From: Leptotrichia hongkongensis
Lineage (GTDB): Bacteria > Fusobacteriota > Fusobacteriia > Fusobacteriales > Leptotrichiaceae
Direction of reading: 5' to 3'
Assembly: GCF_007990635.1 (NCBI RefSeq)
Contig: NZ_AP019846.1
Location: 1,426,001-1,490,000 of the forward strand
Length of the DNA: 64,000 nucleotides
The notes beneath the pieces were generated by a model that was not told where the DNA came from, searched no databases, and saw only the letters and a program-made list of their open reading frames with translations. How positions within the stretch are numbered: position 1 is the stretch's first letter; the number at the start of each line of letters is the position of its first letter. Shown here piece by piece: positions 1 to 64,000 of this stretch. Both the position numbers and the translations under genes were made by a program.

Positions 1-177
1 TTTTTGTGCATCTTCATCAGGAATTTCAATGTCAAATTCTTCTTCAAAAGCCATGATTAATTCAACTGTATCTAACGAATCTGCTCCTAAATCATCAACA
101 AAAGATGCATCTTCAGTTACTTGATCTTCATCTACTCCTAATTGATCTACTACTATTGATTTAATTTTATCTAGCAT
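1..177 (-). CDS. acpP: Acyl carrier protein AcpP (3' end beyond window)
   Basis: Carries growing acyl chains on a phosphopantetheine arm during type II fatty acid synthesis in the cytoplasm. The visible 59 residues begin [20 protein letters not shown] and contain the DSLD attachment motif with the modified serine at residue 34, followed by an acidic helix ending in IPDEDAQK. Bacterial AcpP is about 75-80 residues, so only the last 15-20 codons are cut off by the window edge. The ATG is preceded by a strong GGAGGTG ribosome binding site and a good promoter. Family assignment is secure from the motif and acidity. Confidence 0.95.
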
Positions 178-211
178 TATAATGCCACCTCCATATTAAT
201 TTTCTAGAATT

Positions 212-240
212 ATTATACCAAATGAATGTAAAAAATGCAA
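212..240 (-). promoter_or_regulatory. Promoter of acpP
   Basis: Minus-strand TTGCAT, a 17-base spacer, then TATAAT, about 35 bases before the acpP start codon. Both boxes are close to the sigma-70 consensus, as expected for a highly expressed gene. Seen in sequence only. Confidence 0.7.
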
Positions 241-243
241 CTA

Positions 244-269
244 AAATTTACTAATAATAATGTAAATTT
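244..269 (-). terminator. Weak hairpin after the SNF2 helicase gene
   Basis: An 8-base perfect inverted repeat (AAATTTAC/GTAAATTT) with a 10-base loop lies just past the helicase stop codon. The stem is almost all A+T and the following T-run is interrupted, so termination here would be weak. It sits directly upstream of the acpP promoter. Confidence 0.35.
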
Positions 270-275
270 TTTAGT

Positions 276-3203
276 TTAGCTTAATAATTCCATTAATTCC
301 TTATCACTCATTTCAAAAAGGACTTTCTCTCCGTCTTTACTTTCTAGTAAATTCTCGCTTAATTGACGTTTATTTTCTTGAATTTTTATGATTTTTTCCT
401 CAATTGTCCCTTCTGTCACAAGTTTTATAACTTGCACACTTTTTTTTTGTCCAATTCTATATGCTCTGTCACTTGCTTGGTTCTCCACAGCAATATTCCA
501 CCATGGATCATAATGGATTACAACGTCCGCTCCAACAAGATTTAATCCTGTTCCACCTGCTTTTAGAGAAATTAAGACAGCTTGTCTTTGTCCAGCGTTA
601 AATCTGTTACAAATCTCAACTCTTTCCTTAGACTTTACGTTTCCATCAATATAAAAATATTCAATCCCCATACTTACAAGCTCTTGTTCAATTTCCTTCA
701 AAGTACCTACAAATTGTGAAAAAATCAATAATCTATGCCCATTTTCTGTAATATCTGGAAGTAAATACCGAAGTACTTCTATCTTTGCTACCTCACCTTT
801 ATAGTCTTGCTTGAATAAAGTTGGCGAATTACAGATTTGTCTAAGTTTTGTCAAGATTGCAAGTATTTTCATTCTATTGTTGTCATTTTTGTTGAATTTC
901 TTCATTTCACTCTTGGCCTGCTTAATATAGGACATATATAGCTGCTTTTGCTCCTTACTTAATGTTACAACCATATTTGATTCAATCTTGTCTGGCAATT
1001 CAGTCAGCACTTCCTTCTTTGTTCTTCTTAACAAAAATGGAGCTATGATTTCACGTAGATTATTTATTTTAGAAGAATTTGGATTTGCAATGGCTTCCTT
1101 ATAAGTTTTTTTAAATTTTGTCAAATTATCGAGATAACCAGGTATTACAAAATCAAAGATTGACCATAATTCTAAAATATTGTTTTCAACTGGCGTTCCC
1201 GTCAATGCAAAATTAACTTTGCTATTGATTTTCATAACCGCCTTCTTTATTTGAGATGTCGTTGTCTTTATATTTTGAGCCTCATCTAGCACTACTACGT
1301 CAAATTCTCTGTTTTTATATTCCTCTATATCATTTCTCAAAGCCTGATAAGTTGTTATCATAAATCCTTTTGATTTTCTTAAAATAATTTCTTTTCTTTG
1401 AACTGCCGTTCCTTCAATTAGAGTTGGACTTATCCCTGTAAACTTGATAATCTCTTCCTTCCAATTATATAATAATGAACTTGGTACAATAATCAATGCC
1501 GAAAAATCTCTGTTTTCCTGATAAATCTCATTTAATAGCGAAATTGTCTGCAAAGTCTTACCAAGACCCATATCATCGGCTAAAACTCCACCAAATCCAA
1601 TATCATACATATTTTTTAACCAGTTAAATCCTAATTTTTGATATGGAAATAATTTTACATTTATGTTATGTGGCTCAATTTCCTGCCGATTTTTTATTTT
1701 ATGGAACAAATCCTTAAATTCATCCATTTTTACAAGTTCTTCCTGAATATTTTTTGAAACTTGAGCAAGCTGCAATGCCTTTATTTTAGAAATTTTATTT
1801 TCTCCTACTTTCAGATTGGAAATAGAATCTGTAATTCCAACTAATTCCTCAATACTTTTGTTGGCAATTTTTACAAGTTCTCCACTTGAAAGCGTTATGT
1901 ATTTTTGTTCATTTTTAATGGCTTCCATCACAATTTCCACATCTTCAGTCTTTATTCCCTCAATATTAAAACTGATATTCAAGAAATTATGCTCCACTTT
2001 CTTTATTCCAATATGAACATCTATATTTCTTGCATTTTTTATTTTATTGTCTAAATGAATTTTTACCTTGTTTGAATATTTTTTATCAATATATTCTGAA
2101 ATTTTCCCTAGACCTTCATAATTTATATTATAAGTACCTTCTGTCAATTCTATACTTGCAATTGAATAACTTTCTACAAGTTTTCTTAGTTCCTTGAATA
2201 AATTCATATTTTTTCTTGGAATAAAATATTTTCCATTTTTCTTTATTGCACAAATAGTATTTGACAGATTAACCTTCACTACTTCCTTTTCATCAGTTTC
2301 TGAAACAAAAATATCAATATTTCCATCTTCTTCAATATATTCAGCAACATTTACATTCTCATATCTCAAAACTGCTCCCAGCTTCTGATTATCCTCAAAC
2401 GAAAGCTGATTAAATAAATCTGTATCTAGAGAATCAAACTTTCCGAAAAATCTTTCCTCATTTGCATCCATCTTAAAGACTTTCGTTGTATCATTTGAAA
2501 AAGAATAAAACGGGCTATTTTCTGAGATTTTTTCTATATTTCTCATCATAATTCTTCCATTTTCGATTACAAATAAAGGCTCATAACTGCTCATTATCTG
2601 TTTTTGCTCCCCTAACAAAATAAGATTTTTTCCTTTTTCCATAGCTACAAGCAGTTTATTTAAAAGCATTTCATATACTTTCAAGCCTTTTTTATCTTTA
2701 ATTCCGCTATCTATAACACTTTGAATCTCTTTGCTGTATTCGTAAATTGCATTGATTATTTTTTTATTTGTTTCATTGAAAAAACAGTTCTTAGGACTGT
2801 AAGTAATTTTGGAAGTAACTTCATATTCCCTTTCTTTCACAATAGCCTCAATAAACTTCAAAATATCTTTTACATAATATATTTTCTTAAATCCTGTCTT
2901 TATTCGCAAAATATAGTCTGGCACATTATTTTCCTGATTATAGTCATACCCATATTTATAGTCGCTATAACTTCCTTCATCAATTTCTATTTCCAGTCTC
3001 ATTTCTTGTTTTTCATCAGCTTGAATATTTTCGATTTCTAAATAAAGATTATAAATTTCATTAATTTTTTTAGAAATACTTTCAACATTTTCCAATATTT
3101 CCTCATTTATTTTCTTTTTTTGAAAATCTATATTCTCTTTTTCAATTTCATCTTTTACAGCTTTTTCAGTATTTGTTTCAATTGTTTCAAATTTAATTTC
3201 CAA
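276..3203 (-). CDS. SNF2-family DEAD/DEAH-box helicase
   Basis: ATP-driven double-stranded DNA or nucleoprotein translocase of the Swi2/Snf2 group found in Firmicutes and Fusobacteria; the cellular role in bacteria is poorly defined. The first roughly 450 residues are the poorly conserved SNF2-associated region. The helicase core follows, with LADDMGLGKT near residue 543 (Walker A), DEAQ near 640 (Walker B) and DRAYRIGQ near 913 (motif VI). As drawn it starts at a TTG with no ribosome binding site. An ATG at 3238-3240 behind GAGGAAAATATTCAAA reads MVHLQILIKK and then hits a stop in an A7 run (plus-strand T run 3211-3217). Removing one A joins it to the helicase frame and gives 987 residues. 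The SWIM zinc finger usual in this family is encoded by the preceding gene. Confidence 0.92.
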   Translation of the reverse strand: MEIKFETIETNTEKAVKDEIEKENIDFQKKKINEEILENVESISKKINEIYNLYLEIENIQADEKQEMRLEIEIDEGSYSDYKYGYDYNQENNVPDYILRIKTGFKKIYYVKDILKFIEAIVKEREYEVTSKITYSPKNCFFNETNKKIINAIYEYSKEIQSVIDSGIKDKKGLKVYEMLLNKLLVAMEKGKNLILLGEQKQIMSSYEPLFVIENGRIMMRNIEKISENSPFYSFSNDTTKVFKMDANEERFFGKFDSLDTDLFNQLSFEDNQKLGAVLRYENVNVAEYIEEDGNIDIFVSETDEKEVVKVNLSNTICAIKKNGKYFIPRKNMNLFKELRKLVESYSIASIELTEGTYNINYEGLGKISEYIDKKYSNKVKIHLDNKIKNARNIDVHIGIKKVEHNFLNISFNIEGIKTEDVEIVMEAIKNEQKYITLSSGELVKIANKSIEELVGITDSISNLKVGENKISKIKALQLAQVSKNIQEELVKMDEFKDLFHKIKNRQEIEPHNINVKLFPYQKLGFNWLKNMYDIGFGGVLADDMGLGKTLQTISLLNEIYQENRDFSALIIVPSSLLYNWKEEIIKFTGISPTLIEGTAVQRKEIILRKSKGFMITTYQALRNDIEEYKNREFDVVVLDEAQNIKTTTSQIKKAVMKINSKVNFALTGTPVENNILELWSIFDFVIPGYLDNLTKFKKTYKEAIANPNSSKINNLREIIAPFLLRRTKKEVLTELPDKIESNMVVTLSKEQKQLYMSYIKQAKSEMKKFNKNDNNRMKILAILTKLRQICNSPTLFKQDYKGEVAKIEVLRYLLPDITENGHRLLIFSQFVGTLKEIEQELVSMGIEYFYIDGNVKSKERVEICNRFNAGQRQAVLISLKAGGTGLNLVGADVVIHYDPWWNIAVENQASDRAYRIGQKKSVQVIKLVTEGTIEEKIIKIQENKRQLSENLLESKDGEKVLFEMSDKELMELLS

Positions 3204-3281
3204 ATTTTTATTTTTTTATCAAAATTTGTAAATGCACCATTTTGAATATTTTCCTCTTTTCAAAAGTTTCAACTGTTTTAT

Positions 3282-3785
3282 CTAATTTTTTGTATTTTCA
3301 CTTTTTAGTTTTAATCTCTGTCTTGATTTATTTTTATTATCATTTTCTGAATTTTTCACAGTAGCTTTTTCAGTTCTAATATTTTGCTCTTTTTGCTTAA
3401 TCTTAGCTATTTTTTTATTATCTTCCTCAAAATCATCTTCAAACATCATTTCAATTTCATCTGTCCCAATAACTTTTGAAATTTTTTCTGAATGATCTGC
3501 CATCATCCCCAAAGTTACAACGTGTTTACAACAATTTTTCTTATTATTCTTAAAAAACATGCAATCACAGTTTGCTTCGATAAATTCCCCTTTTTTCTGT
3601 TCTACCGTAATTGATGTCTTACAAAGGCTGTTTTCCTTGTACTCACCTTCCACCGTTATAAAATTTCCATCAGCGAAAAGTGCAGTTATATTCCCCAAAC
3701 TCTTATTATAATATTCCTCTCCGATTACGAAAATACTTGGCGTTATCTGTTTTTTTAATTCTAACGAAATACTATTCTCTCTCAT
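3282..3785 (-). CDS. SWIM zinc-finger protein, partner of the SNF2 helicase
   Basis: Small protein with a SWIM-type zinc finger: Cys73-x-Cys75 and Cys86-x-His88, the CxC...CxH pattern that binds zinc and contacts nucleic acid or protein. The N-terminal 65 residues form a beta-rich lead-in, and the tail after residue 110 is highly charged and probably disordered. In many Firmicutes this finger is fused to the N-terminus of the SNF2 helicase. Here the helicase starts 79 bases downstream on the same strand, so the pair almost certainly act together. The ATG follows GGGAGAGAT. Function is inferred from the domain and context. Confidence 0.85.
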   Translation of the reverse strand: MRENSISLELKKQITPSIFVIGEEYYNKSLGNITALFADGNFITVEGEYKENSLCKTSITVEQKKGEFIEANCDCMFFKNNKKNCCKHVVTLGMMADHSEKISKVIGTDEIEMMFEDDFEEDNKKIAKIKQKEQNIRTEKATVKNSENDNKNKSRQRLKLKSENTKN

Positions 3786-3920
3786 ATCTCTCCCTGCTTT
3801 TATTTTAAAAAAATCTTTTAATTTTCAACTTTCCTCTTTACAATTCCCCCAATAGATTCCGTTATTCTATCAAAAATTAATGACATAATAAAAAACTATT
3901 CAGAATTTTAAAATCTAAAT

Positions 3921-4475
3921 TTAAATAGATTTCATCATTATTATTGCATTTTCATTATTCCCATAATAATTTTTCCTTACATAAATTTCTTCAAATCCAA
4001 TTTTTTTATAAAGTTTTAGCGCTTTTTCATTATTCTCATTAACTTCCAGCAAAAATTTTTCTCCTGAAAAATGTATATTTTTAATTCTTATATTTTCATT
4101 ATCCTTAATCAGATTTTTCATACTTTCAATTAACAATTTTTCGCCAAAACCTTGTCCTTGATATTCTTTTTTTATTGCTACCTCAAAAATATCTATGCTC
4201 TCTATTGTACCATAAAATGCGACATATCCCAACATATTTTTTTCAAATTTTTCATTTTTACCAAAATCCGTTTTTTCTTTTTGACTTTTTTCAAAAATTT
4301 TATTTTTATCTTCTTTTTTTAATTTTTCTATAAAAATATTTTCTCTCACAAAATTAAATAAGCAGTATATCTCATACTGCTCACTTAACATCATTTCAGA
4401 AAAATATTTATCTTCAACTTTATTTTTAAAGCTCTCATTATGAATTTTAACCAATTCATCGACAATATTTTCCAT
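3921..4475 (-). CDS. GNAT-family N-acetyltransferase (RimI-like)
   Basis: Transfers an acetyl group from acetyl-CoA to an amine. The core motif is EVAIKKEYQGQGFGEKLL around residues 98-116, with QGQGFG as the pyrophosphate-binding loop. The C-terminal NENNEKALKLYKKIGFEE is typical of RimI-type enzymes that acetylate protein N-termini, and the gene may be rimI; the unusual N-terminal 80 residues keep that tentative. I start at the second in-frame ATG because GGAG lies six bases before it; a longer start at 4487 has no ribosome binding site. No partner genes nearby clarify the substrate. Confidence 0.85.
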   Translation of the reverse strand: MENIVDELVKIHNESFKNKVEDKYFSEMMLSEQYEIYCLFNFVRENIFIEKLKKEDKNKIFEKSQKEKTDFGKNEKFEKNMLGYVAFYGTIESIDIFEVAIKKEYQGQGFGEKLLIESMKNLIKDNENIRIKNIHFSGEKFLLEVNENNEKALKLYKKIGFEEIYVRKNYYGNNENAIIMMKSI

Positions 4476-4559
4476 TTTATTCTCCATTTTTATTTAACTT
4501 TATCAAACTCTTCTTTAATTATTAAAATAAATACACTTATAAATGTAAATGCTCTTAAA

Positions 4560-6230
4560 TTATAATAGCCCAATTCTAGTCAATGGCCACCATCTTACAA
4601 GCAATTCACCCTTAATTCTTGGCTCTGCTACAAGCCCAAAGTATCTTGTGTCATGACTATTTGAAGTGTTATCTCCCATAGCCATGTAATAATTAGTATC
4701 AAGTGTTATAGTTTCTCCATTTAACAACTTCTTAAACAATTCATCATTATACTTAAAGTCCATAATTGGCATAACCATTTCATCTCTACCTTCAACTTTT
4801 AAAGTAAACGTATAGTATTTATTAGTTAGCACATTATCAGGGCTAGCTTTATAGATATCATTACTTCCTATTATATCTTTAAAATTCTTATCTGTCTTTA
4901 TTAAATCTAAAAACTCTTTTCCACTTAATTTTTTGTAACCTTTTCCATCATAGTAGCTTTCCCAGTTTACTTGACCAATTAAAGTATTATCTTTGTCTTC
5001 CGTTTTTCTAAATACTTTATCAATTGCAATGACTTTATCTAGTTTTACTTTATCACCTTTTTTAGGAATATAAATTTTATTATTCATAAGAATTCCTTCA
5101 GGTAAATATAATTTTTGAGGTGTTACTCTTTTTAAAATTTCTGATTCCTGTCCATTTATTATCATTGCTCCACCAACTTCTTTAACTTGACGTTCCTGTA
5201 ATTCTTTTTCATATTTTGCTTCTTCAAGTTTGTCGTGTTTTTCATCGCCAGTATATTCAATTTTTGGTTCGCTGTCAAGAATTGCGATTCTAAATTCTGT
5301 TATACTCATTTTCCCTTTTGCAATTTGTAAAGTATCTCCGGCTGCTCCAACTATTCTTTTTGTAAACATCAGTTTATTTTCCATCGGTTCTTTAAACGCA
5401 ATTATATGTCCAACTTTAGGGTGTGAAAAATGATATTTAACCATATTCGTAAAAACCCTATCTTGAATCCTAATTGTAGGTTCCATTGAACCTGTAGGAA
5501 TTACATAATTTCCTATATAAAACATTTGTATCAGTCCCACTAAAATAATTGCAACTAAAGCATTATCAATTCTTGAAATTGCTTTCCCAAATGTACTTCT
5601 TTTTCTTTCTTCTCTTTTAATTCTCTCTTCTACTGTAATATTTTCCTTTGGAAACATTTTTTTAAAAATTTCTTCTGTGCTTTCATTCTTTACTTTTGCC
5701 TCAGTCAATATATTCTCCATTTTTTTATTTCCATACACAGCTTCCTTTAGAATCATTTGTTCATCAATTTTTTCTTTTGGTAAATCTTTAAACAAATAAA
5801 TAAGAATCAATGAAATTACAACATTTATTCCCAAATAAATATGAAAATTTATATCCATAATATTAAACATTAATCTGCTCAAAAACAACATTACAAGATT
5901 AAGTAAAAAAATCCATTCATGTTGTCTTCTTAGAACATAAATTATTAAATTTATAATAAACACTCCAAGAATTCCCCAAACTTTTATAAAAATATCAGAA
6001 TCTGGCGTTTTATCAACAATCACGAAAAATACTGATGTAATAATTAATGCAACTATTGTTAATATATTCCCTGCAATAAAACTTCTATCGCTTCTCTCAA
6101 GTGAAACTTTCTGCAATATTTCATCTTCTTTAGTTCTTATCCAATGTATGACCTGTTTTTCCTTAAAAAAGAAAAATAACAGAAATAACGTTGCAATAAG
6201 ATAAAATACTCCCCACAATAACATATTCAT
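4560..6230 (-). CDS. lepB: Signal peptidase I, extended form
   Basis: Membrane serine protease that removes signal peptides from exported proteins. The catalytic serine is Ser248 in IPTGSMEPT and the general-base lysine is Lys291 in FTKRIVGAAGD; the C-terminal box GDNTSNSHDTRYFG is also present. The protein is 556 residues, far above the usual 180-320. An N-terminal block of about 225 residues holds some four to five hydrophobic segments plus a charged linker. A large insertion of roughly 150 residues lies between the lysine box and the final GDN box. It follows rplS after a terminator, with AGGAG before the ATG. Identity is secure; the role of the extra parts is unknown. Confidence 0.95.
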   Translation of the reverse strand: MNMLLWGVFYLIATLFLLFFFFKEKQVIHWIRTKEDEILQKVSLERSDRSFIAGNILTIVALIITSVFFVIVDKTPDSDIFIKVWGILGVFIINLIIYVLRRQHEWIFLLNLVMLFLSRLMFNIMDINFHIYLGINVVISLILIYLFKDLPKEKIDEQMILKEAVYGNKKMENILTEAKVKNESTEEIFKKMFPKENITVEERIKREERKRSTFGKAISRIDNALVAIILVGLIQMFYIGNYVIPTGSMEPTIRIQDRVFTNMVKYHFSHPKVGHIIAFKEPMENKLMFTKRIVGAAGDTLQIAKGKMSITEFRIAILDSEPKIEYTGDEKHDKLEEAKYEKELQERQVKEVGGAMIINGQESEILKRVTPQKLYLPEGILMNNKIYIPKKGDKVKLDKVIAIDKVFRKTEDKDNTLIGQVNWESYYDGKGYKKLSGKEFLDLIKTDKNFKDIIGSNDIYKASPDNVLTNKYYTFTLKVEGRDEMVMPIMDFKYNDELFKKLLNGETITLDTNYYMAMGDNTSNSHDTRYFGLVAEPRIKGELLVRWWPLTRIGLL

Positions 6231-6285
6231 AATTTTTCCTCTCCTAAATTTGAAATTTTATAATTTTTAAATTTTTTAGTTTTAT

Positions 6286-6313
6286 AAAAATAAAAAGCTA
6301 GCATTTTGCTAGC
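6286..6313 (-). terminator. Rho-independent terminator after rplS
   Basis: On the minus strand GCTAGC, a five-base loop and GCTAGC are followed by TTTTTATTTTT. It begins eight bases past the rplS stop and separates rplS from lepB. Confidence 0.85.
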
Positions 6314-6320
6314 CTTGAAG

Positions 6321-6680
6321 CTACTTTCTAATTTCTTTAATTCTAGCAGCTTTTCCTGATAAGTTTCTCAAGTAGTATAATTTAGATCTTCTTACTTTAC
6401 CAATTCTCTTAACTTCGATTTTTTCTACTAATGGAGAATTTAAAGGAATGATTCTTTCTACACCGATTCCTGAAGATACTTTTCTAACTGTGAAGTTTTT
6501 AGCAACACTTCCACCAGAAACTCTAATAACTACACCTTCAAAAACCTGTATTCTTTCTTTGTTTCCCTCTTTTACTTTGTAGTGAACTGCAACTGTATCC
6601 CCTGCTTTAAATTGAGGTACGTCAGCTTTCAAGTAATTTTTTTCTACTAATTCGATTAATTTCTCTTTCAAGAAATTCAC
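6321..6680 (-). CDS. rplS: 50S ribosomal protein L19
   Basis: Structural protein of the large subunit at the 30S-50S interface. The 119 residues match the family's normal length and contain the conserved [15 protein letters not shown] and [10 protein letters not shown] regions, then a basic C-terminus with [11 protein letters not shown]. It stands alone here (no trmD, rimM or rpsP beside it), with its own promoter about 135 bases upstream and a strong terminator downstream. Confidence 0.98.
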
Positions 6681-6812
6681 TCCCTTCTTTCTAAGACATT
6701 CTTTCTATCTATACCAATTTTACTAATTCACAAACTTTTCTTGCTTATAAATCCTTTACAAAACTGGTAGCAACAATAAAAGCGGAATATCCTTTTATTC
6801 AATAACTTATTA

Positions 6813-6841
6813 AGTTTATCACATTTTCCATTAATTTTCAA
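6813..6841 (-). promoter_or_regulatory. Promoter of rplS
   Basis: Minus-strand TTGAAA, a 17-base spacer, then TAAACT. This leaves an untranslated leader of about 125 bases before rplS. The gap 6681-6997 holds this promoter and leader; I see no other gene in it. The leader contains a weak dyad near 6780-6800 but no regulator site that I recognise. Confidence 0.65.
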
Positions 6842-6997
6842 TACAATTACAAAATTTTTTTCAATTTTTTCAAAATTTTTAAAATCATATTCTTTTTTCC
6901 TAAAATACTTTTTTTAATCTAAATATTTCAAACTCAAAAATTATAATCTTTTTATCAAATATCTATATTAAATTATAAATTTTAAGCAAATTCAAGT

Positions 6998-7351
6998 TTA
7001 TTTCAATTTTTCAACCCACTCAGCTTCCTTAAATCCAACCAGCACAAAATCCTTCCCTACCAAAAGTGGTCTTTTCAATACCATTCCATTGCTTGCAAGT
7101 ATTTCAAACTGCTCATCTTCTGACATCTCTGCCAATTTTTCCTTCAAGTTTAGCTCTTTGTAAACATTCCCGCTTGTATTAAAGAATCTTTTTAACGGCA
7201 ATCCACTTTCTTTATAATATTTCTTAATATCTTCCTTCGACGGTGTTTCTTCCACAATGTGCTTATATTCGTAATCAATCCCATTTTCCTCCAGCCATTT
7301 TATAGCCTTTTTACAAGTTGTGCATCTTGGATAGCAATATACTTTGTTCAT
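6998..7351 (-). CDS. ArsC/Spx-family thioredoxin-fold protein
   Basis: A 117-residue protein of the ArsC-like superfamily, which includes arsenate reductase, Spx/MgsR regulators and YffB. It has Cys10-x-x-Cys13 (PRCTTCKKA) at the start of the first helix, the pair used for redox switching in Spx-type proteins. The C-terminal block NGMVLKRPLLVGKDFVLVGF is the family signature containing the cis-proline region. The length fits YffB/Spx-like members. No arsenic-resistance genes are near, so a redox or regulatory role is more likely than arsenate reduction. Confidence 0.88.
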   Translation of the reverse strand: MNKVYCYPRCTTCKKAIKWLEENGIDYEYKHIVEETPSKEDIKKYYKESGLPLKRFFNTSGNVYKELNLKEKLAEMSEDEQFEILASNGMVLKRPLLVGKDFVLVGFKEAEWVEKLK

Positions 7352-7410
7352 TTTTTTACTTCCTTTCGTAATTTATTAAAATTTAAATTCATCAACAAAC
7401 TGTTGACTTT

Positions 7411-7731
7411 TTAATCAAGAACTTCCTGTAATTTATCGCTTATAATATGTGTTATTGGTCTTTTAGAAATTTCTGTTAAGTATTCTTGTTTTATTAATTG
7501 TTCTATATTTTTTTTCAATGTAGGCATGCTTACTTTAATTATTTCGACTAATTGCCGATCTTCTAAAGGAAAATCAGAAAAGATATAATTCTGAATATAA
7601 ACAAACAATATATTCTTCTTTAAATTATCTAAATCTAATTTATCTAAATAATCTTTTGAATATTTTAATTTTTCTATTCTATCCATCAGCATTTTAATTA
7701 TACTTTCTTGTCCTTTTTTTATCAATTCCAT
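7411..7731 (-). CDS. Hypothetical protein, possible winged-helix C-terminal fragment
   Basis: I do not recognise the family. The 106 residues are charged and helical; residues 55-95 (PLEDRQLVEIIKVSMPTLKK and on to EYLTEISKRP) look like a winged helix-turn-helix. The ATG lacks a good ribosome binding site. The same frame stays open upstream for about 35 more codons, which argues that the visible ORF is the C-terminal part of a longer, damaged gene. Confidence 0.5.
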   Translation of the reverse strand: MELIKKGQESIIKMLMDRIEKLKYSKDYLDKLDLDNLKKNILFVYIQNYIFSDFPLEDRQLVEIIKVSMPTLKKNIEQLIKQEYLTEISKRPITHIISDKLQEVLD

Positions 7732-7960
7732 AATTCCTAAAAGTTTAGCGTAATCAAAAATATAGTCTTTTTTAGATATTTTGGCTAAATTTATAATAAA
7801 AATATAAAAAATATCTAGATTTCACAAAATTCTTATTAAAAATTTGCATTTCTGATTCATTATACTTGTTTAGTGATTCAATATACTTTATCTTTAACAA
7901 AGGGGCTTGATTCCTTGCTAATAATATTTATTTCACTATATTTCAAAATTTATACAATTA
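7732..7960 (-). other. Shifted-frame coding remnant upstream of the small hypothetical gene
   Basis: Minus-strand translation gives plausible protein in two frames. One reads ESLNKYNESEMQIFNKNFVK and runs into a stop. The next reads KISKKDYIFDYAKLLGIMEL directly into the downstream ORF. This suggests one interrupted gene covering about 7411-7960. No functional identification was possible. Confidence 0.35.
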
Positions 7961-7997
7961 TTGAACAGGTTTGTTTCTTTAAAGATTGAAAAACTTA

Positions 7998-9647
7998 CTA
8001 TAATTCAATATCACTCTCATAATACAAAACTTGATTCATATTTCCTTGCAAAAATTCAACCTTTTCCCTAATTTCCTCAGATACAAACGGCATTTTTATA
8101 TCTGACAGAGTTTCTTTTAAAGTTTGTGTTAACTCCACTATTTGCACTTTATATTTATCGAGTTTTAAATCATTTGCCATTGATTTTATACAATCTTCAA
8201 GAGTTCCAATTTCATCAACTAAATTGATATTTTTGGCTTCACTTCCAAGCCATACTCTTCCCTGTGCGATTTTTTCAAGTTCCTCATCATTCATTCCTCT
8301 GGCTACCATTACATGTTCCTTAAACTCGCCATAAACTTCGTTCATATTATGAATTAATTTCTCTTTTGAATCTTCTCCCAACTTTTCAAACGGATTCAGC
8401 ATATCAAAGCCAGCACCTTTTCCAAATCCTTCCAAATTAACGTCTAACTTTTTCATTGTTCCTGCAACTTCAGGATACATCATAACAACACCGATTGAGC
8501 CTGTCAAAGTAAAGTTATTCGCAAATAATTTTTTTCCAGTTGTAGCAATGTAATAACCACCGCTTGCACAGACATCTCCCATTGAAACATATATTGGCAC
8601 AGTCAATTTTTTTAATTTCTTATATATTTTTTCAGAAACTAAAGCACTCCCGCCAGGCGAATTTATTCTTAACACCAACCCTTTCAAATTCTTTATTTCT
8701 TTTAATTCCTCGAGTTTTTCACAAACATTATCATAGGTAATATTTTTGTTGGGATTTTTCACATCAATAACACCCTCAAGATTTATCACAGCAATCGTAT
8801 CTTTTGATTTTTCTTTTTTTTCTTTCAACATTCCTATGTAATCTCCAATTGAAGCAGTGTCTTCCTCATAATTTATCCCAATCTCATCATAATCAGTAAC
8901 ACCGTCAATCAATTTATACTCCAAAGCCTTTTTCGCTCCAGCAAAAATCAAATTTCCACTCAATATTTCATTTTCAATGTCAACCCCTCTTTTACTTTTT
9001 ACCAGTTCCACAAAATCTTTAAAAACTTTATCTTTTATATTTTTAATTGATTCTTTTTTCTCTTCTGACATTCTATTATGGCTATATTTTTCTCCAGCGA
9101 CCTTGTAATTACCAATATGAAGCACATTCATCCTTATCCCAAACTTTTCCAGAAACGACTTCAAATAAAATTCCTTATGCAAATATCCCCTAAAAATAAT
9201 AGTTGACTGCCTTGTGTCAAACATAAAAATCTTATCCGCAAGCAAAGCCTCTCTATATCTACTTTCCTCAAAAAGCGTACCTATTGCCACTACTTCCTTG
9301 TTTTTCCTAATCTTATCAAAAATTTTAGAAATCTCTTCCAGCTGTGAAAGTGTCAAATTCAACTTATCCACATCAATAATCACTTTTTTTATATTCTTAT
9401 CTTCCGCAAGATTATTTAATCCTTTTAATATTTGATAATACGATAATTTCTCTTTCCCCTTTAATGCAGACATAGCCACATCTTCCTTCAATTTTTTAAT
9501 ATCAAACACAACAGTTTTTACCTTTTTTAAAGGCAATTTCTTCTTATTTTTCACTCTAAGAATTTTCTTCACAAAAATTAGATTTAAAATCACACACAAA
9601 ATAAGCATTATTACTATTTCTAACAGCATTTTCAAAATAAACATCAT
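7998..9647 (-). CDS. sppA: Signal peptide peptidase SppA, long (67K) form
   Basis: Membrane-bound serine protease that digests released signal peptides. There are two tandem ClpP-like domains, as in E. coli SppA. The N-terminal domain supplies the general base in HIGNYKVAGEKYS (Lys182), and the C-terminal domain supplies the nucleophile in CASGGYY (Ser362), followed by LTGSIGVV. One N-terminal hydrophobic anchor is present (FILKMLLEIVIMLILCVILN). I start at the ATG behind AAAGGGAG; an upstream ATG at 9701 would overlap the preceding gene and has no ribosome binding site. The final length of 549 residues fits the long-form family. Confidence 0.93.
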   Translation of the reverse strand: MMFILKMLLEIVIMLILCVILNLIFVKKILRVKNKKKLPLKKVKTVVFDIKKLKEDVAMSALKGKEKLSYYQILKGLNNLAEDKNIKKVIIDVDKLNLTLSQLEEISKIFDKIRKNKEVVAIGTLFEESRYREALLADKIFMFDTRQSTIIFRGYLHKEFYLKSFLEKFGIRMNVLHIGNYKVAGEKYSHNRMSEEKKESIKNIKDKVFKDFVELVKSKRGVDIENEILSGNLIFAGAKKALEYKLIDGVTDYDEIGINYEEDTASIGDYIGMLKEKKEKSKDTIAVINLEGVIDVKNPNKNITYDNVCEKLEELKEIKNLKGLVLRINSPGGSALVSEKIYKKLKKLTVPIYVSMGDVCASGGYYIATTGKKLFANNFTLTGSIGVVMMYPEVAGTMKKLDVNLEGFGKGAGFDMLNPFEKLGEDSKEKLIHNMNEVYGEFKEHVMVARGMNDEELEKIAQGRVWLGSEAKNINLVDEIGTLEDCIKSMANDLKLDKYKVQIVELTQTLKETLSDIKMPFVSEEIREKVEFLQGNMNQVLYYESDIEL

Positions 9648-9678
9648 CTCAACTCCCTTTTTAAATTTTCTATAATAA

Positions 9679-11234
9679 TTATATATTTTTAATAAATTCA
9701 CAAATCTTATTACTTGTTACAATAGGATATTTCAAATTTTGATTAAATATAGAATTTGAATATTCTTTTCGTACTATTACGCCACAAACTATATAATCTT
9801 CTATTTCAAATATATATTTTTGTTTATCATTTTCAGACATTTCTTCTAATATTTTATTTTTATTATTACTTACCCACTCTACTTTTTTGTGCAATTTATC
9901 TTGAAATTTCTTTTTTTCATCTACTTCCTCACTATTAATTCTTGATTTAGTATTAAATTTTAAATTCAAATTTTTACATTCTATAATTAAAATTTTTCTA
10001 TTCTTTATACATAATATATCTATCTGACCAGGAGAACCTACAAGATCTATATTGGGTTTTATCCATAAATTAGAAATTTCATTTTCTATCATATTTAAAA
10101 TTTTAATTTCAAAATTATCATTTAGACTATTATAACTTTTGTCTAACTTAGCACTTTTTATTATATCATCGGGTAGATATCTATTCTTAATATCTTCTAA
10201 CAACAAATTTAAAGAACTTAAAAATAAAAAATTATTAATCAAATATTGATTTTCTAATTTTATTATACTCTTTCTTAAAACTCTATTTTTATCATTTAAA
10301 TTTTTATCATAAATATTATCTTTTTGAGGATTATATAAAAAATATTCAAATATCTTTTGACTTTCCTTTTCTTCACATTCTCCCCAATAACTCAATAATT
10401 CTAATAGGTTATCTTCAAACCTAAAAATATACTTGTATCCTCCCCCTAAATTTTTTTCTAATTCCTTTATTATTTTTGTATCGTTTCTATTTTAAATCCA
10501 AAAAATTACTAAATTTATCATATAAATTTTGAATAATTTGATTATCTCTAATATTATTTTGATTATGTTCTTCTAATTTATTATTTTTAATTTCATCAAT
10601 AAAAAAGGAGCATAATCTTTTTCTTTTCCACTATTAGATATTAATAATCTACCTCTTTCAAAAATTATGAACTTATCTTTATATTTTCCATCTATCAACT
10701 CAATGGTAATATTTCTAAATTTTTCAAGTTTTTTTAATGAGTCTAATATTTCGTAATATTTGTTATCATCTAAGATATTACTATTGTATTCTGATACATC
10801 ATTATAATTTTCAAAATTAAACCCAATCCTAGTTCAATTGACAATCTATCTATTGATAATACATGATTTACTGTATATTCTATTTCTATTTTTTCATAAT
10901 CATTTTTTTTATAAAATTGGGAAACTTTTGATAATGCTTGTCGCCTATTTTCAATTAAACATTCTAATAAAAATATCAATATTTCAAATTTATTAAAAGA
11001 ATCCAGTTTTTTTAATATTTCATGAAATAATTCTCCTGTTATTCTATATATGGCTTCTTTTTTTTCTTTTTTCACTAAAACTTTTCCGTTATATCCTAAT
11101 TTTTCTATTATTTCAGAAATATCAACATCGTTTAACCCTTCAGCTTGACTATATCTTTCCATGTATTTTATGTAAATATGCTCATCTCTCTGATAAAAAT
11201 TCTTTATAACTTTTGATTTTTCACCATCTGTCAT
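9679..11234 (-). pseudogene. Frame-broken gene for a PD-(D/E)XK nuclease-like protein after uvrB
   Basis: Three one-base lesions split one gene into pieces. The N-terminal part starts at the ATG at 11234, behind GGAG and 14 bases after the uvrB stop, and reads well to GLGLILK. The frame then shifts at a G3 run (plus-strand C run 10822-10824), at a T6 run (plus-strand A run 10601-10606) and at an A4 run (plus-strand T run 10490-10493). Repairing all three gives exactly 519 codons. The C-terminal third (9679-10491) has DLVGSPGQIDILCIKNR and then ILIIECKNLNL, the D...ExK pattern of restriction-endonuclease-fold nucleases. The N-terminal region has no recognised domain. It may be damaged by sequencing error rather than dead. 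DNA processing is inferred from the fold and from linkage to uvrB. Confidence 0.7.
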
Positions 11235-11247
11235 ATCTGATACTCTC

Positions 11248-13221
11248 CTATAACTCAATTAACAACTTCTTCAATTCATTCATTTTATCCCTCAATTTAA
11301 TAGCTTCCTCAAAATTAAGCTCCTCAGCCAGTTTTTTAATCTGTTTATCAAGTTTTTTAATTTCCTTTTCCACGTCTTTTTCGCTCTTATACTGTTTAAT
11401 TGCTTTGTTTGCTTCATTTTCTTTTTCAATTTCATAGTCTACGATTGACTCTGCAATTTCTCTTACGATTGATTTTGGATTAATGTTGTTTTCCAAGTTG
11501 TATTTTTCCTGAACTTCACGCCGTCTGTTTACTTCGTCAATGGCTTCCTGCATAGAGCCTGTTATTCTGTCGGCATACAAGATAACGTGTCCTTCTACGT
11601 TTCTTGCGGCACGTCCCATTGTCTGAATTAAAGATCTTCTGGAACGCAAATATCCTTCCTTGTCTGCTTCCAAAATTGCCACTAATGAAACTTCTGGAAT
11701 ATCCAGCCCTTCCCGCAGCAAATTTATTCCAACCAGAACATCAAATTCACCTTTTCTCAAGCCTCTTATTATCTCTGTTCTTTCTAGCGTATCAATGTCA
11801 GAGTGCATATATTTTACTTTTATTCCATATTCCAAATAGTAATCTGTCAGTTCTTCTGCCATTTTTTTTGTTAAAGTTGTTACTAAAATACGTTCTTTTT
11901 TTGCAGTTCTTGTCTTTATTTCATCCATTAAGTCATCAATTTGATTTTTTGTTTCACGAATATCAATACTTGGCTCTACAATTCCTGTTGGACGGACAAG
12001 CTGCTCTACAACTTCACCATTTGAATGTTCCAGCTCGTAATCGCTTGGAGTGGCTGAAATATACACAGCTTGCGGAACTTTTTCAAAAAATTCCTCAAAT
12101 TTCAACGGACGGTTGTCGTAAGCACTTGGAAGCCTAAATCCATTGTCAATTAAAGCCTTCTTTCTTGCCCTATCTCCCTTATACATTCCATTTATCTGCG
12201 GAACTGAAATGTGCGACTCATCCAGAAATACGACTAAATCCTCTGGAAAATAGTCAATCAACGTATCAGGCGCTTCTCCTTCACCCTTTCCAGTCAAATA
12301 TCTGGAATAGTTTTCCACACCTTTACAATAACCAATTTCTTCAATCATTTCTAAGTCATATTTCGTTCTTTGCTCAATTCTCTGTGCTTCCAGTAGTTTT
12401 CCTTCCTTTTGGAAAAAATGCACTCTTTCTTCCATTTCCTTTTTTATTGCCTCAAACATCACTTTTGTATCTTCATTTGTCAAATAGTGAGTTGCAGGCA
12501 TTATTGTGATTCTTTTTATATTTCTAATTTTCTGTCCAGTAAGCGTATTAATTTCTGAAATACTTTCCAAATCATCTCCAAAAAATTCAAAACGGTACCC
12601 TGTATCCTGATAAGATGGATGTAAATCAAGAATATCACCTTTCACACGGAATTTTCCACGCTCAAATGCAATATCATTTCTCTCATATCTAAGTGAAATC
12701 AGCCTTTTTATAAGCTCATTTCTCTCAAATCCAGTTTCCACATCAATCGGAATCGATCTCTTTTTATATGCCTCTGGCGACCCCAATCCATAAATTGCCG
12801 AAACTGAAGCCACAATAATAACATCTCTTCTGTTCAAAAGTGCCGCTGTTGCCGCATGCCGCAATTTATCAATCTCATCATTAATTGAAGAGTCCTTTTC
12901 AATATACGTATCAGTTTGCATAATATACGCTTCAGGCTGATAATAATCATAATAAGACACAAAATATTCAACAGCATTTTCAGGAAAAAACTGCTTATAT
13001 TCATTGTAAAGCTGTGCTGCAAGTGTTTTATTCGGCGCCATTATCAAAGCTGGACGATTTATTTTCTCAATAACATTCGCAACTGTAAATGTCTTTCCCG
13101 ATCCCGTAACCCCAAGCAAAATCTGATCTGTAATCCCATCTTCCAAGTTTTCCACAATCTTTTTAATAGCCTGAGGCTGATCTCCAGTAGGCTTAAATTT
13201 TGAATGTATCTTAAAATCCAT
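11248..13221 (-). CDS. uvrB: UvrABC system protein B (excinuclease subunit)
   Basis: Damage-verifying helicase of nucleotide excision repair; it loads with UvrA and recruits UvrC. Features in order: Walker A GVTGSGKT, the beta-hairpin region YYDYYQPEAYIMQTDTYIEK, Walker B/DEAD-type VVFLDESH, helicase motif VI (QTMGRAARN) and a C-terminal UVR motif (FEEAIKLRDKMNELKKLL) that contacts UvrC. I start at MDFKIHSKF, which follows AAAGGAGGAAAAATAGAG; the upstream TTG overlaps that ribosome binding site. The resulting 657 residues are normal for the family. uvrA and uvrC are not in the window. Confidence 0.98.
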   Translation of the reverse strand: MDFKIHSKFKPTGDQPQAIKKIVENLEDGITDQILLGVTGSGKTFTVANVIEKINRPALIMAPNKTLAAQLYNEYKQFFPENAVEYFVSYYDYYQPEAYIMQTDTYIEKDSSINDEIDKLRHAATAALLNRRDVIIVASVSAIYGLGSPEAYKKRSIPIDVETGFERNELIKRLISLRYERNDIAFERGKFRVKGDILDLHPSYQDTGYRFEFFGDDLESISEINTLTGQKIRNIKRITIMPATHYLTNEDTKVMFEAIKKEMEERVHFFQKEGKLLEAQRIEQRTKYDLEMIEEIGYCKGVENYSRYLTGKGEGEAPDTLIDYFPEDLVVFLDESHISVPQINGMYKGDRARKKALIDNGFRLPSAYDNRPLKFEEFFEKVPQAVYISATPSDYELEHSNGEVVEQLVRPTGIVEPSIDIRETKNQIDDLMDEIKTRTAKKERILVTTLTKKMAEELTDYYLEYGIKVKYMHSDIDTLERTEIIRGLRKGEFDVLVGINLLREGLDIPEVSLVAILEADKEGYLRSRRSLIQTMGRAARNVEGHVILYADRITGSMQEAIDEVNRRREVQEKYNLENNINPKSIVREIAESIVDYEIEKENEANKAIKQYKSEKDVEKEIKKLDKQIKKLAEELNFEEAIKLRDKMNELKKLLIEL

Positions 13222-13356
13222 CTCTATTTTTCCTCCTTTCAAAACAAACCTTTTGCTTATTTATAAAAGTTTATAAACTCTCAAATAATACAATTTTTCA
13301 TTTTTGATTTTTTTATTTTTTATTACTTTCTGACGAACCCCTGCTATAGTAATACT

Positions 13357-13600
13357 AACCCCCTTTTAAATAACGAATTTATTACAACCTTTTCTAACAA
13401 AGGATAAAAAATATTTTCAACTAATTAAAACATAATTTTTACTTTTTAAACAAAATCTATTACAAACTAATCTGTCGGAGCATTTTTCTGTGCTGGCAAA
13501 ACTGTTTGAGCATAGCGAGTTTTTTGTCAGTGCTGAAAAATGTCGTAGACTAGCCATAGGTTGTAGGATTTGCGGCAATGAGCAATCCTACGAAAAGTAA
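13357..13600. repeat. Interspersed intergenic repeat, copy 1
   Basis: This noncoding gap (13243-13764) shares two blocks with 43377-43560: a left A+T block starting TTTAAATAACGAATTTATT, and an identical 25-base core at 13566-13590 (positions 43521-43545 in copy 2). The core is an imperfect hairpin, AGGATT...AATCCT. Copy 1 also carries a large extra hairpin at 13475-13546. No ORF is visible. Two copies in similar gene-end positions suggest a dispersed repeat family. Confidence 0.6.
13475..13546. repeat. Long imperfect hairpin inside repeat copy 1
   Basis: Arms near 13479-13495 (CATTTTTCTGTGCTG) and 13528-13544 (CAGTGCTGAAAAATGTC) pair, and GGCAAAACT with AGTTTTTTGTC forms an inner stem around a loop containing TTTGAGCATAGCG. 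A hairpin of over 60 bases is unusual in this A+T-rich spacer. Confidence 0.55.
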
Positions 13601-13764
13601 AAAAGATAAAACAAGTAATATGAAAAAATATTTTTTAATTAAAATATACAAAAAATAATAAAAAACAATTTAATTGAATGATTATGAATTAGTTATCAAA
13701 CAACCTTATTATAAAAATTTATTCCTATTTTTTAAATAAGGTTTAATATAACCTAAAAACAAAA

Positions 13765-14646
13765 TTATTTTCCATAACCCATTTCATCAAGAAATTTCTT
13801 ATTTTTTCTCCATTTCTTCTTAACTTTTACCCACAATTTCAAATTAACCTTCAAATCAATCAGATGCTCAATCTCACGTCTAGCCTCTGTCCCAATTTTC
13901 TTAAGCATAGCCCCATCTTTTCCAATAATAATTCCTTTTTGGCTATCTCTTTCAACATAAATATTTATATCATATTTTCTAATTGTAGGCTTTGTTTCCA
14001 CATTTATAATCTCCACAGCTACACTATGCGGAATTTCATCTTTTGTATGATGTAAAATTTTTTCTCTGACTGTTTCCACAACAATCTTATTTACTGGTAA
14101 ATCTGTATAATAATCTTCTGGATAAAACCATACATCATTTGACAAATATTTCTCGGCAACTTCAAATATCTTATGAATTCCAATTGCATATTCCGCTGTA
14201 AGAGTTATTATTTCATCAAACTCTCCCAATTTTTCACGAATTTCCTTTTTCTTCTCCTCAATTTCCTCATCCGACATTTTATCAATTTTATTAATAACAA
14301 GTACAATTGGTGTCTTTACACTTCGCACATTTTCATTAACAAACATATCCCCAGTTGAAATTTCCTGTGTCCCATCCAGCATAAACATTATCAAATCCAC
14401 ATTTTCAAGTGCCTCTAACGCCACATTAGTCATGTGTTCCCCAAGTAAATGTTTAGGTTTATGAATCCCTGGCGTATCAACAAATATAAACTGATTTTCT
14501 CCAATATTTACAATACCTTTTATCTGATCCCTAGTCGTCCCAGCCTTGTCTGACACAATCGCAACTTTTTCTTTCACAAGCTTATTCATAAGCGTAGACT
14601 TCCCAACATTCGGACGTCCAACAATTGTTATAAATCCTGACTTCAT
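13765..14646 (-). CDS. era: GTPase Era
   Basis: Essential GTPase that binds the 3' end of 16S rRNA and assists 30S subunit assembly. G1 is GRPNVGKST near residue 10, G3 is DTPG near 58, and G4 is NKID near 120. The C-terminal KH RNA-binding domain contains KGIIIGKDGAMLKKIGTEAR. At 293 residues it is the standard length. TTGGAGAAAGA precedes the ATG. The frequent partners ybeY and dgkA are not adjacent. Confidence 0.98.
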   Translation of the reverse strand: MKSGFITIVGRPNVGKSTLMNKLVKEKVAIVSDKAGTTRDQIKGIVNIGENQFIFVDTPGIHKPKHLLGEHMTNVALEALENVDLIMFMLDGTQEISTGDMFVNENVRSVKTPIVLVINKIDKMSDEEIEEKKKEIREKLGEFDEIITLTAEYAIGIHKIFEVAEKYLSNDVWFYPEDYYTDLPVNKIVVETVREKILHHTKDEIPHSVAVEIINVETKPTIRKYDINIYVERDSQKGIIIGKDGAMLKKIGTEARREIEHLIDLKVNLKLWVKVKKKWRKNKKFLDEMGYGK

Positions 14647-15305
14647 TCTTTCTCCAATTCTATTTTTTTAATTTAATTATGATAATAAATTTATTTAACA
14701 ATTTATTTTATAAATTCAATTCTTAAATGTTTAACTAAGTAATTTTTATCTAAATAACAGTTTTTTTGGATAAAATAATTTGTTGTTAATAAATATTTTT
14801 TCTATAATTTATATATATTTTTTTATACGTAAAAGAGAGCATATACCATCCCCTTTTATTTCGCAATATTAGTTATTTTAATTTCTTCAAATTATAATAT
14901 TTTTAGATATAGGCGAAAGTGCTACGCACCAATCCCAGTTTGTCTAAGCATTTTTAATTTAATTATAACAATTATTTTGATTAAAAAATTATAATTATTC
15001 AAAATAATCTGTAAAAACTTTAATAAGCAAAATTTCGTTAGAAGAAAATAGCTGTTTGAGCTTTTGGAACAATTTCAAGTTGTACAAAGTTGTTTGTATT
15101 AGAATAATATAAATTCAAAAGTGAGTTCTATTTTTCTTTTATAAGAAAGTTTTGCGTTAAGCGTGGGTGCAGGGAGATGGCGTCTGATCTCTCTGCTTAA
15201 ATAAACATAAAATAAAAAAACTAAAATAATCTAAACTTATGAAAATTACTTTGTTGTATATTTAAGAAAAAAACTTCTAAAGTAAGTTATTAAAAAATCT
15301 ATTTT
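14647..15305. other. Long intergenic gap with one hairpin
   Basis: No convincing ORF on either strand in 659 bases. There is a G+C-richer inverted repeat at 15169-15196 (GCAGGGAGAT, 8-base loop, ATCTCTCTGC, one wobble pair). A short non-A+T patch lies near 14910-14945. These could be pieces of dispersed repeats. PhnA-side transcripts could end at the hairpin, but it has no T-run. Confidence 0.4.
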
Positions 15306-15641
15306 TTATATTTTTTTTACAAATTCAGATTTCAGCTTCATCGCACCAAAACCATCTATTTTACAGTCGATGTTATGAATTCCATCATCAATTAATCTTA
15401 TATTTTTAACTTTTGTCCCTCTCTTCAAGTCTGATGATGCACCTTTTACTTTCAAATCCTTAATAATTGTAACGCTGTCTCCATCCTGCAAAATATTCCC
15501 GTTTGAATCTTTCACAACGTTTTCATCACTGCTTTCTTCCCCATTTTCAGCCCATTCATAAAAGCATTCTGGACAAACTAGCATATTTCCATCCTCATAA
15601 ACATATTCTGATCCACATTTTGGACAATTTGGTAAACTCAT
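15306..15641 (-). CDS. PhnA/YjdM-family zinc ribbon protein
   Basis: A 111-residue protein with an N-terminal zinc ribbon, [21 protein letters not shown] (two CxxC pairs at residues 6-29), then the compact beta domain of the PhnA/YjdM family ([20 protein letters not shown] ending FVKKI). Despite the historical name it is not shown to act in phosphonate breakdown, and no phn genes are present. Its biochemical role is unknown. Stands alone with GGGAGAGATAGA before the ATG. Confidence 0.92.
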
Positions 15642-15776
15642 ATTCTATCTCTCCCTTTCAAATTTTATTATTTTTTTATCATATTATTATACCACGAAAC
15701 AGGAACTTATAAAATATGTTTATTATCATAATTTTCATTTATACTACTAATAACGTTCTTAAATTCATTTCTATAA

Positions 15777-17390
15777 TTATTTTATTGTTTCAGTATTAAA
15801 AGAACTTGAATACATATCAATTTTTGCAGTAAACAAGGGCATTACAAAAAATGTTATAAAAAATAACATTCCATAATATGCAAAAATCGTCCACAACGGT
15901 ACTTTTCCATTGATACTAATCTGTAAGAGCGGAATTTTACTTCCAGCATAAATGAACCCTTCAAAAGCTTTAAAAATAACTTCTGTAATAAAAACTACTA
16001 TTCCATTAAATAAAGATAATTTAAAAATATTTAAAAGCACTGCAAAAAATAAACATTGTATAACAACTGTTCCAATCGGTATTCCTACAATATTTAATAA
16101 AAATGAAAACAATGGCAGTTTTTCAAAATAATACAAAAATAAAGGAATGCTCGTAATTTGTATTGTTAAACTTAAAAATATCAAATCTACAGTATTTCTC
16201 AATACTTCGTTTTTTATTTTATCCAAAATTTTTTCCTGATAAATTTTCTTAAATTCAGGATTTACAAATATTATTGCTACAACTGCTGCATATGAAAGCT
16301 GCATAGAAATATCAAAAAGTGAATATGGATTTAGTACAATTATAACAATAAATGATATTAACAAAGATTTTTTACTGTCTTCCTGCTCAAAAAGAATCCT
16401 TGCCAAAATCATCATCGCTCCCATAATATAAGCACGCAAAATTCCTGGAGAAAATCCAATTAATGCACAGTAAAAAGTGAGTGCAACAAGTGCCATTAAA
16501 TACTTAAACCTGTACCCTAGCGACAGTCCATCCAAAATTTTCACAATTCCAATAACAACTAGACTTATATGAGTTCCAGAAATTACAATTAAATGAGCCA
16601 ATCCCGTGTATTTAAACTTATCCTTCATATCCTTAGAAACTTCCGCCTTTTCTCCCAGAATCGCAGCACGTGAAAAAGCATACAAATTTTCTTCAGTTAT
16701 AAACAAATTATCAAAAATCTCCAAAATATATTTACGAACACCATTTAATCGTGATTCTTTATATCCTAATACTTTCCCTTCAATCTTAATATTGCCATTT
16801 TTATTTACAATTTTCCTAATTTTGTACCGCATAAGGTAAAATCCATATTCAAGCCCCTTCTTATTTTCAATGCTCGCCTGACTTTTCAAATATTTGTTAT
16901 TAACCTTCAAGACACTTCCACGATTTCCATCAATCTTCACATAAAGCGTCTTTTCTCCAGAAAGCTCCCCTTTAAAAGTAACAAAATTCAGATAAAACAC
17001 AAACAAAAAAATCCCTACCAAAATTAAAATTCCAAATTGCCAAGTTCTTTTAACTTCTTCAATTCCTATTTCTATATTAAAAAACCTTACTAAATTTTGT
17101 TTCCTGCGTGAAAGTTCAGATTTTATATACTTTTTTCTAGCTTCTTTTTCTCTGAATTTCTGCATTTCCAAAATATATTTGTCAAATTCCTTATTTTCAA
17201 ATTTATTTATGTTTTCTTGAGTTTGACTATTGTCATTATTTTTACTCACTTTTGTATTTCCAGAATTTTTTATATTTTCATTTTTATTAGATTTTTTCAC
17301 GATTTTACGAAATTTTATATTCTCAAAATCTATTTTTTTATTTCTTTCCTCAATTATCTCATTATTTTCAAAATTTCCCCCATTTTTCAT
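15777..17390 (-). CDS. comEC: ComEC/Rec2-type DNA-uptake channel protein (short form)
   Basis: Inner-membrane channel thought to carry single-stranded DNA into the cell during natural transformation. The competence core is clear: GLAHLIVISGTHISLVVIG near residues 256-275 and GFSPGILRAYIMGAMMI, within about ten hydrophobic segments. The first 110 residues are a hydrophilic, Asn/Lys-rich tail before the first membrane helix. At 537 residues it ends after the membrane core and lacks the C-terminal metallo-beta-lactamase-like nuclease domain that brings typical ComEC to 700-800 residues. It directly abuts the upstream prepilin-like gene, consistent with one competence or pilus transcription unit. 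Confidence 0.9.
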   Translation of the reverse strand: MKNGGNFENNEIIEERNKKIDFENIKFRKIVKKSNKNENIKNSGNTKVSKNNDNSQTQENINKFENKEFDKYILEMQKFREKEARKKYIKSELSRRKQNLVRFFNIEIGIEEVKRTWQFGILILVGIFLFVFYLNFVTFKGELSGEKTLYVKIDGNRGSVLKVNNKYLKSQASIENKKGLEYGFYLMRYKIRKIVNKNGNIKIEGKVLGYKESRLNGVRKYILEIFDNLFITEENLYAFSRAAILGEKAEVSKDMKDKFKYTGLAHLIVISGTHISLVVIGIVKILDGLSLGYRFKYLMALVALTFYCALIGFSPGILRAYIMGAMMILARILFEQEDSKKSLLISFIVIIVLNPYSLFDISMQLSYAAVVAIIFVNPEFKKIYQEKILDKIKNEVLRNTVDLIFLSLTIQITSIPLFLYYFEKLPLFSFLLNIVGIPIGTVVIQCLFFAVLLNIFKLSLFNGIVVFITEVIFKAFEGFIYAGSKIPLLQISINGKVPLWTIFAYYGMLFFITFFVMPLFTAKIDMYSSSFNTETIK

Positions 17391-17936
17391 CTAAATTTCC
17401 TCCTCCCACAAATTAGCCTTTGAATAATCATCCGAAAGATTAATCGGCTTTTTAGCCCTATAAATACTTATAATCGGATATTTTGCCGCATTTATTGTGT
17501 TTGTAGAAATCCTGTAATAAATTTTTTCTCCCTTTTTATCCAGCAAATAAACGGAAAATCCTTTTTCAAAATTCCCTTCATTTGTGGTACGTCTTCTAAA
17601 ATCAGCATTTTTATTAGAATTATTTGTCATATAAGATAAGTTTTGGGAAATCTCCATTTTATCTATAATATCCTTTTTCCCATTTTTTTCATCCAAAAAA
17701 TAGGCCCTCTTTTCAGATATTTTAAAATCTAGCACATATTCCTTCCTGTTGTGCTGTGCATACTGCTGAATTTTTCTGATAAACTGGCTAATATTCCTCT
17801 TCTGAATTGCAAACTCCTGATTCTGCCTCTGTTTATGTAAATTCACAGAAACTACCATAAACAAAATCGCCATAATTGAAATGTATAACAAAACCTCAAT
17901 GAGTGTAAACCCATCATTATTCCCCTTTATTCTCAT
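17391..17936 (-). CDS. Type IV prepilin-like protein
   Basis: Exported pseudopilin with a class III signal: MRIKGNNDG then FTLIEVLLYISIMAILFMVVSV. A prepilin peptidase would cut between Gly9 and Phe10, and Glu14 is the conserved +5 residue. The mature protein has one N-terminal helix and a polar C-terminal domain of about 140 residues. I start at the ATG behind AAGGGGTGAAAAA rather than a TTG 36 bases earlier. Its stop touches comEC, which suggests a minor pilin for DNA uptake, but type II secretion is not excluded. Confidence 0.9.
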   Translation of the reverse strand: MRIKGNNDGFTLIEVLLYISIMAILFMVVSVNLHKQRQNQEFAIQKRNISQFIRKIQQYAQHNRKEYVLDFKISEKRAYFLDEKNGKKDIIDKMEISQNLSYMTNNSNKNADFRRRTTNEGNFEKGFSVYLLDKKGEKIYYRISTNTINAAKYPIISIYRAKKPINLSDDYSKANLWEEEI

Positions 17937-17976
17937 TTTTTCACCCCTTATTTTTAACCTTTTTTTAATCAATACT

Positions 17977-18004
17977 ATTATACACTATTTTTTAAAAAAA
18001 TCAA
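17977..18004 (-). promoter_or_regulatory. Promoter of the prepilin-comEC unit
   Basis: Minus-strand TTGATT, a 16-base spacer, then TATAAT, about 40 bases before the chosen prepilin start. It overlaps the edge of a short repeat (18003-18043). Confidence 0.6.
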
Positions 18005-18043
18005 ATTTATAGTAAAACTAGTTTAAAACAGAACTCAAAAATT
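18003..18043. repeat. Short interspersed repeat, copy 1
   Basis: A stretch beginning AAATTTATAGTAA and containing AGTTTAAAAC matches 44521-44562 and, more weakly, 54541-54577. All three lie just upstream of genes. Significance is uncertain in such A+T-rich DNA. Confidence 0.35.
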
Positions 18044-18206
18044 ATGACTATTTTACTCAAACCCTAAATTATATAATTTCTATCAGTTCAATTTTAAATG
18101 GGTTCGAGTATATATTCAAAAAATTTAAAAATTGAAATAATATACAAAAAGCATTTGAAAACCTTTAAATTTATTTTATGCAAATATAAGAAAAAATTAA
18201 AACCTT

Positions 18207-18235
18207 TTTAGAAATTTGAGAAAGTATGTTATAAT
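18207..18235 (+). promoter_or_regulatory. Promoter of the DKNYY block
   Basis: TTTAGA, a 17-base spacer and TATAAT, about 115 bases before the first gene of the block. The -35 box is weak and the -10 box perfect. The rest of the gap 17973-18351 holds only the prepilin promoter, a short repeat and A+T-rich leader. Confidence 0.5.
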
Positions 18236-18351
18236 TTTATAGAAAACTCTCTTTAAACTTGAACTTAGTATTTATAATTCTTTCAGAAAAATTTTCTAAG
18301 ATTATTTAGTTTTTAAGAAGTTGAAATCAAAAAAATTTAAGGAGAAAAAAT

Positions 18352-19020
18352 ATGAATAAAAAATTTTATTACAAGCCATTAATTGAATATACAGATTATG
18401 CTGGGAGAAAATATATTAAACCTGAAAAAGCAGGGGATTTAAAGGAAGATATGGAGCTTTTTAGAAAAAATGGACAGAATGCACGAAAGATTTTTACTGA
18501 AATAGCCAAATCTGTTGAGGAAAATGTGGAGGGATTTCATTTGCAGAAAGTTAGCAGCTGGATGAATCAAGGACAGGTTGCAAGACCTTATCTTTGGGTG
18601 TTTTTGAAGCAGGATGGAGATACTGAAAATGAATCTGGAATTGCACTTAGAGTCTTTAAAAATGAGAAAACTAAAAAAGTCGGAATTTCGATGGAAGTGA
18701 ATTTTGTTGAACGTAAAATTGGGGAAAATACTCTTGAAAGACAGAATAAGGTTTTAGACTTGCCAATTAAGAAGCCACTTTATTATTTTGTGCAGTTTTC
18801 AAAAAGTAAGGAAAACTGTATGCTGGATAGAATTGAAGGAAGTGAAAAAAATAGGGAAAAATTACTTGAAGATATGAAAGAGAAAAATATCAGAAAAGTG
18901 CTTGTTAAATTTGATGTGGAAGAAATTGAAAAATTTGAAAATCTTGAAGATTTGACAAAGGAATTTTTAAAAGGCTTTAAATTACTGATGCCATTTTATT
19001 TAAAAACGAAAGAAATTTAG
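18352..19020 (+). CDS. Hypothetical protein leading the DKNYY block
   Basis: I do not recognise this 222-residue protein. It has no signal peptide or membrane segment, so it should be cytoplasmic. Residues 75-110 (SSWMNQGQVARPYLWVFLK) are the most structured-looking part and recall N-terminal modules of some restriction-type proteins, but the likeness is too weak to name. The C-terminal half is rich in Lys and Glu. AAGGAGAAAAAAT precedes the ATG. It ends 12 bases before the chosen start of the first DKNYY gene, so it is probably cotranscribed with that secreted family. Confidence 0.6.
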   Translation: MNKKFYYKPLIEYTDYAGRKYIKPEKAGDLKEDMELFRKNGQNARKIFTEIAKSVEENVEGFHLQKVSSWMNQGQVARPYLWVFLKQDGDTENESGIALRVFKNEKTKKVGISMEVNFVERKIGENTLERQNKVLDLPIKKPLYYFVQFSKSKENCMLDRIEGSEKNREKLLEDMKEKNIRKVLVKFDVEEIEKFENLEDLTKEFLKGFKLLMPFYLKTKEI

Positions 19021-19032
19021 GGAGTGATAATT

Positions 19033-20106
19033 TTGAATTTAAAAAAATTGTTAAAAATATTTGGGTTGTTAATTTGGGCAGGAAATATTGGAAATGCAGA
19101 ATATATAAAAAGAAATGGAGAAATTTATTATCGGGACTGGAGTGAAGAAAAGACAAGAATATTAAAAAATATAGATAAAAAATCCTTTGAAATATTGGAA
19201 AATGATTTTGCAAAAGATAAGAATAATATTTATTATCAAGGGGAAAAGATTGAAAAGATAGATCCTAAAAGTGCTAAAATATTTGGAAGTCATTTTGTGA
19301 AGGATGAGAAAATGGTTTTTGATGCTGATGAAAAAAAGGAATTGAAAGATGTGGATACGAAAACGCTTAAATCGGTTGGAGATTATTATTTTAAAGATAA
19401 GAACAATGCTTATTTTGATATGAAAAAAATTGATGAAAAAGTTGATTTAGAGACATTTGTTTATTTGGACTTTTTTTATGCTAAAGATAAGAATAATCTG
19501 TATTTTTATGGACAAAAAGTGAAAGGTGTAAGTCCGAATAATTTTGAGTTTTGGACTTCGTTAAGCAGTGTTCCTGACAATATCATTAAAAGCGGAAATG
19601 ATTTTTATCTTGTTTATGAAAATAATTCGAATGAAAAAATATATGCCAAAAAAATGGATTTTCCAATTGACAAGGATACTTTTGAAAGTTTTTCCATGAG
19701 GGTTTATAAAGATAAAAATAATTTTTATTATTATGATGAAACTGATGATATAAAAAAAGGAAAAACACTTATTAAATTTAAAAATGAAGCTGATATAAAA
19801 ACACTTAAATTTTTGAAGGAAAAAAATGGCGAAAAAAGTGATGAATATATAAAAGATGAAAAGAATGTCTATTATGTGGATGAAGAAAATGTAGAGATAA
19901 AAAAGATAGAAAATGCTGATTACAAAACCTTTCAAGTTATTGAATACTTATATGCAAAGGATAAAAACAATGTTTATTATCAAGGGAAAAAGTTAAATAA
20001 TGTTAATCCAAATTACTTTAAAATTGTAGACAATGAAATAAAATATAATAATGTGTTTTATAAAATTGATGAAAATATGAATCTTATAAAAATAGAAAGA
20101 AAATAA
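19033..20106 (+). CDS. Secreted DKNYY-repeat protein A
   Basis: Exported protein of the DKNYY family, function unknown. A Sec signal peptide (LLKIFGLLIWAGNIGNA, likely cut before EYIK) is followed by about eight repeats of 30-40 residues. Each repeat centres on FxKDKNNxYYxGKK and ends with a DxKTFExL segment, for example YAKDKNNLYFYGQKVKGV. Repeats alternate aromatic and charged residues, suggesting a stacked beta fold. I start at the TTG at 19033, eight bases after GGAG, because the resulting N-terminus aligns with the three paralogues downstream; a GTG at 19024 is the alternative. First of four tandem paralogues. Confidence 0.88.
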   Translation: MNLKKLLKIFGLLIWAGNIGNAEYIKRNGEIYYRDWSEEKTRILKNIDKKSFEILENDFAKDKNNIYYQGEKIEKIDPKSAKIFGSHFVKDEKMVFDADEKKELKDVDTKTLKSVGDYYFKDKNNAYFDMKKIDEKVDLETFVYLDFFYAKDKNNLYFYGQKVKGVSPNNFEFWTSLSSVPDNIIKSGNDFYLVYENNSNEKIYAKKMDFPIDKDTFESFSMRVYKDKNNFYYYDETDDIKKGKTLIKFKNEADIKTLKFLKEKNGEKSDEYIKDEKNVYYVDEENVEIKKIENADYKTFQVIEYLYAKDKNNVYYQGKKLNNVNPNYFKIVDNEIKYNNVFYKIDENMNLIKIERK

Positions 20107-20173
20107 AAAGTTGAAAAGTTAAAAAGGTATTTTATTTACTAAAAATTAAAGATTATAAAAAAGGAGTAAGTGT

Positions 20174-23100
20174 ATGAAAAGAAAAAATTTATTAAAAATA
20201 TTAATTTTATTTATCCTAGCAGGAAGCATTGCAAATGCGGAATATTTAAAGGAAAATGGTGAAATTTATTATAAAATGCCATATTATGAGATTAAGTCGA
20301 AAGTAAAAGATGTAGATATTGAAAGTTTTGAACCTTTAAAGGAAGATAGAGAGCTTATTGGTGATTATTATGCAAAAGATAATAAATATGTTTATTTTTA
20401 TGGTAAGAAACTTAAAGATGTTTTGCCTGAAGGATTTGAAACAGTAAAAGAAAATTATGTGAAAGATAGTAAAAATGTATATAAAATTGAAGCTGAGATT
20501 ACAGATAGTATACCAATATCTTCGGATAATAAAATAAATACGAAAAAAATATCTTTAGATGGACTTGATGTTAAAACTTTTAGAGCTTTAGAAAATAGCA
20601 AAGATGTTACTAGCATAGATTATTTTGTTGATAAAAATAATATTTACTATGCCTATGAGAATTTGGAAAAAATACAAGGAGCAGATAAAAATTCTTTTGA
20701 GGTTTTGGGTTATTATGATCGCAAAAGATAAAAATAATGTTTATTATAACGGTAAAAAGATGGAAAACGTGGATTCTAAGAGTTTTAAAAATTTTGGTAA
20801 TTTTATAGGAAAAGATAAAAATAGAGTTTTTTACATTACAGGAAATGAGGATATTAAAGATGCTGATGCGGAAAGTTTTGAGATAATGGGAGATACTTAT
20901 TATTTTAAAGATAAAAATAATATTTTTGTTATTAAATACAGTAATGAGTTTCCTGCTGGACAAGGTTTTATAAAATTACCAAATATTGATAGAAACAGTT
21001 TTATTACTTTGAGCGAGGAAATTGGAAAAGATAAAAACGGCGTTTACTATTTTGGTGAAAAAATAAAAGAAATTAATCCGAATAATGTTAGAGTTATTGA
21101 AGAAATGGGACAGGATAATTATATTCTTCAAAGCGAAAATAATTACTATTTGACATTTAATAGCAATAGCGATTTGTATGACAGAAAAAACGATAAAATT
21201 GAAGCAAAAAAAATAAATAATTTGAACATTGATTTTAGTACATTTAAGTATTTTGAAATTTTAAATTACTATAAAGATAAAAACAGTTTTTATTATCGTT
21301 CAGATAATGATTTAAAAAAATCAAAAGTGAAATTGATGTTAAAAGTGCTGATAAAATGCTTGAGTTAAATGATTTTGTAAAAGATAAAAATAATCTGTAT
21401 TATTTTTCTAATGGAAAAATTGAGAAAATAAATTTGAATATTGATGTAAAAAGTTTAGAATTTTTTGATGACATTGATTCTTCTTATAGCAATTATATAA
21501 AAGATAGAAATAACGTATATTTTGTAGATAATAAAAACGGAAAGTAAAAATAGTAAAAAATGCTGATAAAAATACATTTCAAATTGTAAACGGAAATTAT
21601 GGAGTAGATGGAAAAAATGTTTATTATAATGGAGAAAAGCTAGATTCTGTTGGTATTGAAGGGCTTAAAATTTTTGATGATAGTTACTTAAAGGATAATA
21701 AAAATGTCTATGAGATTTATACGACAGATGACGGAAAAACTAAAATAAGAACAATAAAAAATTTAAACATTGATGTGACAAGTTTTGAGAATATTTTAAA
21801 AGAAGCATTTTATAAAGATAAAAATTCGATTTATTATGTCGATATGACTGAAGATAAACAGGAATTAAAAAAACTGGAAGGAGCAGATGCTGATACATTT
21901 GAGCTGGGAATTTTTTCAAAAGATAAAAATAGCGTATATGTTGACAAACAGAGATTGGAAGGTGTTAGTCCAAAAGGATTTGAAGTATTGAACAGTGATT
22001 TGAGTTTTATAAAAGATTATAAGAATGTTTTTTATTTGGATAGAGCAGAGGATGGCATAACTTTCATACCAAGAGTGCAAAATATAGAAGGAGTAGATAT
22101 TGCAACTTTGGAATTTGCTGGAGGACATTATAGCAAATATTATAAAGACAAAAACAATGTTTATTTTATGGATAACAGAGATGGTAAAATAAAATTCAAA
22201 AAATTATCCTATGTAAATCCGAAAACATTTGAAATGGTGGATGATACTTTTGCGAGAGATGATAAAAACCTTTATATATTTGAATATAAATTAAACGGAA
22301 TTGATCCAAAGACATTTAAAAAATTAAGTTATGAAATAGTAAAAGATAAAAATGGACTATATTTCTTAGAAGATATTGAAAAAGAAAATGAAAATATAGA
22401 AATAAAAGTTCGAAAACTAAATATAAAAGGATTAGATTTAAAAACTTTTGAACATATTGATGGCAACTATTATAAAGATAAAAATTATGTTTATTATGAA
22501 TCAGATAATAATCTTTATAAAATAGAAAATACTGATTTAAAAACTTTTGAAATTTTAGATTCAAGTTATACTGGTTATGGTAATTTCTCAAAAGATAAAG
22601 ATTATATTTATCTAAATAATAAGAAATTAGAAGAAATAGATGCAAAAACTTTTGAAAAAATGCGGGCTAATCTTATAAGGGATAAAAATGGTATTTATAA
22701 AATTGAAGAAGACGAGGGAAAATACAAATTTAAAATAGTTCCAATCAATATAAAAATTGATTTCAAAAATCTAAAAACTTAGATTTGGGATATTTTAAAG
22801 ATAGCAAAAATGTTTATTATTTTGACGTGGATAAATTTGAAAAATAGAAGGGGCAGAGGCTAGTTCATTTGAATCTTTAGATACTGGTTTTTACAAAGAA
22901 CCTAAATACAACTTAGGTGACTATGTATGGGTAAAAAGATAGTTGGAATGGATTTTAAAGATATTGAAAATAGAGATGAGGAATGGTCAATTATAGAACT
23001 GGAGGGAACGTGGATAAAATACAAAGATAACGTTTACTATAAAGGAAAAAAATTAAAAGGAATCAGCTCTGATAATTTTAGTTATTTTGATGGCGGATTA

Positions 23101-23448
23101 TGGTATGAAATAATACTATCTGATAAAAATGGTGTTTATAAATTTACTGAAACTGAAGATAACAAAAAAACAATAGAAGTAACTCGATTGGATAGTAAAG
23201 GCATTGATTTAGAAACTCTTGAAAGAATTTATTCGCCAATGGACAGTTCCTATTATTTCAAAGATAAGAATGGCGTTTATTTTATGGATGGAAATAAATT
23301 TGTAAAAATAAATGGAGCAGATAAAGACAGTTTTAGGGTAACAATGACTGGAAAATACGGAAAAGATAAGAATAACGTTTATTTCGAAGGGAAGAAAATG
23401 GAAGGGAAAAATCCAGTTGACTTTGAGGAGGAAATGGAGATTAAGTAA
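20174..23448 (+). pseudogene. Secreted DKNYY-repeat protein B, broken by frameshifts
   Basis: One large paralogue reading in five frame-shifted pieces. It starts at ATG 20174 behind AAGGAG with signal peptide LLKILILFILAGSIANA, then continues in DKNYY repeats throughout. Breaks lie at an extra base in TATGATC near 20717, an A7 run 21314-21320, an A3 run 21541-21543, A5 runs 22773-22777 and 22840-22844, and a G3 run 22929-22931. Deleting one base at the first and adding one at each of the others restores exactly 1093 codons. Repeats such as YFKDKNGVYFMDGNKFVKI stay well conserved on both sides of every break. That argues for consensus errors or very recent decay. If intact it would be the largest member, about 1092 residues. 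Confidence 0.8.
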
Positions 23449-23501
23449 TAAAAATTATTTTATTTGAATTGTTAACTTGAGAATAAAAAAGGAGAGTTGT
23501 T

Positions 23502-25310
23502 GTGAACATTAAAGGACATTTGTTAAAAATTCTACTTTTGTTTGTTTTGGCGGGGAGTATTGTGAATGCAGATATTCGTGTGATGCCTTTTTATGAAATT
23601 CATGGAAATAGTGTGTACTATAGAACAGAAAATGGATTAAAAAAATTGCCGAATGCAGATGCGAAAACATTTGAGATTTTGGGTTATCATATTGCAAAAG
23701 ATAAAAATTCTGTTTATTATTGGGATGAAAAATTAAATAAAATAGATCCAAAAACTTTTGAAGTAGTTGAAGGATATTACATTACAATGTTTAAAGATAA
23801 AAATGGAATTTATACTTTTGGAAAAAATTATGATAAATTAAAAATTATAAATTTTAAAGAAAATGGGATTGATATAGATTTTAATGACTTTAAAGTAATT
23901 TCAAGCAAAGATCCAACTATTTATAAAAATAAAAATGATATTTATTTCCAAAAAGGTGGAAAAATTTTACAAATTAAAAATGTGGATGCAAAAACTTTTG
24001 AAAAAATAAATGGACGTAGCTATCTTGATAATAAATATTATCGGGATAAAAACAATGTTTACTATTTTTCTGAAGATAAAATGTTGAAACTAGAAAATGC
24101 AGATAGAAACAGTGTTAATGAATTAAGTGAAAATATTTTAAAAGATAAAAATTATGTCTATTTTGAAAATCAACAAATAAAAGGTTTAGATGTTAACAGC
24201 TTTAAAGTTATTTATGAAAATAGAATATCAGAACCCAAAAATTTGATAAAAGATAAAAATGGTATCTATTATATTGATGAGAATAAAAAAACTTTAATAA
24301 AATTTAGAAATGATGAGATAGATACAAAAAGTTTTGAAATAGCGAATGAAACGTTGGATGATTATTTCAAGGATAAAAATAATATTTATTATTTGGATGA
24401 GTATAAACTTCATAGGTTAGATGATTTGGATATTGAGACTTATCAAAATATTTCTATGACAAGATACAAAAAGGATAAAAATAATTTGTTCTTTAAATGG
24501 AAAAAAGTAAAAAATGTTAATCCTAATGATGTTGAAATAATTGAAAATGACTTTATCAAAATAAAAGGTACATTATATGAAATTTCTAATTTTGAGGAAA
24601 AAGAAGTTGAAATAGCACCTTTAACAGTTGATATAAACACTTTTGAACATATTGATAACAGATATTATAAGGACAAAACTAACATTTATTATGATAAAAA
24701 TGGAAAATTAAAAAAAATAGAAGATGTAAATTTCAAAAGTTTTGGAATACTAGAAGAAAATTCTTATTTTGGAAAAGATAAAAATAATATTTATTATAAA
24801 GGCGATAAATTAGAAAAAATAGATAGAAATAGTTTTAAAGTATTAAATGAATCTTACGATAATTCTATAATAAAAGATAAAAATGGAATTTATATATTAA
24901 CTAAAGAGAGTAGCATAAAAACAATTAAAATTGATAAAAATATTAAGAATATTGATTTTAATAGTTTTGAAGAAATTACAAATTATCCTTATGTTTTTAA
25001 AGATAAAAATACTGTTTATACTTTAAATACAGATGATGATAAAATTGCTACTGTTTTCAATTTTAGAGGAATTGATTATAAAATAAATGAATTAAGTGAT
25101 GCAAATCCTAATATATTTGATATGATTGAACTTAATTATTTTAAAGATGATAAAAATGTTTACTATTTTTCAGATAAAGAAAAAATGATAAAGAAAATTA
25201 AAAATGTAGACAGTGAAAGTTTTGAAATAATGAATGATGACTATGCAAAAGATAAGAATGGTGAATATTATCGTGGAGAAAAGATTAGAGAAAATAGAGA
25301 AATTAAATAG
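23502..25310 (+). CDS. Secreted DKNYY-repeat protein C
   Basis: A 602-residue exported paralogue. GTG start behind AAAGGAGAGTTGTT, signal peptide LLKILLLFVLAGSIVNA, likely cut before DIRV. About fourteen repeats follow, many with strict KDKNxxYY cores, for example YHIAKDKNSVYYWDEKLNKI, alternating with NADAKTFEIL-type segments. No membrane anchor, LPXTG-like signal, lipobox or autotransporter barrel is present, so the protein may be periplasmic or released. Length variation between paralogues looks like gain and loss of whole repeats. Molecular role unknown. Confidence 0.88.
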   Translation: MNIKGHLLKILLLFVLAGSIVNADIRVMPFYEIHGNSVYYRTENGLKKLPNADAKTFEILGYHIAKDKNSVYYWDEKLNKIDPKTFEVVEGYYITMFKDKNGIYTFGKNYDKLKIINFKENGIDIDFNDFKVISSKDPTIYKNKNDIYFQKGGKILQIKNVDAKTFEKINGRSYLDNKYYRDKNNVYYFSEDKMLKLENADRNSVNELSENILKDKNYVYFENQQIKGLDVNSFKVIYENRISEPKNLIKDKNGIYYIDENKKTLIKFRNDEIDTKSFEIANETLDDYFKDKNNIYYLDEYKLHRLDDLDIETYQNISMTRYKKDKNNLFFKWKKVKNVNPNDVEIIENDFIKIKGTLYEISNFEEKEVEIAPLTVDINTFEHIDNRYYKDKTNIYYDKNGKLKKIEDVNFKSFGILEENSYFGKDKNNIYYKGDKLEKIDRNSFKVLNESYDNSIIKDKNGIYILTKESSIKTIKIDKNIKNIDFNSFEEITNYPYVFKDKNTVYTLNTDDDKIATVFNFRGIDYKINELSDANPNIFDMIELNYFKDDKNVYYFSDKEKMIKKIKNVDSESFEIMNDDYAKDKNGEYYRGEKIRENREIK

Positions 25311-25436
25311 TATAAATTTCAAAAAAAATGATATAATAAAACCAGAAATTTAAAAAAAAATAATATGTATAACAAAAAATTACTGTATTTTAAACGAGGT
25401 TTTAGTATAAGAATTAGATATTTAAAAGGAGTCGAT

Positions 25437-27113
25437 ATGAAAATTAGGAAAAATTTGTTAAAAATTTTAACATTGCTTATTTTATCAGGAAACATTATAA
25501 ATGCGGGCTATATTAAAGAAAAAAATAAAATTTATTTCATTGACACAATGGAAGATTCTGAGAAAAAAGAAATTGTAAAAAATATTGATTTTAGGACTTT
25601 TAAAATTTTTGAAGAGAATGATAATTTTGCGAAAGACAAGGATAATGTTTACTATAAGAATAAAAAGCTGAAAAATGTAGATGTGAATTCTTTTCAAGTG
25701 GAAAAATTTTTAATAGCAAAGGATAAGAGTAGTGTGTTTTTTGTGACAAGAGATGAGGTTATAAAATTTAAAGGGTTTAGTCCAGAGAAAAGTGAGATTT
25801 TTTTACAACCTTTTATGCCAAGTATATTACGAAATAAAGATGGAATTTTTACTTTTGATAAATATGAAAACGGTGAAATCACATTAAAATCAATAAAAAC
25901 TAAAGAAATGGATATAAACAGTTTAGAAATATTAAGAGATACATCGATAATTTTGTATTTAAAAGATAAAAATAATGTGTATTATGTTAATTATGTGGAA
26001 AGTAAAGATAATAATGATTATACCAAAGATGAAGAAAATTATGACGACAGAAAAAATATCGAAATTGATATAAAACAAATAATAGGAGCGGATAGTAATA
26101 GTTTTGAAATTATTGAAATTTATGGGAAAGATAAGAATAATATATACGCTTTTGGAAAAAAATTGCTAGGCATTAACCCTAAATCTTTCCAAATAATAAA
26201 TAAAAATGGACTTCTTTTTAAAGATGATAAAGGTGTCTATTATCTTGGAAGAGAAGAAGCAAAAAAAATTCAGAATGCCGATATAAATAGCTTTGAAGAA
26301 GTATCGAAAGAATATTATCGAGATAAAAATAATGTTTATTATTATGATAATTATGATGGCGATGTAAAAAAAGTTAAAGGGGCAGATGCAAAAACTTTTG
26401 AAGCAATAGAAGGCTATGCATTAGGAAGAGATAAAAATGCTGTTTACGACAGAGGGAAGATGATAAAGGGCTTAGACCCTGTGACATTTGAAGATTTAAA
26501 CGGAAATTTTTACAAAGATAAGAATGGAGTTTACTACGAAGGAATGCTAATGAAAGGAATTGATTCAAAATCTTTTGAGCCATTTGTAAATTATACACAT
26601 GTAAAAGATAAAAATGGAATATATTCTTTTTATCAAAAAGAAAATGAAGTTGTTGTTGAAAAAGTTGAAATTTCTCCAGAAATTGATTTAAAAACTTTAC
26701 AACCTATCGAAAATTATTCTGAATATTCAAAAGATAAAAATAACGTTTATTATCATTTTCAAAAAATAGAAGGTGCTGATATAAAAACTTTTGAACCTAA
26801 AGGGTATTCTATTGGAAAAGATAAAATGGGAGTATATTATGAAACTCGTAAAGTAAATGGAGTGGATGTAAATAGCTTTGAAGTTTTGAAAAATGATTTT
26901 TTTAAGGATAAAAATAATGTTTATTATAAAAATAAAAAGTTGGAAATATTCAAACCTAAAAACTTTGAAGTAATAGACTATTCTTTAGTAAAGCAAAATG
27001 AAGATTTGTACTATTTTACTGAAGATGAAAATAATAACACAAAATTTGTTCCATTAGAAAGTAAAAATGTCGATATTGATACTTTTCAAATTCTTGATGA
27101 AGATTATGCATAA
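25437..27113 (+). CDS. Secreted DKNYY-repeat protein D
   Basis: Fourth paralogue, 558 residues from the ATG behind AAAGGAGTCGAT; an upstream ATG at 25365 would put extra residues before the signal peptide LLKILTLLILSGNIINA. About thirteen DKNYY repeats, ending FQILDEDYA at a TAA that stands where KDKN would be expected. Sequence beyond the stop (to 27259) still resembles a repeat, so the natural C-terminus was probably about 45 residues longer. Exported, function unknown. Confidence 0.85.
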   Translation: MKIRKNLLKILTLLILSGNIINAGYIKEKNKIYFIDTMEDSEKKEIVKNIDFRTFKIFEENDNFAKDKDNVYYKNKKLKNVDVNSFQVEKFLIAKDKSSVFFVTRDEVIKFKGFSPEKSEIFLQPFMPSILRNKDGIFTFDKYENGEITLKSIKTKEMDINSLEILRDTSIILYLKDKNNVYYVNYVESKDNNDYTKDEENYDDRKNIEIDIKQIIGADSNSFEIIEIYGKDKNNIYAFGKKLLGINPKSFQIINKNGLLFKDDKGVYYLGREEAKKIQNADINSFEEVSKEYYRDKNNVYYYDNYDGDVKKVKGADAKTFEAIEGYALGRDKNAVYDRGKMIKGLDPVTFEDLNGNFYKDKNGVYYEGMLMKGIDSKSFEPFVNYTHVKDKNGIYSFYQKENEVVVEKVEISPEIDLKTLQPIENYSEYSKDKNNVYYHFQKIEGADIKTFEPKGYSIGKDKMGVYYETRKVNGVDVNSFEVLKNDFFKDKNNVYYKNKKLEIFKPKNFEVIDYSLVKQNEDLYYFTEDENNNTKFVPLESKNVDIDTFQILDEDYA

Positions 27114-27259
27114 GATTTGTAATAATGCCTATTACCAAAACAGGTAAGATTTTTAAGGAAGCAGATGTAAAAACTCTTCATAAACATTATGATGAAAATA
27201 ATAACGGGTACAAAATGAAGGATAAGAAAAAAGTGTATAAAACAAAAGAATTAGACTAA
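27114..27259 (+). pseudogene. Decayed 3' tail of DKNYY gene D
   Basis: After the TAA, fragments such as NNAYYQN and FKEADVKTLHKHYDENNNGY continue the repeat pattern in more than one frame, ending KTKELD and a stop. Nonsense and frame changes occur within 40 bases, so this looks like real loss of the last repeat. Confidence 0.55.
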
Positions 27260-27274
27260 ATAAAATAGTTATAT

Positions 27275-27451
27275 TTATAAAAATGATAATAATTCAAATA
27301 TAAAATATAAAAAATTCACTAAAAAATTTCTGGATGTATTTATAACTTTGTAACTTTCATTATTCATGCATCCAGTCCTGACTCTTCTGATATGATGATA
27401 ACATTTTGAATTAATTTCCCTAAAGTTTCGAGTAAATTTTAACTTTTTCAT
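27275..27451 (-). CDS. Small hypothetical ORF, possibly a gene remnant
   Basis: A 58-residue frame with ATG behind AAGGAGAATAA. It begins MKKLKFTRNFREINSKCYHH, is basic for the first half, and ends in a hydrophobic stretch (NFLVNFLYFIFELLSFL). It could be a tiny membrane-tethered peptide or a truncated gene start left between the DKNYY block and the fucose operon. No family recognised. The rest of 27452-27592 holds nothing I can identify. Confidence 0.35.
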   Translation of the reverse strand: MKKLKFTRNFREINSKCYHHIRRVRTGCMNNESYKVINTSRNFLVNFLYFIFELLSFL

Positions 27452-27592
27452 TTATTCTCCTTTATATTTTTTATTATCTTTGTTAAAAATAATTTCCCCC
27501 TTAACTTCTCCTGTTATTATTCTTGTATATGTTACAGTTATTACATCAATTTTATTTTGATTTTTAGTAAAAATATAATTACATTATCGTTA

Positions 27593-28612
27593 TTATTTTT
27601 TATCTTTAATTTTTACTAATTTTTCTGAATTTCTGAGAGTCAATGTTGGAGATACAATAACTATTTTCTTACTTCTACTACTATTTTTCATTTCTTCAAG
27701 TAAAAGTTTTGCTATTTCCATTCCTGTTTCTTCTATGTCTCTATTTATTGCACTTATATTTATTCCTAATATTTCAAAATATTTATGATTGTCATAGGAT
27801 ACTATTGCTATGTCATCGGGTATTTTTAGATTTTTTTCTCTTATTGCCTGCAATGCTCCTAAAGTCATTTCATTATTACATATAAAGATTGCAGTTATTT
27901 CCTTATTTTTTTCAAGAATTTTTTTTGTGTTTTCATATCCGCTATCAAAGTGAAAATTCCCTTCATATATATTTTCTTCAGATATTTTTTTGTTTTTTTC
28001 CAACATTGCTTTTTTGTATCCTTCTAACCTATTTAATCCATTTGTTGTAGAAAAAGGTCCTGTAATTATCGCAATATTTTCATGTCCTGAATTAATTAAT
28101 GCTTCTGTTGCTAAATAACCACCTTTTATATCATCAAAAAATACTCCCGTAAAAGTTTCATCAAAAATTTGTCTGTCAAATAAAACAAAAGGAATACCTG
28201 AATCAAGCAATACTTTTATATCCTTTTTTTTATGATGCTGAAGAGATATTGAAAGTATAATACCACTTGGTCTCTGTTCAATTACGTTTTGAAATACCTT
28301 TTTTTCTTTCTTTATATTTTCGTCAGTACTGTAAACAAGCATATGTAAATTATTTTTATCCATTATATTAGAAATTCCCTTTATTATATCTCCAAAATAT
28401 GAATTTTGAATATCTGGTATAATTACAGCTACTGTATTTGACTTATTGCTAGATAAGGAACGGGCGATTCCATTTGGTATATAATTTACCTCTTCAATAA
28501 TTTTTAATATTTTTTCTTTTGTTTCTTTACTAACATAACCATTATTTGAAATCACACGAGATACTGTTGATTTTGAAAATCCTGATAATTTAGCTATTTC
28601 TTCTATTTTCAT
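27593..28612 (-). CDS. LacI-family transcriptional regulator, likely of the fucose operon
   Basis: Sugar-responsive repressor. The N-terminal helix-turn-helix and hinge (IEEIAKLSGFSKSTVSRVISNNGYVSKETKEKIL, residues 2-36) is a classic LacI/GalR DNA-binding domain. The remaining 280 residues form the periplasmic-binding-protein-like sensor (VAVIIPDIQNSYFGDIIKGI onward). At 339 residues the length is standard. It sits downstream of fucU on the same strand but beyond a strong terminator, so it is probably transcribed separately. The two GGAACGTTCC-type palindromes before fucA are of the kind LacI proteins bind. That it controls this operon, and that the signal is fucose or a phosphate of it, is inferred. 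Confidence 0.9.
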   Translation of the reverse strand: MKIEEIAKLSGFSKSTVSRVISNNGYVSKETKEKILKIIEEVNYIPNGIARSLSSNKSNTVAVIIPDIQNSYFGDIIKGISNIMDKNNLHMLVYSTDENIKKEKKVFQNVIEQRPSGIILSISLQHHKKKDIKVLLDSGIPFVLFDRQIFDETFTGVFFDDIKGGYLATEALINSGHENIAIITGPFSTTNGLNRLEGYKKAMLEKNKKISEENIYEGNFHFDSGYENTKKILEKNKEITAIFICNNEMTLGALQAIREKNLKIPDDIAIVSYDNHKYFEILGINISAINRDIEETGMEIAKLLLEEMKNSSRSKKIVIVSPTLTLRNSEKLVKIKDKK

Positions 28613-28806
28613 TATATTACTTCCTTAAATCATAAATATTATTTTTTTATTTCAATCATTAATAAATGTTATATCATATTTTACCATTTAAATATTAAAT
28701 ATCAGTTTAGAATTTTTTATTTTTTGAATATAATAAAATTATTTTTTCGGTTTGTCGCAATATATTATAAAATCTATGATTAAAAAATATTTAATAATTG
28801 TAATCT

Positions 28807-28867
28807 ATAAAAAGAACACGATTTAAAGATTAAAATTTAAAGCTTAAAAATCTATAAAATCGTGTTC
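28807..28867 (-). terminator. Terminator at the end of the fucose operon
   Basis: A perfect 11-base stem (GAACACGATTT/AAATCGTGTTC) with a 32-base loop, followed on the minus strand by TTTTTAT. It lies about 30 bases after the fucU stop and separates the operon from lacI. The remaining gap up to 28613 shows no clear operator. Confidence 0.8.
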
Positions 28868-28895
28868 CCTTATTTTGATATTTGTTATTTATACG

Positions 28896-29321
28896 TTATT
28901 TTATAATTCCTTTCTTTAAAATAACATTTGCATAAATAGCTTCTTCAGATGTAGCAATTATGGCGTATGCCTTTTTTGCTCTTTCATAAAATTCAAATCT
29001 TTCTACAAATTCAAAGTCTTTAAATTCTTCATGTTTTTCTAAAGTTTTTCTATAAACACTCCATACTTCAGGTTCTCCTACATACTCGCTTCCTGTTTTC
29101 ATTAATGAAACTGCACTTTCTACATACGTATCAAGGGGAAATATTTCTAGTATTGATTCTAGAAGTTCTGCTACACCGCTTGCATCTGACCTGATAAGTC
29201 TTTGTGCATGACTTGCAGCAGGAAAGTTTCCATCTCCTATCACAATTTCATCTCCGTGTCCCATTTCACATAATATTTTAAGCAATTCTGGACTTAAATT
29301 TTTAGGTATATTTTTAAGCAT
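28896..29321 (-). CDS. fucU: L-fucose mutarotase (RbsD/FucU family)
   Basis: Interconverts alpha and beta anomers of L-fucose so that the isomerase gets its preferred form. The N-terminus (MLKNIPKNLSPELLKILCEMGHGDEIVIGDGNFPA) carries the family hallmark GHGDEIVIGDGNFP with the catalytic His region. 141 residues is the normal FucU size. Last gene of the operon, 27 bases after fucI. Confidence 0.95.
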   Translation of the reverse strand: MLKNIPKNLSPELLKILCEMGHGDEIVIGDGNFPAASHAQRLIRSDASGVAELLESILEIFPLDTYVESAVSLMKTGSEYVGEPEVWSVYRKTLEKHEEFKDFEFVERFEFYERAKKAYAIIATSEEAIYANVILKKGIIK

Positions 29322-29348
29322 TTTTTTACTCCTTCATTTAGATATTTT

Positions 29349-31133
29349 CTATTTACCTATTTTTTTATAAATTGGTCCAAAATTTTCACATGCTCTGTAA
29401 TCAGCACCTTCTTCATTCATGTCTCCAAAACTTGCCCAAACTTTAGGACGGAATATTCTATCAGGATTTACATTGTGCATACATACTGGAATTCTAAGCA
29501 TAGATGCTAATGTTATAAGTTCATCACCTATATGTCCATAAGATATTGCTCCGTGATTTGCTCCCCAGTTATTCATTACAGAATAAACATCTTTAAATGC
29601 TCCTTTACCTGTAAGTATAGGTGCAAACCAAGTTGTTGGCCAAGTTGGATTTGTTCTACTGTCAAGTGATTCATGAATATCTTTGTCTATGTCAATTGCA
29701 TATCCTTCAGCAATTTGAAGTACAGGCCCTTGCCCTTTAACAAGATTTATTCTGCACATTGTAACAGGCATTTCTCCTTTTGTAAGGAAGCATGAAGAGA
29801 ATCCTCCACCTCTGAAATAGTCATAATCTGCAGCAGGCCAGCTTGTAGATTTTAAAGCATTGTTAACTTCTTCTTCTGTAACTTCCCAGTATGGTTTCAT
29901 AACTCGTTTACCATCTCTTATTTGATCTCCAGTTGCATCTAACGTAGCTGATCCTGAGTTAATTAAGTGAATTATTCCATTTTCAGCTTTTCCTGTCAAT
30001 TTTTTACCTGTAACTCTTTCTACAGCTTCTGGACTCCAGTAAGTTCTAACATCTGCAAATATTTGCGCAGTTCCAGTCAAAAGATGTCCAAACAGCATAG
30101 ATATTCCATTTAAAGCATCATTTTCAGTTGCAACTGTAAATGCTTGTCTTATTCCATTCCAGTCAAAAGATGAATTTAATATAGCCTCAGAAAAGTCACC
30201 ATTAGGCATAAAATCTGTCCATTGTCTTTGTCCTTGGAAACCTGATACTATTGCATTATTTCCTTCAGATTCTTCAACAAATCCCATTTCAGCCAATTTA
30301 GGATTTCCAATCATCATATCTCTTATTATAAGAGTCATTTTCACAACTGTTTCCCATTCTTTATTTTTAACTTCCTCTGTTCTAGAAACTTTATTTATAT
30401 CTAATCCTTCTTTACAATGCTCTTTGACCCATTTCAATGCTTTTTCATATTCTTCCTTATCGTAAATCTCATTTTGTATTCTTCTAGTAATTTCACTCAT
30501 ATCTTTGAATTCAGGACGAATTCCTAAGTAGTCCAAAAGAAATTCATTATTAACCATAGATCCTGCTATACCCATGGAAACTCCACCTACAGATAAGTAA
30601 GATTTATCCTTCATTGTTGCAACAGCCAATCCAGCTTTTGTGAATTTCAGTAATTTTTCTTTTACATCGTCAGGAATGGAATCATCAGATAAATCCTGTA
30701 CATCGTGTCCATAAATTCCGAATGCAGGAAATCCTAGTTGTGCATGTCCTGCCAATGCTGCTGCAAGATAAACTGCTCCTGGTCTTTCTGTTCCATTAAA
30801 TCCCCAAATTGCTTTTGGAATATCAGGTGTCATATCAATTGTTTCACTTCCATAGCACCAGCAAGGTGTAACAGTTATTGACAATCCTACATTCTGATCT
30901 TTAAATTTCTGATTGCATTTTGCTGCTTCAGAAAATCCTCCAATTGTTGTATCAGAAATCACGCATTCTACTGGTTCTCCACTAGGATGTCTTAATGTGG
31001 AAGAAATTAGTTCTGCAAGTTTTTTTGCCATTCCCATTGTTTTTTCTTCTAAAGATTCTCTAACTCCGTTTCTTCTTCCATCAATAACAGGTCGAATTCC
31101 TACTTTAGGAAGTTCTCCTCTTAATCTGTTCAT
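29349..31133 (-). CDS. fucI: L-fucose isomerase
   Basis: Cytoplasmic manganese-dependent ketol isomerase that turns L-fucose into L-fuculose, the first committed step. The sequence matches FucI along its length: [25 protein letters not shown] at the N-terminus, the central [13 protein letters not shown] and [20 protein letters not shown], and the C-terminal [18 protein letters not shown] that supplies metal and substrate contacts. About 594 residues, as in E. coli. I start at the ATG after AAGGAGTGATACTA; the GTG nine bases earlier overlaps the ribosome binding site. Confidence 0.97.
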
Positions 31134-31157
31134 TAGTATCACTCCTTAAATCTTTAT

Positions 31158-32144
31158 TTATTTTCTTCCAAACGGAAACATCTTTTTAACAATATCTGCA
31201 TTACCTATATTTTCTTTAGTTACAAGAATTGCTCCTGTGTCTATTCTTTTTTCAACTTTTTCACCTTTTGAAAGTTTATACAATTGTTGTACTGTTTGAT
31301 ATCCCATATTGTAAGGATCTTGTATAACTAGCCCTGAGATAACTCCTTTTTCAAGGAATTTAGCTAAATCTTCAGATGAGTCTATTCCTACTAGAGCTAC
31401 TTTACCAGTTAGACCTTTTTCTTCTACTCCTTTAGCAACACCAAAAATAGAAGGTTCGTTTGTTCCATAAATTCCTGCAATATCTGGATTTGCATTAATA
31501 ATATCAAGAGTTATTGCCAATGCTTTTGATTTATCCCCGTCACTAAATTGTGTATTTAATATTTTAATATCTGGATATTTTGCCAACGCTTCCCTAAATC
31601 CAGCTTCTCTTTCTATAGCTGTTGTTGTTCCAGGGTTATGAGATACTATTGCCACTTTACCTTTTCCGTTTATAAGTTTTGCTAGTTGTTCTCCAGCCAT
31701 TGCTCCTGCAACTTTATTATCTGTCGCAATAAAACTTGATGTAATGTCACCTTTTACATTTGAATCAAATGTTACAACTGGTATTTTTGCATCCATAGCT
31801 TTTTTTGCTACTACTGCCAATGCATCTGGGTCAAGAGCTGCGATTCCTAACGCAGACACTTTTTTGTTAATTGCGTTTTCAACCATACCTACTTGTTTAC
31901 CAATTTCAGTTTCTTTTTCAGGCCCGATAAAGTTTACTTCTACTCCTAATTCTTCTCCAGCTTTTTTAGCTCCTGCTTCTACTGATCTCCAAAATTCATG
32001 TTGATAACCTTTACTTACCAATTCAATTTTAATTTTGTCTCCAGAATTTGCAGCTTGTCCTGATCCAGCATCTTTTTTGTCTTCACTTTTTCCACAGCTA
32101 AGAACCGCTGCAAATACTACTAAAAATAATAATAACTTTTTCAT
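31158..32144 (-). CDS. Sugar ABC transporter substrate-binding lipoprotein (likely L-fucose)
   Basis: Periplasmic sugar receptor of the RbsB type, anchored as a lipoprotein. Lipobox VLSC with Cys17 follows a short hydrophobic signal. Two Rossmann-like lobes follow: IKIELVSKGYQHEFWRSVEAGA, PVVTFDSNV, VAIVSHNPGTTTAIEREAGF, IYGTNEPSIFGVAKG and VALVGIDSSEDL. At 328 residues it is typical. It lies in the fucose operon with a matching permease and ATPase, so the ligand is probably L-fucose; ligand choice is inferred from context. Confidence 0.92.
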   Translation of the reverse strand: MKKLLLFLVVFAAVLSCGKSEDKKDAGSGQAANSGDKIKIELVSKGYQHEFWRSVEAGAKKAGEELGVEVNFIGPEKETEIGKQVGMVENAINKKVSALGIAALDPDALAVVAKKAMDAKIPVVTFDSNVKGDITSSFIATDNKVAGAMAGEQLAKLINGKGKVAIVSHNPGTTTAIEREAGFREALAKYPDIKILNTQFSDGDKSKALAITLDIINANPDIAGIYGTNEPSIFGVAKGVEEKGLTGKVALVGIDSSEDLAKFLEKGVISGLVIQDPYNMGYQTVQQLYKLSKGEKVEKRIDTGAILVTKENIGNADIVKKMFPFGRK

Positions 32145-32169
32145 AAGAAATCTCTCCTTTAAATTAAAT

Positions 32170-33099
32170 TTATTTTTTATTTTTTAAACTATCTATATAT
32201 ACTGCCACAAGCACTACTACTCCTATGGCAAATTGTTGCCAGAATCCTGATACATTAAGCATATTAAGTCCATTTTTCAATGTACTCATTATAAAAGCTC
32301 CTAGTATTGTTCCTAAAATTGATCCTGAACCTCCCATAAGGCTTGCACCACCGATTACTACTGCAGCAACGGCATCCATTTCATATCCTGTTCCTTCAGT
32401 AGGTTGTGCTGAAATTAGTCTTGATGCAAGAAGGATTCCTGAAATAGCACATAGAAAACCACTTAATCCATATACAAATAATTTTACTTTATCTACATTT
32501 ACTCCTGAAAGTTTTGAAGCGGCTTCGTTACTTCCAACTGCATAAGTATATTTTCCAATGACTGTTTTTTTAAGTATAAAAGAAAATATTGCTGTTATTA
32601 TAATTAGATAAATTACTGGATTTGGAATACCTAATACTGTTCCACCTGATAATTTATCAAAACCATCGTTTAATCCTGAAACTGGAATTCCGTTTGTTAT
32701 TGCCAATACAAGCCCTCTAGTAATCATCATTAAACCTAAAGTAGTTATAAATGGAGGTAAATTAGCTTTAGATACTAATAGTCCATTTATTATTCCACAT
32801 GCTATACCACTTACTAATCCTAAAATTATTGCTAGAATTGTAGGAATTCCAGCTTTCATTGCCATTCCCATTATAACTCCTGAAAAGGCTACAATGGAAC
32901 CTACTGATAAATCAATACCTCCTGTTATTATTACAAATGTCATTCCTATAGCTATAATTCCAATAATAGCAGTTTGTAAAGCGATTGTCATGAAATTTGT
33001 TATTGAAAAAAACTGACTGGATGTTATTGAGAAAAATATTATCATTATTATTAAACTGGCAAATGTAACTAATTGTTGCATTATTTTATTCTTTTTCAT
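32170..33099 (-). CDS. Sugar ABC transporter permease (RbsC-like, likely L-fucose)
   Basis: Inner-membrane channel subunit of a carbohydrate importer of the CUT2 class. About eight to ten hydrophobic segments in 309 residues, with the family signatures GGIDLSVGSIVAFSGV and GGASLMGGSGSILGTILGAFIM (the cytoplasmic loop contacting the ATPase). Its start overlaps the end of the ATPase gene by 14 bases, indicating translational coupling. No separate second permease gene is present, as expected for CUT2 systems that use a homodimer. Confidence 0.93.
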   Translation of the reverse strand: MKKNKIMQQLVTFASLIIMIIFFSITSSQFFSITNFMTIALQTAIIGIIAIGMTFVIITGGIDLSVGSIVAFSGVIMGMAMKAGIPTILAIILGLVSGIACGIINGLLVSKANLPPFITTLGLMMITRGLVLAITNGIPVSGLNDGFDKLSGGTVLGIPNPVIYLIIITAIFSFILKKTVIGKYTYAVGSNEAASKLSGVNVDKVKLFVYGLSGFLCAISGILLASRLISAQPTEGTGYEMDAVAAVVIGGASLMGGSGSILGTILGAFIMSTLKNGLNMLNVSGFWQQFAIGVVVLVAVYIDSLKNKK

Positions 33100-34594
33100 A
33101 TTTATTTATTCCTCCTGTCGCAAAATATAGTATTCTTTCTTCTGTTGCATCTTTTATATCTATTATATTACCTATTTTCCCTTCATGCATAATCATTACT
33201 CTATCACTCATTCCAAGTATTTCAGGTAATTCAGATGAAATCATTATAATCCCTGCTCCTGTTTCAACTAGTTCATTCATAAGATTATAAACTTCTCTTT
33301 TCGCTCCTACATCTATTCCTCTAGTAGGCTCATCAAATATTACTATTTTCTTATTTTGACAAAGCCATCTTGCCAATATAACCTTTTGCTGATTTCCTCC
33401 ACTCAGATTTTTTGTGAATTGTTCTTTTGATGGAGTTTTTATTTTCATTTTTTCTATGTATTTCTTTGTTATATTTTCAGATTTATCTTTGTTTAAGACT
33501 GATTTATCTGATACTAAATTTAAATTTGCAATCATAATATTGTCTTCTATTGATAAATTAAGAAAAAGTCCATCTTTTTTTCTGTCCTCTGTCAAATATG
33601 CGATACCTAACTTTATTGCTTCCTTAGGATTTTTTATATGTACCTCTTTCCCCTCCATGAAGACTTTTCCACCTGATTTTTCATAGGCTCCAAAAATAAC
33701 TTTTGCCATTTCTGTTCTTCCAGATCCCATTAATCCTGCAACACCTAAAATTTCTCCTTTTTTAACTGAGAAATTTATTGCCTTTACATGTTTTTTATAT
33801 GACAAATCTTCAACTTCTAGCAAAGCTTCACCAATTTCAACATTTCTTGCAGGATATTGTTCAGTTATATCTCTACCTACCATCAGTTTTATTAAATCAT
33901 CATTCGTTGTATCCTTATAATTTACAGTGTCTATATATTTACCATCCCTCATTACTGTTGCTCTATCTGCAATTATTTTAAGTTCTTCCATCCTATGTGA
34001 AATATAAATTATACCTACACCATCCTTTTTAAGATTTTCAATGACTTCAAAAAGTTTTTCAATTTCCCTATCTGTAAGAGCTGCAGTCGGTTCATCCATA
34101 ATCAATATTTTTGCATGTGTTGAAAGTGCTTTTGCTATTTCCACCATTTGTTGTTCCGCTACACTTAAATTCATTACCTTTTCTTCAGGTGATATTTTTA
34201 ATCCTAGCTGATTCAGAATTTTTTGAGCTTCTTCATTTTGTTTAGCCTCATTTACAATCCCTTTCATTCCTTGGAATTCTCTTGTAATAAATATATTGTC
34301 TGCAACTGAAAGATGAGGCAGCAGGTTAAATTCCTGATAAATTATACTTATTCCATTTTCCTGCGCTTCTTTAGGATTTTTAAAATTTACACTTTTTCCA
34401 TTGTAAATTATCTCACCTTCATCCTTTTGATATACTCCGGTAAGAACCTTCATTAATGTTGACTTCCCAGCACCGTTTTCTCCTAGAAAAGCATTTACTT
34501 CTCCAGCATACAAATCAATGTAAGCATGATCCAGAGCTTTTACTCCTGGAAAAGTTTTAACTATATTTTTCATTTCCAGTATTTTTTCAGCCAT
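33086..34594 (-). CDS. Sugar ABC transporter ATP-binding protein (RbsA-like, likely L-fucose)
   Basis: Duplicated ATPase that powers the importer. N-terminal cassette: Walker A GENGAGKST, signature LSVAEQQMVEIAKAL, Walker B ILIMDEPTAAL. C-terminal cassette: degenerate Walker A GLMGSGRTEMAK, signature LSGGNQQKVILARWL, Walker B IVIFDEPTRGIDVGAK. This two-domain layout of about 500 residues is diagnostic of CUT2 sugar importers. It stands in for the FucP proton symporter used by E. coli. One base separates it from the kinase gene upstream. Confidence 0.95.
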   Translation of the reverse strand: MAEKILEMKNIVKTFPGVKALDHAYIDLYAGEVNAFLGENGAGKSTLMKVLTGVYQKDEGEIIYNGKSVNFKNPKEAQENGISIIYQEFNLLPHLSVADNIFITREFQGMKGIVNEAKQNEEAQKILNQLGLKISPEEKVMNLSVAEQQMVEIAKALSTHAKILIMDEPTAALTDREIEKLFEVIENLKKDGVGIIYISHRMEELKIIADRATVMRDGKYIDTVNYKDTTNDDLIKLMVGRDITEQYPARNVEIGEALLEVEDLSYKKHVKAINFSVKKGEILGVAGLMGSGRTEMAKVIFGAYEKSGGKVFMEGKEVHIKNPKEAIKLGIAYLTEDRKKDGLFLNLSIEDNIMIANLNLVSDKSVLNKDKSENITKKYIEKMKIKTPSKEQFTKNLSGGNQQKVILARWLCQNKKIVIFDEPTRGIDVGAKREVYNLMNELVETGAGIIMISSELPEILGMSDRVMIMHEGKIGNIIDIKDATEERILYFATGGINKYEKE

Positions 34595-36061
34595 TTATTT
34601 TTCCTCCTTTCTTTTAGATTTATATTCTATTATTTCTACAGAATTTTTTACAATTTCTCTTCCTTCTTCTAAATTCTTAACAAGTCCAAGAGCGATAAAC
34701 TGTGTTATTATATTTCCAAATGCTGATGCTTCTATTGGTCCTGCCTTAATTACTCTATTTGTTTCATCTGAAATTTCCTGACATAGGAATTTATCCTGTA
34801 TTCCTCCTCCAATTGCTATAATTGAAGTAAATTCATTTCCAACCAGTTTTTCTAGTTCCTTTATACTCTTATTGTACTGTTTCTTTAAGCTGTTGTATGC
34901 TACTCTTAGTAAATCTTCATCTGTCTCTGGAACTTCTTGCCCAGTTTCCCTGCAATATTCTTTTATTTCAATGTCCATCTTTTCAGCGTGTAAAAATCTT
35001 TCATTTTCTAAATCAACAAATGAAATCAAGTTTGATTTCTTAGCCATATTTCCAAAATCTGAATAATCTATATCAAGATTTTTTTCATTAAATATTTTTT
35101 TCAGCTGCTGCAGTATCCACAAACCTGGTATCATTTTCAGCACTCTTGCTTTTTTTTCTATTCCGCCTTCATTTACAATATTATTTTTAAAAGCTTCTTC
35201 ATTTACAACGGGAACATCTGATTCAAAACCAATTATTGACCATGTTCCGTTTATTACATATAAAGAATTTTCTACTAACGGTGCTCCTGCTATTGCGGCT
35301 GCTGAATCATGAGATGAAGTCAAGATTACATTCAAAGGTTTTATTCCTAGTTCTTTCTGAATAGTTTCCTTCAATGGTGCAAGAACTTGACCTCCATGTT
35401 CTATATCTCCAACAATGCTTTCAGGAATATCCAACTTTTCAAATATTTTTTTGCTCCATTTCTTATTATCAATATTTACCATTCCGCTAGTGGAACTGAT
35501 TGTATATTCCCATGATTTTTTTCCTGTAAGAAAATATGCAAATAAATTTGGCATAAATTGAAGCTGTTTTGCTCCTTTTTCAAGAACTTTTCTTTTATGT
35601 ATATCATAAAATATTTGATAAATTGAATTAAAAGAATAAAACTGCACTCCTGTTTCATTAAATATTTCTTCAAGAGAAACTTTACTGTGAACTTCTTCAA
35701 AAACTTCTTCCGTTCTCGCATCTCTATAACATATAGGAAGCGACAATAATTCTCCTCTTTCATCAATCCATCCGTAATCTACTCCCCAAGTATCTACACC
35801 TAATCCTAGAACCTCTATATTTTCGTTATTAACAATACTTTCTTTTGCAAATACTTTTTTTAAACCTTCTTTTAATTCATTATACAAATAAGGAAAATCC
35901 CAATATTCATATTGATTTAATTTAACAGAGCAATTTTTAAATCTGTGCATTTCCTTCAATTCTATTTTCTTAGTATCCTCATTTAAAATACCCAAAACCA
36001 ATCTTCCTGACGAAGCTCCGTAATCAAATGCCAGAACTGCTTTTTTTCCCAATGCAATCAC
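34595..36061 (-). CDS. FGGY carbohydrate kinase, probable L-fuculokinase (RhaB-like)
   Basis: Phosphorylates a ketose at the expense of ATP. The N-terminal phosphate loop FDYGASSGRLVLG and the C-terminal ATP-site segment IIAIGGGIQDKFLCQEISDETNRVI place it in the FGGY family, closest in style to rhamnulokinase RhaB. Since it lies between fuculose-phosphate aldolase and a fucose transporter and no rhamnose genes are present, L-fuculose is the likely substrate. 488 residues, normal. The GTG at 36061 touches the fucA stop; a TTG nine bases later, behind AGGTGATTGCA, is an equally good start. Confidence 0.88.
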   Translation of the reverse strand: MIALGKKAVLAFDYGASSGRLVLGILNEDTKKIELKEMHRFKNCSVKLNQYEYWDFPYLYNELKEGLKKVFAKESIVNNENIEVLGLGVDTWGVDYGWIDERGELLSLPICYRDARTEEVFEEVHSKVSLEEIFNETGVQFYSFNSIYQIFYDIHKRKVLEKGAKQLQFMPNLFAYFLTGKKSWEYTISSTSGMVNIDNKKWSKKIFEKLDIPESIVGDIEHGGQVLAPLKETIQKELGIKPLNVILTSSHDSAAAIAGAPLVENSLYVINGTWSIIGFESDVPVVNEEAFKNNIVNEGGIEKKARVLKMIPGLWILQQLKKIFNEKNLDIDYSDFGNMAKKSNLISFVDLENERFLHAEKMDIEIKEYCRETGQEVPETDEDLLRVAYNSLKKQYNKSIKELEKLVGNEFTSIIAIGGGIQDKFLCQEISDETNRVIKAGPIEASAFGNIITQFIALGLVKNLEEGREIVKNSVEIIEYKSKRKEEK

Positions 36062-36715
36062 CTACTTTATAGATTTTATTTGTCCGTATGTTTTAAATCT
36101 CTCAAGCATGCTGTTCATTTCGTTATCAGGTAATATAATAGGTTCTCCTATATTTCTCGCCTTTATATACAAATTAGAGATATACTCTACCTGAACTGTT
36201 ATATTGAAAGCATTTGCTATATCTTTTCCAGCTGTTGTCAATCCATGGTTTGCGAGTATTACTGCAAGACTGCTTCCCATTGCCTTATAGGCATTTTCAG
36301 CCAGTTCCTTTGTTCCATACGAAGCATATTCTGCACATCTTACTTTTGTTGCTCCTGTAACAGCAATCATATAATCAATTGCTGGTAAATCTTCTCTTAA
36401 GCATGCCAATACTGTTGTATACACTGGATGGGTATGTATAACGGCATTTACATCTTCACGGTTTCTATACAAAATCATGTGCATTTCCAATTCGCTTGAC
36501 GGTTTTAAACCTTCAATAAGCTTTCCGTTCAAATCAACGACCGAAATCATTTCTGGAGTTAATTCTGAATAGTTCACTCCAGTAGGACTTATTGCAACTA
36601 AGCCTTTTTTCCTGTTAAAAATACTTACATTGCCTGCTGTCCCATTTGTCAGCCCTTCACTTAATAATTTAAGAGAACATTCAATTACCTGTTCTCTTTC
36701 TTTTTCAAGAATCAT
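36062..36715 (-). CDS. fucA: L-fuculose-1-phosphate aldolase (class II, zinc)
   Basis: Splits L-fuculose-1-phosphate into dihydroxyacetone phosphate and L-lactaldehyde. Key parts: TNGTAGNVSIFNRK near residue 20 (phosphate site), SSELEMHMILYRNR with the catalytic Glu near residue 75, AVIHTHPVYTTVLA with two zinc His residues near 94, and LANHGLTTAG with the third zinc His near 155. 217 residues equals the family length. First gene of the operon, behind GGAGGAG and directly after operator O1. Confidence 0.95.
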   Translation of the reverse strand: MILEKEREQVIECSLKLLSEGLTNGTAGNVSIFNRKKGLVAISPTGVNYSELTPEMISVVDLNGKLIEGLKPSSELEMHMILYRNREDVNAVIHTHPVYTTVLACLREDLPAIDYMIAVTGATKVRCAEYASYGTKELAENAYKAMGSSLAVILANHGLTTAGKDIANAFNITVQVEYISNLYIKARNIGEPIILPDNEMNSMLERFKTYGQIKSIK

Positions 36716-36735
36716 AATTTTCTCCTCCTATCTAT

Positions 36736-36747
36736 GGGAACGTTCCC
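36736..36747. promoter_or_regulatory. Operator O1 of the fucose operon
   Basis: Perfect 12-base palindrome GGGAACGTTCCC, 20 bases before the fucA ATG and just ahead of its ribosome binding site. The form (central CG, even symmetry) is typical of LacI/GalR-family sites. A bound repressor here would block transcript elongation. Confidence 0.75.
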
Positions 36748-36805
36748 TTTATATATTTCAGTTACATAACTGATGATTATTATAATCTATTGGATTTAAG
36801 TATAT

Positions 36806-36817
36806 GAGAACGTTCCT
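36806..36817. promoter_or_regulatory. Operator O2 of the fucose operon
   Basis: GAGAACGTTCCT, sharing the AGAACGTTCC/GGAACGTTCC core with O1; one mismatch breaks the outer symmetry. Its centre is exactly 70 bases from that of O1, close to a whole number of helical turns, which would suit cooperative binding or looping. Confidence 0.7.
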
Positions 36818-36834
36818 ATATATATCTTACTAGT

Positions 36835-36862
36835 AATATAACCTATTTTTTAAAAAAGTCAA
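36835..36862 (-). promoter_or_regulatory. Promoter of the fucose operon
   Basis: Minus-strand TTGACT, a 16-base spacer, then TATATT. O2 lies about 17 bases past the -10 box, in the early transcribed region. The leader to fucA is about 110 bases. Confidence 0.7.
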
Positions 36863-36884
36863 TACCCTTTCTCACTTTTTTTTA

Positions 36885-36922
36885 ATAAAAAATGATGTTT
36901 TGATTTAATTTTCTAAACATCA
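36885..36922 (-). terminator. Terminator upstream of the fucose promoter
   Basis: Perfect 8-base stem (TGATGTTT/AAACATCA) with a 14-base loop. The minus strand continues TTTTTTATT and the plus strand CTTTTTTATA, so it can work both ways. It would stop esterase-side transcripts before the fucose promoter. Confidence 0.6.
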
Positions 36923-36959
36923 CTTTTTTATATTTAATTATTTGTGCTTAAATTTCCGC

Positions 36960-37205
36960 TTTATTTCTATCTCCGTCAATATAAGTTGCCACTTTTGGGT
37001 ATAAAAAAAGCAACTGTTCCTTATTTTGAATTTGGGTATCCCAATGCCCAAATTACATATCAAGCAGGTTTAGAGCAGTGAATAGCGATGAACTTATTAG
37101 ACTTCTAGTTATTATGTATATTATTTACAGATTAACTAGATAGTCGAAAAATCTCGAATTTCACATCTGCCTCTACCTTTAGGGGATTTGAACTATTCAA
37201 CTTAT
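36960..37205. other. Unassigned intergenic segment, possible insertion-sequence end
   Basis: No intact ORF. Near its right end is a small hairpin CCTCTACCTTTAGGGG followed by the inverted repeat TTGAACTATTCAA; hairpin-plus-short-repeat ends resemble right ends of IS200/IS605-type elements. No TnpB-like protein motif can be read, so this is only a possibility. Confidence 0.25.
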
Positions 37206-37226
37206 TTAAATTATAAATTAATAAAA

Positions 37227-37922
37227 TTAACAATTTTCTAAAATCCAAACAAATCCTTTTCCAGTTCGTATATCTGAATCATTAAAATGATTTCCCTCAT
37301 TCCATTCCAAAATACTTTTTTCAATTCCAGAATTTTTCAATATTTCAGAATACTCCCTTATATTGTCACCAATTTTAGCTAATATTTTATGTTTAGAAGT
37401 TTCTTCCAGTTTTCCAAGGCTCAGATATACATTATTTGCCTTTAGTTCAGCATTTCTTACAAAATCTATCCAGCCCTCATACCACACAGAAGGAGAAACG
37501 CCTGCTACTCCATAAAAAGTATTAGTTTCATAACCACTCCACAGAGAAAATAATCCAGCAAGAGAATATCCGCCTAAAATATATTTCACACTCTTATCTT
37601 GAATATCCATAAATTCTACCAAACTTGGAATTAATTTTTCCTTTATAAACTTCAACGTTTTATCGGCTCCATTTCCAAAGTTTCCTTTTCCACGAAGAAG
37701 TGGCATCTCCCACGGAGTCAGTTCGCTGTTCCAGTCATTTATTTTAAATGCAACAAGACTAAAATTTTTATTTGTATTTTCAGAAATATATTTAACCTCA
37801 TTATCTAGAACTTTGATATCATTTTCGTCTACAGGCTGTATTAAAATGTAGTCTGGGTTTTTGTTTTCTTTTATATACAAAATACACTCTTTTTCTTCTA
37901 TTCTTAAATTTAATTTTTTCAT
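37227..37922 (-). CDS. Alpha/beta-hydrolase, putative esterase
   Basis: Serine hydrolase of the esterase D/Fes-like group. The nucleophile elbow is GGYSLAG (residues 121-127), with ASP-type support in GVAGVSPSVWYEGW and a likely catalytic His in WNEGNHFNDSD near the C-terminus. 231 residues without a signal peptide suggest a cytoplasmic enzyme. Substrate unknown; neighbouring fucose genes could hint at an acyl sugar, but the strong terminator between them argues against a shared operon. AAGGAGCTGTT precedes the ATG. Confidence 0.8.
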   Translation of the reverse strand: MKKLNLRIEEKECILYIKENKNPDYILIQPVDENDIKVLDNEVKYISENTNKNFSLVAFKINDWNSELTPWEMPLLRGKGNFGNGADKTLKFIKEKLIPSLVEFMDIQDKSVKYILGGYSLAGLFSLWSGYETNTFYGVAGVSPSVWYEGWIDFVRNAELKANNVYLSLGKLEETSKHKILAKIGDNIREYSEILKNSGIEKSILEWNEGNHFNDSDIRTGKGFVWILENC

Positions 37923-38191
37923 AACAGCTCCTTTTTAATATTTTTTGAATATTAAATCTATTTCAAATAAATTTTGATTAATATACTTAATTATAGCATA
38001 TATTTAAGAAATTTTATTTAAATTTCTCTATGATATTATTATAGTTTTTTTCTTTAAGTACATATATTTAATTTTTTTCGAAATTGTAGTAAAATAAATT
38101 ATACAGTAAAAATTTTGTTTATTTTATGACTTTAGATTTGTTATACAATAAAAAATAAAATAACAGATAATATAAGATGGAGGTTAATTTT

Positions 38192-38944
38192 ATGAATGGT
38201 GAAATAGCGCAAATATGTAATATTGTTCTGGCTACTAAAAGTGCTTTAAAAAAAAGAAGCAGAATTAAATATAAACCTGTATATTACGAAAAAAGCTACT
38301 TTCATATTTTTAATAATAAAAAATATAAGGCTAAAAGTATTGAAGAATGGTTTGATTATTGTATTGATAGAGGATTACAAAATATTAAGTTCTTAATTCC
38401 TCTACCTATAAAAGATAGTGATTCTCTTAATTTTACTAATATAAGTCAAGCTAGTATAGTTTGCTTTTTTGACAATAAATTAGTTACTTATTTTACTCCA
38501 AAATGGGAAGATTACAATAATGAATGGTATATTATTTACACAGAACATGAATGGAAACTTCCTCTAAAATCAAAACCTAAATTTTATGATAATACCGAAA
38601 ATTTTAAAGAGGTATTGAATAGAATAGCTATTTTAGCTGATAAAATTAATTTTCCAAATTTTGGAAATATCTTTAGAAAAGCTTTTAGCATTTTAAATGG
38701 TGAAAGTTTTGAAAATATAAGAAATACTTTTTATGGAGAAACTCTTTTCAAAATACCCAAAATAAATGCAAGACTTTTTTATTCAGCCAAAATTTCTAAT
38801 GTTTTTGGTGGAATGGGATCCTGGAATGACAGCCCTCCTTATTATACACATAAAAAAGGGCTTGAAATTGAATACGATAACCTTTCGGAAGAGCTTTTAA
38901 CACAAATTAGGCTTGCTCTTTTATATTATGTAAATGAATGGTAA
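38192..38944 (+). CDS. Hypothetical protein
   Basis: Not recognised. The 250-residue product from the ATG behind TGGAGGTTAATTTT is soluble and rich in aromatic residues. A distinctive C-terminal patch reads FGGMGSWNDSPPYYTHKKGL, and the protein ends LLYYVNEW. It could belong to one of the many small immunity-type families of Fusobacteria, but no toxin gene lies beside it, so that is a guess. It stands alone between divergent and unrelated genes. Confidence 0.6.
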   Translation: MNGEIAQICNIVLATKSALKKRSRIKYKPVYYEKSYFHIFNNKKYKAKSIEEWFDYCIDRGLQNIKFLIPLPIKDSDSLNFTNISQASIVCFFDNKLVTYFTPKWEDYNNEWYIIYTEHEWKLPLKSKPKFYDNTENFKEVLNRIAILADKINFPNFGNIFRKAFSILNGESFENIRNTFYGETLFKIPKINARLFYSAKISNVFGGMGSWNDSPPYYTHKKGLEIEYDNLSEELLTQIRLALLYYVNEW

Positions 38945-39046
38945 ATCTATAATAAAAATTTACACTATAAATTTGATGCCGTAATTAGTATTACAATTTA
39001 TGTAATTACATTACAATTTAAAATATTATCATTTATTTTTCAAAAA

Positions 39047-39075
39047 TTTACAAAGGCAATATTTTTTGATATAAT
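39047..39075 (+). promoter_or_regulatory. Promoter of the M20 peptidase gene
   Basis: TTTACA, a 17-base spacer and TATAAT, about 45 bases before the start codon. Five of six -35 bases and all -10 bases match consensus. Confidence 0.7.
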
Positions 39076-39118
39076 AAAATTATAAAAAAACAGAGATTTA
39101 GAAAGGGATGAGGGAAAA

Positions 39119-40333
39119 ATGGAATTGCTTAAAATTAACGAGTTTATAAAAGAAAATGTTGATAAAATTTATGATGAAATGGTAAAGATTAGACGAACTA
39201 TTCACGAAAATCCTGAACTTGGGGATGAAGAAATTGAAACGAGCAAATTAATAAAGAAATTTTTGGAAGAAAATGGGATTGAATTTTTTGAAATTATAAA
39301 TACTGGAGTGGTTGCGACAATTTATAATGATAAGGAAAATATGGAAAACAAGACAGTTGCGACTCGTGCGGATATTGATGCATTGCCAATTTTTGAAGAA
39401 AATGAAGTTGAATACAAATCAAAAAACATTGGTAAAATGCATGCTTGCGGACATGATGCACATACAACTATCCAGCTTGGAGTAGCAAAGATTTTGGCAG
39501 ATAACAAGGATAAATGGCATGGAACTGTGAGATTTTTCTTTCAGCCAGCAGAAGAAACAACTGGTGGTGCTGATAGAATGATAAAAAATGGAGCATTAAA
39601 ATTTGAAAATGATACAATTCGAAAAATAGATGCCTTTTTTGCATTACACATGGCTCCAGAAATAGAACTTGGAAAAATTGGGATAAAGTATGGAAAAGCA
39701 CACGCTTCATCAGCAAGAATACACCTTACAATAAATGGTACTTCTGCTCACGCCGCATTGCCTCACAAAGGAATTGACGCAATCTTAATTGGAGCAAAAG
39801 TTATGGAATTCTTGCAGTCAATAGTTAGCAGAAGAATTGATCCAAGAGAAGAATCTGTAATTACAATCGGAGCATTCAATGGAGGCTTTGCTGATAATGT
39901 AGTCTGCGATAAAGTGGAAATGAAAGGAACTGCAAGAACAATGTCCGAAGAAACAAGAACATTTATAATCGAAACACTTGAAAAAGACCTGCCTAAATTT
40001 GTAGAATCACTAGGCGGAACAATAAATGTTGATATTAAGCGTGGCTATGCTCCTGTAATTAACAACGAAAAAATGACAAAAAAAGTAGAAAATAATATTG
40101 TCGACTTATACGGTGAAAATGCTCTGGAATTAATAAAACAGCCTAGAATGGATGTTGAAGATGTTAGTTATTTTCTAAATGAAACCCCTGGATGTTTTTT
40201 CAGACTAGGAACAAGAGTGGAAGAAAAAGGCTTAATTTACGATTTGCATCATCCAAAATTTAATATTGATGAGGAAAGTTTAAAAATAGGAATGGGGTTG
40301 CAATTGAAAAATATTTTAGAATATTTGAAATAA
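39119..40333 (+). CDS. M20-family amidohydrolase / aminoacylase
   Basis: Metal-dependent hydrolase of N-acyl amino acids or related amides. Signatures: IHENPELGDEE near residue 23, THADID-like TRADIDALPIFEE, the metal site MHACGHDAHTT near residue 107, and FQPAEETTGGADRM with the catalytic Glu near 145. The dimerisation domain and the closing ERGLIYDLHHPKFN-like segment are present. 404 residues suits the hippurate hydrolase, N-acetyl-diaminopimelate deacetylase and aminoacylase group; exact substrate cannot be set. Followed 12 bases later by rlmD on the same strand. Confidence 0.9.
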   Translation: MELLKINEFIKENVDKIYDEMVKIRRTIHENPELGDEEIETSKLIKKFLEENGIEFFEIINTGVVATIYNDKENMENKTVATRADIDALPIFEENEVEYKSKNIGKMHACGHDAHTTIQLGVAKILADNKDKWHGTVRFFFQPAEETTGGADRMIKNGALKFENDTIRKIDAFFALHMAPEIELGKIGIKYGKAHASSARIHLTINGTSAHAALPHKGIDAILIGAKVMEFLQSIVSRRIDPREESVITIGAFNGGFADNVVCDKVEMKGTARTMSEETRTFIIETLEKDLPKFVESLGGTINVDIKRGYAPVINNEKMTKKVENNIVDLYGENALELIKQPRMDVEDVSYFLNETPGCFFRLGTRVEEKGLIYDLHHPKFNIDEESLKIGMGLQLKNILEYLK

Positions 40334-40345
40334 AAAAGGAATGAG

Positions 40346-41764
40346 ATGAATAAAATAAAAAATAATTATAAAATTGGACAAAAACTGGAAATTGAGATAG
40401 AAAAAATAGTATTTGGTGGGGAAGGACTTGGGAGAATTGATGGATTTGCAGTATTTGTACCGATGAGTGTGCCAGGAGATAAATTGGAAGTGGAAATTAT
40501 TTCGGTGAAAAAGTCGTATGCAAGAGGGCTTATAACTAGGATAATTGAACCATCAAAGGACAGGATTGAGGATTTGTCCAAAATTAGTTTTGAGGATTTT
40601 GATGGCTGTGATTTTGGAATGCTTAAATACGAGAAACAGCTTGAATATAAGGATAAAATGCTTGAAGAAGTGTTGACAAAGATTGCTGAAATTGATTTGG
40701 AAAAGATAAAAATTAGTAAAATTATTGGAAGTGATAAAAAAATTAATTATAGAAACAAGACAGCTGAACCTTTTTTCAAAAAGAATGGGATTATTCAGAC
40801 AGGATTTTATTCAAGAAAGTCCCACAATGTATTTTCGGCTAAAGAAAGTCTTCTAAAGTCAGAAATTGCCAAAATAATTATTGATAAATTTTTGCAGAAA
40901 ATAAATAGTTTTGCAGGTACAAAAAAGGAATTTAAAGTTTTTAATGAAGTGAACAATACTGGATTTTTGAAGCAGATAATGATTAGAAATAATGAAAAAG
41001 ATGAAGTTATGATAGTTGTTGTCGTAAATAAAAATTCGCAGTATAATCAGCTTTCAAAAGTACTGGAAGAAATGTATGATGAAAATGACTGCATAAAATC
41101 AATCTATATTTCTGTAAAAACTGAACAGAATAACGTAATTTTAGGTAAAAATGTCCATTTATTTGGAAGCCAGTATTTGGAAGAGGAAATGGAAGGATTA
41201 AAATTCAAGATTTATCCAAATTCATTTTTCCAAATTAATAAAAAACAGGCACTAAAACTTTACGATGCTGCAATAAACTTTTTGAATGAAGAAAATAAAA
41301 ATATTGATAAAATCTACGAAAAAACAGTAATTGACGCATTTTCTGGAACAGGAACAATCGCAATGATGCTTTCAAAAAATATAAAGAAGGTTATTGGAAT
41401 TGAAAGTGTAGAAAGTTCAACACTCGCTGCAAAACTGACTTCTTGTGAAAACTCCATTCAAAATGTAGAATTTGTAAATGGAAAAGTGGAGAAGGAACTG
41501 CCAAAAATTTTGAAGAGAGAAAATGTCGGAGCAATAGTTTTTGACCCACCAAGACGAGGAATCGAAGAATCAGCATTAAAGAGTGTTATACAGAATAAAA
41601 TCGAAAAAATTGTCTATATTTCCTGCAATCCTGCCACTTTTGCACGAGATGTGAAGATTTTAGCTGAAAATGGGTATTTATTAACGAAAGTTACTCCTGT
41701 GGATATGTTCCCGCAGACTGGGCATATTGAAGTAGTGGGATTATTGGAAAAATACGATATTTAA
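40346..41764 (+). CDS. rlmD: 23S rRNA (uracil-5-)-methyltransferase RlmD/RumA family
   Basis: SAM-dependent enzyme making 5-methyluridine in 23S rRNA. An N-terminal TRAM RNA-binding domain (KIGQKLEIEIEKIVFGGEGL onward, residues 12-65) leads to a methyltransferase core with DAFSGTGTIAM (SAM site), FDPPRRG and the catalytic Cys in YISCNPATFARDV. The N-terminal FDGCDFGM carries only one Cys where iron-sulfur members have CxxC, so it probably lacks the cluster, as in many Gram-positive relatives that modify both U747 and U1939. The target position is therefore uncertain. Confidence 0.92.
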   Translation: MNKIKNNYKIGQKLEIEIEKIVFGGEGLGRIDGFAVFVPMSVPGDKLEVEIISVKKSYARGLITRIIEPSKDRIEDLSKISFEDFDGCDFGMLKYEKQLEYKDKMLEEVLTKIAEIDLEKIKISKIIGSDKKINYRNKTAEPFFKKNGIIQTGFYSRKSHNVFSAKESLLKSEIAKIIIDKFLQKINSFAGTKKEFKVFNEVNNTGFLKQIMIRNNEKDEVMIVVVVNKNSQYNQLSKVLEEMYDENDCIKSIYISVKTEQNNVILGKNVHLFGSQYLEEEMEGLKFKIYPNSFFQINKKQALKLYDAAINFLNEENKNIDKIYEKTVIDAFSGTGTIAMMLSKNIKKVIGIESVESSTLAAKLTSCENSIQNVEFVNGKVEKELPKILKRENVGAIVFDPPRRGIEESALKSVIQNKIEKIVYISCNPATFARDVKILAENGYLLTKVTPVDMFPQTGHIEVVGLLEKYDI

Positions 41765-41877
41765 AGGGATTTTTGAAATTTTTAATTAAAAAATTGAGAT
41801 ATTTAGAAAAAGTGCGAAACTTATTAATAAATTATTTATAAACTTTATTAAAAATCAAGAAAAGGAAGTTGATATTT

Positions 41878-42465
41878 ATGAAAATATACACAAAATATGG
41901 TGATGAAGGTTTTACAAGACTTTATGGAGGACAAAGAGTCAGCAAGACTCATGTTAGAGTAGAAGCATATGGAACGATGGATGAAGTTTGTTCATTACTT
42001 GGAGTAATTATTGCTGAAATTCGTGAAGATGAAAAGCTGAATGATGTACTTGGAAAGATACGTGAAGAATGTGAAAATATACAGCAGCAGCTTTTTGACT
42101 GTGGAAGTGACCTTGCGACTCCTGATGGATTGCGAGAATATAAGCAAACAATTAATGATGTGAAATGGCTTGAGGAAAGAATGGATGAATATATTCCACA
42201 ATTGCCTAAATTAGAATGTTTTGTAATTCCTGGAGGAAGCAGAATGTCAAGCATGTTTCATCTTATGAGGACAAGCACTCGTAGCTTGGAACGAAAAATG
42301 ATTGCTGTAATTGAAGCAAATGAAGGAATAAATAAAGTTGGACTTCAATATATCAATAGACTTTCTGACTATTTCTTTGTAGTAGCATGCCTTACAAATC
42401 TAAAATTAGGAAATAACGAAACTATCTATAAAAGAAGTGCAAAAATTTTTAGAAATAGCAAATAG
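41878..42465 (+). CDS. Cob(I)alamin adenosyltransferase, PduO type
   Basis: Attaches adenosyl from ATP to cob(I)alamin to make coenzyme B12. The N-terminal ATP-binding signature KYGDEGFTRLYGGQRVSKTH and the later FVIPGGSRMSSMFHLMRTSTRSLERK are hallmarks of the PduO/ATR group. About 195 residues is normal. I begin at the ATG behind AAAAGGAAG; a TTG nine bases upstream is possible. No cobalamin synthesis, transport or B12-dependent enzyme gene is in this window, so its partner lies elsewhere. Confidence 0.93.
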   Translation: MKIYTKYGDEGFTRLYGGQRVSKTHVRVEAYGTMDEVCSLLGVIIAEIREDEKLNDVLGKIREECENIQQQLFDCGSDLATPDGLREYKQTINDVKWLEERMDEYIPQLPKLECFVIPGGSRMSSMFHLMRTSTRSLERKMIAVIEANEGINKVGLQYINRLSDYFFVVACLTNLKLGNNETIYKRSAKIFRNSK

Positions 42466-42536
42466 TGTGTATTTAAATTAGAATTTTAAAATTTCTAGAA
42501 TAATTTTTTTAATATCATAATAAGGAGAAAAATTTA

Positions 42537-43340
42537 ATGAAATTAGGAATTATTGGAGCAGGAAATATGGGAAGCTCTATATTGAAAGGCGTTACATCTT
42601 CAAACTTTCTTGAAAATAAAAATATAGCTATTTTTGATTTAAACAAGGAAAAAATTCAAGAATTATCAAAAGAGTACGGTGTAAAAAAAGCAGAAAATGA
42701 AAACGAACTTACAAAAGAAAGCGATATTCTCATCCTTTCTGTAAAACCAAATATTATTCCAAAAGTACTGGATAAAATAAAAGATGACTTGTCAGAAAAA
42801 ACTATTGTTTTATCAATTGCTGCTGGAATTAGCATTGGTTTTATTGAAAATATTATTGGAACTGACAAAAAAGTTATTAGAACTATGCCAAACACGCCTG
42901 CTCAAGTGATGGAAGGAATGACGGCAGTTTCTTTTAATCATAACATTCAGGAAAATGAAAAAAGTATGATTTTTAAATTACTGAATAGTTTTGGAAAAAG
43001 CATTGAAGTTGAGGAAAAACTTATGCATGCCTATACAGGAATTAGTGGCTCTTTACCAGCCTATGTTTACGTATTTATGGAAGCTCTTGCGGATGGCGGG
43101 GTACTGGAAGGAATGCCAAGGGACAGGGCTTATGAAATTATTGCCCAAACGGTGTTAGGTTCAGCCAAAATGATGCTTGAAACAAAAAAACATCCAGGAA
43201 TTTTGAAAGATGAGGTAACTTCTCCAGGAGGAACTACAATTGCCGCCTTGAAAGTACTGGAAGATGGTAAATTTAGAGGAACTGTAATGGAAGCCGTTAA
43301 GGCTTGTACGGAAAAGTCTAAAGAAATGGCAGGGGAGTAA
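42537..43340 (+). CDS. proC: Pyrroline-5-carboxylate reductase
   Basis: Last step of proline synthesis: reduces pyrroline-5-carboxylate with NAD(P)H. The Rossmann nucleotide site GIIGAGNMGSSI opens the protein. VIRTMPNTPAQVMEGMTA and the C-terminal dimerisation segment with HPGILKDEVTSPGGTTIAAL are the family signatures. 267 residues, normal. AAGGAGAAAAATTTA precedes the ATG. Its stop codon lies inside the loop of the terminator. Confidence 0.97.
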   Translation: MKLGIIGAGNMGSSILKGVTSSNFLENKNIAIFDLNKEKIQELSKEYGVKKAENENELTKESDILILSVKPNIIPKVLDKIKDDLSEKTIVLSIAAGISIGFIENIIGTDKKVIRTMPNTPAQVMEGMTAVSFNHNIQENEKSMIFKLLNSFGKSIEVEEKLMHAYTGISGSLPAYVYVFMEALADGGVLEGMPRDRAYEIIAQTVLGSAKMMLETKKHPGILKDEVTSPGGTTIAALKVLEDGKFRGTVMEAVKACTEKSKEMAGE

Positions 43341-43357
43341 AATCCCCTTTTTTATTA
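43332..43357 (+). terminator. Terminator of proC
   Basis: GGGGA, a six-base loop and TCCCC followed by TTTTTTATTAT. The 5' arm is the end of the proC reading frame. Confidence 0.85.
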
Positions 43358-43376
43358 TATTTATAAATATTTTAAC

Positions 43377-43560
43377 ACTAAACCCTATTTAAATAATGAA
43401 TTTATTACAAACTTTTCCAATAAAAGATAAAAACCTAATATTTAAAAATAAGTAAAATATAATTTTTTTCTGTTAATAAACCAACAGAGATTCTCAGTAT
43501 AAACCTTTACTGTAAGATAAGGATTTGCGGCAATGAGCAATCCTGCGAAAATAAAGAAAA
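43377..43560. repeat. Interspersed intergenic repeat, copy 2
   Basis: Shares with 13357-13600 a left A+T block (TTTAAATAATGAATTTATT) and an identical 25-base hairpin core at 43521-43545. It lacks the large extra hairpin of copy 1. The surrounding gap (43341-43690) has no ORF. Confidence 0.6.
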
Positions 43561-43690
43561 AACATAATAAAAATAGTAAAAACTTATATTAAACAGAATA
43601 ATCCAATACTAAATCCCATTAGAAAATAGTATACAATTCAAAATTTATTAAACATTTGCTATTTAGATGAAAAATAGTATAAATTTTCTT

Positions 43691-44509
43691 TTATATAATC
43701 TGATATTTTTCCACATATTTTAATTTATGATTTATCCAATATTCCAACTGATTTTCAGACTGATTTACACGAAATTCAAGATTATATTTCGCCATATCTA
43801 CAAATAGAGAGTTATCCTTTTGATAAATAGTTAAATAATGTTTCCCTTTTTTATCCACTGCCACTACTTTTCCTTTCTCAACTGAAAATGTATATTGAAT
43901 ACTGTTATAGTCACGATTTGGACTCCACACCAAATTTTTATCGCCTGTCATTTTTATATAAAATGCTGAATTTGTGGGAATAAATGCCAAGTTTAACCAA
44001 TTTAGCCCTTTACTGTCTATTCCTCCAGAAATTCCCTTGTTCCCATAAGCAGTTATTTTGTATTCTCCTGTTCCTACATTTTTTACTCCTGCAAACACCA
44101 TTCCTAGCGACTTTAGTTCAGCCTTCTCAAAATCCACGTTATCTTTATAGTTTAGAAAAAAATCGTTTGAAGAATATTTTATAATTTTAGATTGATCTGT
44201 TATTTTTCCTTTTTTATTTACCTTTATAATTTTAAAATCTTTTTTCAACGTATCAGATAAAAATTCATAAACATTGATTGCAGCATATCTTGAAGGCATA
44301 AAAGACAGATAGTTTCCCACATTTAGCTGAACAGGATATTTATCCCCATTTCCTGATATTATTCTGTAGCTTATATAATCTGGATTATTTGACATCCTAA
44401 ATGAAAATTTCTCAAAATTGTTAAAACTTTCTTTATTTCCAGCATTTAATGTGAAACTTAGCAAAATTCCAATTAACAGCATAAATTTTAATAATATATT
44501 TTTTCCCAT
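43691..44509 (-). CDS. Secreted hypothetical protein
   Basis: Not recognised beyond export. A Sec signal peptide (ILLKFMLLIGILLSFTLNAG) is followed by about 245 residues of mainly beta character. An odd Gly-rich patch reads KITAYGNKGISGGIDSKGLN and the C-terminus is aromatic (NQLEYWINHKLKYVEKYQII). No lipobox, repeats or barrel signature. AGGAGATTTTT lies before the ATG. It is probably periplasmic; the next genes on this strand are also envelope proteins. Confidence 0.75.
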   Translation of the reverse strand: MGKNILLKFMLLIGILLSFTLNAGNKESFNNFEKFSFRMSNNPDYISYRIISGNGDKYPVQLNVGNYLSFMPSRYAAINVYEFLSDTLKKDFKIIKVNKKGKITDQSKIIKYSSNDFFLNYKDNVDFEKAELKSLGMVFAGVKNVGTGEYKITAYGNKGISGGIDSKGLNWLNLAFIPTNSAFYIKMTGDKNLVWSPNRDYNSIQYTFSVEKGKVVAVDKKGKHYLTIYQKDNSLFVDMAKYNLEFRVNQSENQLEYWINHKLKYVEKYQII

Positions 44510-44520
44510 AAAAATCTCCT

Positions 44521-44562
44521 AAATTTTATAGTAATTTTAGTTTAAAACGAGAGTAAAAAATT
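44521..44562. repeat. Short interspersed repeat, copy 2
   Basis: Resembles 18003-18043 (TTATAGTAA then AGTTTAAAAC) and sits in the leader of the secreted hypothetical gene. Confidence 0.35.
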
Positions 44563-44699
44563 AGGCTAATCTATAGCCAAGTTATTTCTTTATATATATT
44601 TTTTTGAACCTCAAAAATACTACCTATCATTTTAAAACTTCGTAAAAAAGGAGTTAATTCAAAATTTAATTTGAAAAAACCCCTAAAAATTTTTAAAGA

Positions 44700-45347
44700 T
44701 TATTGTTGATTTGCGATTATAGCAATTTCTACTCTTCTATTTTGAGCTCTTCCAGCTTCTGTTGCGTTACTTGCAATTGGCTGTTTACTTCCATAACCAC
44801 GTGAAGTTATTCTTGAGCTTGAAATACCTTGTGACTCAAGGTAAGATTCTACTGAATTTGCACGATTTACAGAAAGTGGATTGTTAATTGCATCATTTCC
44901 TGTTGTGTCTGTATGTCCTGAAACTACAATTGTTGAGTCAGGATAAGTTTTTAATACTGTTGCTACTGAATCCAACGTATTTTTAAATTGTGGCTTAATT
45001 ACGTAGCTATTTAAATCAAAAGTAATGTTTTCAGGTGCTGTCAATTTGATTTCACCTTCTCCAGTTCTTTTTACATCCACTCCTGTTCCTTTTAATTTAT
45101 TTCTTAATTCTTTTTCCTGTCTATCAAATATATTTCCAATAGCTGCTCCAACTGCGGCTCCTCCAGCTGTACCAATTAATGTACCTTTTGTATCTTTTCC
45201 AATAACTTGTCCGATTACAGCTCCTGCTGCTGCTCCAATTCCTGCTCCAACTCCAGTTTTACTAACTTTTCTTGTTCCATCAGTAGCAGTTGTACAAGAA
45301 ATTACTGTTAATAATGATAACAGAATAATTGCTAATACTTTTTTCAT
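44700..45347 (-). CDS. OmpA-family lipoprotein with glycine zipper
   Basis: Envelope lipoprotein that binds peptidoglycan noncovalently. Lipobox VISC with Cys18. Then a glycine-zipper segment (residues 33-72, GAGIGAAAGAVIGQVIG and TAGGAAVGAAIGNIF) that could span or insert in a membrane. The C-terminal OmpA-like domain has VSGHTDTTGND, NRANSVESYLESQGI and AQNRRVEIAI, the diaminopimelate-binding signature. 215 residues, similar to YiaD-type proteins. GGAGGAGTCAAT precedes the ATG. Confidence 0.95.
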   Translation of the reverse strand: MKKVLAIILLSLLTVISCTTATDGTRKVSKTGVGAGIGAAAGAVIGQVIGKDTKGTLIGTAGGAAVGAAIGNIFDRQEKELRNKLKGTGVDVKRTGEGEIKLTAPENITFDLNSYVIKPQFKNTLDSVATVLKTYPDSTIVVSGHTDTTGNDAINNPLSVNRANSVESYLESQGISSSRITSRGYGSKQPIASNATEAGRAQNRRVEIAIIANQQ

Positions 45348-45535
45348 ATTGACTCCTCCTTAATAAGAAAATATTTATTTTCAATATATTGTACTATATT
45401 ATTCTATTATTTAAGTTTATTTTCACTTTGAAAATATTTTATCTTGAGAAATTAAATGCTTTAGTGAAAAAAATTGATAAATTTTAAATTTTTAGAATAA
45501 AAACTTTAGATTTTTTGAAAAAAGGATATAGTTTT

Positions 45536-45567
45536 TAAATAAAAAACAGGAACAAATTCATTCCTGT
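45536..45567 (-). terminator. Terminator of the autotransporter gene
   Basis: On the minus strand ACAGGAA, an 8-base loop and TTCCTGT are followed by TTTTT. It starts about 30 bases past the autotransporter stop. Confidence 0.8.
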
Positions 45568-45596
45568 CCCTGTTTTAAAATCAAATATAAAATAAA

Positions 45597-48500
45597 TTAG
45601 AATGAAACACCAAGTCCTACACCAACGTGTGAATTTTTATCCTTCGTATCATATCCACCATTTACTGTGAAATTAAAGTTTCCTGCTTCAAATCCTACTT
45701 TTAAGTCGCTCTTGAAGTTTCCACGTCTTTCATATTTTGCACCTTTTAAGTTAATTTTAGCGCTTGTATTCGTAAATTTAGCTTCGTTTGCCTTGCTTTC
45801 AACTTTTCCTAGTTCATGTTCATAGCCAAGTCCTAAAGATGCTTTGAACTTAGTATTTTCTGTGATTGGAGCGGAATATCCAACTTCAACTCCTGCAGAT
45901 GGTTTTACAGAATAGTAATTGCTTCCTTTAACTTCCATATTTAAAGTTCCATCTTTTTCCTTAATTTTTGAAAATTTACCATAACCAAGTTTTAGACCAG
46001 CGTAAGGCTTAACTGTAACATTTTCTCCAACTTGGAAAGTTTTTCCTAATTCGTTCTTAATTACAAATCCGTAAGCATTGTAGTTAGCCTTGTTTTCATA
46101 AACATTATTTCCGATTACAAATCTTCTCTTCATATCGTTTTTAGAAACAAATCCATCTCCGCTTAAAGTCCAATCAAGATTATTTAAGTCAAATGTCTTG
46201 TAAGCGCCTAATTTAAACATTGTTACATTTTCTTTTGATTTTCCACTGTCTTTAAATTTGAAATTGTTAATAACTGTTCCGGCATAAATTCCCTGTTTTG
46301 CATCAGCGTTATTGAATAAATATGAAATTCCGTAAGCTGAACTGTTTGAATCTGCTAATTCTGGCGTTCTTGCCTCATGTTTATCTCTGTTAAAGAAAGT
46401 AGAGACATGATGTCCAGATTTATTAGCATTTTCTTTTTGTAAAGCAGAAAGTTTGCTGTCTAAAATATTATCAGTCTGTGCAATTCTTTGTTGAACATTG
46501 ATATATTGACTTCCATTAATTTCACGGTAAGTTCTTGCCAATGCTTTTCTGTCACTCAATGTATTTAAGTAATTGAATACTTGTTTGTCTTTTGAATCTG
46601 CCGCAGTTCCAGTATATTTTTCATCTAGCCCATTAGCCACTTCTGTAGAAGTTTCACTATCTGCAAATTTCGCATAGGATTGTTTTTTCAAAGTAACTTT
46701 TTCTACTTTGTTATTTTTAATTTCTGAATCAGCTTCCCATACTAAAGAACCAGTTTTTACGTTCCAGTTTGCAATATTGCTTGACTGAATAGATTTGTTA
46801 AATGGATCAAGCACATCATTTCCAACTGTTACTTCAGTAGCATTAGTTTTTTCAGTAGCTTCAGCTCCGATTAACAAGTCAGCACTTTGTAATCCTAAGT
46901 TCGAAAGTCCTTCAATTGGTTTTGTTTTTCCTAATGTGTCTACGTAAACTCCTAAATCCCCGTTGATTGGTTTTGTTTTACTTGAGAGAACTTTAATAGT
47001 TCTCGTGTTGTCTACACGATCTCTTACGGCACCGCCACTAACTTCAATATCTCCATAATTCTTAATTATTCCGCCAGCAATAACAATTCCCGCACCGCCA
47101 GCAGATTCAATGTGTATTTTACCAGTATTTGTGAATTCAGAATCTTTTCCCACAACTACACCGATTACGTCTTTTGGAGTTCCAACAGTCGTTATTGTAC
47201 CGCTGTTTGTACCTTTAGAACCATTTGCCAAGTACATTCCGATACCGCCATCCTTAGTGATGCTGATAGTTCCTTTGTTTTCTAAAGTGTTTCCGTTGAT
47301 TCCTGCCATACCGATTGAATCTTTACCGATTTCTATAATTCCGTTATTTATCATTTTTGCATTTGGATTATCGCTGTACATTCCCATGCTTGGGTTGTTT
47401 CTGTCAGATGAATCACCTATTCTGATTTTTCCAGTAGAACCAAAATATTTTTGATTTTCTACATTATAGGCACCATCTCCGCCAGCGTAGATTCCGATTG
47501 ACTTATCTCCGTAAAGATTGATTTCCCCGACACTTCCAATTACGTCTTGTGGAGTATCTGAAGCTGCAGGATCTTTCTTCTGGTTACGAACATTTGACCA
47601 CATTCCGATTACATTAGGTGCTGTACTTTCAATTTTTCCATTGCTTAAATTTGTAATAAATCCTTTGTTATCAAAGTAAGGCTTGTCCATATACATTCCT
47701 GTAGAATTTTCCCCGAGCAGAATATCTCCGTCGTTTCTTGCAGAATTGTGCGGAATAGGAGCAGAAGGTCCAAGTAGTCCATAGTCAAATTCAGATTCTG
47801 CACTCCAGTAAATCGCAACAGAGTTTTTACCAACAGAAATTTTTCCACGGTTATCAAAGTTTGATGCAGTACCGTATGCTCCGATTGAGTTGCTACCTTT
47901 CATATCGATAGTACCACGGTTATAATTCATATCGTTTGGAACAAATTCATATTCAAATCCATACAATCCTTTAATTCCAATTTGATTGTCTTTTGTTCCA
48001 GTAATTGTTTTACCAGAATTAATAGTGAAAGTAGAATTTGTAACATCTACTTTATTATACAAGTCGTTAGGGTCATCCAAGTTTACATCCTTGTCTACAA
48101 AAAGTCTGGAATTATCAAATTTAACTAATTTATAGCCAGTACCATTAATTGTTGGTCTTTGATTTGCAGGAATTTTGGCAAGAAGATTTGAAACATCAGT
48201 TTTAGACAATTCTACTTCAACACCTTTAAGTACGAACAAATATGAATTAGGCTCCATATTGAATGTCAATTTATCAGCATTGTTTATAAGTTTTGTAAAA
48301 TAATGCTTAACGGCTTCCTGAGGATCTGTAAAAAAGTGTGTGTTTCCACTGTAAACGCTATTTCCTTCAAAAAATGCCATTGCTCCTCCACCTGCTTTTA
48401 CATCCATTGTTGTTGGAACAGCTATAGTAAGCGGTTTTGTAGCTGAACGATTCAAATAAAATCCAACTTCCCTGTCTTTAACTTCATAATGATTCCTACT

Positions 48501-48845
48501 GGCAGTTTTAGGTATGTCGAGTTTTTCTCCAGCAATGTTATATGCGAAAATGTCTAATTTTGAATTAGGAATCGCGCTAAGATTTATTTTTGGAAATCTC
48601 GCATCTGTGCTTATTGACGGTGTCGACGGATTGGGACCTGCTGGGTTAGATGGAGCGCCTGGAAAAATTGGTGAAGATGGATTTGAAACTGTCGGATTTC
48701 CAGAACCTTTACCATTTCCACCTCCGCTATTTCTGCTAGTTCCACCAATTCCTGTTTTTAATCCACCTTTACCATTATTACTTGTACAACTTAGTAAAGC
48801 AAGCAATGATATTGCAAGCAGCATTAATTTTTTATTTTTTTTCAT
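45597..48845 (-). CDS. Autotransporter with lipoprotein-type signal peptide
   Basis: Large surface protein (1082 residues) that carries its own outer-membrane pore. The N-terminus MKKNKKLMLLAISLLALLSC has a lipobox with Cys20, then a Gly/Ser/Pro linker. Residues about 280-640 are a beta-helix-like passenger with recurring N-G-I/K-G-x-N-S-x-G-M/I-Y segments (KGSNSIGAYG, ENSTGMYM, DKSIGIYAG, KDSIGMAG, KDGGIGMYLANGSKG). The last 270 residues form the barrel domain, closing with GVGLGVSF and a terminal Phe as usual for outer-membrane barrels. It has its own strong promoter and terminator. Adhesion or interaction with host or other oral bacteria is likely but not shown. Confidence 0.93.
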   Translation of the reverse strand: MKKNKKLMLLAISLLALLSCTSNNGKGGLKTGIGGTSRNSGGGNGKGSGNPTVSNPSSPIFPGAPSNPAGPNPSTPSISTDARFPKINLSAIPNSKLDIFAYNIAGEKLDIPKTASRNHYEVKDREVGFYLNRSATKPLTIAVPTTMDVKAGGGAMAFFEGNSVYSGNTHFFTDPQEAVKHYFTKLINNADKLTFNMEPNSYLFVLKGVEVELSKTDVSNLLAKIPANQRPTINGTGYKLVKFDNSRLFVDKDVNLDDPNDLYNKVDVTNSTFTINSGKTITGTKDNQIGIKGLYGFEYEFVPNDMNYNRGTIDMKGSNSIGAYGTASNFDNRGKISVGKNSVAIYWSAESEFDYGLLGPSAPIPHNSARNDGDILLGENSTGMYMDKPYFDNKGFITNLSNGKIESTAPNVIGMWSNVRNQKKDPAASDTPQDVIGSVGEINLYGDKSIGIYAGGDGAYNVENQKYFGSTGKIRIGDSSDRNNPSMGMYSDNPNAKMINNGIIEIGKDSIGMAGINGNTLENKGTISITKDGGIGMYLANGSKGTNSGTITTVGTPKDVIGVVVGKDSEFTNTGKIHIESAGGAGIVIAGGIIKNYGDIEVSGGAVRDRVDNTRTIKVLSSKTKPINGDLGVYVDTLGKTKPIEGLSNLGLQSADLLIGAEATEKTNATEVTVGNDVLDPFNKSIQSSNIANWNVKTGSLVWEADSEIKNNKVEKVTLKKQSYAKFADSETSTEVANGLDEKYTGTAADSKDKQVFNYLNTLSDRKALARTYREINGSQYINVQQRIAQTDNILDSKLSALQKENANKSGHHVSTFFNRDKHEARTPELADSNSSAYGISYLFNNADAKQGIYAGTVINNFKFKDSGKSKENVTMFKLGAYKTFDLNNLDWTLSGDGFVSKNDMKRRFVIGNNVYENKANYNAYGFVIKNELGKTFQVGENVTVKPYAGLKLGYGKFSKIKEKDGTLNMEVKGSNYYSVKPSAGVEVGYSAPITENTKFKASLGLGYEHELGKVESKANEAKFTNTSAKINLKGAKYERRGNFKSDLKVGFEAGNFNFTVNGGYDTKDKNSHVGVGLGVSF

Positions 48846-48923
48846 AATAATCCTCTCCTTTAAAGAATTTGTATACTAAAATTTTATAACAGTAAATTAA
48901 ATTCTGTTATTTTATATATTCTA

Positions 48924-48951
48924 ATTATAACTCGTATTCCCAAAAAGTCAA
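48924..48951 (-). promoter_or_regulatory. Promoter of the autotransporter gene
   Basis: Minus-strand TTGACT, 16-base spacer, TATAAT: one of the best promoters in the window. The leader then contains a 7-base hairpin (ATAACAG/CTGTTAT) before the ribosome binding site. Confidence 0.75.
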
Positions 48952-49035
48952 TAGATTATTATACAAAATTTTAAAGTAAATAATTTTCTGTTTTAAATAT
49001 GTTTGAAAATTATTGAAGCTGATATCTTTCTATAT

Positions 49036-49064
49036 TTGATTTTTTTTCATTTTAAGTATATAAT
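49036..49064 (+). promoter_or_regulatory. Promoter of dus
   Basis: TTGATT, 17-base spacer, TATAAT, about 25 bases before the start codon and divergent from the autotransporter promoter. Confidence 0.7.
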
Positions 49065-49089
49065 GTAAAATAAAAAAATAGGAGAAAAA

Positions 49090-50055
49090 ATGAAAATATA
49101 TACTGCCCCAATGGCCGGAACTACTGATTATTCCTTTAGAAAAATACTTCAAAAATTTAAGCCAGATTTTTTGTTTACAGAAATGGTAAATGCTAATTTA
49201 CTGAATCGTGAGGATGATACTACAATAGATGAACTTTTAAAGTGTGATGATAAACAACAAACTGGAACACAAATTTTTGGTGGAGATAAGGATGAACTAG
49301 TTTCAGGAATCTTAAAACTAAAAAATCTAGGATTTAAAAAAATTAATATAAATATGGGGTGTCCACAGCCTAAAATTATAAAAAATAGGGCAGGCTCGGC
49401 TCTTCTTGAAAATTATGACTTAGTTGATCAGGTTCTTTTGGAAACACAAAATATTGATGCTGAAATTTCTATAAAAATACGTGTTGGCTATAAAGATTTT
49501 GACAATCCTGAAATATTTTTGAATTTGGCAAATAAGCATAATCTTGATTTTATCTGTGTGCATGGACGAACTCAAAAACAAATGTATTCTGGAACTGCCA
49601 ACTGGGAAATTGTTGAAAAACTAAGTAAAATGCCAAGAAATATAAATTTTTTTGGAAATGGCGATTTATTTGAGCCTACCGAGATAAAACGAAAAACATC
49701 CTCCTGCAGTCTTGACGGTATAATACTTTCACGTGGAATAATAGGTAATCCTTGGCTAATTCCACAAACAAGGGAATTTTTACAGATTGGAAAAATAAAC
49801 ACTATTCAAACTTTTGATGAAACAAAATCACTTGTTTTGGAACATCTGCAAAATATTGTGAAACATAAAGGCGAGATGAAAGCTGTGCTTGAAATAAACA
49901 AATTTTTACGTCCATATTTTCAAAAATTTTGGGATAAAAATTTAGATAGAAATAGTGAATTCACAGTAATTGAGAACTTTTATAATGAAAATCTGAAAAC
50001 AGATATTGATAAGATTATTTTGGAAAAAGAATTTTTGAAAAATAAAGATGATTAA
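49090..50055 (+). CDS. dus: tRNA-dihydrouridine synthase
   Basis: FMN enzyme that reduces uridines in the tRNA D-loop. Starts IYTAPMAGTTDYSFRKI, the FMN-binding strand. INMGCPQPKI contains the catalytic Cys91; ISIKIRVGYKD and VHGRTQKQMYSG are substrate and flavin contacts, and FFGNGDLF is the phosphate strand. 321 residues fits the DusB-like group of Firmicutes and Fusobacteria; which uridine is modified cannot be read. AGGAGAAAAA precedes the ATG. Confidence 0.95.
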   Translation: MKIYTAPMAGTTDYSFRKILQKFKPDFLFTEMVNANLLNREDDTTIDELLKCDDKQQTGTQIFGGDKDELVSGILKLKNLGFKKININMGCPQPKIIKNRAGSALLENYDLVDQVLLETQNIDAEISIKIRVGYKDFDNPEIFLNLANKHNLDFICVHGRTQKQMYSGTANWEIVEKLSKMPRNINFFGNGDLFEPTEIKRKTSSCSLDGIILSRGIIGNPWLIPQTREFLQIGKINTIQTFDETKSLVLEHLQNIVKHKGEMKAVLEINKFLRPYFQKFWDKNLDRNSEFTVIENFYNENLKTDIDKIILEKEFLKNKDD

Positions 50056-50078
50056 AATGTTGTAAATAAGTTTTTTTA

Positions 50079-50136
50079 TTGAAATTCTTAATAAAAAGGG
50101 TATAATCACAGTTGAAAGTTAACTGTGATTTTTTTG
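50079..50136 (+). promoter_or_regulatory. Promoter overlapped by a perfect dyad before yhcH
   Basis: TTGAAA (50079-50084), 16-base spacer, TATAAT (50101-50106). A perfect 10-base inverted repeat, AATCACAGTT/AACTGTGATT at 50104-50113 and 50121-50130, begins inside the -10 box and is followed by TTTTTTT. It can serve as the dus terminator, and its position over the transcription start also suits a repressor operator. Confidence 0.6.
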
Positions 50137-50152
50137 AAGGAGAGTGCAAGAA

Positions 50153-50643
50153 ATGATTATTACAAATGTGAACAATGAAATTCAAAACAAGAGTTTAGCA
50201 AAGGATATTCGATTTTGTATTGAATTTGCCAAAAAAATGAAAATAAAATTTTATCGCTTGTAAATGGAAGTTATGATGTTGGTTATAACAATATCAAAAT
50301 GAATCTTGGAAAATATTTTACGAAAAGTGAAAATGAGAAATTTTGGGAAAGTCACAAAAAATATTTGGATGTACAGATTATGATTAATGGAACTGAAAAA
50401 GTCGCAATTAATGATATTCGAGACATGGAAGTCAAGAGCTTTGATGAAGAGAAGGATCTTACAATTTTAGAAGGTGACAAAGCATTTGATATAATTATGA
50501 AAACTGGAGATGTTCTTGTATTTTTTCCAAATGATGTTCACAAGCCTGAACTTAATGTTTCTGAAAATGATGATTCTGGGAATATAAGAAAAATTGTTAC
50601 AAAAGTTGTTTTTAAAATTGAAATCAACAAAATGAATATTTAA
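50153..50643 (+). pseudogene. YhcH/YjgK/YiaL-family protein, one frameshift
   Basis: Single-domain cupin-like protein of the family found with sialic-acid and amino-sugar genes; it is proposed to act on sugar anomers or 2-keto sugars. The 5' part (ATG behind AAGGAG) reads MIITNVNNEIQNKSLAKDIR and hits a stop after an A7 run at 50231-50237. Adding one A joins it to the long second part starting about 50299, with KYLDVQIMINGTEKV and VFFPNDVHKPEL, the metal-binding core. The repaired gene has 164 codons, the family norm. Conservation on both sides suggests a sequencing error or very recent mutation. Confidence 0.8.
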
Positions 50644-50689
50644 AATAAAACTTTATAACTAAAGAAAATAATAAAAAAGGAGTTTAAAG

Positions 50690-51652
50690 ATGTATTTTCC
50701 AGAGCCATTGAAACAAGGAGATAAAGTGTTTTTAGTTTGCACTTCTTCGCCTATTTTTGCAGAAGATATTGAAAAATGTAAGGAAACTGTGAAAAACTTA
50801 GGTTTTGAGCCAGTCTTAGGGAAAAGTATTTTTGAGAATATTGGAGGATATATGGCGGGAACGCCTGAAATTAGGGTAAAAGATTTACACAAGGCTTTTT
50901 CTGATGATGAAATTAAAGGAATTTTTTGTGTGAAGGGGGGATTTAGCGCTTCGCAACTTTTGGATAAGCTGGACTATGAATTGATAAAGAAAAATCCTAA
51001 AGTTTTTGTAGGTTATAGCGATGTTACAAATTTGAGTATTTCTTTTAATCAGAAGTGTAATTTGGGAGTTTTTCACGGTCCTATGATAAAGTCGAATATG
51101 TTTAATGATTTTAATGAGTTTACAAAAAAATCTTTTTTTAATGCCTTGGATAAGAAAAAAGGTGAAAAATGGTTATTTAAAAATCCAATAGATGAAAAAA
51201 CTGGAACAGAAAAAGAAACTTCACTTCTGTATAAAAAAGATTTTGAAAATAAAAAAATAAACGGCGAATTAACTGGTGGAAATCTTTCAATAATTGTTAC
51301 AACTTTAGGAACAGATTATGAAATTGATACAAAAGGAAAAATATTTTTTATTGAAGAAATCGAAGAAGAAATCAGCAGAATTGACAGAATGATGACACAT
51401 TTGAAATATGCTGGAAAATTTGAAGACTGTAATGCGGTTTTGTTAGGTAATTTTGCAGGCTGTGAGAATACTTATGGGAAAAATTATGAGTTAATGGACT
51501 TTTTAAAAAATTTTTTCAAGGATTATGAAAAGCCTGTCATTTATGGACTTGAAAGTGGACATGAAAAACCTGACTTGGTAACAATGCCGATGGGAGCAAA
51601 ATGTACTTTGAAGATTAATGAAAATATAAATGAAATTTATTTTGAAAAATAG
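50690..51652 (+). CDS. LD-carboxypeptidase (peptidase S66)
   Basis: Cytoplasmic serine peptidase that removes the terminal D-Ala from muropeptide tetrapeptides (LdcA), or detoxifies microcin C-type compounds (MccF). KQGDKVFLVCTSSPI opens the family domain. The nucleophile is Ser110 in FVGYSDVTNL, with Glu in FFIEEIEEE and His in LESGHEKPDL completing the Ser-Glu-His triad. 320 residues, standard. GGAG stands before the ATG. The dipeptidase and gamma-glutamyl hydrolase downstream favour cell-wall peptide recycling over microcin immunity. Confidence 0.92.
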   Translation: MYFPEPLKQGDKVFLVCTSSPIFAEDIEKCKETVKNLGFEPVLGKSIFENIGGYMAGTPEIRVKDLHKAFSDDEIKGIFCVKGGFSASQLLDKLDYELIKKNPKVFVGYSDVTNLSISFNQKCNLGVFHGPMIKSNMFNDFNEFTKKSFFNALDKKKGEKWLFKNPIDEKTGTEKETSLLYKKDFENKKINGELTGGNLSIIVTTLGTDYEIDTKGKIFFIEEIEEEISRIDRMMTHLKYAGKFEDCNAVLLGNFAGCENTYGKNYELMDFLKNFFKDYEKPVIYGLESGHEKPDLVTMPMGAKCTLKINENINEIYFEK

Positions 51653-51703
51653 AAGTACAGAAAATAGTATAAATAAATTTACATAGAAAGAAGGAAAAAA
51701 TCA

Positions 51704-52687
51704 ATGTTTTTTGATATGCATGCAGATGTGTGGACAGATAATTTCTGGGAATATCAGAAGGGAAATAAGGATATTATCAGAAATAAATACAAGGAAAAAT
51801 TCTTGAAAGGAGGACTTTCTGGAGGAATTTTTGTTATTTATTTGAATGTGAATGAAGTGGAGAATACTGAAGAATATTTTTTTGCAGATTTGCGAGCAAT
51901 GACTGAGGAATTGTATCACGCAAGAGATTTGATAAAGGTTATAAAAGAGCCATCTGATTTTAAAATTTTTGAAAATTGGGAAAATGTTAAGGAAGAAGAT
52001 AAAAAGTTTGGTGTTATGCTTGGGATAGAAGGGCTTCCAGGGATTGGAGATAAACTTGACTATATTTATTTATTAAATCAGCTTGGTGTGCGACATATTG
52101 GAATGACTTGGAATGAAACAAACGCTTTTGCAACAGGTCAGAGCGGAGATAAAAACAGGGGATTGACTTCACTTGGAATTGATGCTGTGAGAATAATCAA
52201 TGAGTTGGGAATCCTGCTTGATGTTTCGCATGCCAACGATAAAACATTCTGGGATATTGCCAAACATTCCAAAAAGCCTTTTTTTGCTTCACATTCTAAT
52301 GCCAGAAGCCTTTGTCCGTCAATGAGGAACTTGACTGATGATCAAATTTTATGTATCGGTGAGCGTGGAGGAATGGTTGGAATGAACAGTTACCACAATT
52401 TTGTCAGTCAAAATGAAAATGAGAAAAATTTGGAAATGCTTTTAAATCATTTAGAGTATGTAGCTGAAAAAATTGGACTGGATAAAGTTGGATTTGGACT
52501 TGACTTTGCGGAATATTATACTCCAGAAGGAGAAGAAGCTGACGGACTTCTTGGTCTTCACGATGTTACAGAGTTAGGAAATGTTAAGAACGCCTTGAAA
52601 AAAAGAGGATATTCCGAAAATGAGATTGAGATGGTAACTTATAAAAATTTTATTGACTTTTTTGGAAGAGTGAGAAATTCCAAATAA
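51704..52687 (+). CDS. Membrane-dipeptidase-type (M19) dipeptidase
   Basis: Zinc dipeptidase that often accepts D-amino acids at the C-terminal side. Begins with FDMHADVWTD (His6-x-Asp8 metal ligands). The bridging Glu is in LGIEGLPGIGD near residue 110. HASHSNARSLCPSMRNLTD-like FASHSNARSLCPSMRN and GFGLDFAEYYTPEG are further signature segments. No signal peptide, so cytoplasmic. 327 residues, normal. In this operon it could cleave D-Ala-containing dipeptides released from wall peptides. Confidence 0.93.
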   Translation: MFFDMHADVWTDNFWEYQKGNKDIIRNKYKEKFLKGGLSGGIFVIYLNVNEVENTEEYFFADLRAMTEELYHARDLIKVIKEPSDFKIFENWENVKEEDKKFGVMLGIEGLPGIGDKLDYIYLLNQLGVRHIGMTWNETNAFATGQSGDKNRGLTSLGIDAVRIINELGILLDVSHANDKTFWDIAKHSKKPFFASHSNARSLCPSMRNLTDDQILCIGERGGMVGMNSYHNFVSQNENEKNLEMLLNHLEYVAEKIGLDKVGFGLDFAEYYTPEGEEADGLLGLHDVTELGNVKNALKKRGYSENEIEMVTYKNFIDFFGRVRNSK

Positions 52688-52727
52688 AAAATAATAGTAA
52701 AATTGAGAAAAGAAAGGAACTTAATAA

Positions 52728-53456
52728 ATGAACAATAAAAGAAAACCAATTATAGGAATTACTACTTCGCTGGAATTAAACCCGAACAGACTAAATGATC
52801 ATAAAACGATAGTTTCTGTGGATTACAGCAAGGCGATTATAAACGCTGGAGGAATACCGTTTATTTTGCCAATAACAGAAAATATGGAAGTTATAAGGGA
52901 TCAAATTCAGCATTTAGATGGTCTTTTGCTTTCTGGAGGAGGAGATCCTGATCCGATTTTATATGGAGAGGACTGTCTGCAGGAAGTTGGGAGCATTACG
53001 CCAGAGCGGGATAAATTTGAGCTTACAATTTTGGATGAGTTTATGAAAACTGGAAAGCCTATTTTTGGGATTTGCCGTGGATTGCAAATTGCAAATATCT
53101 ATTTTGGCGGAAGTTTGTATCAAGATGTAAAATATACGGGAACAACTATTAATCACATGCAAAAGTGGCTTCCTGATCTGCCTACGCACGATATAAATAT
53201 TGAAAAAGATAATATTTTATTTGAAATTTTTGGTGAAAAAACAAGAATCAATTCTTATCATCATCAAATGATAAAAGATTTGGGAAATGATTTGACTTCT
53301 ATTGCAAAAGCAAATGATGGTATAATAGAAGCTTTTCAAAATAAAAATCATAGATTCTTTTACGCAGTACAATGGCATCCTGAAATGATGGCAATTCGTG
53401 GCAATGAGAAAATGCAGAAGATTTTTGATAAATTTATTGAAAGTTGCAATGATTAA
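52728..53456 (+). CDS. Gamma-glutamyl-gamma-aminobutyrate hydrolase-like (class I glutamine amidotransferase fold)
   Basis: Peptidase C26 family. Hydrolyses gamma-glutamyl bonds, as PuuD does in putrescine breakdown. Nucleophile Cys116 in PIFGICRGLQIANIYFGG; His and Glu in AVQWHPEMM near residue 219; LLSGGGDPDPILYGE is the oxyanion-side loop. 242 residues. No other polyamine genes are present. Beside LD-carboxypeptidase and an M19 dipeptidase, a role on gamma-D-glutamyl bonds of peptidoglycan peptides is plausible, but this is inference. Confidence 0.92.
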   Translation: MNNKRKPIIGITTSLELNPNRLNDHKTIVSVDYSKAIINAGGIPFILPITENMEVIRDQIQHLDGLLLSGGGDPDPILYGEDCLQEVGSITPERDKFELTILDEFMKTGKPIFGICRGLQIANIYFGGSLYQDVKYTGTTINHMQKWLPDLPTHDINIEKDNILFEIFGEKTRINSYHHQMIKDLGNDLTSIAKANDGIIEAFQNKNHRFFYAVQWHPEMMAIRGNEKMQKIFDKFIESCND

Positions 53457-53460
53457 TCTC

Positions 53461-53495
53461 TATAAAAAAACAAAAGCTGGCTAAATGTCAGCTTT
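53461..53495 (-). terminator. Terminator between convergent operons
   Basis: AAAGCTG/CAGCTTT stem. On the minus strand it is followed by TGTTTTTTT, so it mainly serves the cation exporter gene; the plus-strand operon also ends within it. Confidence 0.75.
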
Positions 53496-53536
53496 CTCTC
53501 TCATAGTTAAAATTTTCTCACTTTTAAAAGTATGTG

Positions 53537-54457
53537 TTAAAAGTGTGGATTTATTTCAGGATTTTCAATTTGGACTGTCACATGTTCTATTCCATATTCA
53601 TTTTTCAAAAGTTCTACCACATCATTTACAATTTCGTAATCATTTACACCATCATACTCATCAAGTAAAATATGAAATGAGATACTTATATTTTCTTCAG
53701 AAATATTCCATAAATGGAATTCATGAATATCCTTTATTTTATCAATTGTTAAAATTTTAGCATAAATTTCATCGATATCTAAATCGCTGGGAACAGCTTC
53801 CATTAAAATAAAAAATGCCTCTTTTGAAATTTTTAAACCGCCACTAAAAATAACAATGCTTATAATCACACTTATTATTATGTCAAAAATAACAAGGTTA
53901 GTCAATTTTAAAATAATCGCAGCAATTATAACTCCAACAGAATTTAATGTATCTCCTAAAAAATGCCATAATGCACTTTTTACATTAAGATTATTTTCTT
54001 TTTTCAAACTTTTCATAAGTACAAACATAAGTATTATATTAACCAAAAGTCCGATTACTGCAATTGTAAACATCGTAAAAAAATCAACATGCTCTGGATT
54101 AAAAAGCCGTTTTACAGCTTCAATAACTATTCCGACTGAAATTATCATAAGAGCCAGTCCATTTATGAATGCAGAAATTATCTCAATTCTCAAAAATCCG
54201 TAAGTAAAATTCTTGTTTGGCTTTTTGGCTGAATAAAATACTGCTATAATACTGAATAAAAGTGCAATAACATCCGAAAACATATGAAATGAATCTGAAA
54301 TAAGTGCAAGTGAACCACTAAATATTCCGCCAAATAATTCAACTAAAGCAAAAAATAATGTCAGTAAAATTGAAGTTATTAAAGTTTTCTTTGATTGTGC
54401 CTGATATTTGTAATGCTTTATATGATGGTACTTAAAATCTATTTTTTCTTTATTCAT
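53537..54457 (-). CDS. Cation diffusion facilitator (CDF) metal exporter
   Basis: Inner-membrane proton-driven efflux pump for zinc or related divalent ions. Six membrane helices; metal-binding Asp residues lie in LISDSFHMFSDV (helix 2) and LWHFLGDTLNSVG (helix 5). A cytoplasmic ferredoxin-like C-terminal domain includes IHEFHLWNISEENISISFHI. Ends NPEINPHF. I start at the ATG after GAGAG; a GTG 21 bases upstream gives a longer form. Closest in style to CzcD/ZitB; metal not certain. Confidence 0.92.
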   Translation of the reverse strand: MNKEKIDFKYHHIKHYKYQAQSKKTLITSILLTLFFALVELFGGIFSGSLALISDSFHMFSDVIALLFSIIAVFYSAKKPNKNFTYGFLRIEIISAFINGLALMIISVGIVIEAVKRLFNPEHVDFFTMFTIAVIGLLVNIILMFVLMKSLKKENNLNVKSALWHFLGDTLNSVGVIIAAIILKLTNLVIFDIIISVIISIVIFSGGLKISKEAFFILMEAVPSDLDIDEIYAKILTIDKIKDIHEFHLWNISEENISISFHILLDEYDGVNDYEIVNDVVELLKNEYGIEHVTVQIENPEINPHF

Positions 54458-54589
54458 CTTATCTTTCTCTCTTTCCACTAAAAATATTTAATCTATTTTT
54501 ATTATATAATAGGAGTTTTTTTATTTCAACAACATAATTTTATTTTATAGCAAAACTATTTTGAAATCTTAAAATTATTTTTAATACTG

Positions 54590-54618
54590 TTGCAGATTGC
54601 AATTTTGTATGGTAAACT
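54590..54618 (+). promoter_or_regulatory. Promoter of the TPR-DUF4037 cluster
   Basis: TTGCAG, 17-base spacer, TAAACT, about 90 bases ahead of the TPR gene. A weak copy of the short interspersed repeat lies just upstream at 54541-54577. Confidence 0.5.
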
Positions 54619-54709
54619 TTTGTTAGAAATAATAATTAAAATAGATTCAAATCATACTTTTATAACATAAAAATTAAGTAATAAAGTTAATATAAAGGAG
54701 AAATATAAA

Positions 54710-55540
54710 ATGTCAAATATATTTGAAAAAAAAATTAGAATAAATGAATTAACAAACTTAAGAAAAGAACTTATGCAACAGGGAAATGTTGTGGAAGAGG
54801 TTAAAGTATTAAAAGAATTAGCAGAACTTACAGAAGATGTTTTTGGTGAGGAAAGCAATGAAAATATTAAAATTTTGAATGAAGTTGGGGGAACTCTTAA
54901 ATATGTTGGGGAGTTTGACACGGCGAAAGATGCTTTATTAAAGGCACAAGGCTTTATTGAGAAAAAGTATGGCAAAGATAGTATTCCTTATGCGACTTGC
55001 AGCCTTAACCTAGCTGAAGTTTACAGATTTATGAAAAAGTATGATGACATAGAGAATATTTATCTTAATACTATGAAAATTTACGAAAATAACAATTTAC
55101 AGAATGACTATGTTTATGCGAGCGTATGCAATAATTTGGCTTTATTTTATCAGGAGCTTGAAAGATATGAGGAAGCGATTGAGTTGCAGGAAAAAAGTCT
55201 GGAAGTATTGGAAAAAGTTGGAGAAAATCCTATTCAGTATGCAATTACACTAAGTAATCTTGTACAGCCTTACTTGAAGATAAAAAATAAAGAAAAAGCA
55301 GAAGAATACTTGCAAAAATCACTAGAACTTATCGAAAAGGAAGTTGGAAAAACTCATAACTTGTATGCAGCAGTCCTTAACAATATGGCAACTTTTTATT
55401 TTGCAGAAAATGAATATGAAAAAGCATTGGAATTATTTGAGAAAAGTGCTGAAATTTGTGAAAAGACGTTTGGGAAAGAAAGCAATAATTACAAAAATAT
55501 TTTGGAAAATATTGAAGTTGTAAAGGAAAAAATGGTTTAA
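54710..55540 (+). CDS. Tetratricopeptide-repeat protein
   Basis: Cytoplasmic scaffold of about six 42-residue TPR units of the kinesin-light-chain type (for example NNLALFYQELERYEEAIELQEKSLEVLEKVG and NNMATFYFAENEYEKALELFEKSAEI). No enzymatic domain. Translated from an ATG behind AAGGAGAAATATAAA, and followed 22 bases later by the DUF4037 gene. In streptococci and fusobacteria this trio travels together, so it is probably a protein-protein adaptor for DUF4037 and DUF4125. Confidence 0.88.
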   Translation: MSNIFEKKIRINELTNLRKELMQQGNVVEEVKVLKELAELTEDVFGEESNENIKILNEVGGTLKYVGEFDTAKDALLKAQGFIEKKYGKDSIPYATCSLNLAEVYRFMKKYDDIENIYLNTMKIYENNNLQNDYVYASVCNNLALFYQELERYEEAIELQEKSLEVLEKVGENPIQYAITLSNLVQPYLKIKNKEKAEEYLQKSLELIEKEVGKTHNLYAAVLNNMATFYFAENEYEKALELFEKSAEICEKTFGKESNNYKNILENIEVVKEKMV

Positions 55541-55562
55541 ATTTTTGGAATAAGGAGAAAAA

Positions 55563-56516
55563 ATGGATTCAAATAAAATAAAAGGGCTGGAACTTTCAAA
55601 AAGATATTTTGAAGAAGTTTATCTTCCAGTTATAAAAAGTGAATTTCCAGAAGTTTTTGAAAAAATGGCGGCTGGACTTGCGGGGGAAGGTTCGGAATGT
55701 TTTGGATTTGATGATGAGATTTCACAAGATCATGATTTTGGACCATCCTGCTGTATTTGGCTAAGTTCAGAAGATTATGAAAAATATGGATTAAATTTGC
55801 AAAAAAGGCTTAATGAATTGCCAAAGGAATTTTTGGGATTTAGAGCATTGAATGTGAGTGAGTTTGGAGATGGACGGCGGGGTGTCCTTAATATGGATGA
55901 CTGGTTTTTCAAATTTTTGGGAGATGTGAAAGCACCTGATAACTTGTATGATTGGCGATTAATTCCAGAAGAATTGCTTGCAACAGCGGTTAATGGAGAA
56001 ATTTTTATGGATAATTCAGGACAATTCACAAAAATTAGAAATGGTTTGGAAAAATATTTTCCAGAAGATATACGGCTTAACAAAATTGCGACAAGATGTA
56101 TGAAAATGGCACAATCTGGGCAGTATAACTACTTGCGGTGCATGAAAAGAAATGAAATTGTGGCAGCAAGGCTGGCAGAAACTGAATTTATAAATGAGGC
56201 AATACATATAATTTTTTTATTAAATAAAAAATATAAACTTTTTTACAAATGGATGCCAAGAGCCTTAAAAAACTTGAAAATCTTGGGAGAAAAAACTTAT
56301 TTTTTAATTGAAGAACTGGTAAAATTGCCAACTAGTGCAGTTAATCGAAAATTTCAAATTATTGAAGAAATAAGTGCTGATGTAATTACGGAAATGAAAA
56401 ATCAAGATATTGTTCCAAGACAATTAACAAGCGACTTTTTACAGGATTATGGGCCTTTTGTGCAAAATAAAATTCAAGATGAGAAATTAAGAAACTGGAA
56501 TCCTGCGATGGATTAA
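55563..56516 (+). CDS. DUF4037 protein, nucleotidyltransferase-like
   Basis: 317 residues. The N-terminal segment CFGFDDEISQDHDFGPSCC carries the paired Asp pattern of the polymerase-beta nucleotidyltransferase fold, followed by a helical C-terminal domain, as in the DUF4037 family. The substrate is unknown; the fold suggests nucleotide transfer to a protein or small molecule. Ribosome binding site AAGGAGAAAAA. Cotranscribed with the TPR and DUF4125 genes. Confidence 0.88.
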   Translation: MDSNKIKGLELSKRYFEEVYLPVIKSEFPEVFEKMAAGLAGEGSECFGFDDEISQDHDFGPSCCIWLSSEDYEKYGLNLQKRLNELPKEFLGFRALNVSEFGDGRRGVLNMDDWFFKFLGDVKAPDNLYDWRLIPEELLATAVNGEIFMDNSGQFTKIRNGLEKYFPEDIRLNKIATRCMKMAQSGQYNYLRCMKRNEIVAARLAETEFINEAIHIIFLLNKKYKLFYKWMPRALKNLKILGEKTYFLIEELVKLPTSAVNRKFQIIEEISADVITEMKNQDIVPRQLTSDFLQDYGPFVQNKIQDEKLRNWNPAMD

Positions 56517-56582
56517 AATAAAAAATTTTTAAAATAATCAACAAAGTTAAAGAATATTGGATTTAAAATAGGAGAATTGAAA

Positions 56583-57206
56583 ATGGAAAGAGAAATTAGT
56601 AAAAAAGAAAGTTTTATTAGACAAATTTTAAAAAGAGAATGGGAATTTTTTCAAAATGTACATCATACGGAAGGAAGAGCTGATTGTCAGGATAATCCGC
56701 AGGAATTTGAAATTATGAGAAGAAGCCAATGGGAAACATTGCCTGATGAAATTTTGGAAAGTTATTTGGAAGACTTGATTTTAGCAAAACACCGTGGTGA
56801 AAATATTGTTCAAGATAAATATGCCAGAATGATGAAATACAGTTCTCCAAAAGAATACGAAATTATTAAGGAATATTTGCCTGAAATTTCACAAGAAAAG
56901 GAAGAATTGGTACAAAAAATAGTAGAAATTTATTTGCATTGGGAAGAAGAAATAATACAAAAATATCCAAAAGTTACTTCAAAAGGGCGTCCTTTATACT
57001 CAAAATATGACACACCCAACTATACTTCAATTGAAACTTACTTGAAGGGAGAATTATCATCATATTCAGTAAAAACATTGAAATTATATTATGAGTATAT
57101 CCAAAGTTGTGTTACAAATAATGTAAACTTAGCAGAAAATAATTTGGAAAACATTGTACTGGAAAAGGGTTACAGTTCTATTGAGGAAGCAGAGAAGAGT
57201 TTATAA
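56583..57206 (+). CDS. DUF4125 family protein
   Basis: A mostly helical, soluble protein of about 207 residues starting EREISKKESFIRQILKREWEFFQNVHHTEGRADCQDN, the recognisable DUF4125 opening. Function unknown. I use the ATG eight bases after AGGAG rather than the TTG six bases earlier. Regular partner of DUF4037 proteins, and the third gene of this cluster. Confidence 0.85.
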   Translation: MEREISKKESFIRQILKREWEFFQNVHHTEGRADCQDNPQEFEIMRRSQWETLPDEILESYLEDLILAKHRGENIVQDKYARMMKYSSPKEYEIIKEYLPEISQEKEELVQKIVEIYLHWEEEIIQKYPKVTSKGRPLYSKYDTPNYTSIETYLKGELSSYSVKTLKLYYEYIQSCVTNNVNLAENNLENIVLEKGYSSIEEAEKSL

Positions 57207-57230
57207 ATTTATAAGTTGGAGGGAAGATAA

Positions 57231-57602
57231 ATGGTAAAAGTAAAGGAATTAATAGAACGTGGATTAGAATTATTTTCAAGAAATAGTGTAAGCAGGCTAG
57301 AAAAGTTTTTTGAATCAGCAAAACAAGAAAATCTAGACATAAGTTCAATTGATAAAAAATATATGAAATTTAAAAGAACTAAAAAGAAAAAACGATTTAC
57401 AACAATTTTTAATTATTTTACTTTCGGTTTTTCAGCAATAGGAAGAATGGCACATATGGCCTATGATGCTGAAAGAAAGGAAGAATTTAAAAACGAAAGA
57501 ATGAAATTGCAAGAGGAAATAAAGGATGTATTAGCGAATGAAAATATAGATGATAATTCTAGGGAGCTATTACAAATAATGGATTTCTATTTATATGATT
57601 AA
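57231..57602 (+). CDS. Small hypothetical protein
   Basis: 123 residues, unrecognised. N-terminal helix-rich half (LIERGLELFSRNSVSRLEKFF), a basic patch RTKKKKRFTTIF at about residue 45, then a short moderately hydrophobic segment (NYFTFGFSAIGRMAHMAYDA) and an acidic end. It may touch the membrane. GGAGGGAAGATAA precedes the ATG and it lies 24 bases after the DUF4125 gene, so it belongs to the same operon. Confidence 0.6.
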   Translation: MVKVKELIERGLELFSRNSVSRLEKFFESAKQENLDISSIDKKYMKFKRTKKKKRFTTIFNYFTFGFSAIGRMAHMAYDAERKEEFKNERMKLQEEIKDVLANENIDDNSRELLQIMDFYLYD

Positions 57603-57616
57603 AATTACGAATTAGG

Positions 57617-57930
57617 TTTATTGTCAAATCAAGTGAAACAAAAAGTAAAAATTTAATACTGGAAGCAATAAAACCGCTGATAACCAGTGTCTCCAAAGGA
57701 ATCTTTAAGATTTTCATATCAGACAGAGATAAGTAATTTTCATGCTGGAAAAAAGTAAAGAAGATAAGAATAGACTTCTATTTTGCAGTTTCTTACTGTT
57801 CATGACAGGTAAGTATATAATGAAAACAGTAACGGTCTTCTGAGAGAGAATTTTACCCAAAGAAGACCGATATATCTAGAAGACTTGTTAAGAGCCTTTA
57901 ATACTAATAAATTTAAAATCAAGAACATAT
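57617..57930 (+). pseudogene. IS30-family transposase remnant
   Basis: Degenerate C-terminal half of an IS30-type DDE transposase. One frame reads ILEAIKPLITSVSKGIFK, then ISDRDK and a TAA, then RIDFYFAVSYCS with a TGA where IS30 proteins have Trp. After a frame change NENSNGLLRENFTQ follows, which matches the NENxNGLLREFFP signature around the catalytic Glu. No terminal inverted repeats or N-terminus remain. The rest of 57603-58009 holds no other feature I can support. Confidence 0.7.
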
Positions 57931-58009
57931 TTAAACTATACTATTTGAAAAATTTTTGTACGAAATTAGTTTTAAAAAAAATTAGTAAAATGTCGCAATT
58001 AATACCTTT

Positions 58010-58168
58010 TTACTTAGCCAATTGCAAGTATATTTTTTCAGATTGCCTATAATTTTTCTAATCTAAATATGTTTTTGCCAATTTAAGCTTTTCTTTAGAA
58101 TTTGTATTTGAAAAAATGTTAAAAGATAATATCAAGACTAAAAAAATTAATAATAACTTGCTTTTCAC
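58010..58168 (-). pseudogene. Decayed exported TPR-like protein
   Basis: GTG start behind AGGGAGATATTGCA and a signal peptide (KSKLLLIFLVLILSFNIFSNT). Then KEKLKLAKTYLD meets a TAG at 58058, with KNYRQSEKIYLQLAK continuing in the same frame to a TAA at 58010. The two halves together look like one TPR helix pair. Two in-frame stops mark it as dead, or as a 36-residue exported peptide if still translated. Confidence 0.5.
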
Positions 58169-58180
58169 TGCAATATCTCC

Positions 58181-58681
58181 CTATTTCATATATTTTTTAT
58201 TTTTCTCTGCAACTTCCATTTGTACCGAAATATCCTCTTCTTCATAATTAAAAACTCTTTCAATCCTATCCCTTAAAATTTTTAGATATTTTTTTCTATA
58301 TTCTTCATTTCGTTGTATTTTGTTGACTTCACATTCCCAAATTGTAATAACACTAACATCCATCTCAAAAAGCTTCTCACGGACCTCAATATCCCTCTCT
58401 ACATTTCTCCTAAACTTCTTTTCCCAATATTCAGCATGTGTCTTAGGAAAAGTTGCAATTTTACAATTTTCATGCCTATGCCAGAAACATCCGTTCACAA
58501 ATATCGCAGTATTGTATTTCAAAATAAAAATATCAGGCGTTCCTGGAAGCTCCGAATAATTAACCCTGTATCTATATCCCATTTTATAAAGCAATTTCCG
58601 AATATAAATCTCAGGGTTAGTGTTTTTAGATTTTATTCTTGCCATGTTCTGGCTTCTTGTGAGAGGTTTTTTCTTTTTCAC
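58181..58681 (-). CDS. vsr: Very short patch repair endonuclease Vsr
   Basis: Nicks DNA at T:G mismatches created by deamination of 5-methylcytosine. The core RSQNMARIKSKNTNPEIYIRKLL is followed by YRVNYSELPGTPDIFILKYNTAIFVNGCFWHRHENC with the catalytic Asp and His residues, then KIATFPKTHAEYWEKKFRRN. 166 residues, slightly longer than E. coli Vsr. GTG start six bases after the purB stop. No cytosine methyltransferase gene is adjacent, which is unusual because vsr normally sits beside one. Confidence 0.95.
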   Translation of the reverse strand: MKKKKPLTRSQNMARIKSKNTNPEIYIRKLLYKMGYRYRVNYSELPGTPDIFILKYNTAIFVNGCFWHRHENCKIATFPKTHAEYWEKKFRRNVERDIEVREKLFEMDVSVITIWECEVNKIQRNEEYRKKYLKILRDRIERVFNYEEEDISVQMEVAEKNKKYMK

Positions 58682-58687
58682 TTTTTA

Positions 58688-60130
58688 TTAAACCCTTAAT
58701 TCTTCTCTATCTTCAACAATCTCATCCTTGTATCTATCCAAAATCGGATTAATCTCATTCTTCACAAAATCCTCAGTCTGCTGCCCAGCAAATCCAGTAT
58801 AATTAGCTGAAACCAAGATTCCTTCCATATCTTCCGCTTTCAGTCCTAATCTGCCGTCTTTTATAATTCTGTCAATTAGTCTGTTAGGATTTCCGTTCAA
58901 TTTAATTTCCTTTGTTTCTTCCATCGAAAGTTCTCTAATAATTTCGTGAACTTCTTGTCTATCCATTCCTTTTTTTACTGATTCCATAATGATGTTTTCG
59001 GTTGCCATAAATGGTAATTCCTTTTGAATATTTGCCTCAATTACTTTTGGATAAACGACAACTCCATCCATAATGTTAAGCCAAATAATCAAGATTGCGT
59101 CCACTGCTAAAAATGCTTGCGGAATCGAAAGTCTTTTACTTGCAGAATCGTCCAATGTTCTTTCAAACCATTGTGTTGCAAAAACTAATGCTCCTGTTTG
59201 TGAACTTGAAATCACGTATTTGGCAAGTGATGAAATTCTTTCACTTCTCATCGGATTTCTCTTGTATGCCATCGCACTTGAACCAATTTGATTTTTTTCA
59301 AATGGCTCTTCTAGTTCCTTCAAATGCTGCAGTAGTCTAAAATCATTCGTAAATTTATGAGAAGATTGAGCAATATTCGACAATAAATTCAAAATTTGTG
59401 CATCTACTTTTCTATCATAAGTTTGCCCCGAAACACCTTGTTTTTTACTAAATCCAGCTTTCTCAGTAACCAGTTCATCCAACTGTTTTACTTTTTCAAA
59501 ATCTCCTTCAAACAGCTCTTTAAAACTAGCCTGTGTACCAGTAGTCCCTTTGACTCCTCTAAATCTCAAATTTTCGAGTCTGAATTCCAGCTCTTCAAAA
59601 TCAAGAAGTAAAGAATGAAGCCACAATGTCGCTCTTTTACCAACCGTTGTAAGCTGTGCCGCTTGAAAATGAGTAAATCCTAAAGTAGGCAAGTCTTTAT
59701 ATTCCAATGCAAAATTTCTCATTTTTTCAATCAAAGCAAGCATTCTTCTTTTAATAACTAAAAGTCCTTCCTTAATTTGAATCAAATCAGTATTATCCCC
59801 AACATACGCACTTGTTGCTCCCAAGTGAATGATTTTTCTTGCATTTTTCGCCTGTTCTCCATAAGTATGAACATGAGCCATCACATCGTGTCTCAACTTT
59901 TTCTCAAATTCTGCTGCAACTTCAAAATTCACATCATCTTTAAATTTTTTAAGTTCCGCAATCTGCTCATCCGTAATAAAATCAAGCCCAAGTTCCTTCT
60001 CAGCCTCCGCCAAATTTATCCACAACTTTCTCCAAGTTCTAAATTTAAACTCAGGTGAAAAAATATGCAACATTTCCTTACTAGAATATCTTTCCGCCAA
60101 CGGATTTGAATATATACTCATATTTTCCAT
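58688..60130 (-). CDS. purB: Adenylosuccinate lyase
   Basis: Cleaves SAICAR and adenylosuccinate to fumarate plus AICAR or AMP in purine synthesis. Signatures: LGATSAYVGDNTDL, GFTHFQAAQLTTVGKRA, and the fumarase/aspartase loop SSAMAYKRNPMRSERI with the catalytic Ser near residue 290. 480 residues, matching the longer bacterial type. AGGAGGAATTGAGAAA precedes the ATG. purA lies 1.2 kb upstream on the same strand, separated by two exported-protein genes. Confidence 0.97.
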   Translation of the reverse strand: MENMSIYSNPLAERYSSKEMLHIFSPEFKFRTWRKLWINLAEAEKELGLDFITDEQIAELKKFKDDVNFEVAAEFEKKLRHDVMAHVHTYGEQAKNARKIIHLGATSAYVGDNTDLIQIKEGLLVIKRRMLALIEKMRNFALEYKDLPTLGFTHFQAAQLTTVGKRATLWLHSLLLDFEELEFRLENLRFRGVKGTTGTQASFKELFEGDFEKVKQLDELVTEKAGFSKKQGVSGQTYDRKVDAQILNLLSNIAQSSHKFTNDFRLLQHLKELEEPFEKNQIGSSAMAYKRNPMRSERISSLAKYVISSSQTGALVFATQWFERTLDDSASKRLSIPQAFLAVDAILIIWLNIMDGVVVYPKVIEANIQKELPFMATENIIMESVKKGMDRQEVHEIIRELSMEETKEIKLNGNPNRLIDRIIKDGRLGLKAEDMEGILVSANYTGFAGQQTEDFVKNEINPILDRYKDEIVEDREELRV

Positions 60131-60175
60131 TTTCTCAATTCCTCCTACTTAATTTTATTTACAAAATTTTCTAAC

Positions 60176-60652
60176 TTAATTATCCCAAATGTAAATTGCC
60201 CCATCCTTAAAGTACATCTTTTTCACTTCATCTTTATTTACACTAAAACTAAAATTAAATGGTCTATACTTAATTCCTTCATTATTTTCATAAAACCCTG
60301 TTACAACTATTTCTTCATCACTATTAACAAAATTTTCCATCATTGCAGTGGAAATTGTTTTATTTATAATAATTTTTGGATTTTTTCCATTTACTTGAAA
60401 GTCTTTTTCTGTATAAACTTTTTTATTATTTCCAGTTGCCTTAAAATTTTCATATTCTAATTCTATTTTATTTTTATCAGTTTTTGAAAGCTTAGTACCT
60501 TTCAATTTTACCGTAATTGTACCAAAAGACAGATTTTGTGCAGCATTTTCATTCACAGACTTATCAGCCCTAGATTTTTTTACATTTTGTGTTGGAGCTG
60601 AAAATGAAATTGCTCCTATAGCCAACATCAACACTACTAATATTTTTTCCAT
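60176..60652 (-). CDS. Secreted hypothetical protein
   Basis: 158 residues with a Sec signal peptide (ILVVLMLAIGAISFSAP). The rest is a basic, beta-rich domain; near the end is YRPFNFSFSVNKDEVKKMYF followed by KDGAIYIWDN. No family recognised. Located between the rhodanese lipoprotein and purB; probably periplasmic. Confidence 0.7.
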   Translation of the reverse strand: MEKILVVLMLAIGAISFSAPTQNVKKSRADKSVNENAAQNLSFGTITVKLKGTKLSKTDKNKIELEYENFKATGNNKKVYTEKDFQVNGKNPKIIINKTISTAMMENFVNSDEEIVVTGFYENNEGIKYRPFNFSFSVNKDEVKKMYFKDGAIYIWDN

Positions 60653-60728
60653 TACTCATTCTTTTATTTTTTCAAATAATCTTTTTATATTTTATCGTTC
60701 ATCAATAACGCTCTCTTTCCTGCTTGCA

Positions 60729-61166
60729 TTATTTCACAACTTCCCCATTCCAATCTTTTATTCCACCAAAATCAATCACGTTTGTATAACCTTTTTCAAT
60801 CAATTTTAATGCTGCTTCCCTGCTTCGTCTTCCACTTCTGCAATAAACTAGAATTAAAGCATCTTTATTTTTCAATTTTGCTTCTGCTTCATTTTCAATA
60901 GTTTCCAATGGAACAGAAATCGCATTTGGAATATGCCCTTCGTTATATTCTTCCAAAGTTCTAACATCTACAACTATAACTTTTTGAGTTTCCATCATCT
61001 TTTTAGCTTCATCTGAAGTTATCTTTTTATATTCTGCTTTTTTCCCAGCTTTTGCTTCTTTTGACATCGCTAAAGTTTCTTTTTCATTTCCTGATTTACT
61101 ACACGAAAATCCCAACACAGAAATTACTCCAACCATTGTTAATAACGCTATTTTTCTTATTTTCAT
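60729..61166 (-). CDS. Rhodanese-domain lipoprotein
   Basis: Periplasmic lipid-anchored sulfurtransferase-like protein. Lipobox LGFSC with Cys22, a charged linker, then one rhodanese domain: VVDVRTLEEYNEGHIPNAISVP and the active-site loop VYCRSGRRS (Cys109) ending FGGIKDWNGEVVK. Single-domain rhodaneses move sulfane sulfur, but the physiological acceptor is unknown. Start chosen at MKIRKIA behind TGGAGAGATAAA; an upstream ATG at 61184 overlaps that site. Confidence 0.92.
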   Translation of the reverse strand: MKIRKIALLTMVGVISVLGFSCSKSGNEKETLAMSKEAKAGKKAEYKKITSDEAKKMMETQKVIVVDVRTLEEYNEGHIPNAISVPLETIENEAEAKLKNKDALILVYCRSGRRSREAALKLIEKGYTNVIDFGGIKDWNGEVVK

Positions 61167-61167
61167 T

Positions 61168-61310
61168 TTATCTCTCCATTTCATTATTCAAATTTTTTAT
61201 TTCATAATTTTTCTCAAATTCAATATCTTGCTTTTCTTTTATAAAATTCTTATTCCTATCCAAAAGTCTTTTTCTAAATTCTATAATCTTATCTTTTGAA
61301 TTTACTTCAT
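61168..61310 (-). CDS. Possible small coiled-coil ORF with a disturbed start
   Basis: Between purA and the rhodanese gene an open frame reads VNSKDKIIEFRKRLLDRN and on to NLNNEMER, rich in Lys, Glu and Asn. An ATG at 61308-61310, well placed after GGAGG, is one base out of frame; one extra A would give a 48-residue product ending one base before the rhodanese ATG. It could be a real small gene with a sequencing error, or chance. Confidence 0.3.
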
Positions 61311-61340
61311 TTCTTAAATAATTTCCTCCAACTTCAAAAA

Positions 61341-62642
<1,302 letters not shown>

Positions 62643-62801
62643 TCATTCCTCCTAAATTTTTAGAATTTTCTTACTTTTTTTGAAACTGAACCATAAAAAC
62701 TAAAAAATTTACCTTACTAAAATTTTATCTTTTTACTATTCATTTTACTATATTTACTATTTTTTTTCAATTGATTTAAATCTTTTAATAAAATAATTTT
62801 C

Positions 62802-62846
62802 ACAAAAAAATAGAAGTTATCTTATTTGCCACAAATAACTCCTATT
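62802..62846 (-). terminator. Terminator of the HAD phosphatase gene
   Basis: A 12-base stem with one wobble pair (AATAGGAGTTAT/ATAACTTCTATT, 14-base loop) followed by TTTTTTG on the minus strand. It isolates purA from the genes to its right. Confidence 0.8.
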
Positions 62847-62874
62847 AATCGATTTCTATTTTGTTTTTAGTAAT

Positions 62875-63546
62875 TTACTTCCCCTCAAAATAATCAAGCA
62901 CTTCCATTAAGTTATCAAACTTTTTATAAACCAATTTTTCAATTTCCTCTGTTGGTTTCAACTTATCTGGCACCATAATTGGAAATGTCCCAGCTGCGTG
63001 AGCTGCTCTTATTCCATTGAACGAATCTTCAAATACTACCGTTTTTTCAGGAGATGCCCCAGCTTTTTTTGCACTTATTAGAAATACTTCCGGATCAGGT
63101 TTCCCGTGAACAACATCTTCTGCTGTCACTAAATGGGAAAAATATTTTTTTATGTCTTTTCCTTCTGTTAATGCCTCTGCCAGATGTAAATCCGATGAAG
63201 TAGCTAAAATCATCTGTTTATTATTTTTCTTTAAAAATTCAAGCAATTCTAATGCTCCTAATTTTAGAGGAACTTCGCCTTTTAGTCCTTTTTCCAGTAT
63301 AAAGTTTTTAACTTTTCCCATCATTTCGTCATACGGAAATTCCTCACCCAAGGCTTCCTTAAACAATATTCTTGCTTTATCATTTGTAACGCCCGTTGTT
63401 TTTTCCACAATGTCATTTGTTATTGTATATCCCTTTTCTTTAGCAACTTCACGTCCATATTCCACATAAATAGTTTCTGTATCAAACAATAATCCATCCA
63501 TATCAAACAAAAATAGTTCTATTTCATCAAAAAATTTTTTTCCCAT
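62875..63546 (-). CDS. HAD-superfamily phosphatase, beta-phosphoglucomutase-like
   Basis: Haloacid dehalogenase-type hydrolase. Motif I FLFDMDGLLFDTE (Asp15 nucleophile, Asp17 acid/base), a four-helix cap, motif II ILATSSD, and motifs III/IV with HGKPDPEVFLISAKKAG and VVFEDSFNGIRAAHAAG. About 223 residues. Candidates are phosphoglycolate-like or sugar-phosphate phosphatase, or beta-phosphoglucomutase. I start behind AAGGAAAGG at 63546; upstream ATGs overlap the HutP-family gene. It is 19 bases after that gene and probably cotranscribed. Confidence 0.9.
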   Translation of the reverse strand: MGKKFFDEIELFLFDMDGLLFDTETIYVEYGREVAKEKGYTITNDIVEKTTGVTNDKARILFKEALGEEFPYDEMMGKVKNFILEKGLKGEVPLKLGALELLEFLKKNNKQMILATSSDLHLAEALTEGKDIKKYFSHLVTAEDVVHGKPDPEVFLISAKKAGASPEKTVVFEDSFNGIRAAHAAGTFPIMVPDKLKPTEEIEKLVYKKFDNLMEVLDYFEGK

Positions 63547-63565
63547 AATAAGCCTTTCCTTAATT

Positions 63566-64000
63566 TTATTTTTCATTTTCAAGTATTGAAACTGAACGAT
63601 GTGCAACAGAAGTTATCACTTCATTAAATTGTAATATTCCAACACTTAAAAATATTGCTACAGCCAGATGTTCCCCTTCTCTTGCCAGCCCAATTTTCCC
63701 ACCGACACTAAGACCGTTTATAATTGCTTCAATTTGGCTCATTGCTTCCCGCATTGCACCAATTACCGCACCATCATGAGCATGCACGTCTTGAATTAGA
63801 TTATTTCTTTTGGCTGCCATTAAGGCGCTTTCTATAAATTTAAAACGTGATTGCGGCATTGCACCACCAACATTTACTGCGGCTGTCTTTATACCAACTT
63901 TTTTGTAATCCTGCATCAATTTTTTTTCCTCATCACGTGAAGAAATTGACATTTTCAATGCTATTCTGCATATTTCAACACTTTTATTATTTTCTTCCAT
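63566..64000 (-). CDS. HutP-family protein (start at window edge)
   Basis: HutP is an RNA-binding antiterminator that responds to histidine and magnesium in Bacillus. This 144-residue relative is the conserved type of Fusobacteria and Clostridia, with KTAAVNVGGAMPQSRFKFIE, the His-rich DVHAHDGAVIGAMREAM and VGGKIGLAREGEHLAVAI, and ITSVAHRSVS near the end. The His positions suit metal or ligand binding. No hut genes are visible here, so the regulated target is unknown. An ATG sits exactly at the window edge; its ribosome binding site is not visible and a longer form is possible. Confidence 0.8.
   Translation of the reverse strand: MEENNKSVEICRIALKMSISSRDEEKKLMQDYKKVGIKTAAVNVGGAMPQSRFKFIESALMAAKRNNLIQDVHAHDGAVIGAMREAMSQIEAIINGLSVGGKIGLAREGEHLAVAIFLSVGILQFNEVITSVAHRSVSILENEK

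What the first reader, a model, noticed from the sequence alone, without database searches (positions are those of the whole stretch)
9679..11234. PD-(D/E)XK nuclease-like gene directly after uvrB
The repaired gene encodes a 518-residue protein with a C-terminal GQIDILCIKNR...IECKN nuclease core and an unrecognised N-terminal half, starting 14 bases after uvrB. Coupling to a repair gene hints at a DNA-processing or defence role. I know of no standard uvrB partner of this kind.
Basis: partly seen in the sequence, partly recalled or inferred. Interest (0 to 1): 0.55.

Follow-up and report, generated by a model that had tools for sequence, protein, structure and literature searches.

The report
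Broken NERD-nuclease gene after uvrB
Next to the DNA-repair gene uvrB this bacterium carries a one-off, now broken gene for a DNA-cutting-type protein, in a spot where related species carry other accessory genes, so its link to DNA repair looks like an accident of position.

Summary
A coding stretch of about 518 codons starts 13 bases after uvrB's stop and carries GQID...IECK near its C-terminus. It is broken by three frame changes. The C-terminal 267 residues match Pfam NERD (PF08378, 24.9 bits, cut-off 22.1). The nearest defence protein by motif is the C-terminal end of anti-phage protein Upx, a weak match. The N-terminal part has no recognised relative.

Coupling to uvrB is not supported. 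Outside its own genome, no homologue of the C-terminal part was found in 12 genus genomes or 97 other phylum genomes, in a set of 389 including its own, or in plasmid, phage and viral collections. In the 10 genomes (own included) where sppA follows uvrB, the gap holds this gene (1), an AbiD/Abi_2 abortive-infection gene (2, one broken), the AbiD leader plus a small membrane ORF (1), another small membrane ORF (5, three broken), or 19 bases (1). Neighbouring gaps vary too, so the slot is not unique. Best reading: an acquired, decaying accessory gene, probably a defence nuclease, sitting behind uvrB by position only.

The parts
11248..13221 (-). uvrB, intact
   Evidence: ORF of 657 aa from its ATG; 13 of 13 genus genomes have it at 85-100% identity
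9679..11234 (-). Broken gene, about 518 codons in four pieces over three frame changes
   Evidence: Frames and codon statistics; start and stop
10773..11234 (-). N-terminal open piece, 154 codons (the last 20 or so lie past the first frame change); predicted helical, no family
9682..10482 (-). C-terminal open piece, 267 codons, with NERD (PD-(D/E)XK) nuclease domain at residues 142-215
   Evidence: Pfam PF08378 E 3.1e-5, 24.9 bits over cut-off 22.1
9973..10029 (-). Nuclease motif GQID...IECK
   Evidence: First bases at 10029 and 9984
7998..9647 (-). sppA-type S49 signal peptide peptidase, far edge of the slot, intact
   Evidence: Peptidase_S49 178.7 bits; 549 aa ORF
7411..7731 (-). C-terminal remnant (106 aa) of a Fic-family gene that is 402-403 aa in 5 relatives; a second decayed accessory gene nearby

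Best explanation
An accessory gene, acquired by this lineage and inserted between uvrB and sppA, that encoded a roughly 518-residue protein with a helical N-terminal part and a C-terminal NERD-type PD-(D/E)XK nuclease domain. Shown: the coding stretch, the domain match, the absence elsewhere, the broken frame, the exchange of contents in this gap among relatives. Inferred: that the intact ancestor was a single-gene defence nuclease (the N-terminal part senses or binds, the NERD domain cuts DNA), that it was transcribed by read-through from uvrB, and that the present copy is no longer made at full length. The uvrB neighbourhood is positional, not functional.
For: NERD above cut-off. Weak but motif-exact similarity to the C-terminal end of Upx: PADLOC E 0.003, NCBIfam E 0.0018 with 15.5 bits against a cut-off of 1900, PDB chain 9wuf_A 'Restriction endonuclease' E 0.018 with G-PG-ID-L...IECK aligned. 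GC 20.4% against 35.8% for uvrB and 30.9% for sppA. Only its own genome rings in 98 phylum genomes. The same gap holds AbiD/Abi_2 in G006 (Pfam 92.6 bits, PADLOC AbiD E 4.8e-31) and a broken copy in G001, and is 19 bases in G010. No terminator-like site between uvrB and the gene. Breakage is common in local accessory genes: the G001 AbiD copy, the Fic remnant, and three of five small membrane ORFs, while uvrB and sppA are intact.
Against: No phage-defence assay, no intact homologue and no defence model over its cut-off. NERD also occurs in non-defence proteins such as SmdA of Staphylococcus aureus, a cell-morphology protein (search listing). Five of the 10 uvrB-sppA gaps hold small membrane ORFs with no family, so the slot is not shown to be a defence slot. 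Other gaps in the region vary as much. Without an intact relative, sequencing error cannot be excluded for the frame changes.
Confidence: 0.6

Rival explanations
1. A functional, translationally coupled partner of UvrB in excision repair, a lineage-specific structure-selective nuclease.
For: 13-base spacing, same strand, Shine-Dalgarno-like GGAG before the ATG, no terminator between; weak sub-threshold Hjc (Holliday-junction resolvase) similarity, E 0.07.
Against: Absent from the 12 other genus genomes with near-identical uvrB; frame broken three times; AbiD or unrelated ORFs take the same place in relatives.
Confidence: 0.05
2. An intact, expressed NERD nuclease whose frame changes are sequencing or assembly errors.
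For: Coding signal persists in all frames with no further stops. Two of the three frame changes fall in A/T-rich stretches with runs of 6.
Against: Three errors in 1.5 kb of a 99.7% complete genome whose neighbouring core genes are open; other local accessory genes in several independently assembled genomes are broken too.
Confidence: 0.2
3. A NERD-domain protein with a housekeeping or plasmid-maintenance role rather than defence.
For: NERD proteins with other roles exist: SmdA (search listing), and the domain was first described on a plasmid (reference list entry seen).
Against: No plasmid match at E up to 10 and a one-genome distribution, which suits accessory cargo better than housekeeping.
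Confidence: 0.25

Closest known systems
NERD domain, Pfam PF08378 (PD-(D/E)XK superfamily)
   Same: Profile match over the cut-off at residues 142-215 of the C-terminal piece; G-x-I-D and E-C-K present
   Different: Partial match (profile positions 24-95 of 111); N-terminal part unlike anything found; gene broken
Anti-phage protein Upx, C-terminal nuclease end
   Same: G-PG-(D/Q)-IDIL...IECK alignment near the C-terminus
   Different: Upx is about 1240-1270 aa; this is about 518; score 15.5 bits against a cut-off of 1900
NERD-bearing defence systems Mokosh type I and Nhi-like
   Same: Share the NERD domain, according to one review table (PMC10952713, passage seen)
   Different: No helicase domain seen; no PADLOC model of either rang
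AbiD / Abi_2 abortive-infection proteins
   Same: Occupy the same uvrB-sppA gap in G006 and G001
   Different: Unrelated protein (Abi_2 family, PF07751)

Membership tests
NERD (PF08378) | Profile score over Pfam's gathering cut-off | tested here: met
   24.9 bits against 22.1; same result in the genome-wide scan, 26.7 bits
NERD (PF08378) | PD-(D/E)XK Asp and Glu-x-Lys | tested here: met
   GQID at residue 152 and IECK at residue 167
NERD (PF08378) | Nuclease fold | tested here: inconclusive
   Single-sequence AlphaFold2 model, pLDDT 34.9; too poor for a fold search
Upx | Full-length match to the Upx model | tested here: not met
   Only model positions 1125-1197 of 1240 matched; 15.5 bits against 1900
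Known phage-defence system | Confident PADLOC match | tested here: not met
   Only Upx at E 0.003, 12.9 bits for the C-terminal piece, none for the N-terminal piece
UvrB-linked repair gene | Conserved beside uvrB in relatives | tested here: not met
   Absent from 12 of 12 other genus genomes; gap contents differ
Phage-defence function | Protects against phage | not testable with these tools
   Needs an intact homologue and an assay

The most novel reading that the evidence does not exclude
The uvrB-sppA gap of Leptotrichia is a small, integrase-free exchange site for single-gene defence cargo, and the ancestor of this gene was an unrecorded one-gene anti-phage system: a new helical sensor fused to an Upx-like NERD nuclease.
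Probability: 0.12. Interest if true: 0.45.

Novelty: new member of a known kind. Interest (0 to 1): 0.2.

Why it matters
If the slot reading were right, it would show how core-gene gaps in a small, AT-rich genome trade single defence genes without an integrase, and it would give a place to look for new ones in Leptotrichia strains. As it stands, the gene is a broken orphan of a known domain family, and its lesson is mainly a caution: a 13-base spacing to uvrB did not mean a shared function.

Tried and rejected
Homologue searches for the C-terminal piece found nothing outside the own genome: 60 relatives (238-aa piece), 98 phylum genomes, 389 relatives including other phyla, where only up to 6 first-look candidates per genome were scored, 3 and 77 genomes of two unnamed other phyla, genome contigs twice (30 and 258 pattern matches, none confirmed), viral contigs, plasmids and phages. 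BLAST's low-complexity filter may have masked part of this AT-rich protein, and other phyla were sampled thinly, so relatives may exist elsewhere.

The N-terminal piece rang at E 0.0036-0.0058 in 5 other genomes of 98. I treated these as chance from composition and did not follow them up. It also gave nothing confirmed in viral contigs (39 pattern matches, none confirmed). PDB chain 8sf7_5I matched the helical stretch before NERD at E 0.00022; I took it as composition, since it vanished when the query was cut to the nuclease part, and did not test it further.

Other NERD matches in the genus (8 of 13 genomes at E up to 0.001, 7 of 13 over the cut-off) were examined in three loci. They are larger proteins of other architecture; I judged this by reading, without an alignment. 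The several 124-137-codon matches look like the YraN family, from recall, not scanned.

I looked for a known RNA in the leader of the AbiD gene: none at gathering threshold in five loci, and only E 0.47 and 0.87 matches in the leader itself. Structure models of both pieces were too poor to search with.

Full report
What is there. On the minus strand, between uvrB (11248-13221) and an S49 peptidase gene of the sppA type (7998-9647), lies a 1600-base stretch of 20% GC that codes for one protein in four pieces. The ATG is at 11234, 13 bases after uvrB's stop, preceded by a GGAG. Three frame changes, near 10830, 10620-10600 and 10490, break it. The outer stop-free runs of 162 and 270 codons are longer than any in 2000 Markov-1 simulations (maximum 160), so the coding signal is real. 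Between about 10650 and 10480 no single frame is clean.

What it encodes. The 267-residue C-terminal piece matches Pfam NERD at 24.9 bits against a cut-off of 22.1, residues 142-215, profile positions 24-95 of 111. The PD-(D/E)XK Asp and Glu-x-Lys are there (GQID, IECK). The nearest named defence protein is Upx: PADLOC E 0.003, NCBIfam E 0.0018 but 15.5 bits against a cut-off of 1900, and PDB chain 9wuf_A, a 1272-residue 'Restriction endonuclease' that is probably the same family by length and position, at E 0.018. These are weak. The N-terminal piece matches no family with confidence; a single-sequence model is all helical at pLDDT 56.8. The C-terminal model failed (pLDDT 34.9). The two short middle pieces were not searched.

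Distribution. The C-terminal piece was found only in its own genome among 98 phylum genomes and among 389 relatives, in which at most 6 candidates per genome were scored; also in none of 3 and 77 genomes of two other phyla, nor in plasmids, phages, viral contigs or genome contigs. The genus is inferred to be Leptotrichia: genome G006 has a 34135-base contig with an Abi match at 26156-26902, equal in length to the Leptotrichia hofstadii plasmid NZ_AP019824.1, which matches at 26168-26902.

The gap in relatives. All 13 genus genomes have uvrB at 85-100% identity. In 10, the own genome included, sppA follows uvrB. In the other 3 (G005, G007, G012) no sppA match lies in the fetched region, and an ArsC-like gene follows uvrB. 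Contents of the 10 gaps: this gene (own); an AbiD/Abi_2 gene in G006 (Pfam 92.6 bits, PADLOC E 4.8e-31) and a 99% identical stretch with the gene broken in G001; in G003 the first 180 bases of that AbiD stretch followed by an unrelated 142-codon membrane-like ORF; in G009, G011, G008, G002 and G004 a related small membrane-like ORF, open over 100 codons in G009 and G011 only; and 19 bases in G010. G011's gap contains a run of N. The small ORFs match no Pfam family (two of them scanned). The own gap shares no DNA with the others beyond a 29-base AT-rich match.

A control that weakens the slot idea. In the same genomes the other gaps also vary: sppA-arsC 108-1824 bases, znr-era 20-906, era-uvrB 161-1372, arsC-rplS 204-1428 (9 of 10 measured), against 19-1600 for uvrB-sppA; only rplS-lepB (9 of 10 measured) stays at 68-282. 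One gap nearby holds a Fic-family gene, 402-403 codons in 5 of the 9 relatives and a 106-codon remnant in the window. So these genomes take up and lose accessory genes in many core-gene gaps, and uvrB-sppA is one of them.

Mechanism. The most likely history is uptake of a low-GC accessory gene into this gap, transcription by read-through from uvrB (no terminator-like site between them; inferred), and decay by frame changes. The most likely role of the intact ancestor is a defence nuclease: NERD is listed among domains of phage-defence systems (Mokosh type I, Nhi-like; PMC10952713, passage seen) and a NERD-subtype nuclease occurs in a system with a YprA-like helicase (PMC12458937, passage seen). 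NERD proteins with other roles exist, such as SmdA (search listing only). Papers on Leptotrichia defence slots were not found in the listings; the listings shown were 15 of 403 and 4 of 4, so this is not a claim of absence.

Verdict. Interest is low: a broken orphan of a known domain family.

Noticed in passing
L033:5162-6309 (G006), L035 (G001): An AbiD/Abi_2 gene sits in the uvrB-sppA gap behind a leader with a promoter-like TTGACA/TATAAT and a stem-loop followed by T's just before the gene, as for a small RNA; no Rfam family matched at threshold.
   Followed up: partly
L034 (G003), uvrB-sppA gap: The first 180 bases match the AbiD leader and gene start at 98%, then the sequence switches to an unrelated small membrane-like ORF, as if the cargo had been swapped behind a shared start.
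   Followed up: partly
L031, L032, L036, L037, L038, uvrB-sppA gap: A family of small membrane-like ORFs with no Pfam match, broken in three of five genomes; similar-looking membrane ORFs lie beside a NERD-helicase-like gene in L048 and L051.
   Followed up: no
L031 and L037, uvrB-sppA gap: A GC-richer palindromic stretch (GCAGGATT...AATCCTGC and following) recurs in the gap and looks like a dispersed repeat.
   Followed up: no
window 7411-7731: C-terminal remnant of a Fic-family gene that is full length in five relatives.
   Followed up: partly
L037:10553-11893 (G002): A 447-aa gene with no Pfam family over cut-off sits between era and uvrB in one genome only of the 10.
   Followed up: partly
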